This document shows, in pieces, positions 1-34,172 of a stretch of DNA of 34,172 nt. Made by a program: the position numbers and the translations under genes. Source of the DNA: Burkholderiaceae bacterium (GTDB lineage Bacteria > Pseudomonadota > Gammaproteobacteria > Burkholderiales > Burkholderiaceae). Each line of letters opens with the position of its first letter. The first letter of the stretch is position 1. Under the pieces are notes generated by a model. That model did no database searches, was not told where the DNA came from, and worked only from the letters and a program-made list of their open reading frames with translations. The stretch lies in the NCBI GenBank assembly GCA_947371415.1, contig CANBPJ010000003.1:1-34172 (forward strand), given 5' to 3'.

Positions 1-47
1 GGAGCAGTAATCTCCCGGTTTATGCGCTGCGATTTATCAGTAGCGAT
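1..47 (-). CDS. infC: Translation initiation factor IF-3, 5' end only (partial), non-canonical ATC start
   Basis: Reverse complement reads ATC GCT ACT GAT AAA TCG CAG CGC ATA AAC CGG GAG ATT ACT GCT = (M)ATDKSQRINREITA, the conserved IF-3 N-terminus. AGGA lies about 9-10 nt upstream of the ATC. It sits directly downstream of thrS, the usual thrS-infC order. Confidence 0.85.
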   Translation of the reverse strand, partial: MATDKSQRINREITA

Positions 48-89
48 CTTCTTAATTCCTTTAAAAAAACAATAAAAACCATTCCACCC

Positions 90-2012
90 CTAGCTAGGCT
101 CGGGTCCGACTTTCTGGGAAATATCCTGCTGGAGTCGGGCAACGAAGGCTTCAAGAGGCATTACACCTAAATCCACTCCGCCACGGGCACGAACGGCCAC
201 CGTATTACTTTCTGCTTCTTTATCCCCGACAACTAACAAAAATGGGAGCTTCTGTAATGCGTGCTCGCGTATTTTATACGTAATTTTCTCATTTCGCAAA
301 TCTGATTCGACTCTAAACCCTTGTTTTTTCAGAGATTGCTGGACCTGTTGTGCGTATGCAGCAGAATTATCAGATATATTGAGGACTACAGCCTGGGTAG
401 GAGCAAGCCAAACCGGCATGTTTCCAGCGTGATTTTCGATCAAAATACCAATAAAACGCTCTAAAGAACCCACAATTGCCCTATGAAGCATCACTGGGGC
501 CTTGCGAGTGTTCTCTTCTGTCACATATTCAGCACCTAAACGGGCTGGCATTGAGAAATCCACCTGAATCGTGCCGCATTGCCAAGTACGGCCAATAGAG
601 TCCCTGAGGTGATATTCGATCTTCGGACCATAAAAAGCACCCTCACCCGGCAATTCTTCCCATTCTTGGCCTGAAGCAGTCAAGGCACCGCGTAAGGCAG
701 CCTCGGCTTTATCCCAAATTGCGTCATCACCAACTCGCTTAGCCGGACGGAGGGCTAACTTCACAGCTACCTCAGTAAAGCCAAAATCTTGATAAACCTC
801 GCGAACCGCCTTATCAAATGCAGCTACTTCTGACTGAATCTGATCCTCTGTACAGAAAATATGACCATCGTCTTGGGTAAAGCCACGAACGCGCATCAAG
901 CCATGCAATGCCCCCGACGGTTCGTTACGGTGACACTGACCAAACTCACCGTAACGCAATGGCAATTCACGGTAGCTATGCAAACCAGAGTTAAAAATCT
1001 GTACATGTCCTGGGCAGTTCATCGGCTTTAACGCATATGCACGATTCTCCGACTCCGTAGTAAACATGTTTTCTTTGTAGTTATCCCAGTGGCCAGATTT
1101 CTCCCACAGACCGCGATCCAGAATTTGCGGAGCCTTTACCTCTTGGTAGCCTTCGCGCTGATATACACGACGCATGTATTGCTCTACCTCTTGCCAAATA
1201 GACCAGCCTTTAGGGTGCCAAAAAATGAGGCCAGGGGCTTCAGGCTGGAAGTGGAATAAGTCTAAGAACTTACCAAGGCGACGGTGGTCTCGTTTCTCAG
1301 CCTCTTCGAGCATATGCAAATGCGCATCCTGATCTTCTTTTTTCAACCACGCTGTGCCGTAAATCCGTTGCAACATTTCATTCTTGCTATCGCCACGCCA
1401 GTAAGCACCAGCAACGCTCAGAAGCTTAAATACCTTAAGCTTGCCGGTAGATGGCACGTGGGGTCCACGACACAAGTCGGTGAACTTACCTTCGGCGTAC
1501 AAAGACACATCTTCGCCCTGTGGGATGCTGGAAATAATTTCGGCTTTGTAGTTCTCGCCCTGCTCCTTAAAGAACTTCACTGCTTCATCACGAGGCATGA
1601 CTGTGCGAATCACAGGCTCATCTTTTTTAGCCAGCTCAGTCATTTTCTTTTCGAGTGAGGCTAAATCTTCAGGGGTAAATGGGCGATGAAATGAGAAGTC
1701 GTAGTAAAAACCATTTTCAATTACAGGGCCGATCGTGACTTGCGCCTCTGGAAATAATTCTTTGACTGCGTAAGCGAGTAAGTGGGCCGTAGAGTGCCGA
1801 ACAATCTCAAGAGCCTCGGGGCTTTTGTCCGTAATGATCGCTAACTGACTATCTTTATCGATGACAAAGCTGGCATCTACCATCTTGCCGTCAACAATGC
1901 CGCCAAGGGCAGCCTTAGCAAGGCCGCTACCAATGCTTTGCGCAACATCAAGAACGCGAACGGGAGCGTCGAACTCTCGTTTAGATCCATCTGGCAGAGT
2001 AACTACAAGCAT
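90..2012 (-). CDS. thrS: Threonyl-tRNA synthetase
   Basis: 640-aa ORF with TGS domain, HxxxH ([11 protein letters not shown]) and class II aaRS motifs ([24 protein letters not shown]). Confidence 0.98.
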
Positions 2013-2036
2013 GACAACTCCATCCTATTTACTTAC

Positions 2037-2080
2037 AAAAAAGAAAGCGCGGAAGCATTTCGGCAACCGCGCTCTTTTGG
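2037..2080 (-). terminator. Rho-independent terminator-like hairpin between tRNA-Val and thrS
   Basis: Minus strand AAAGAGCGCGG-TTGCCGAAATGCTT-CCGCGCTTTCTTTTTT: GC-rich stem followed by a T-rich tract. Confidence 0.75.
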
Positions 2081-2092
2081 GTCTTCATTCGT

Positions 2093-2169
2093 TGGTAGGC
2101 TCGATTGGACTCGAACCAACGACCCCCACCATGTCAAGGTGGTGCTCTAACCAGCTGAGCTACGAGCCT
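2093..2169 (-). tRNA. tRNA-Val(GAC)
   Basis: Reverse complement AGGCTCGTAGCTCAGCTGGTTAGAGCACCACCTTGACATGGTGGGGGTCGTTGGTTCGAGTCCAATCGAGCCTACCA: 7-bp acceptor stem, anticodon loop TTGACAT, TTCGAGTCC T-loop, encoded CCA. Confidence 0.97.
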
Positions 2170-2187
2170 ATACAGCCATAGAGTTTA

Positions 2188-4239
2188 TCACCGGCGACGT
2201 ACTTGGGTCACGCCTTTGACCTCTTCAAGGCCATTTTGGATAACCCGAAGGGCCTCCGAGTCTTTAATTTCAACCGTGAGCAGTATTTGAGCCAGGCCCC
2301 GCTTAGCCGATTTACGCAAATCAATGACATGAACCCCTTGCCTAGTCAGAATTTCAAACAGCTCTCGCATCAGTTCTGGGCGGTCAAGGCCAGTAACAGC
2401 CAAATCAGCAGGAAATACCTGTTTTACATCAGTGGCAGCCAAACCTTCTGCAGCGGATTCATTCCAAGCCGTCTGAATAACGCGCTCTGGCGCCCTCTCC
2501 AAAAGACCCCTAAAGGTTTTACATGATCTGCGATGAATTGAAACCCCACGACCTTGTGTCACAAAGCCGGCAATGGCGTCTGGCGGGACAGGCCTGCAGC
2601 AACGAGCTAGCTGGGTCAATAAAGAGTCCACCCCAACCACCAAAACATCGCCTACCTGACCTTGCTTGCGAGTACTTTGTTTGAGAACGATTTCTGGGGT
2701 CGGTGCGCCGACTTTTGCCTCAGGCTTTTGCTCTGCCTTAACGTCACCATGCTTTGCTCCAGCCTCATCATCATCAATAGCATTAAACCAAGCGCGCACC
2801 CTAGTACGAGCGCGCTGTGAGCGCAGGTAATTACGATTGGGGCTAATCCAATCACGTGATGGGCCACCATGCTTGACGGCGATGATTTCAACTGTCTGAC
2901 CATTTTGCAATGGTGTGTCCAAGGGAACCATGGCACCATCAACCCGAGCCCCACGACAGCGATGTCCGAGATCGGTATGTACCGCATAAGCAAAGTCGAT
3001 GGGTGATGAGCCCTTCTCCAATGAAATCACCTTACCTAACGGTGTGAGAACATAAATATGATCATCAATCTCATGGTGCTTAAGCTGCTCCCAAGCATCC
3101 TCTTTCCAGGAGATCAGCTGTCTTGCCCAAGCAATTTGGCGCTCATAGGCTACTGCTGCGCTATGCGTACCAGTTTGTTGGCTTGGGTTTTGTGGGGCGG
3201 CTGCAGAGGAGTTGCTAAATTTACTTTTTGGCGGAGTCGCAGCACCAATGTAGGCACCCTCTTTGTAACGCCAGTGCGCAGCCAAACCAAACTCAGCCTG
3301 CTGATGCATTTCATTGGTACGCACTTGAATCTCAAATGCCGTGCCATGCTCATCCATCACCACTGTGTGCAAAGACTGATAGCCGTTAGGTTTAGGTCTG
3401 GCGATGTAATCATCGAACTCACGAGGCACCGGTTGCCAGACGTTATGCACGATTCCTAAAATGGCGTAACAAGATTTAACGTCCTCCACTAAAACCCTGA
3501 AGGCTCTGACGTCATAAAGATTGGCAAAGTCCAATGACTTGCCTTGCATCTTTTTCCAAATACTGTAGATATGTTTGGGGCGACCCTGAACCTCACCGTC
3601 GATATGAGATGCATTTAACTCTTGTTTGAGTCTGTTCACAATCTGATCAATAAACGATTCGCGTTCAACGCGCTTGCCATCAAGCATCTTGGCAATGTCA
3701 CGGTATACAACCGGAGAAAGAACTCGGAAGGCTAAATCCTCCATCTCCCACTTCATCTGCCAGATGCCCAAGCGATTTGCCAGGCTTGCATCAATATTGA
3801 GAATCTCTTGCGCCCATGCTTTAGGCATCTCAATCTTTTCATGCGTGATCCAGCGCAATGTTTGCAAGCGGGAGGCAAGATAGATGAGTACTACACGCAA
3901 GTCATCACCAAAGGCGAGTAGCATCTTTCTAAGCATTTCTTCTTGCCCAGAAATACTCAGACCGCCATCGTTTCGCACTAGCTTTGCTTGGGCTTGTCTA
4001 AGCCCCCTGTATCCAATCAAGAGTTTGGCTGACTCATCACCAATCAGCTTGGTCAGCGCCTCCCTGCCATGAGTACGTGCAATATTGCTTGCAGCAGTTA
4101 AGGTGGCCTCGTCAAGATGAAGAAGCTTGAGAATGCTTAGTACGCCAGCAGCATGATCTTGAGAGGGCTCGCCGAACCAGCCATCAACAATTTTGATGCT
4201 CTCAGATGGGTTGCCGTCATGTGACATGGAGAAATGCAA
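2188..4239 (-). CDS. relA: RelA-type (p)ppGpp synthetase (RelA/SpoT homologue with apparently degenerate HD domain)
   Basis: Synthetase core GRPKHIYSIWKKMQ...DVRAFRVLV...PKPNGYQSLHTVV with acidic EFDD motif typical of RelA; TGS (VLTPLGKVISLEKGSSPIDFAYAVHTDLGHRC) and C-terminal ACT domain. No HD catalytic motif seen in the N-terminal region. Confidence 0.93.
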   Translation of the reverse strand: MHFSMSHDGNPSESIKIVDGWFGEPSQDHAAGVLSILKLLHLDEATLTAASNIARTHGREALTKLIGDESAKLLIGYRGLRQAQAKLVRNDGGLSISGQEEMLRKMLLAFGDDLRVVLIYLASRLQTLRWITHEKIEMPKAWAQEILNIDASLANRLGIWQMKWEMEDLAFRVLSPVVYRDIAKMLDGKRVERESFIDQIVNRLKQELNASHIDGEVQGRPKHIYSIWKKMQGKSLDFANLYDVRAFRVLVEDVKSCYAILGIVHNVWQPVPREFDDYIARPKPNGYQSLHTVVMDEHGTAFEIQVRTNEMHQQAEFGLAAHWRYKEGAYIGAATPPKSKFSNSSAAAPQNPSQQTGTHSAAVAYERQIAWARQLISWKEDAWEQLKHHEIDDHIYVLTPLGKVISLEKGSSPIDFAYAVHTDLGHRCRGARVDGAMVPLDTPLQNGQTVEIIAVKHGGPSRDWISPNRNYLRSQRARTRVRAWFNAIDDDEAGAKHGDVKAEQKPEAKVGAPTPEIVLKQSTRKQGQVGDVLVVGVDSLLTQLARCCRPVPPDAIAGFVTQGRGVSIHRRSCKTFRGLLERAPERVIQTAWNESAAEGLAATDVKQVFPADLAVTGLDRPELMRELFEILTRQGVHVIDLRKSAKRGLAQILLTVEIKDSEALRVIQNGLEEVKGVTQVRRR

Positions 4240-4242
4240 TCC

Positions 4243-6048
4243 TTAACTGAAAAATTCTTTTGCTAAAGCAATCTGCTCAGACTTCATAAAAGCAGGCGCA
4301 TGCCCCACTCCCGGAATCTCAATACTGCGAATATAAGGATTGAGTCTGCACATCTCCGCCACTGTTTTTGCGGACAATAAGTCAGAGGCTCCACCCCGCA
4401 CAATGAGCATCGGAATACGAATTTGTTTAAATGCATGCCACATTGCCATCTCACCTGCTTTTGCCATGATCGGATTAACAGATGCAAATGGTACGGAAAT
4501 ATCTGGGTCATAGTGCATTACCCAAAGTCCATCTTTTTGCACTAGCATTGGGCCGTTATAGATCTCCCACTCCTCGGGCGTATGCGAACCAAAGGAGGCA
4601 CAGATCCCATTTAGGCGCGTCAAAGCATCTGCGCGATCAGTAAAGCTAAAAGGCTGGCCAACGTAAGAGCCTAAACGCTGAATTGCCTCAGGCTCAATAC
4701 GTGGACCAACGTCATTGATCAACATGCGACGAATTGGACTCTTTGGCATAGAGGCGTAGACCATGCCAATCAATCCGCCCATCGATGTGCCAAACCAATC
4801 CACTTGAGTAACATCAAGTTGCTTGATCAAGCTCACCATGTCTGCTACATACTGAGGCACTGCATAGAGCATGGGGTTCTGAAGATGATCGGAGTCACCA
4901 CGCCCCACTATGTCAGGGCAAACAACGTAATAGTCTTTACTCATCGCCTCCGCAAGGGTTTTGAAATCACTACCTCTACGAGTCAAGCCATGAACACAAA
5001 CCAACACTTTTGGATTGGCAGGATTTCCCCAGGCGTGATAAGCCATGCGATGAGAGCCATCACTATCAGCACAAGTCACGTAAAAGGTATCACCCTGATG
5101 AATGGGGGTGGGTGTTTTGATGTCATCTTGCAGTTGCTCATCAGCTATACCCACAACCTCAGGCTGTAGGGTTACATGATCAATGCCATGCTGATTCAAT
5201 AACATCACATTAATCCGCCCCATGATGTCTGGCCACTCAGACATTTGGGCTACTTCAATATGACCAATGAGCGCAGGAAAACTCGGGGTCATTTCCCAAA
5301 CATGGAGATCGTGAACGGCTAATACCCCTGGGACACCTCTTAAATCAGAGCCAACTTGCAAATAATCAATATGAAGAGGGACCCCCTCCATCAAGAAATG
5401 ATATGACTCACGAAGAATGGAGATGGTCGACTTTAGAATTAAAAGGGAAACCAGGATGGATAAGATGGCATCAATCGGCATCCATCCAGTCAGCTGAATA
5501 ACGATACCTGCTATCAAGGCAGCTACAGAACCCAATAGGTCGCCCATGACATGAACTAATGCAGCTCGTGTATTGACGCTCTTCTTATCACGCGATAATA
5601 CCCATGCCACCACAATATTCATCAACAAGCCAATGGCAGCAACAACCGTAACAGTGAGTCCATCAACTTTATGTGGGTCATAAAAACGGCTGATCGCCTC
5701 AACCACAATCCACACAACGAGGGCTAGCATCGCAATGCTATTAACAAAGGCCGCCAAGGCCTCAGCCCTTCCAAACCCAAAGGAATGTTTTGGTGATGGC
5801 GGACGACGAGAAATGATTTGCGCCAACAATGCCAAACCTAGGGCTGCTGCATCAGTCACCATATGACCGGCATCAGAAACCAATGCCAAGGAATTGGCAA
5901 AATAAGCGGCGGCCCCCTCAACTCCAGAAAAACTCAGAGTCAGTACAAGCGCAATCAGTAAAAGATTTTGGTTTGATACCTCTTTGCTATGGGAATGCTT
6001 GGCATCGCCCTGCTTATGGGCATGAAGCGAATGATCTACAGCACTCAT
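4243..6048 (-). CDS. Cation diffusion facilitator (CzcD-like) fused to C-terminal alpha/beta-hydrolase
   Basis: N-half: His-rich start, SDAGHMVTDAAAL, HVMGDLLGSVAAL, CDF cytoplasmic domain (VHDLHVWEMTPSFPALIGHIEV). C-half: VCVHGLTRRGSDF (oxyanion region), DIVGRGDSD, FGTSMGGLIGM nucleophile elbow, C-terminal GVGHAP His. One uninterrupted 601-aa ORF. Confidence 0.85.
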   Translation of the reverse strand: MSAVDHSLHAHKQGDAKHSHSKEVSNQNLLLIALVLTLSFSGVEGAAAYFANSLALVSDAGHMVTDAAALGLALLAQIISRRPPSPKHSFGFGRAEALAAFVNSIAMLALVVWIVVEAISRFYDPHKVDGLTVTVVAAIGLLMNIVVAWVLSRDKKSVNTRAALVHVMGDLLGSVAALIAGIVIQLTGWMPIDAILSILVSLLILKSTISILRESYHFLMEGVPLHIDYLQVGSDLRGVPGVLAVHDLHVWEMTPSFPALIGHIEVAQMSEWPDIMGRINVMLLNQHGIDHVTLQPEVVGIADEQLQDDIKTPTPIHQGDTFYVTCADSDGSHRMAYHAWGNPANPKVLVCVHGLTRRGSDFKTLAEAMSKDYYVVCPDIVGRGDSDHLQNPMLYAVPQYVADMVSLIKQLDVTQVDWFGTSMGGLIGMVYASMPKSPIRRMLINDVGPRIEPEAIQRLGSYVGQPFSFTDRADALTRLNGICASFGSHTPEEWEIYNGPMLVQKDGLWVMHYDPDISVPFASVNPIMAKAGEMAMWHAFKQIRIPMLIVRGGASDLLSAKTVAEMCRLNPYIRSIEIPGVGHAPAFMKSEQIALAKEFFS

Positions 6049-6060
6049 AAGAATTCCCTG

Positions 6061-6091
6061 AAAAAAGAAATGGGGTCATTGAGACCCCATT
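6061..6091 (-). terminator. Rho-independent terminator downstream of scoB
   Basis: Minus strand ATGGGGTC-TCAAT-GACCCCAT followed by TTCTTTTTT. Confidence 0.85.
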
Positions 6092-6114
6092 ATTTCACTA
6101 ACTAATGACCGTTA

Positions 6115-6765
6115 TTAGAATCCCGTTGTATCTATGGGGGCACCCGTTTTGGATATCACCTCGTCCCTGGTCACACCTGGAGCTAACTCTACCAATTTCA
6201 AGCCTTTTGGTGTGATGTCGAGTACGCAAAGATCGGTAATGATGCGGCTAATAACACCCACACCAGTTAGCGGTAGTGTGCATTTAGGCAAGATCTTAAT
6301 TTCTTCGGTGCCATCTTTTTTCTTAGCAACGTGCTCCATCAAGACAACCACATGTTTGACGCCAGCAACTAAGTCCATGGCGCCGCCCATACCCTTCACC
6401 ATCTTACCTGGGATCATCCAGTTTGCTAGGTCACCATACTCGCTTACCTGCATTGCGCCCAAAATAGCAATATTGATTTTTCCACCACGAATCATCCCGA
6501 ACGAATCTGCAGAAGAAAAAATGGAGGAGCCAGGTAAGGTAGTGATTGTTTGCTTGCCTGCGTTAATCAAATCCGCATCAATAGTTACTTCAGTTGGAAA
6601 TGGGCCAATACCCAATAAACCGTTCTCAGACTGGAGCCACACTTCCATTCCTTCCGGAACGTGATTGGCTACCAAGGTTGGCATACCAATACCTAAATTA
6701 ACGTAGTAACCATCCTTTAGCTCCTTAGCAGCACGCGCCGCCATTTCATCTCTATTCCAAGGCAT
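6115..6765 (-). CDS. scoB: 3-oxoacid CoA-transferase subunit B
   Basis: [20 protein letters not shown] and [12 protein letters not shown] motif of CoA-transferase beta subunits. Confidence 0.93.
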
Positions 6766-6815
6766 GTCGATCTTCCTAAATATTCTGTACTGTTTTTATA
6801 TAACGTCTATGGGTA

Positions 6816-7514
6816 TCAAGCGGCAGACAAAGTGCGCTGCTCAATACGCTTCTCAGGGGTGGCATTGAGAACTAAGCGGTGAACGTAAATACCTGGCGTA
6901 TGAATCTGATCCGGGTCTAATTCGCCATTCTCCACAATCTCTTCCACTTCAGCAACGGTGATCTTGCCAGCCATTGCCACCACTGGATTAAAGTTACGTG
7001 CCGTGTAGCGATAAACCAAATTGCCTGACTTATCAGCCTTCCATGCTTTTACTAAAGAAATATCGGAAACGATCGCACGTTCCATGATGTATTGCTCGCC
7101 ATCAAATTCTTTTTCTTCTTTGCCTTCAGCAACCAAAGTGCCTACACCGGTTTTGGTGTAGAAGGCGGGAATACCACAACCACCAGCGCGCAACTTCTCT
7201 GCCAAGGTGCCTTGTGGAGTAAATTCCAGCTCCAGCTCACCAGCCAAAAATTGACGCTCAAATTCTTTGTTTTCGCCCACATAGGAGGCGACCATCTTCT
7301 TCACTTGTCTTGAGTTCAATAGCAAACCCAAACCAAAACCATCAACCCCAGCATTATTGGCAATAGCAGTGAGGTTTTGTGCGCCCAAATCCTTTACCGC
7401 CTGAATCAATGCCTCTGGAATGCCACATAGACCGAAACCGCCAACGGCGAGCTTCTGGCCATCTCTCAAGATATCCCGCAAGGCATCCACAGCCGATGGG
7501 TAAGTTTTATTCAT
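6816..7514 (-). CDS. scoA: 3-oxoacid CoA-transferase subunit A
   Basis: [18 protein letters not shown]..., [16 protein letters not shown]; adjacent to scoB. Confidence 0.93.
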
Positions 7515-7713
7515 AAATTCGTCCTAATATTGCCAAGAAGGGGTAAAAAAAGTAATCATAACGCCTTAGCCACAAATGCCCATTCCCCATGGGCACCAAC
7601 CTGGTTTTTCTGGCTTAGAACTAAACTATGGGTGTGGTTTAAGGCTTGATAAATGGCAAAAATGCTCGAAATCCCTTTAGCACCCTTTTTACAAGTAATG
7701 TCGGAGAAATGAA

Positions 7714-9384
7714 ATGACCACCCAGCAATTGCTCGAACAGTTTGGCCCCAGAGAATCGATGGACTATGACCTAGTCATCGTGGGAGGTGGCCCGGCTGGA
7801 TTATCTGCAGCTATCAAAGCAAAACAGCTGGCGAATGAATCGGGCAAAGAGATTAGCGTCTGCATCCTGGAAAAGGGCTCAGAAATTGGCGCCCATATTC
7901 TCTCTGGTGCCGTCATGGACCCCAAGGCACTGACCGAACTATTTCCCAATTGGAAAGAGCTTGGTGCACCACTCGATACCGAAGTCACTCAAGATCAGTT
8001 TTTATTTCTGACCAAAGATAGTTCGTTCCAAGTTCCCAACTGGATGCTGCCTCATTGCTTTAAGAATGAAGGTAACTATATTGTTAGCTTAGCTAATGTC
8101 ACTCGCTGGCTTGGTCAACAAGCCGAGAGTCTGGGTGTAGAAATTTTCCCAGGCTTTCCTGCAGCAGAAATTCTCTATAACGAGCAAGGAGCCGTTTGTG
8201 GGGTGATCACCGGTTCAATGGGTTTAGACAAAGAAGGCCAGCCTACAGATCAATTCCAGCTTGGCATGGAATTACGCGCCAAGTACACCCTATTTGCCGA
8301 AGGTTCACGTGGGCATCTGGGTAAGGAACTCATTGCCAAATTTGTGCTGGATAAGGATGCTGACCCGCAAAGCTACGGCATTGGCATTAAAGAGTTATGG
8401 GAAGTTGAGCCCTCCAAGAGTAAGCCCGGCCTAGTGGTCCATACCGCAGGATGGCCATTAGAGAGCGACACCTATGGCGGTTCATTCCTGTATCACTTGG
8501 GCGATAACAAAGTCGCGGTTGGCTTGGTAGTTGGCCTGTCCTATAAGAATCCTTACCTCTCGCCTTTTGAAGAATTCCAACGCTACAAGTTACACCCGAA
8601 GATCCGTGAAACTTTTGAAGGCGGTAAACGCCTTGCCTATGGTGCTAGAGCCCTTACTGCCGGAGGCTTAAATAGCTTACCTAAGACAGTATTCCCAGGT
8701 GGCGCATTAATTGGCTGTGATGCCGGCTTCTTAAATGCTTCGCGCATTAAAGGAAGTCATGCAGCTATCAAGACCGGCATGCTTGCTGCTGAAGCAGCAG
8801 TTGCTGCACTTGCTGAAAATCGGTCGGCCGATGTATTGGCTGCATATCCAAGCGCCTTCAAACATAGCTGGCTACATACCGAACTCAGTCAAGCACGCAA
8901 CTTCAAGCCATGGATGTCTAAAGGACTTTATCTCGGAACCATCATGGTTGGCCTTGAGCAAAAACTCTTAGGCGGCAATATGCCTTGGACTGTGCATCTA
9001 AAGCATGCGGATCATGAGTGCCTCGAACCGGCAGCACAACATCAGCCGATTGACTACCCTAAACCAGACGGCAAAATTACTTTTGACCGTCTCTCATCTG
9101 TATTTATCTCCAACACTAATCATGCTGAGAACCAACCAATCCACCTCACTTTAAAAGATGCTTCGGTACCAGTTAGCTTGAATCTCAAAACCTATGCAGG
9201 TCCAGAGCAACGCTACTGCCCTGCTGGCGTTTATGAATTTGTTGAAAAGGATGGGCAGCCACAGTTGCAAATTAACTCGCAAAATTGTGTGCATTGCAAA
9301 ACATGCGATATCAAGGATCCAAGCCAGAATATTATTTGGGTGACTCCAGAAGGTGGTGGTGGACCAAACTACGCATCAATGTAA
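7714..9384 (+). CDS. Electron transfer flavoprotein-ubiquinone oxidoreductase
   Basis: FAD motif DYDLVIVGGGPAGLSAAIKAKQ, GSEIGAHILSGAVMDPKAL, C-terminal 4Fe-4S CVHCKTCDIKDPSQNIIWVTPEGGGGPNY. Confidence 0.96.
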   Translation: MTTQQLLEQFGPRESMDYDLVIVGGGPAGLSAAIKAKQLANESGKEISVCILEKGSEIGAHILSGAVMDPKALTELFPNWKELGAPLDTEVTQDQFLFLTKDSSFQVPNWMLPHCFKNEGNYIVSLANVTRWLGQQAESLGVEIFPGFPAAEILYNEQGAVCGVITGSMGLDKEGQPTDQFQLGMELRAKYTLFAEGSRGHLGKELIAKFVLDKDADPQSYGIGIKELWEVEPSKSKPGLVVHTAGWPLESDTYGGSFLYHLGDNKVAVGLVVGLSYKNPYLSPFEEFQRYKLHPKIRETFEGGKRLAYGARALTAGGLNSLPKTVFPGGALIGCDAGFLNASRIKGSHAAIKTGMLAAEAAVAALAENRSADVLAAYPSAFKHSWLHTELSQARNFKPWMSKGLYLGTIMVGLEQKLLGGNMPWTVHLKHADHECLEPAAQHQPIDYPKPDGKITFDRLSSVFISNTNHAENQPIHLTLKDASVPVSLNLKTYAGPEQRYCPAGVYEFVEKDGQPQLQINSQNCVHCKTCDIKDPSQNIIWVTPEGGGGPNYASM

Positions 9385-9409
9385 GTCACCTTGCGTATGA
9401 CTTCTGACT

Positions 9410-10567
9410 TTATCTAGCCGGGTAGTGGCGAGGACGCAGTTTCCCAATCGCCATACCCGCTAGGCCACAGGCCAAAGCCGCCATCACAAACACATTGCGC
9501 GGCTGAGTAGCATCCCATAACCAGCCGGCAACTAAGCCGCCCAGCGTTCCGCCTAGCCCATATGACACCGTAGCCATCAGAGCTTGTCCACGGGCTTGGA
9601 GCGGCCCAGTAAACCAGCGTTGAAGTAATTTTGTTGCGGCACTATGATGAGCGCCAAATGTGGCCGCATGCATCAGCTGGGCAATGATTAGAACCCAAGT
9701 CACTGGGAAGAATGCAATCAAGATAAAGCGAAACACACCAATACCAAAAGCGATCTGCAGCACCACTTCAGCATCGAGACGACTGAGCACCTTACTCTGA
9801 AAATAAAAGAAGACAACTTCAGCAGTAACACCGAGCGCCCAAAACAAACCAATTTGAAATTTGTTGTAGCCCAAATCCGCCAAGTACAGGGAATAAAACA
9901 CATACAAAGCAGCATGGGCAAAGATCATGAAGAATCCTGACAGCAAAAACCAACGCACATCAGGGTTAAACAAAACAACCAAGAGCTCGCCCTTGACCAT
10001 TTTTCGACGCTCCGTCTTGGGCTCGTGCAAACGAAAGGTGACAAATGCTAAGCAGGCCAAAATGACCGCGCCCACCATGGGGTAAAGCTCGATACCTTTG
10101 CGTTGGAATAACTCACCAGCAAATAAGACCATGGCAATAAAGCCAATGGAGCCCCATAAACGCAAACGCCCATAACGTTTATCAAAAGAATTGTCTTTAA
10201 ATAAGGCGTGAACAGTAGCCGATTCACCTAAGGGCATCAGGCTACTTAAGATGGTGTGGAGTGCAAACATCCAGACAAAGAATGCGGCATAGCTTTGCAG
10301 AAAAAAGATAAATAGAAAAACTACCGCAGCCAAGCAAGCGCAGAAACGAATAATGCTGATGCGGTTGGAAAGATAGTCAGATAGCCAGCCCCAAGAAAAT
10401 GGGCCAACAATTCGGGTGATTTGTAGCATGGACATCAAGATCGCGATCTCGATGACGCTAAAGCCACGATCGAGAAAAAAGAGGCTAGCGTAGGGAGAAA
10501 CTAAACCAACATAGGCAAAATATAAAAAGAAAAAGGACCCGAAGGCCCAACGCACGGAAGGTGTCAT
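9410..10567 (-). CDS. MFS transporter (HcaT/nucleoside-symporter-like)
   Basis: 385-aa polytopic protein; GWLSDYLSNR loop and RYGRLRLWGSIGFI motif typical of MFS_1-like/HcaT proteins. Confidence 0.8.
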   Translation of the reverse strand: MTPSVRWAFGSFFFLYFAYVGLVSPYASLFFLDRGFSVIEIAILMSMLQITRIVGPFSWGWLSDYLSNRISIIRFCACLAAVVFLFIFFLQSYAAFFVWMFALHTILSSLMPLGESATVHALFKDNSFDKRYGRLRLWGSIGFIAMVLFAGELFQRKGIELYPMVGAVILACLAFVTFRLHEPKTERRKMVKGELLVVLFNPDVRWFLLSGFFMIFAHAALYVFYSLYLADLGYNKFQIGLFWALGVTAEVVFFYFQSKVLSRLDAEVVLQIAFGIGVFRFILIAFFPVTWVLIIAQLMHAATFGAHHSAATKLLQRWFTGPLQARGQALMATVSYGLGGTLGGLVAGWLWDATQPRNVFVMAALACGLAGMAIGKLRPRHYPAR

Positions 10568-10600
10568 TTTCTTTTTCTTTTTCTTAGATGAATTTTTTAA

Positions 10601-11716
10601 CTAGTCAGCTGCAGAACCGGGGCGAGCTGCTGGAATTGGCGCGACCGCATGTTTCACATCACCGCATTGAGCACGATGACGAAGGGAATGATCCATCAAG
10701 ACCAAGGCGAGCATGGCTTCGGCAATCGGCGTTGCCCGTATCCCTACGCAAGGGTCATGACGACCTTTGGTTTGAACGGTGATAGGTTTACCATCCAAAT
10801 CAATGGATTGCTTCGGACTCAAGATGCTGGATGTCGGCTTAATTGCAATCGATACACGCAAATCCTGTCCGCTACTAATGCCACCTAAGGTACCGCCTGC
10901 ATTGTTACTGGCAAAACCATCTGGATAAAGCTCATCACCATGCTCACTACCGCGTTGAGCTACAGACTTAAAGCCAGAACCGATCTCAACACCTTTAACT
11001 GCATTGATCCCCATCATGGCATGCGCGATATCGGCATCCAACTTATCAAATAAAGGCTCGCCCAAACCAATAGGCACATTGCGTGCCCGCACCTCGATCT
11101 TTGCACCGCAAGAATCCCCTGCTTTCCGAAGAGCATCCATATAGGCTTCAAGCTGAGGAACAATATCCGCGTTCGCAGCAAAAAAAGGATTGCTCTCAAT
11201 TAGCGCTGAATCTTTAAACGGAATCTCGATCTCGCCAAGTTGGCTCATGTAGCCATAGAATTCGGTGCCGTATTGTTCTTTAAGCCACTTCTTAGCAATC
11301 GCTGCTGCCGCTACAACAGGAGCAGTCAATCGTGCTGATGAACGGCCACCACCACGAGGATCGCGCAATCCATACTTGTAGTGATAAGCATAATCAGCAT
11401 GACCAGGTCTAAATGTTTGCAGGATGTTGCCGTAATCTTGGCTGCGCTGATCAGTATTGCGAATGAGCAAACCAATTGGCGCTCCAGTCGTTTTACCCTC
11501 ATAGACACCAGACAGAATTTCGACTTTATCGGCCTCTTGGCGCTGAGTTACATGTCGAGATGTACCGGGCTTGCGACGATCTAAATCAATCTGCAAATCG
11601 GCTTCACATAAAGACATTCCTGGAGGACAGCCGTCAACAACGGCGCCAATAGCGGGACCATGGGATTCACCAAACGTGGTGACTGTAAAAAGAAGGCCTA
11701 AAGTATTTCCTGACAT
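10601..11716 (-). CDS. aroC: Chorismate synthase
   Basis: [34 protein letters not shown]...[27 protein letters not shown]...[16 protein letters not shown]. Confidence 0.98.
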
Positions 11717-11759
11717 AACGACATTATGTCATCTGTCAGAGGCTTGGGCTAGGACCGGC

Positions 11760-12215
11760 TTAGGGGGAGGCTTTTTCAGTCTCTTCCGGCCAATCGCGGA
11801 TGTAGGCCTTGAGCATCGTGTTCTCAAAATCCTGCGCTTCAACCACCGATTTAGCGACATCATAAAAAGAAATCACACCCATCAGCATTTTTTGATCAAT
11901 GACGGGTAAATAGCGCGCGTGCTCAACGAGCATCATGCGGCGAACTTCGTCGATCTCGGTTTCCATATTGCATGTGAGCGGCTTGGCGTTCATTACGCTC
12001 TGAACCTTCAGATCATCTAGCTTGCCATGATGTTTTGCTAGGGCTGCAATGACTTCGCGGAATGTCAGAATACCAACCAGCTTATCGTATTCCATCACCA
12101 CCAAAGAGCCGATGTCATGCTCGCTCATGACCAAGACTGCAGTTTGCAAAGCCGTCTCTGGGGCCACCGTAAACAGCGTGCTGCCTTTTACGCGCAATAT
12201 GTCACAAACTTTCAT
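11760..12215 (-). CDS. CBS-domain protein (two CBS repeats)
   Basis: 151 aa with tandem CBS pattern: VMSEHDIGSLVVMEYDKLVGILTFREVI ... MLVEHARYLPVIDQKMLMGVISFYDV. Confidence 0.85.
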   Translation of the reverse strand: MKVCDILRVKGSTLFTVAPETALQTAVLVMSEHDIGSLVVMEYDKLVGILTFREVIAALAKHHGKLDDLKVQSVMNAKPLTCNMETEIDEVRRMMLVEHARYLPVIDQKMLMGVISFYDVAKSVVEAQDFENTMLKAYIRDWPEETEKASP

Positions 12216-12292
12216 TTAGTCTCCAGCAATGTGTTCTTATTCATACAATATATTCTCAAGGCCCCATAGAATCAAGGGTCAAATGTGGTATT

Positions 12293-13153
12293 TCAGTAAC
12301 GAATAACCCTAACTACTCCACTCCGAATACTGGGGAGATTGGCAACCAGGACTGCGCCAGCCAAGGTAATCCACCAGGTAAGGTAAATCCAAATAAGCGC
12401 CAAAGGGAATATGGCAAACGCGCCATAGACAGTCTTATAAAAGGCGATATTTGTCAGGAATAGACCGAAGCCGAATTTCATTAGCTCAAAAGTAAGGGCA
12501 GCAAAGAAAGCCCCACTAAAAGCATCTCGCCACTGAATTTGTGCATAGGGAAGTACTTTATAGGCCACCGAGAATACAGACATAGCCAAGAGCACGGGCA
12601 CAACCGTTGCCACCAGACTCAGTCCAAAGCTAAGCGTCTCGGTCCACCCCTCTGCAGCACTAAATAAGAGACCGCTCAGGTAGGTGCCAACACCCAGCAA
12701 GATGGGGCCCAATATCGTTGCAGCGGAATAAATTGCAACCTTCTTTAAGATGGGGCGATTTTTAGTCACTCGAAAGATCTGATTGAAGGCGCTCTCGATA
12801 ACCGCCATCGTCATAATCGTAGTGATGACCAGACCACCCAAACCAATCAAAGTTAAGCCTTTGGCCTGCGATGAAAATTGGTCCAGGTAATTAAAGACCT
12901 GCTGATTTAGGCCACCAGGCATATAGGTATCGAGCAACCAAGCCTGAAAAGCGTACTTAATCCGCACTACGCTAGGTAAGTAACCAATCAAAATAGAGGC
13001 CACCGTTAGCATCGGAACCAAGGCCAAGGTAGTTGTAAAGGCAAGACTGGCTGCCACCTGCTTCAAATTTTGACCGCGATTGCGCTCCCAGATCTCTTTT
13101 CCAAGAGAGAGCCATAATTGAGGATTCCGAATGAGGCGCATCGCCCATATCAT
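12293..13153 (-). CDS. YihY/virulence factor BrkB family inner membrane protein
   Basis: QVAASLAFTTTLALVPMLTV and FNQIFRV...RPILKKVAIY motifs; start trimmed to ATG at 13153 (MIWAMRLIRNPQ). Confidence 0.85.
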   Translation of the reverse strand: MIWAMRLIRNPQLWLSLGKEIWERNRGQNLKQVAASLAFTTTLALVPMLTVASILIGYLPSVVRIKYAFQAWLLDTYMPGGLNQQVFNYLDQFSSQAKGLTLIGLGGLVITTIMTMAVIESAFNQIFRVTKNRPILKKVAIYSAATILGPILLGVGTYLSGLLFSAAEGWTETLSFGLSLVATVVPVLLAMSVFSVAYKVLPYAQIQWRDAFSGAFFAALTFELMKFGFGLFLTNIAFYKTVYGAFAIFPLALIWIYLTWWITLAGAVLVANLPSIRSGVVRVIRY

Positions 13154-13155
13154 AA

Positions 13156-13761
<606 letters not shown>

Positions 13762-13771
13762 AAGGCAATCC

Positions 13772-14170
13772 ATGCTTAAAGACTGGCGCATTAAAAACCC
13801 ATATCAGCTAATTGCAACAGCAGCCTTCGTAGACTTATTCATCTTATGTGTTTCGTGGGAATGGTTTATTTCCCCATTAAGACCGGGGGGCTCCTGGCTC
13901 ATCCTCAAAGGCATCCCCCTGCTATTTGCTATTCCAGGGCTTTGGAAAGGCAAGGTTTACACAATGCAATGGGCATCGATGCTGATCTTGCTCTATATCA
14001 CCGAGGGATTGGTTCGCATTCTCGAAACCGGGACCAATTTCTGGATGGCCACCCTAGAAACCACCCTTGGTACTGTTGCCTTTGTTTGCCTACTCATCTT
14101 CCTGAAGCCCATCAAAGCGCGTGCTAAAGCCGCTAAAAAAGAGCGTACGGCCGTTGAAATCCAAAACTAA
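13772..14170 (+). CDS. DUF2069-like membrane protein
   Basis: 132 aa from ATG at 13772 (MLKDWRIKNPYQ...), four hydrophobic segments, YITEGLVR motif; 10 bp after wrbA. The longer ORF start at 13646 lies inside wrbA. Confidence 0.75.
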   Translation: MLKDWRIKNPYQLIATAAFVDLFILCVSWEWFISPLRPGGSWLILKGIPLLFAIPGLWKGKVYTMQWASMLILLYITEGLVRILETGTNFWMATLETTLGTVAFVCLLIFLKPIKARAKAAKKERTAVEIQN

Positions 14171-14283
14171 AAGTCAAAAATCGATGAATTCAGCTAGATT
14201 TGGTGAAATTATTCAAAAATATTACTCATTCCTGTCATCTCCGTCACTTTTCCATGCGTTGTATGCTCATGGAGGTGACAAAT

Positions 14284-14472
14284 ATGTCAACAAGACTCAA
14301 ACGTTGGGCCCGTGCAATTCAACAGATCGACCTGTCCAAGAGGACGGATCCTGAAGTAGCTATTGGCTACCTAGACAGCAAATACCGCGATATCGCTTGG
14401 CGTTACATCCGAATTCTGGGCTTTGAGCGCACCATCAGCTTCATGGCCAGCAACAACTTCCATCCAGAATAA
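14284..14472 (+). CDS. Small uncharacterised protein (62 aa)
   Basis: MSTRLKRWARAIQQIDLSKRTDPEVAIGYLDSKYRDIAWRYIRILGFERTISFMASNNFHPE; strong SD GGAGGTG before ATG; terminator immediately after the stop. Confidence 0.75.
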   Translation: MSTRLKRWARAIQQIDLSKRTDPEVAIGYLDSKYRDIAWRYIRILGFERTISFMASNNFHPE

Positions 14473-14488
14473 GCCGCCTCGTTTGAAA

Positions 14489-14523
14489 AAACCCCAGAAA
14501 AATGACATTTCTGGGGTTTTTAT
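14489..14523 (+). terminator. Rho-independent terminator (potentially bidirectional)
   Basis: AAACCCCAGAAA-AATGACA-TTTCTGGGGTTTTTAT stem-loop with T tract, after the 62-aa ORF. Confidence 0.88.
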
Positions 14524-14548
14524 TTGGGGATCAAAAAATGAGCTTTGC

Positions 14549-15550
14549 TCAGTTATTTTTGGCTTTTAAGGCCTCCTCCAACTGATTAATCTTGCCTTGC
14601 ATTGCAGCCATCTTCGCATTCAAAGCGCCGACATTTAAAAAGGTTTCATCGGCAACTTGCGCTTTGAGGTTATTTCCCCAGCCCAGCCAGGATGAGTCAT
14701 AGACCCTGACCTTCTTAAATCCTAGATTTTTTAAAACTGTAGCCGTTTCTGAGGCACGCACCCCACTCTGGCAATAGACCACTGTATCCTGATTTGGATC
14801 CAGGTTTGAGTATAGTTTTTTCAAGTCTGCCTGGCTTTTTAGGGCCATGCCTGAGTTGTCGGAAGCCTGCTTCTTGCTAAGCTTAATCGCGGCGGCGGGA
14901 TCCTGCCAATTACTCTCAAAAGGAATATTGATTGCATTAGGAATGTGACCCCCACGGATTGCGCGCACATCCTTGCCTGAAAACTCGTCAGGCGTTCGGG
15001 CATCAATAATTTGGACAGATTTCGATTGGGCAATTCTGAGCATTTCCTCGTTACTAACAACCAACTGAGGTTGAGGAACTAGCGCTACCGAAACTGCCGG
15101 CAAATTGGAGCGCTCCTTTTGAATAGGCAATCCAGCAGATTTCCAAGCGTCAATTCCATCATGATAGATTTGGGCCTGCTTACCGCCAAAATAATTGATC
15201 GTATACAGACCGAAATAAACGTATGGATTTCCTCGCGAGCCATAGACCACAACATCGCGATTTACGTCGAGGCCGGCTGCATTGAAAATTGCCTGAATCT
15301 TCTCGGTGGCAATGTAATCCTCTTTATTTGGATCTCTGAGCACGTTACCCGCATCACCAATATTAATTGCGCCAGGAATATGCCCCTCTAGATAACTTTT
15401 TTCATCACGCACATCCCAAATGATTGCGCCACGAGCCAACGCTTGCTGCATTTGCTCCGTCTGAATAATAGCGTCATTTTTTTGCGCCGCAGCACAGGAG
15501 CCTATGAGGGATAGGCTTATCGCAAGGAGGCATTTCATGTAATGCTGCAT
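14549..15550 (-). CDS. Periplasmic sulfurtransferase with two rhodanese domains
   Basis: Signal peptide (LLAISLSLIGSCAAAQ), IIWDVRDEKSYLEGHIPGAINIG, IIDARTPDEFSG...GGHIPNAINIPF, active-site CQSGVRA. Confidence 0.9.
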   Translation of the reverse strand: MQHYMKCLLAISLSLIGSCAAAQKNDAIIQTEQMQQALARGAIIWDVRDEKSYLEGHIPGAINIGDAGNVLRDPNKEDYIATEKIQAIFNAAGLDVNRDVVVYGSRGNPYVYFGLYTINYFGGKQAQIYHDGIDAWKSAGLPIQKERSNLPAVSVALVPQPQLVVSNEEMLRIAQSKSVQIIDARTPDEFSGKDVRAIRGGHIPNAINIPFESNWQDPAAAIKLSKKQASDNSGMALKSQADLKKLYSNLDPNQDTVVYCQSGVRASETATVLKNLGFKKVRVYDSSWLGWGNNLKAQVADETFLNVGALNAKMAAMQGKINQLEEALKAKNN

Positions 15551-15582
15551 ATGGGTACTCTCTGATCAAAATTAGATTAATG

Positions 15583-16770
15583 TTAAATATTAACTCGATG
15601 CTCTTGTCTGTTACCAAATACCCAAAATGCTAGCAATAAAAATGCCAGCGCAGCACATGAGCCTGAGAACAAGAAGGCATATTGGGGGCTAAAGGATTCA
15701 TAGAGCCAGCCGAATATCAGTGATGCTGGCAATAACATCAAACCCGATATGAGATTGAACCACCCAAAAGCAGTGCCAGCCATTCCACTCGGGGCCAAAT
15801 CAGCTACCAATGCCTTTTCTACACCCTCAGTGGCCGCTTTAAACAAACCGTAAATTCCAAATAATGCACAAAGCGTCCAAATCGTGATTCCAGAGAAACT
15901 CATTGCAATATAGAAAAAGGCAAACGCACACCACGCGATCAAAATAAAATTCTTGCGGCTAAATCGATCTGAGAGTGCCGATAGCGGCGTTCCAAACAAG
16001 GTAGTAATTAGCGAGATGGCGGCCCATAGCAATGGAATCTGCTCTTGCGGCACGCCAAGCTCCCTTGCCCTTAATAATAAAAACATGTCCGATGAATTAG
16101 CTAAAGCAAAGATTCCGGCAACCAAAATGTAACGCCTAAATTGCGGTGGCAAACCTTCGAGTGACCAGGAGAATGGCTTGACAACTTGCTGCTCTCTAGG
16201 CGGCTCCTTAAGGCACAAGGCCAATCCAACAGTAATAATCCCCGGAATAACCGCCCACAGAAAAATATCGCGCAAGGGAATATTCATGGAGAGCAAAAAG
16301 GCTGCTATCAGGGGACCAAAAACAGCGCCGGCATTATCCATGGATCGATGCAATCCAAATGTCAGCCCACGTTGATTTGGGAGCACACTCTCCGCCAATA
16401 AAGCATCCCGCGGCGAACTTCTTAAGCCCTTACCCAGTCTGTCTGTAAAGCGAATACACAATACCCACGTCCAGGAATTGGCGATTGCAATGAGCGGCCT
16501 ACCAATACCGGCCAAGAAATAACCGATCACAATCCAGGGCTTGGTCTTTTTAGTACGATCCACAATGACACCAGAAACCAACTTAAAGATGCTTGAGCTT
16601 GCCTCTGCAATCCCCTCAATCAAACCAAGCGCCTTAGGTCCAGCCATAAGAACAGTTGCCAGATACAAAGGCATTAATGGATACAGCATTTCACTAGCCG
16701 CATCATTAACAAAGCTAATTAGTCCAATAAGCCATACTGTTCGAGGAAGAGAAAATAAAGTCTTAAACAT
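15583..16770 (-). CDS. MFS transporter
   Basis: 395 aa polytopic; RFTDRLGKGLRSSPRDALLAES...GLHRSMDNAGAVFGPL. Confidence 0.88.
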   Translation of the reverse strand: MFKTLFSLPRTVWLIGLISFVNDAASEMLYPLMPLYLATVLMAGPKALGLIEGIAEASSSIFKLVSGVIVDRTKKTKPWIVIGYFLAGIGRPLIAIANSWTWVLCIRFTDRLGKGLRSSPRDALLAESVLPNQRGLTFGLHRSMDNAGAVFGPLIAAFLLSMNIPLRDIFLWAVIPGIITVGLALCLKEPPREQQVVKPFSWSLEGLPPQFRRYILVAGIFALANSSDMFLLLRARELGVPQEQIPLLWAAISLITTLFGTPLSALSDRFSRKNFILIAWCAFAFFYIAMSFSGITIWTLCALFGIYGLFKAATEGVEKALVADLAPSGMAGTAFGWFNLISGLMLLPASLIFGWLYESFSPQYAFLFSGSCAALAFLLLAFWVFGNRQEHRVNI

Positions 16771-16915
16771 ATTAAATCAATGTAGCATCAAATTAAAAGT
16801 AGTCCTAACTGTAATAATCACTTGAAAGTCGCCCCAATAAAACGTAGGATCGGGGGGTAGGCGTCAGCCTTTTGCATAGTTTCAATCAATAGCACTCTCT
16901 TTAAAGGAATACATC

Positions 16916-17221
16916 ATGAGTCAGAAAAAATTAGTAAAGCAATTATTAAAAAAATTAGACAAGTTGGAAGCCGAAAGAGAAAAGTTGATTGATAAGCTTG
17001 CCAAAACTTTGGACAAAATGGAGAAAAAAACTCCAGTGAAAAAAGTAGTAGCCAAGAAAGCTCCTGCGAAGAAAGTAGCTGCTAAAAAAGTTCCAGCCAG
17101 GAAAGCGGTTGCTAAAAAAGTGATAGCTCAGAAAGCGCCAGCAAAAAAAGTGGTCGCTAAAAAAGCTCCTGCGAAGAAGGCTGTTGCTAAAAAAGTAGTT
17201 GCCCCAGTAACACCTGCTTAA
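16916..17221 (+). CDS. Histone H1-like/AlgP-like Lys-Ala-rich protein with N-terminal coiled coil
   Basis: N-terminal KLVKQLLKKLDKLEAEREKLIDKLAKTLDKMEKK then repeated KKVVAKKAPAKK units; SD AAAGGA upstream. Confidence 0.85.
   Translation: MSQKKLVKQLLKKLDKLEAEREKLIDKLAKTLDKMEKKTPVKKVVAKKAPAKKVAAKKVPARKAVAKKVIAQKAPAKKVVAKKAPAKKAVAKKVVAPVTPA
17030..17215 (+). repeat. Degenerate in-frame tandem repeats encoding (A/V)KK(V/A)(P/V)A units
   Basis: Recurring AAAAAAGT.GT.GCYAAGAAAGCTCCTGCGAAGAA-type units inside the H1-like CDS. Confidence 0.8.
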
Positions 17222-17251
17222 TCAATATTGAGCACTCCATAAGGACTGCCC

Positions 17252-18025
17252 GTGAGTAAATCTGTTGTCCCTGAACATACTTACGAGGCAGACTTAAGAC
17301 TTCTTCAAATTGAATTGGTCAAACTCCAGCGTCACACGATTCAAAAGGGTAAACGGCTGCTAGTTATCTTGGAAGGCAGGGATACCGCCGGTAAAGACGG
17401 TTGCATTAAAAGCATTACTGAGAATTTAAGCCCACGTGATAGCAGAATCGTTGCACTCAACAAACCCTCCCCGCGCGAGGAAGGCGAATGGTACTTCCAA
17501 AGATACATTGCCGAACTACCCGCAGCCGGTGAATTCGTTTTATTCAACCGGAGTTGGTACAACCGTGCCGGCGTCGAAAAGGTCATGGGATTTTGCACCG
17601 ATGAGCAATATAAGCAGTTTATGGCGACTGTCAATGAGTTTGAATCCTTGCTGGTTGCATCTGACATTCAGCTGATCAAGTACTACCTCGATATCACCAA
17701 AGAAGAGCAAGCAATTCGATTAAAAGACCGAGCCAAGGATCCATTAAAGCAATGGAAAATTAGCCCCATTGATCAAAAAGCTCAGAAGATGTGGAATGAA
17801 TACTCGGTTGCTCGGGACAAAATGCTCAAGCACACCAGCTCCACACCGGCACCCTGGAAGGTGATTAGCGCAAATGATAAAAAAATGGCGCATCTTAACC
17901 TGATTGCTGATTTGCTATCACGAGTTAACTACCCGGACAAAGACAAGAAGATCTTAAAGATAGATCCGAAGATTGTGCTGACTTGGCCAGCAAACTCTAA
18001 AAAGCTGCCAAAGCTTTCTAAATAA
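17252..18025 (+). CDS. Polyphosphate kinase 2 family protein
   Basis: Walker A ILEGRDTAGKDG; LFNRSWYNRAGVEKVMGFC; KDPLKQWKISPID; GTG start, 30 bp after the H1-like ORF. Confidence 0.94.
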   Translation: MSKSVVPEHTYEADLRLLQIELVKLQRHTIQKGKRLLVILEGRDTAGKDGCIKSITENLSPRDSRIVALNKPSPREEGEWYFQRYIAELPAAGEFVLFNRSWYNRAGVEKVMGFCTDEQYKQFMATVNEFESLLVASDIQLIKYYLDITKEEQAIRLKDRAKDPLKQWKISPIDQKAQKMWNEYSVARDKMLKHTSSTPAPWKVISANDKKMAHLNLIADLLSRVNYPDKDKKILKIDPKIVLTWPANSKKLPKLSK

Positions 18026-18026
18026 T

Positions 18027-18290
18027 TTATCGATCCGCCATTGCCTGAATTTCAGCAACGGTGACATAACCCCTGCCCTGTGAATCAATCCAGCTGAAAT
18101 GATCATAGACCCGAGGCATGCAAGCCCTAGCTTCATTCAGGGTTAGCTTGCCATCGTGGTTGGTATCGCATTTAGTAAATCGTTCTTGGATTTCTTTATT
18201 GCGAGAAGAGTCGCCAGCAATTGCTGGGCTTGAGACCAACAATGATGTCATTACAACAGCGAGGCCTAAACCCTTCAGAAATTCGCTCAT
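18027..18290 (-). CDS. Secreted EF-hand domain protein
   Basis: Signal peptide plus canonical DTNHDGKLTLNE loop and second DSQGRGYVTVAE loop. Confidence 0.82.
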   Translation of the reverse strand: MSEFLKGLGLAVVMTSLLVSSPAIAGDSSRNKEIQERFTKCDTNHDGKLTLNEARACMPRVYDHFSWIDSQGRGYVTVAEIQAMADR

Positions 18291-18299
18291 TTGAAATCC

Positions 18300-18986
18300 T
18301 TACTTGGCGGAAGTTGCCCTTGGGTCGGCTGAGGTTTCCATGGCAACTCGCACAACCTTCTTAGCCATCGCAACGAATGATTCCACTGAGCCTCCACCAG
18401 TTCTAAAGGATTCCCCTTGAATGGTCACCAGGCCTTCCCCAATGACTTCTTTAGATTGACTATCCGTAATCTTGCTCTCAACCAACATTGCAGGTGTTTT
18501 GGAGTTCACGCCACCAGCATAGGCGGCTGCATTCAACGCCAAGCCAATTGGAGTGAAATTCCATGGTTGCAAGCTATCACTAGAGTTTTCTGCGCCAGTA
18601 ATACCAACGGAGATACGAGCGACACCTGGACCAGGTTGATTCACAATTTTGATATTGCCGCGACTATTGACAGCGCTCACCATGGAGTCTTGTAATGCCA
18701 CCTGGGCTTGATTAATTGCTTCTGGAGAAATCTCTTTAGTAGCATTCTGATTTAAATAAATCGGATCCAAAATCACAGCAGTGTATGAACCCGGATTGAT
18801 ACCAGCCTTACGGTATCTCCAAATGCGAGTATCCGGCTCAGAAGTGGCCATGGGAACTAGAACTGCGTAATTTGGCAAGAACCCAGATTTAGGCATTGCC
18901 TCGCTTGCCAATTTAGGGGTGTTGCTGCATGCGGACAATACGGCTGCGACAGAGATTGCTGCAACTAAGGTGCCTAATTTTTTCAT
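18300..18986 (-). CDS. DUF3313-like lipoprotein
   Basis: Lipobox VLSAC; start trimmed to MKKLGTLVAAIS (ATG at 18986); YAVLVPM...RIWRYRKAGINPGSYTAVILDPIYL pattern. Confidence 0.75.
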   Translation of the reverse strand: MKKLGTLVAAISVAAVLSACSNTPKLASEAMPKSGFLPNYAVLVPMATSEPDTRIWRYRKAGINPGSYTAVILDPIYLNQNATKEISPEAINQAQVALQDSMVSAVNSRGNIKIVNQPGPGVARISVGITGAENSSDSLQPWNFTPIGLALNAAAYAGGVNSKTPAMLVESKITDSQSKEVIGEGLVTIQGESFRTGGGSVESFVAMAKKVVRVAMETSADPRATSAK

Positions 18987-19079
18987 TTGAATTCCATTGA
19001 GTTTGAGTGCTTGAGAATTGGCCCAAGAGAGGTTTACAAAGATCATACCTCTTCTAGATGAAGGTTTTGCTTTTAAGGC

Positions 19080-19427
19080 TTAGGGCGCAGGGCAAGGCAT
19101 CAGACTGCCTGACTTTTGGTGCAACTGAGGCTTACACTCGACTGGTGCGCTGATAGTTTTGCTACCGCTAGCCTGAGCAGTGGGGCTAGTCGCGAGTGAA
19201 GTCTCTTGAGCTGGTTTTGAAGCAGTAGCATTTAAAGTAGGAATGGCTTTGTAAAACTCCCTGTCATTACCCGGGCAAGGCATTAAAGCGCCGGTTTTGG
19301 GGTTCAAGACCGCCTTACATTGAGGGTCGGCCTGAAGTCTTGCCTCAAGCTTATCCACCGAACAAGCTGACAGCATGCACAAGGAAATCAATAAAGGAGC
19401 GATACCGAGAGATTTACAGATGGTCAT
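19080..19427 (-). CDS. Small lipoprotein with duplicated Cys motif
   Basis: Lipobox CMLSAC; QCKAVLNPKTGALMPCPG and ECKPQLHQKSGSLMPCPAP repeats. Confidence 0.75.
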   Translation of the reverse strand: MTICKSLGIAPLLISLCMLSACSVDKLEARLQADPQCKAVLNPKTGALMPCPGNDREFYKAIPTLNATASKPAQETSLATSPTAQASGSKTISAPVECKPQLHQKSGSLMPCPAP

Positions 19428-19507
19428 GGAAGCATTCTAGGCTAAACATCTCGACTTTAATAGTGGCAATATATTGCCATCAACAGTCAATCACATCAAT
19501 CTAGGAG

Positions 19508-19891
19508 ATGGCAATGAATAAAGAAGCATTTGAAAAAGGTTTAAAAACACGTCGTGAAGTATTGGGCGCCGAGTATGTGGATAACTCCCTAAAGAATGCT
19601 GATGCATTCAACATGCCAATGCAGGAATTGGTCACTGAGTATTGCTGGAACGAGATTTGGAATCGCCCTGGCCTAGACCGCAGAACTAGAAGCATCATCA
19701 ACCTATCCATGATTACCGCTTTAAATCGCCCGCATGAACTCAAACTACACGTTAGAGGTGCCATTAACAACGGCCTGAGCAAAGAAGATATTCAGGAGGT
19801 ATTTTTGCAGGCCGCCATTTACTGCGGAGTGCCCGCTGCAATTGATAGCTTTAGATGCGCAAAGGAAGTTTTTGCTGAAATGGGAATTTGA
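19508..19891 (+). CDS. Carboxymuconolactone decarboxylase family protein (PcaC-like)
   Basis: FEKGLKTRREVLGAEYVDNSL...EYCWNEIWNRPGLDRRTRSIINLSMI...HVRGAINNGLSKEDIQEVFLQAAIYCGVPAA; SD AGGAG. Confidence 0.93.
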   Translation: MAMNKEAFEKGLKTRREVLGAEYVDNSLKNADAFNMPMQELVTEYCWNEIWNRPGLDRRTRSIINLSMITALNRPHELKLHVRGAINNGLSKEDIQEVFLQAAIYCGVPAAIDSFRCAKEVFAEMGI

Positions 19892-19892
19892 A

Positions 19893-20627
19893 TCAGTGAT
19901 CCAAAATTTTGGATAAGAATTCTTTGGCTCTCGGGGATCGGGCCTCGGGATTGTCAAAGAACTCATCCTTGCTGCAGTCTTCAATGATTCTGCCTTGATC
20001 CATGAAGATCACTCGGTGACTTACCTTGCGAGCAAATCCCATTTCGTGAGTAACGCAGCACATTGTCATACCTTCATTAGCCAGCTTCACCATGACGTCC
20101 AACACCTCGCCAACCATCTCGGGATCCAGCGCAGAAGTAGGTTCATCAAATAACATCACGATCGGATCCATGCTTAAGGCACGGGCAATCGCAACGCGCT
20201 GCTGCTGCCCACCCGATAACTGGCCAGGAAATTTATCTTTTTGCGCAATCAGACCAACGCGCTCTAGATACTTTAGGCCATGGGCATTTGCCTCATCAGC
20301 AGATCTACCCAAGACCTTCATTTGAGCTAGCGTAAGATTTTCAGTAACACTCAAGTGAGGGAAAAGCTCAAAGTGCTGAAACACCATTCCAACACGTGAT
20401 CTCAACTTTGGTAAATTAGTTTTTGGGTCATGTAGCGCGATTCCATCAACGGTAATCTCACCCTTCTGAAATGGCTCAAGGGCATTGATTGTTTTAATCA
20501 GAGTCGACTTACCAGATCCGGATGGTCCACAAATGACAACAACCTCACCTTTTTTAATCGATGTGGAGCAATCAGTTAAGACCTGAAATGATCCGTACCA
20601 TTTTGAGATATTTTGAAGTTCAATCAT
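19893..20627 (-). CDS. gltL: Glutamate/aspartate ABC transporter ATP-binding protein
   Basis: Walker [10 protein letters not shown], signature LSGGQQQR, Walker [15 protein letters not shown]; synteny with gltK/J/I. Confidence 0.94.
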
Positions 20628-20657
20628 GATGGTCTAAGTGATATGTTCTGTTATGAA

Positions 20658-21326
20658 TTAACGGATGATGGCGACACGAGTTTGAATTTTTCGCACCACT
20701 TTAGAAAGAGAGAAGCAAATAACAAAGTAAGTGGCGGCAGCCAAGATATAAGTTTCAATTGGACGGCCATAGTTTTTGCCAGCAATTTCAAACCCTTTTA
20801 ACAAGTCATATGCACCAATGGCATAGACCAACGAAGTATCTTGAAATAAAACGATTGTCTGCGTCATAAAAACGGGGATCATATTTCTAAAGGCCTGAGG
20901 CAACACTACGAGTCGCATGTTCTGACTATAGGTCATCCCCAGAGCCTCCCCCGCATAAGTCTGACCTTTCGGCACAGATTGGATGCCAGCACGCACAATC
21001 TCTGAAAAGAAAGCCGCTTCAAATGCAATAAAGGTAATCGTAGCCGACAGATCTGCTCCGATAGGTTGACCAATCAGCATTGGAATGAGCAAAAAGAACC
21101 AAAGAATGACCATGACCAATGGAATAGACCGCATGGTGTTAACGTAAAAAGTAGCTGGATACACCAAGGCAGGCCTGCCAGACAATCTCATGAGCGCCAG
21201 AAGAGTTCCAAACAGGATTCCACCCACAGTAGCTAATATGGTCAACTGGGCGCTAAATAACAAGCCCTTCAGAATGTAGTTGGTAAATAGTGTCCAGTTA
21301 TAAAAACTAAGGTCTAGGCTCAACAT
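20658..21326 (-). CDS. gltK: Glutamate/aspartate ABC transporter permease
   Basis: His/Glu/Gln/Arg-opine type permease motif EIVRAGIQSVPKGQTYAGEALGMTYSQNMRLVVLPQAFRNMIPVF. Confidence 0.92.
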   Translation of the reverse strand: MLSLDLSFYNWTLFTNYILKGLLFSAQLTILATVGGILFGTLLALMRLSGRPALVYPATFYVNTMRSIPLVMVILWFFLLIPMLIGQPIGADLSATITFIAFEAAFFSEIVRAGIQSVPKGQTYAGEALGMTYSQNMRLVVLPQAFRNMIPVFMTQTIVLFQDTSLVYAIGAYDLLKGFEIAGKNYGRPIETYILAAATYFVICFSLSKVVRKIQTRVAIIR

Positions 21327-21337
21327 ATCATCGACCT

Positions 21338-22126
21338 TTAATGAGCTAAGCTAGCATCATTTGATGCAATAAAACCTGGAACACGGGTACGCTTTTCAAT
21401 CTGTGCCATAACGCGATTTACAGCAAATGCCGAGAGCGCGTACAAAAAGGTGACTGCCAAATAGATTTCTACGCCCTTGGATGTTTCCTCCTGCGCCTGC
21501 ATCGCAAACAAGGTCAACTCTGGGACAGAAACGGCAAATGCTACCGATGAATTCTTAATGAGATTCATACTCTCCGAAGTCAGGGGTGGAATCACAATCC
21601 GCAAAGCCATTGGTAGGATTACATAACGATAACTTTGAGTGGTAGTCAATCCCAAGGCAGTAGCAGCTGCAGCCTGCCCACTCGGTAGCGCCTGAATACC
21701 CGCTCTTACCTGCTCTGCTATGCGAGCAGAGGTAAAAAACCCCAAAGCGATACTTACCAACCAATAGGATGGCAATGACTTTAAAGGTAGAACAAATGCA
21801 GGAATGACGTGATACCAAAGAAATACCTGAACCAAGATGGGAATATTTCTAAATAACTCCACCCATGAGGTCGAAATCCTAATAAAGAATCTATTGCGAG
21901 AGCTAGTACTTGGCAGGGTGCGCAAAGTACCCATTACTACACCCAAAATCAAGGCAATAGTGAGCCCGAGACCAGCTACAGCCAGGGTCCAACCCCAAGC
22001 CTTCATCAACCAGTCCAGATAACTTGGATCGCTGTTTTGGGCCAGACCAAACAAAGCGGAGAAGCAGTGCTCGACCACTTCCCCGTCTAAGGTATTTTTA
22101 CAAAAAACACCTAAATCTAAAGACAT
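21338..22126 (-). CDS. gltJ: Glutamate/aspartate ABC transporter permease
   Basis: RIAEQVRAGIQALPSGQAAAATALGLTTTQSYRYVILPMALRIVIPPL. Confidence 0.92.
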   Translation of the reverse strand: MSLDLGVFCKNTLDGEVVEHCFSALFGLAQNSDPSYLDWLMKAWGWTLAVAGLGLTIALILGVVMGTLRTLPSTSSRNRFFIRISTSWVELFRNIPILVQVFLWYHVIPAFVLPLKSLPSYWLVSIALGFFTSARIAEQVRAGIQALPSGQAAAATALGLTTTQSYRYVILPMALRIVIPPLTSESMNLIKNSSVAFAVSVPELTLFAMQAQEETSKGVEIYLAVTFLYALSAFAVNRVMAQIEKRTRVPGFIASNDASLAH

Positions 22127-22159
22127 ATTATTCGCTCAGTTTGATTGAATTCTTTAGAC

Positions 22160-23074
22160 TTACTTCTTCGCGTAATCTTCAGCAGGCTTGTCGTTCAGAT
22201 TAGCCCAGGCATTTTTAGTTGCTGGAGATAACTCAAGACCCACAACGATATTTTTTGGAGGGATAGGTTTTAAGAACCACTTATCCCATAACTTGGGCAT
22301 ATTGCCGTTAGCAACAATTTTTGCAATTGCTGCATTTACGGTCGCCTTAAATTCGGGATCATTTTTTGGAACCATAATCGCAATCGGTTCAGTTGCTAGA
22401 ACTTCACCAACAATTTTGTAATCCTTGGGATTCTTAGAGTTAGCGATATTGCCAGCCAAAATTGAGCCATCCATCACAAAAGCATCTGCACGGCCAGATT
22501 CCAGCAATAAGAAACTATCAGCGTGATCCTTGCCAAATACTTCATCAAAATTTACACCATTGGCTTTTTCATGCTTGCGTAACAGCTGCACTGAGGTTGT
22601 ACCAGTCGTTGTGGCAACCTTCTTACCGGCCAATTGAGAAATAGAGGTGATGCCTGAGTTGGCTTTTACCGCAATACGCACTTCCTCAACATAAAGGGTG
22701 TTAGCAAAACCAACATCTTTAGCACGCGCACTATTATTCGTTGTTGTTCCGCACTCGATATCTACTGTGCCGTTTTGAACTAAAGGGACACGGTTTTGCG
22801 AAGTAACAGGTTGGTAGTTAATACGCAGGGTGCTTAACCCAAGCTTATCTTTTATATCCGTCAAGATCATGCGGCAAACCTCGACATGGTATCCATCAAA
22901 ACGGCTATCGCCAGTGGTGTAGGACATGGGAATAGATGATTCGCGAACGCCCATAGTGACAGCGCCAGTAGACTTTATTTTATCTAGCGTCTGGCTAGCA
23001 GCGTGGGCATTTGCAATGCCCAGAAATAAGGCTGCTACAACGAAACAATTAGTGCTGAGTTTTTTACTATTCAC
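22160..23074 (-). CDS. gltI: Glutamate/aspartate ABC transporter substrate-binding protein
   Basis: Signal peptide, LDKIKSTGAVTMGVRESSIPMSY, VDIECGTTTNNSARAKDVGFANT. Confidence 0.93.
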   Translation of the reverse strand: MNSKKLSTNCFVVAALFLGIANAHAASQTLDKIKSTGAVTMGVRESSIPMSYTTGDSRFDGYHVEVCRMILTDIKDKLGLSTLRINYQPVTSQNRVPLVQNGTVDIECGTTTNNSARAKDVGFANTLYVEEVRIAVKANSGITSISQLAGKKVATTTGTTSVQLLRKHEKANGVNFDEVFGKDHADSFLLLESGRADAFVMDGSILAGNIANSKNPKDYKIVGEVLATEPIAIMVPKNDPEFKATVNAAIAKIVANGNMPKLWDKWFLKPIPPKNIVVGLELSPATKNAWANLNDKPAEDYAKK

Positions 23075-23214
23075 GAATATCCCCTATCGTCAAAATACGT
23101 CGAAATTACCAGATCTAGTATATCGAGAGATAAAGTCTTCAATAGTGTGAATATCCCTAATACGGGGATAAATCAGGTATTAAAAGAGGGGGAAACAGCT
23201 TTTGAATGGAAAAG

Positions 23215-23291
<77 letters not shown>

Positions 23292-23330
23292 TTAGTACTG
23301 GGACTGAAATGCGTAAAACTAAATATATGG

Positions 23331-23407
23331 TGGTCGGAGTACAAGGATTCGAACCTTGGACCCCCTGCTCCCAAAGCAGGTGCGCTACCAGGCTGCGCTA
23401 CACTCCG
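23331..23407 (-). tRNA. tRNA-Pro(TGG)
   Basis: Reverse complement CGGAGTGTAGCGCAGCCTGGTAGCGCACCTGCTTTGGGAGCAGGGGGTCCAAGGTTCGAATCCTTGTACTCCGACCA; anticodon loop TTTGGGA; CCA encoded. Confidence 0.96.
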
Positions 23408-23418
23408 ACGGAATCGAT

Positions 23419-23424
23419 ATTCTA
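23419..23424 (-). promoter_or_regulatory. Candidate -10 element for the tRNA-Pro/tRNA-Arg transcript
   Basis: Minus-strand TAGAAT about 12 bp upstream of the tRNA-Pro 5' end. Confidence 0.45.
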
Positions 23425-23440
23425 CACCGAGATGGCCCAT

Positions 23441-23468
23441 TGGAGCAAATCCTGTAAGATTTGCTCCA
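23441..23468. promoter_or_regulatory. Perfect 11-bp inverted repeat (6-bp spacer) abutting a start codon
   Basis: TGGAGCAAATC-CTGTAA-GATTTGCTCCA; the last A is the A of ATG at 23468. Confidence 0.6.
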
Positions 23469-23833
23469 TGGTCGCCTTATTTTTAAGCAAATTCAGAAAG
23501 CAATTTACAGGGGCTATTGCCCTGAGCTTTTTGGTGCTCAGTTTGCTGGGAACCCACTGGCTTGGCTTTGCCCACGGTATAGCCCACTCTGGAATCCATC
23601 ATCAAAATATCGAGTTGAGTTGTGTCGACCAAGCGCCAACCCTTGGGCACGGCTCAGTTAGCTGTCACTTGTTCGATGCACTCACATTGGCTGGATTTAT
23701 TTCTTCCGCCCCAGATTCATTTGAAACGCAGATCCCGCTCAATGCCCTCAAGCCCGTTGCTAGCGAGTCAGTTACAACTCTCATTCAAGTATGGGCGTAT
23801 CAATCGAGAGCGCCACCTAGCTTCATTCTGTAA
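23468..23833 (+). CDS. Small membrane/secreted protein with His/Cys residues preceding a TonB receptor (DUF2946-like)
   Basis: MVALFLSKFRKQFTGAIALSFLVLSLLGTHWLGFAHGIAHSGIHHQNIELSC...CHLFDALTL...SRAPPSFIL; hydrophobic N-terminus, C-terminal RAPP-type end. Start uncertain (ATG 23432 also possible). Confidence 0.6.
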   Translation: MVALFLSKFRKQFTGAIALSFLVLSLLGTHWLGFAHGIAHSGIHHQNIELSCVDQAPTLGHGSVSCHLFDALTLAGFISSAPDSFETQIPLNALKPVASESVTTLIQVWAYQSRAPPSFIL

Positions 23834-23923
23834 ATCACATCTTTGCCAAGCTGATGCCTGGCTTACCGATTTATTGAATGTCCCAGCGCAACTGGGTAGA
23901 TTCTTCAGAATGAAAGCTTCACC

Positions 23924-26023
23924 ATGCTGCACCAACCCGCCGCTTTAAGTAAACAGAAATTGATTGTCGTTTTTATCTCAGGACTTCTGAGTTCAATTGC
24001 CTTTGCCCAATCGACAACTCCGGCCCTCGAAATTACTGCAACAGGCTCACAGGAAGCAACTCAAAGTATTTTGACGCCTACGAAAGTCCTTCAAGGAGAT
24101 GAGCTACTTAATAAACTTGGCAGCACCCTTGGCGCCACCTTAGCTAATGAGTTGGGTGTATCTGCCACTGGATATGGTGCAGGCTCATCCAGACCAGTCA
24201 TACGCGGCCTTGAAGGATCGCGAGTTCAGATTTTGCAAAATGGCTTGTCTGTTGGTGATGTATCTAATATCTCGCAAGACCATGCCGTTGGCAACAATAT
24301 GCAAAATGCCCATCAAGTAGAAATACTTCGGGGTGCAGCCGCCCTACTTTATGGCTCGGGCTCGAGTGGCGGCCTAGTCAATGTGGTGAACGACCGCATC
24401 TTAACTAATCTGCCAGACAGACCAACTGGTGCAATCAACACCAGTTATGAAACCGTCAACAATGGTCGTGCCGGAGCCTTAGAGCTGGATGGCGCTATTG
24501 GTTCAGTTGCAGTGCATGTAGATACCGCGATTAATAATGCGAATAATTACCGCATCCCCGGCAACTCGACACAATCACAAGGTGAGCCCGCGGGAGGCTG
24601 GACAGTTCCCCCGGGTGGCGGAACTAATTACAGCGGCAAGCTACCGAACACTTACAGTGCTCAAAATAATTTAGGCGTTGGGGTCTCTCACATTGGAGAG
24701 TCTGGCTATACCGGTGTCTCTATAGAACGTTTAAATAACAACTACGGAATACCAACTCCCGAGGGCGGCTCCATCAATCAGTCGCAGAATCGCTATGACT
24801 TACAGCATCAAACACGCGATCCATTTTCTGGTTTCTCTTCTATCAAGGTTAGCGCAGCCAATTCCAATTACAACCATACCGAATTTAATAATGTCGGTGT
24901 AGCGGCATCACAATGGAAAAACATCGCTAATGAGGCTCGCCTTGAGTTGACCCACATTCCCGTTGCTGGCTGGAAAGGTAGCTTCGGCGCTCAAGTCACT
25001 GCAGCATCACTTAATGCAACTGAAGTAGGCACCGGGAGCTACGCCATTGTTCCGCCAACCAAAACCAGTTCCAATGCCTTATTTTGGATTGAGGAGGGCA
25101 AATGGAATTCCCTGCAAGGTAGCCTAGGCCTTCGTTACAACAGCCTTGCGCAGAATCCCAATTTAGGAACAACTTTAGAACCTCAACCCACAGTGGATCC
25201 CATCGGAACTACCCCTAGCATTACCTTACAGAATCGCAAATTTAATCTGATGTCTTATTCAGCCGGAGGCTTATGGGCCTTCATGCAGGGCTATGGTGCT
25301 GGAGTTGCCTACACGGTTTCACAACGCGCACCGAGCGCACAGGAGCTTTACTCCTATGGTGCACATGAATCTACTGCTACCTTTGATATTGGCAATCCCA
25401 ACCTCTCTAAAGAGACTTCACATAATTTAGAGCTCAATATTCAGAAGACCGTTGGCTTAATCAGGAGCAAGGCAAGCGTCTATGCCAATCGCTTTAACAA
25501 CTATATCTATAGCTACTACACTGGAAGTGTTATCAGCAATGGCGGACAAGAAGGCAATGGTTTTAACGTAGTTACCGCTCAGCAAGCTGCAGCCACCATC
25601 AAAGGCATTGAGGGCGAGCTAACCTATAACTGGAATCAAGCTGGCTTGGGTGGTCGAGTCTTTGGCGATGCCTCACAAGGTGCTTTTGATGCGGGAGGCA
25701 ACCTTCCGTTGCAGCCAGCACCCCGATTGGGCGCAGAGTTAGCGCATCAAAAAAATGGCTGGCTTACCAATGCGACTTACATTTATAGCTATCAACAGAA
25801 TCGATTGGCCAGTTGGGAGCAAGGCCCCGCACCAAGTTACAACCTGTTAAATGCTGGCATCTCCTACACAGAGCGAGTTAGAGACGTGAACTGGACTGTC
25901 TATGCAAACCTAAAGAACTTGCTCAATGAACAAATTCGGTATGCGACTACACCGATGGCGGTCAGGCTCTATGCACCGCAACCTGGAAGAAGTGTCATGG
26001 TGGGATTAAGAGGCGCTTTTTAA
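23924..26023 (+). CDS. TonB-dependent outer-membrane receptor, ZnuD-like
   Basis: Signal peptide, plug SRPVIRGLEGSRVQILQNGLSVGDVSNISQDHAVGNNMQNAHQVEILRGAAALLYGSGSSGGLVNVV, C-terminal YAPQPGRSVMVGLRGAF. Confidence 0.92.
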   Translation: MLHQPAALSKQKLIVVFISGLLSSIAFAQSTTPALEITATGSQEATQSILTPTKVLQGDELLNKLGSTLGATLANELGVSATGYGAGSSRPVIRGLEGSRVQILQNGLSVGDVSNISQDHAVGNNMQNAHQVEILRGAAALLYGSGSSGGLVNVVNDRILTNLPDRPTGAINTSYETVNNGRAGALELDGAIGSVAVHVDTAINNANNYRIPGNSTQSQGEPAGGWTVPPGGGTNYSGKLPNTYSAQNNLGVGVSHIGESGYTGVSIERLNNNYGIPTPEGGSINQSQNRYDLQHQTRDPFSGFSSIKVSAANSNYNHTEFNNVGVAASQWKNIANEARLELTHIPVAGWKGSFGAQVTAASLNATEVGTGSYAIVPPTKTSSNALFWIEEGKWNSLQGSLGLRYNSLAQNPNLGTTLEPQPTVDPIGTTPSITLQNRKFNLMSYSAGGLWAFMQGYGAGVAYTVSQRAPSAQELYSYGAHESTATFDIGNPNLSKETSHNLELNIQKTVGLIRSKASVYANRFNNYIYSYYTGSVISNGGQEGNGFNVVTAQQAAATIKGIEGELTYNWNQAGLGGRVFGDASQGAFDAGGNLPLQPAPRLGAELAHQKNGWLTNATYIYSYQQNRLASWEQGPAPSYNLLNAGISYTERVRDVNWTVYANLKNLLNEQIRYATTPMAVRLYAPQPGRSVMVGLRGAF

Positions 26024-26034
26024 GTTAACGCCAG

Positions 26035-26559
26035 CTACCAATAATGCATTGCCAATGCACCGATACAGCCCGAACTCAAAATCAGGTAAACGGGGTTTAG
26101 TTTTGTTTTTAAGATGAGATAAAACGTGATCAATGCGAGTGTCAAAGTAATAGGACTCACAATGGACGCTTTACCTACTGCATAGACGCCTGAGGCCATC
26201 AACCCAAGAGAAATGGGTTCCAAGGCATTCTGAACAGCTCTTCGCCAGGGACTTTCACCAAATCGATTCCACAGTCTGCCAACGTAAAAGCACAGAACAC
26301 TAGACGGCAAAAAGAATGACAGTAAAACAATCCCGGCGCCCATCAGACCAGCCAATTGGTAGCCAATCACCAATACCATCAGCATATTGGGCCCAGGAGC
26401 CAATTGACCAAAACTATAGATGTGGACAAATTGGGTATGGTCGATACCAAACTGATGAGCCAGTAGGGATTGCATCTCTGGTAGCACTGCAGTGCCGCCC
26501 CCTACTGCCAAAATAGAGAGCAATGCAAAACTGAGGGCAAGGTGGATTAAAAGACTCAT
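26035..26559 (-). CDS. Chromate transporter family, second half-protein
   Basis: GGGTAVLPEMQSLL and FGQLAPGPNMLMV motif; start trimmed to ATG at 26559, giving an ATGA overlap with the upstream gene. Confidence 0.88.
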   Translation of the reverse strand: MSLLIHLALSFALLSILAVGGGTAVLPEMQSLLAHQFGIDHTQFVHIYSFGQLAPGPNMLMVLVIGYQLAGLMGAGIVLLSFFLPSSVLCFYVGRLWNRFGESPWRRAVQNALEPISLGLMASGVYAVGKASIVSPITLTLALITFYLILKTKLNPVYLILSSGCIGALAMHYW

Positions 26560-27128
26560 GCGCTCTGACGTGGACGGTAAAGATAAATAGCTATCGGAGC
26601 CATGATTAGCAGAACTATAGGTAAAGATAGTTTTGCAATACTCATTAACAAGAAGGTGACCACAATAATCAACAGCGACTTTAGATGGCGCCAATTATCT
26701 TCACCGATTCGGTAGGTTATTGCTGCCAGTAGACCACTAGCCGCCGCTGCAATACCAATCAAAATCAGATTTACCAGAGGATGATTCGAGGCGCTGGCAT
26801 AAAGGATCCCCATACCCAATACAAATAGACTGCCCGGCAAAATTAAACCAATGCTTGCAATAAAGGCTCCCGGGGCACCGCGCAGATGATCTCCAGATAG
26901 GACGGCCATATTGACTGAATTGAGGCCAGGCATTGTTTGGCTAATCGCCAGATAGGCCATGAATTCATCCGGTGACAGCCACTTGCGTTTTTCTACCAAG
27001 AGGATGCGTTCATAGGCAATAATCCCGCCGCCAAAGCTGATGGCGCCAATCAGTAAAAACTGAATAAATAGATCGCCCAGTTTGGGGGGGTCAGCCTTGG
27101 AAATGGAAATATCAGCAGCTAGAGTCAC
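26556..27128 (-). CDS. Chromate transporter family, first half-protein
   Basis: FLLIGAISFGGGIIAYERILLVEKRKWLSPDEFMAYLAISQTMPGLNSVNMAVLSGDHLRGAPGAFIASIGLILPG. Confidence 0.9.
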   Translation of the reverse strand: MTLAADISISKADPPKLGDLFIQFLLIGAISFGGGIIAYERILLVEKRKWLSPDEFMAYLAISQTMPGLNSVNMAVLSGDHLRGAPGAFIASIGLILPGSLFVLGMGILYASASNHPLVNLILIGIAAAASGLLAAITYRIGEDNWRHLKSLLIIVVTFLLMSIAKLSLPIVLLIMAPIAIYLYRPRQSA

Positions 27129-27952
27129 TCTGGCTTTCCATAAATTAAAGCTGTTTTAGTGCTACCGATCTCCAGCCAGTCAGCCAGCTCAATTTGAAGC
27201 TTTTTAAAGAATTTATCGGCTCGCTTATGTGCTTTTGCTTGTGCGCGATTTTGATCATTCACTCGATAGGAAAATGCCAGCTCGCCCACAATTGGATCAC
27301 CAACACTTTTCATCCAAATTGCAATATCGCAATGCGCTTGCACTCCATCCCCAAACACCAAATTACCAATTGGTAGGCATGCCTCGAGAATTTTGTTGGT
27401 ACTCCCACCCACAATGCGCAGCGGCAGTTTTTTATCAATGGGTAGATGGACTAGGCCAGGGAAAAACTTGCCGACACTATTGAGGCTTCGATCAAATAGA
27501 TTATCCAAAGGCACGGCATCTAGAATGGCATTGTTTGAATAGATTGATCGCTTGGTTCCGAGGGTGTCGCCACGCAATATCTCCTCTTTTAAGCGCAACC
27601 TTGATTTAATCTTTTTATTGGGGCTTGGGTCAAATTGAGAAGACTCCGAAAGATCACTCGCACGGCATTTTAGGGTGACCTCACACCAATCATCTACCCA
27701 AACATTCTGGCGAGATTCACGAACGCGCAAGATGATGTTGTTACGACGAAAATCCTCTCCAGGCGTATCGTAAAAATAAATATTACGAAGGCCGGTAGTT
27801 GCATTATCTAAATGGAAAAAATCCACCTTACTCTTTTTGCAGAACTTGAGAATCTGATCGCTTAAAGCAGTAATTCTGCTGCGACGATCCAAGCCTTTTG
27901 GCTTGATGAGGAGCTTGAACTCTCGATTGGTAATAGACTCATGTAGCTTCAT
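27125..27952 (-). CDS. Uncharacterised protein, candidate divergent CYTH-like (triphosphate tunnel) domain
   Basis: NREFKLLIKPKG (degenerate ExExK), NIILRVRES, WCEVTLKCR, SRLRLKEEI, VGELAFSYRV: alternating charged beta-strand pattern as in CYTH proteins. CDS itself clear (275 aa, GTGA overlap with the next gene). Confidence 0.5.
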   Translation of the reverse strand: MKLHESITNREFKLLIKPKGLDRRSRITALSDQILKFCKKSKVDFFHLDNATTGLRNIYFYDTPGEDFRRNNIILRVRESRQNVWVDDWCEVTLKCRASDLSESSQFDPSPNKKIKSRLRLKEEILRGDTLGTKRSIYSNNAILDAVPLDNLFDRSLNSVGKFFPGLVHLPIDKKLPLRIVGGSTNKILEACLPIGNLVFGDGVQAHCDIAIWMKSVGDPIVGELAFSYRVNDQNRAQAKAHKRADKFFKKLQIELADWLEIGSTKTALIYGKPE

Positions 27953-27953
27953 G

Positions 27954-27988
27954 GTGTTAACCCCTTAATATGGTTAAGAGATTAACAC
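27954..27988 (-). promoter_or_regulatory. RBS-sequestering RNA hairpin candidate in the PPK2/CYTH-like intercistronic leader
   Basis: Minus-strand RNA GUGUUAAUCUCUUAA-CCAUA-UUAAGGGGUUAACAC immediately before AUG: 15 consecutive pairs (two G-U) burying SD AAGGGG. Confidence 0.6.
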
Positions 27989-28001
27989 TTTCTGCAAATT
28001 C

Positions 28002-28907
28002 TTAGTACACCTCAGGTACGTACATTTCAGGAGGCACTGGGCCTCGCAAGTAATCTGGATTATGTACGCGGGCAGGCAAGGTAATTTCTGGATGATCAAT
28101 TTCTTTATAGGGAATTTGATCTAGCAAATGAGAGATGCAATTGAGGCGCGCCTTTTTCTTATCATTGGCTGCCACTACCCACCATGGCGCCTCAGGAATG
28201 TTGGTGCGATCCAACATAGTCTCTTTTGCCTTGGTATAAGCCTCCCAGTGGCGACGAGCATCCAGATCCATTGGGCTTAATTTCCACTGCTTCAGCGGAT
28301 CATGGATTCGCATCATGAAGCGGTTGTATTGCTCGTCATCTGAAATCGAGAACCAATACTTAATCAAGATGATGCCAGATCGAATAATCATGCGCTCAAA
28401 TTCTGGGACCGTCCGCAAAAACTCTTCATACTCGGCATCAGTACAGAAACCCATGACTTTTTCTACGCCAGCACGGTTATACCAACTGCGGTCAAACAGC
28501 ACAATTTCACCACCAGCAGGTAAATTGGATATGTAGCGCTGAAAATACCACTGAGTCTTTTCCCGCTCACTTGGGGCTGTCAATGCTACGACTTTACAAA
28601 CACGGGGGTTAAGTCGCTGCGTAATCCGCTTGATTGCACCACCCTTACCCGCAGAATCGCGACCTTCGAATAAAACAGCAACTTTGAGCTTATTCTCTAC
28701 AACCCAGTCCTGAAGCTTAACTAACTCGCCCTGTAAGCGAAAAAGCTCCTTGAAATAGACTTGGCGCGGGATAACAGAACCGCTACCACCATCCGGGGAA
28801 AGGCGGTCATCATCAAGCTCCATTTCGAGCTCTTCGTCCATGCTATCTAAGATTTCTTCTTGAGCACGCTGATACCACTCAGCCATCTCTTTGTGTTTTG
28901 ACGTCAT
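28002..28907 (-). CDS. Polyphosphate kinase 2 family protein (second copy)
   Basis: VLFEGRDSAGKGGAIKRITQRLNPR, LFDRSWYNRAGVEKVMGFC, HDPLKQWKLSPMD; start trimmed to MTSKHKEMAEW (28907). Confidence 0.94.
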   Translation of the reverse strand: MTSKHKEMAEWYQRAQEEILDSMDEELEMELDDDRLSPDGGSGSVIPRQVYFKELFRLQGELVKLQDWVVENKLKVAVLFEGRDSAGKGGAIKRITQRLNPRVCKVVALTAPSEREKTQWYFQRYISNLPAGGEIVLFDRSWYNRAGVEKVMGFCTDAEYEEFLRTVPEFERMIIRSGIILIKYWFSISDDEQYNRFMMRIHDPLKQWKLSPMDLDARRHWEAYTKAKETMLDRTNIPEAPWWVVAANDKKKARLNCISHLLDQIPYKEIDHPEITLPARVHNPDYLRGPVPPEMYVPEVY

Positions 28908-29749
28908 TTCTTCCCCTGAGGCGTTACTAGCTTTGTATCCCAAGGATATGACACTTTTGTTACGGATGCCTTTTCAAGGCTTTTTGAGATCGATTCCTGG
29001 CTGTAATTTGCCAATTGCTTGCGATCCGCATTTGGCAAGAGGTCATCTGAATAAGCTGGAAAGAGCCTAATATGCGCCACCAAAGATCGATTTTTGATGA
29101 CCCTGGACATCGACTCCAATAAGCCCATATCTCCAATAAATGCTGGGGATTCGCTCCTCAAACCAGTGACTTTTGAGAGATATTGAAGGGCGAGCGGAAA
29201 AACTGGCACATTTGCGGCAATCGCGGATTCAAACAGATTGGGCTTAAACGGCAAGACAGAATCACCAATTGTTGAGGTTCCCTCGGGGAAAATACAGATA
29301 GATTCTGTTTTTAGCACTTCCGCCATCCGACCAACCACTTGCCTTGCCTGTCGGGCACTGTCCCTACGGATAAATACGGTGCCTAGTTGTTTGGCCATCC
29401 ACCCAAATATCGGCCAACCCTCTACTTCAGACTTCGCTACAAAACGAATTGGCTTAAATGCATTAATAACATGAATATCCAGCCACGATATATGGTTGGA
29501 GGCGATCAAATGCGGGGTATTACCCAGTAAAACAGCATCTTGAACGACAAGCTCAATATTGAATATTTTTAGAAGGCGTTTTGACCAAGCCTGAATTTTT
29601 CGATCTTTATTCCTGCGATTCAGAAATGGAAAAACAAAAGCTAGCGTACAAACACCGCAAATAACATGAACCCAGATTTGGCACCATACCCAGATACGCA
29701 GGAGCCTTGGCGTCTCTACTACATCGAGGTCGGAAGAAAGTATTTTCAT
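28904..29749 (-). CDS. 1-acyl-sn-glycerol-3-phosphate acyltransferase family (PlsC-like; OlsA candidate by context)
   Basis: NHISWLDIHVI (NHxxxxD), FIRRDSARQ, FPEGTSTIGDSVLPFK motifs; ATGA overlap with PPK2. Confidence 0.88.
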   Translation of the reverse strand: MKILSSDLDVVETPRLLRIWVWCQIWVHVICGVCTLAFVFPFLNRRNKDRKIQAWSKRLLKIFNIELVVQDAVLLGNTPHLIASNHISWLDIHVINAFKPIRFVAKSEVEGWPIFGWMAKQLGTVFIRRDSARQARQVVGRMAEVLKTESICIFPEGTSTIGDSVLPFKPNLFESAIAANVPVFPLALQYLSKVTGLRSESPAFIGDMGLLESMSRVIKNRSLVAHIRLFPAYSDDLLPNADRKQLANYSQESISKSLEKASVTKVSYPWDTKLVTPQGKK

Positions 29750-29770
29750 AAACAAGCATCAATATAAATC

Positions 29771-29799
29771 ATGTCATCAAAATGTCGTAAAACTGTCAT
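29771..29799 (+). promoter_or_regulatory. Pho box (PhoB-binding site), three 7-bp repeats at 11-bp period
   Basis: ATGTCAT-CAAA-ATGTCGT-AAAA-CTGTCAT in the 85-bp divergent intergenic region. Confidence 0.85.
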
Positions 29800-29834
29800 G
29801 AGGATTACATGATGGGCGGGCTTAATGCTTACTC

Positions 29835-30644
29835 ATGATGCATTACAGAGCTATTTGGATTTCAGATATACACCTAGGAACATCAGGGTGTCAGGCTAAC
29901 TACCTCCTCGATTTCTTAAAACACAATGAGGCGGATCAGTTTTATTTGGTTGGCGATATTATCGACGGCTGGCGCCTAAAACAATCTTTTTATTGGCCTC
30001 AAGCTCACAATGACGTAGTTCAAAAATTATTGCGTAAGGCACGAAAAGGTACCGAGGTTATTTATATCCCCGGCAATCATGACGAGGCAGCGCGGCAGTA
30101 TTTTGGCATGTCATTTGGCGACATTAAAGTTCAAGAAGAGGTGATCCACACAACCTTGGATGGCCGCAAGCTTTGGGTCACCCATGGCGATCTATTTGAC
30201 GGTGTCATGCAATACGCAAAATGGCTAGCTTACGTTGGTGATACGCTGTACTCCTTCATTCTTTACATCAACCGCTATTTCAATATGTTGCGGATCAAGA
30301 TGGGCCTGCAGTACTGGTCTCTCTCTCAATATCTCAAGCACCAAGTAAAAAATGCAGTGAGTTATATCGCAGACTTTGAGCACATCATGGCTAGAGAAGC
30401 GCGCTTGCGTAATTGTGATGGCGTGGTCTGCGGCCATATTCACAAAGCTGAAATCCGCGAGATTGATGGTCTGCTCTACTGCAATGATGGTGATTGGGTA
30501 GAAAGTCTTTCTGCACTAGTCGAGACAACCGAAGGCGAACTCAAAATTATTTACTGGACACATATCAAAGGTGATCCAGTTCAAGCTCCTGAAATTACTC
30601 TCCAACCCGCTGTTGAAGCACTTTTTAAAGAGGCTGCCTTATGA
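29835..30644 (+). CDS. plcP: Metallophosphoesterase, PlcP-like (phospholipase C-type, LpxH-related fold)
   Basis: ISDIHLGTSGCQANYLLDFLK, LVGDIIDGWRLKQSFYWPQAHNDVVQKLLRKARKGTEVIYIPGNHDE, THGDLFD, CGHIHKAEIREIDGLLYCNDGDWVES. Confidence 0.8.
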   Translation: MMHYRAIWISDIHLGTSGCQANYLLDFLKHNEADQFYLVGDIIDGWRLKQSFYWPQAHNDVVQKLLRKARKGTEVIYIPGNHDEAARQYFGMSFGDIKVQEEVIHTTLDGRKLWVTHGDLFDGVMQYAKWLAYVGDTLYSFILYINRYFNMLRIKMGLQYWSLSQYLKHQVKNAVSYIADFEHIMAREARLRNCDGVVCGHIHKAEIREIDGLLYCNDGDWVESLSALVETTEGELKIIYWTHIKGDPVQAPEITLQPAVEALFKEAAL

Positions 30645-31669
30645 AAATTATGATCATCACTGATGCATGGGATCCGCAAGTTAATGGCGTGGTGAGAACA
30701 CTAAAGCAAACGCGCGCCGAACTCATTGCCATGGGTCATGAGGTTGAAATGATTACGCCAAATGGCTTTAAATCTATTCCATGCCCGACTTATCCCGATA
30801 TTGCTCTCTCTTTATTTCCCGGAAAAGAAGTTGCCCGCAAAATCAAAGCATTCGCACCGGATGCGATGCATATCGCCACAGAGGGCCCTTTAGGCTTATC
30901 GGCGCGCGCTTATGCTGTAAAAAACAATCTACCCTTCTCTACCGCCTACCACACGCGCTTTCCTGAGTATGTCAAAGCACGTACCGGCATTCCACTTGCC
31001 ATTACTTATGCTTTCATCCGCTGGTTTCATGGGCAGTCTATGGCAGTCATGGCACCCACCATTGTCGTTAAGGATGATCTAGAAAAATATGGGCTTAATA
31101 ATGTGGTCTTGTGGTCTAGAGGTGTTGATCTCGATATCTTCAAAATACAAGAATCCAAAGCACTCAATACTGCACACCCAATCTTTTTGTATGTCGGTCG
31201 CGTTGCCGTGGAAAAGAATATCAATGCCTTTTTAGAAATTGATCTGCCAGGCTCAAAATGGGTGGTTGGCGATGGTCCAGCAATGGCTGGTATTAAAGAA
31301 AAATACCCTGACATTAACTATCTGGGTGTGCTGCAACAACATGAGCTGGCTAAGGTATATGCCGCAGCCGATGTGTTTGTATTTCCCAGCAAAACAGATA
31401 CGTTTGGACTGGTATTGCTGGAGGCTATGGCCTGCGGTACGCCAGTAGCAGCCTATCCAGTAACTGGCCCAATTGATGTTCTAGGCAACTCCCCAGCGGG
31501 AGCTATGAATGAGGATTTGCGGGAGGCTTGCCTGCAGGCTCTCAAGATTCCGCGTGAAGTTGCTAGAGCTCATGCCGAGAAATTCTCTTGGAGAGCTGCT
31601 TCCGAGCAATTTGCAAATCACCTTAAGCCAGTGCCATCAACAGAAGTTCATGTTAGCGCTCTCGCATAA
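30641..31669 (+). CDS. GT4-family glycosyltransferase (Agt-like, diacylglycerol glycosyltransferase candidate)
   Basis: ITDAWDPQVNGVVRTLKQTRAELIAMGHEVEMITPNGF, YVGRVAVEKNI, DVFVFPSKTDTFGLVLLEAMACGTPVAAYPV; 4-bp ATGA overlap with plcP-like gene. Confidence 0.85.
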   Translation: MKIMIITDAWDPQVNGVVRTLKQTRAELIAMGHEVEMITPNGFKSIPCPTYPDIALSLFPGKEVARKIKAFAPDAMHIATEGPLGLSARAYAVKNNLPFSTAYHTRFPEYVKARTGIPLAITYAFIRWFHGQSMAVMAPTIVVKDDLEKYGLNNVVLWSRGVDLDIFKIQESKALNTAHPIFLYVGRVAVEKNINAFLEIDLPGSKWVVGDGPAMAGIKEKYPDINYLGVLQQHELAKVYAAADVFVFPSKTDTFGLVLLEAMACGTPVAAYPVTGPIDVLGNSPAGAMNEDLREACLQALKIPREVARAHAEKFSWRAASEQFANHLKPVPSTEVHVSALA

Positions 31670-31678
31670 GGCAGCATT

Positions 31679-32083
31679 TTGACCACCCCCTACAACATCA
31701 ATCAGAATCCCCACAAAGGCAATCGTGGTCTCACCAGAGCTTGGCATGCCGCCAAGAACTCTTGGTGTGGCATTGTTTACGCATTCAAAGAAGAAAGTGC
31801 TTTTAGGCAAGAGCTCACACTACTGATATTACTCACCCCTCTTGCACTTTTTCTGCCGATCAGCCCACTCGAAAAGTGCGCTCTGATTGCCTCATTAATC
31901 ATGGTGTTAGTTGTGGAGTTACTTAACTCAAGTGTTGAGGCAGCCATCGACCGAATCTCATTTGATCATCACGATCTATCAAAGAGGGCAAAAGACTTCG
32001 GATCGGCTGCAGTAATGTTAGCCCTGATGATTGCCGCATTGCTTTGGATCGCGATTTGCGCTCCCCTTGTCATGTCTTCGTAA
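31679..32083 (+). CDS. dgkA: Diacylglycerol kinase
   Basis: RAWHAAKNSWCGIVYAFKEESAFRQEL...VVELLNSSVEAAIDRISFDHHDLSKRAKDFGSAAVML; TTG start. Confidence 0.93.
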   Translation: MTTPYNINQNPHKGNRGLTRAWHAAKNSWCGIVYAFKEESAFRQELTLLILLTPLALFLPISPLEKCALIASLIMVLVVELLNSSVEAAIDRISFDHHDLSKRAKDFGSAAVMLALMIAALLWIAICAPLVMSS

Positions 32084-32126
32084 CAAAATACTTATACGAT
32101 TTAAAGGTATATAAATAAGGATAACT

Positions 32127-33065
32127 ATGTCGGATATTCCAAACCCACTAGGCGCTTTTGATATCTTCAACTCACGATTTGAAGCCAAGCCAAAAAAGGC
32201 AAAAAAGAGTAAAGCTGAAACTATTAAGAAACTTTTTTCTAAGAAAATAGCCAAGAAATTATTTGGGAAAAAGTTTGCCACTCAAGCGCGTACAGAGCTG
32301 GAGATCCAGGAACTAGTAGTGCCTGAAAAGGCAATTGCCAAGCCAAAACGCCCTGCGTTTCAAATTACTTGGGCCAGCAATGCCAGCGAGATTAAAGAAG
32401 CTCAGCGCCTACGTTACAAAGTTTTTGCAGAAGAGATGGGTGCAAACCTTCCTGCTAATCCTGAAAACCTCGATATTGATGAGTTTGATGCCTATTGCGA
32501 TCACCTGTTGATTCGCGACCAAGAATCCCTCAAGGTAGTCGGCACCTATCGCGTACTACCCCCACATAAAGCCTTAGAAATTGGCCGCCTGTATTCTGAT
32601 TCTGAGTTTGACTTGTCACGCTTAAATCATTTGCGCCCAAAGATGGTGGAGCTCGGTAGATCTTGCGTACATGCAGACTACCGCTCTGGCGCCGTCATCA
32701 TGGCACTATGGAGCGGTCTTGCCCAATACATGCAAAAACACGATTATGAAATCATGCTGGGTTGTGCAAGCATCCCAATGGCAGATGGCGGTCACTATGC
32801 GGCCAGCCTCTTTAACTCCCTCAGAAATGAACAAATGGCGCCGGTAGAGAACCATGCATTTCCTCGTCTGCCACTCCCACTGGATCGTCTTAACGGTGGT
32901 TTAGAGGTCGACCCACCGCCGCTGATTAAGGGTTACTTGAAGTTAGGCGCCAAGATTTGTAGTGCCCCAGCATGGGATCCCGATTTCAACACTGCTGACG
33001 TTTTAACAATGCTGCGTCTCTCAGAAATAAATCCGCGTTATGCCAAGCATTTTTTAGGTCTGTAG
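32127..33065 (+). CDS. GNAT-superfamily acyltransferase, OlsB-like (L-ornithine N-acyltransferase candidate) with Lys-rich N-terminal extension
   Basis: EAQRLRYKVFAEEMGA, DEFDAYCDHLLIRD, VVGTYRVLPPHKA, KMVELGRSCVHADYRSGAVIMALWSGLAQYM, FPRLPLPLDRL...PPPLIKGYLKLGAKICSAPAWDPDFNTADVLTMLRL. Confidence 0.82.
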   Translation: MSDIPNPLGAFDIFNSRFEAKPKKAKKSKAETIKKLFSKKIAKKLFGKKFATQARTELEIQELVVPEKAIAKPKRPAFQITWASNASEIKEAQRLRYKVFAEEMGANLPANPENLDIDEFDAYCDHLLIRDQESLKVVGTYRVLPPHKALEIGRLYSDSEFDLSRLNHLRPKMVELGRSCVHADYRSGAVIMALWSGLAQYMQKHDYEIMLGCASIPMADGGHYAASLFNSLRNEQMAPVENHAFPRLPLPLDRLNGGLEVDPPPLIKGYLKLGAKICSAPAWDPDFNTADVLTMLRLSEINPRYAKHFLGL

Positions 33066-33098
33066 CAGATAGACAGCTCGATCTGAGCTGCCATGGAT

Positions 33099-34172
33099 TT
33101 ACTTCAAACTCACTTTATAAGGCCGGCCGATACGTTCCCATTCGGCCGCTTCTTTTTGCAAGCTAAACTCTGTCAAAGGATGCTCTCTTGCCCAGTCTTT
33201 TGAAAGGCTGACTAGATAAGACCCATCATGCTCCGATACTTTAACCTTTGGTAGGTTGGCATCACTTCTACCGCGGCATAGGGCCTGAGCCAAACGCAAG
33301 CAAAACAACATACGCCAATCCTTAAAGCTCGGATTATTGGCTAGCTTGCCAAGTTTTCCAGTATGGCCAATTAATAATGCGGCTAGTCTTGCTTGATCAT
33401 TTTTTGAGAATCCAGGCATATCTGCATTGCCGGCAATATAAGCAGAGTGCTTGTGATAACCATTATGAGAAATCGACAAGCCAATCTCATGCAAATTGGC
33501 TGCCCACTGAAGCAATGCAATGTTGTCTGATCTACTTTCTACATCAGGCTTAGGCAGTTGCGCTAAAAATTCAGCAGCATGCTGGCCCACCCGCTTTGCT
33601 TGCTCTCGATCCACTGCATAACGTTGCATGAATTGCTCAACGGTCACAAAGCGCATATCGTCATGCTGAGAACGCCCCAAAAGGTCATATAGAACACCGA
33701 CACGCAATGCAGCATCAGTCACCTCCATACTCTCGATACCCAACTCATCAAAGACGGCAATCATGATGGCAAGGCCACCTGGCCAAACAGATCTACGGTC
33801 GTCTTTTAGGCCAAGCAACTCCACCTGGCTGACATTCTCGTATTTCAAAAGATGTTTTTTCATGGCCTTTAAGCCATCGCGCGTAATCAACCCACTAGAA
33901 CTATTGACGCGACCCATAGTCAGACCTTCATTCAGCTGACCGTTGAAGTTATTCTCCGAAATGAGGTCTGCTAAGGCACGTGCCGTGCCAGAAGATCCGA
34001 CCACCTGCCTCCAACCGCTCTTTAAATAAGCGCCTGAAATAACTTGGATCTCGCGACGTGCTGCTAACTCAGCCTCTTTAAAAGCATGGGCATCAATATT
34101 GCCCTTGGGGAAAAAACGAAGGCTATGAGAAACACAACCAATATAGAGGCTTTCCATCAGCTTGGGCTCATA
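33099..34172 (-). CDS. ppx: Exopolyphosphatase, Ppx/GppA family (5' end outside window)
   Basis: LMESLYIGCVSHSLRFFPKGNID...VGSSGTARAL...GLITRDGLKAMKKHLL...WPGGLAIMIAVFDELGIESMEVTDAALRVGVLYDLLGR; frame is open to the window edge (YEPKL upstream of the listed M). Confidence 0.93.
   Translation of the reverse strand, partial: YEPKLMESLYIGCVSHSLRFFPKGNIDAHAFKEAELAARREIQVISGAYLKSGWRQVVGSSGTARALADLISENNFNGQLNEGLTMGRVNSSSGLITRDGLKAMKKHLLKYENVSQVELLGLKDDRRSVWPGGLAIMIAVFDELGIESMEVTDAALRVGVLYDLLGRSQHDDMRFVTVEQFMQRYAVDREQAKRVGQHAAEFLAQLPKPDVESRSDNIALLQWAANLHEIGLSISHNGYHKHSAYIAGNADMPGFSKNDQARLAALLIGHTGKLGKLANNPSFKDWRMLFCLRLAQALCRGRSDANLPKVKVSEHDGSYLVSLSKDWAREHPLTEFSLQKEAAEWERIGRPYKVSLK

Follow-up and report, generated by a model that had tools for sequence, protein, structure and literature searches.

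Pho boxes have been described before plcP clusters in marine bacteria (PMC4796936) and before plcP-agt1 in Pseudomonas aeruginosa (PMC8528852), and work in other bacteria has established PlcP as the source of the diacylglycerol used by Agt (PMC8528852). The locus described here resembles these clusters in having plcP, a downstream glycosyltransferase and an upstream Pho box, but it differs in that dgkA and olsB follow codirectionally and olsA-ppk2 is divergent, and also in that a four-unit array can be resolved and a leaderless start is predicted. Its promoter also resembles the Pho promoters of E. coli, which have 7-bp units with 4-bp spacers, lack a usable −35 and, in phoA, have 10 nt from the last unit to the −10. 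More than one Pho box can occur in a promoter (PMC4415409); in E. coli, phoA has a single box, while ugp has several. Unlike phoA, which keeps its leader, the plcP promoter would drive a lipid-remodelling operon from a −10 that lies 8 nt from the start codon. In this last respect it resembles the leaderless genes documented in Burkholderia cenocepacia, in which a promoter motif immediately before the start codon replaces the Shine-Dalgarno sequence (PMC4603805). We found nothing relevant in the literature linking leaderless mRNAs and Pho boxes, and Polynucleobacter is not mentioned in any of the papers listed when the genus was searched together with lipids and phosphorus limitation.

The window, that is, the whole stretch of 34,172 nucleotides that was analysed, is contig C3 of a 1.6 Mb genome that is 79% complete and whose closest relatives are Polynucleobacter; its plcP is at most 97 to 98% identical to those of Polynucleobacter aenigmaticus and a Burkholderiaceae MAG. 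We consider it very likely, from the sequence and its comparison, that positions 29771-29826 are a PhoB-activated sigma-70 promoter of a near-leaderless phospholipid-replacement operon, plcP-agt-dgkA-olsB, and that olsA-ppk2 has a promoter of its own. The genes concerned are the following:

29835-30644, plus strand: plcP, calcineurin-type phosphoesterase (phospholipase C-like, COG2908-like), from family matches and context
30641-31669, plus strand: agt, GT4 glycosyltransferase, with a 4-nt overlap with the end of plcP
31679-32083, plus strand: dgkA, prokaryotic diacylglycerol kinase (PF01219, E 2e-33)
32127-33065, plus strand: olsB, ornithine N-alpha-acyltransferase homologue (NF052554, E 9e-53, under the curated cut-off)
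28904-29749, minus strand: olsA, lyso-ornithine lipid O-acyltransferase homologue, divergent, with its ATG at 29749 (NF052553, E 2e-36, under the curated cut-off)
28002-28907, minus strand: ppk2, polyphosphate kinase 2, whose start overlaps the olsA stop (TIGR03707, above the cut-off)

The name PlcP would follow from the family, the context and the absence of an LpxH-level score: the gene encodes a metallophosphoesterase distinct from LpxH and adjoins a GT4 glycosyltransferase. LpxH itself was considered and rejected, given a score far under the LpxH cut-offs and a real LpxH on another contig. OlsB and OlsA are best regarded as homologues only, with 179.6 of the 350 bits and 125.4 of the 300 bits demanded by the curated cut-offs, although their best-matching families are ornithine lipid enzymes; a second PlsC-like protein, besides the olsA product, is encoded elsewhere in the genome. 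We thus infer the enzyme roles in this organism from family and context, and the four genes are presumed to be cotranscribed.

The order of the genes at the plcP locus is kept across Polynucleobacter, where olsA diverges much faster among species (44-78% identity) than plcP, agt and ppk2 (about 80-98%). Several features of the surroundings may also be recorded. Adjoining ppk2, a 275-aa protein (27125-27952, minus strand) has no Pfam or NCBIfam match and looks by eye CYTH/triphosphate-tunnel-like (EFKLLIK, LRVRE), which would fit polyphosphate metabolism. Further along (26035-27128, minus strand) are two neighbouring half-size ORFs; the upstream one encodes a chromate-transporter domain (PF02417), and the pair may be a transporter divided between two genes. 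A Ppx/GppA-type exopolyphosphatase (33099-34172, minus strand), convergent to olsB and truncated where the window stops, lies on the other side, so that polyphosphate genes occur on both flanks of the lipid locus. In some relatives, a strong Pho-like array of three units, ATGTCAT AAAA CTGACTT ATAA GTGTCAT, precedes a Lys/Ala-rich histone-H1-like gene and a second PPK2 that are convergent to ppk2 (for instance, in locus L152 of genome G116, positions 1440-1475 and 1558-2600); this arrangement is absent at the corresponding place in the window.

The elements between plcP and olsA, with their conservation among 88 distinct related plcP promoters aligned ungapped on the plcP ATG, are as follows:

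29771-29777, plus strand: R1, distal half of the upstream Pho box, ATGTCAT (GTCA at 29773-29776 in 86-88 of 88)
29782-29788, plus strand: R2, proximal half of the upstream Pho box, ATGTCGT (TG in 88 of 88, C in 87 of 88)
29793-29799, plus strand: R3, distal half of the promoter-proximal Pho box, CTGTCAT (GTCA in 87-88 of 88)
29804-29810, plus strand: R4, proximal half of the promoter-proximal Pho box, ATTACAT, in the 11-bp register (T29806, C29808 and A29809 in 88 of 88)
29821-29826, plus strand: −10 element CTTAAT (within GGCTTAAT) of the plcP promoter (AAT in 88 of 88, fixed 8 nt before the ATG)
29832-29835, plus strand: transcription start as predicted from the −10, at the plcP ATG or up to 3 nt ahead of it
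29761-29766, minus strand: TATATT, likely −10 of olsA, whose ATG follows after 11 nt, from sequence and comparison across promoters

The initial annotation had described a triple-repeat Pho box at 29771-29799, about 36 bp upstream of the plcP ATG. Read directly, the sequence contains the three repeats exactly as claimed, at an 11-bp pitch on the plus strand, with spacers CAAA between R1 and R2 and AAAA between R2 and R3, and the ATG at 29835 is separated from R3 by 35 nt. Direct repeats of this kind, two or more CTGTCAT-like 7-bp units at an 11-bp pitch, characterise Pho boxes. The pattern TGTCAT-N5-TGTCAT-N5-TGTCAT, with up to three mismatches, has a single match in the window, the array itself (one mismatch), where 0.07 would be expected, and the three-unit score of 27.9 compares with a maximum of 25.1 in 40 shuffled windows. 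Two units alone are unremarkable in 34 kb (18.0 versus 18.6 in the shuffles), so it is the register of three that matters, and an in-register triplet is more than chance would produce. The 1.6 Mb genome has no copy of the two-unit core TGTCRT-N5-TGTCRT outside the array.

The array is real and conserved, and its reading as a PhoB-type box is well supported, but the count of three missed R4, and there are four units, making two full boxes. Across the 88 Polynucleobacter promoters, the stretch from R1 to the ATG shows no change in length and carries four conserved units (nnGTCAY, nTGnCnT, nTGTCAT and nTTWCAY) at the 11-bp pitch; R4 is followed by exactly 10 nt, CTTAAT, exactly 8 nt and the plcP ATG. 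R2 and R4 are degenerate in the window itself, and the R2 position mostly reads TGACTT in relatives. Since the 10 nt between R4 and the −10 are mostly variable, as is the flank upstream of R1, the conservation does not merely reflect close relatedness; inside one genus, it is partly shared descent.

The phoA promoter of E. coli MG1655 has the same geometry (CTGTCAT, AAAG, TTGTCAC, 10 nt, TATAGT), as do the pstS promoters of this genome and nine congeners, where two units with a 4-bp spacer are followed after 10 nt by TATCGT or a similar hexamer. Counted from R3, the 10-nt spacing would put the −10 at TGATGG, which is no promoter element. Thus, the rule fits the plcP promoter only with R4 as the last unit, which implies that R3-R4 would be the box working with RNA polymerase and that R1-R2 is a second, upstream Pho box; judged by its spacing, the array is two adjacent 22-bp Pho boxes. 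CTTAAT matches TATAAT at four of six positions, and no acceptable −35 for plcP was found upstream of it; the proximal unit, 10 nt from the −10, would stand in its place. A missing −35 is expected of PhoB promoters. Structural models indicate that strict spacing is needed for PhoB activation (PMC10294691), and many of the sites that PhoB occupies in E. coli, chiefly intragenic ones, have no effect on transcription (PMC10294691).

Under the proposed mechanism, phosphate starvation would lead PhoR to phosphorylate PhoB, two dimers of which would bind head-to-tail on R1-R2 and R3-R4. The R3-R4 dimer would replace the missing −35 and recruit RNA polymerase to CTTAAT 10 nt on, and transcription would begin within a few nucleotides of the plcP ATG, yielding a leaderless or near-leaderless mRNA. 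PlcP would then strip phosphate head groups from phospholipids, the diacylglycerol would be glycosylated by Agt or recycled by DgkA, and OlsB would make ornithine lipid, while the divergent olsA-ppk2 pair would run from its own promoter.

The regulator that this mechanism calls for is encoded in the genome. The initial annotation had made its proposal depend on a phoB homologue, and there is a PhoB/PhoR pair: PhoB is above its family cut-off, its C-terminal DNA-binding domain matches the PhoB-DNA crystal chain 1gxp, PhoR, PhoU and PstB are encoded beside it, and PstS is on the same contig. The orientation of the array toward plcP-agt-dgkA-olsB, its deep conservation and the phoB, phoR, phoU and pst genes support the proposal of a Pho box for this operon. 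It is extremely improbable that another OmpR/PhoB-family regulator binds the array and that the operon answers a non-phosphate signal. The genome has other response regulators, which match the PhoB model more weakly, and PhoP of Mycobacterium is likewise described as reading 7-bp repeats with 4-bp spacers (PMC4832192); nevertheless, only one protein is above the PhoB cut-off, the pooled unit consensus is the PhoB CTGTCAT, and units and spacing of the plcP type also occur before pstS.

The Polynucleobacter pstS promoter shares with that of plcP its units and its 10-nt spacing to the −10, and the same regulator would be expected to control both. It differs in having one box instead of two and in retaining a leader of about 40 nt, with a Shine-Dalgarno sequence in most of the ten loci. 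In most Polynucleobacter pstS loci (L185-L194), the leader predicted to be transcribed also carries, past the −10, a second conserved element, TATCGCNNNNNTGCG. In the window's own genome, a sequence model of the plcP promoter matches that promoter only, with a few partial matches in relatives; the model is too specific to plcP for listing the Pho regulon.

Beyond the genus, we compared 35 distinct Burkholderiaceae plcP loci with 120 shuffles of ten loci. The array and the −10 are recognisable in 30 of the 35, with scores of 30-39 against a shuffle maximum of 28.1; the other five are not above the shuffles, and three of these retain the two proximal units. The two distal units are degenerate in many outgroups, and the −10 is mostly CNNAAT. 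This conservation indicates that the array is old and belongs to plcP. In these outgroups, some 200-280 nt lie between it and the conserved plcP start, owing to an N-terminal protein extension plus a leader, the leader being commonly about 27 nt, with AGGAGG or similar in distant genera. The short plcP start of Polynucleobacter and the loss of the leader are thus probably derived.

In the window, 8 nt separate the end of the −10 hexamer from the plcP ATG, and no Shine-Dalgarno sequence was found before plcP, the arrangement of a −10 directly before an ATG that marks leaderless mRNAs. With a start about 7 nt past the −10, the plcP leader would be 0-3 nt, and the mRNA is probably leaderless or near-leaderless. 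A plcP start upstream of the −10 was rejected, as TAA at 29823-29825, within CTTAAT, is an in-frame stop. We think it quite unlikely that plcP is instead transcribed with a normal leader from a more distant upstream promoter and that GGCTTAAT has another function, such as one in translation. In favour of such a reading, CTTAAT makes a weak −10 and the leaderless start is a prediction, but CTTAAT holds the Pho spacing and its fixed position in 88 promoters. Moreover, the outgroups keep the array plus CNNAAT despite their different leader and start, which argues that the element belongs to the array and not to the start codon.

On the other side of the array, the minus-strand TATATT at 29761-29766 is present as first reported. 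It occurs in 66 of the 88 promoters and is missing from 22, and nearly always lies 8-11 nt before an in-frame olsA ATG, so that olsA may be near-leaderless too. Its distance from R1 is 4 bp in the window and in 35 of the 66 promoters, and 16-25 bp in 30. As the gap to R1 varies while the distance to the olsA ATG is steady, TATATT follows olsA and not the array. A −35 candidate for olsA within R2, ACGACA with a 16-nt spacer, was discarded, since it relies on the window's spelling of R2, which most relatives do not share.

The suggestion that one box could serve both directions is therefore not supported, the olsA −10 being unlocked from the array and no reverse-oriented box being found: read on the opposite strand, the array scores 22.2 over three units, within the shuffles. 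That PhoB on the array activates plcP and also olsA-ppk2 appears unlikely to us. OlsA and OlsB belong to one pathway, every Polynucleobacter locus of sufficient length has olsA divergent from plcP, and the 4-bp gap recurs in about half of the promoters having TATATT; however, a bidirectional operator would show conserved geometry to the promoters on both sides, and PhoB activation demands strict spacing (PMC10294691), whereas here that gap varies, 22 promoters lack TATATT, and the outgroups have the array without an adjacent olsA match.

Somewhat less doubtful, although still only a tentative possibility, is a dual role in which PhoB activates plcP but lowers olsA-ppk2 transcription, because it masks the −35 region and spacer of the promoter on that side. 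In the window, R1-R2 extend over the DNA immediately preceding the olsA −10, where bound PhoB would more likely hinder than help olsA, and E. coli phoB is repressed through a PhoB site close to the −10 (PMC6194859). Against this, the genus as a whole does not conserve the overlap, and low Pi should call for OlsA as well as OlsB. A broader scenario seems comparably doubtful: the Polynucleobacter plcP would have lost its ancestral leader and N-terminal extension, leaving the operon leaderless and olsA near-leaderless, with PhoB activating plcP and competing with RNA polymerase at olsA where the sites overlap. We infer PhoB binding, the Pi response and the start site from the arrangement described above, and continue to favour activation of plcP from the array, with olsA-ppk2 under its own promoter.

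The plcP promoter is of an ordinary kind, clearly resolved, and its leaderless twist is possibly new. What this analysis adds is the corrected anatomy, the age of the array in Burkholderiaceae, the placement of dgkA and olsB in the operon with olsA divergent, and the leaderless prediction. The rule of last unit, 10 nt and −10 could be used for finding further Pho genes in Burkholderiaceae. For Polynucleobacter, an abundant freshwater genus, the predicted replacement of phospholipid by glycolipid and ornithine lipid would lie, genus-wide, behind one phosphate-controlled promoter.
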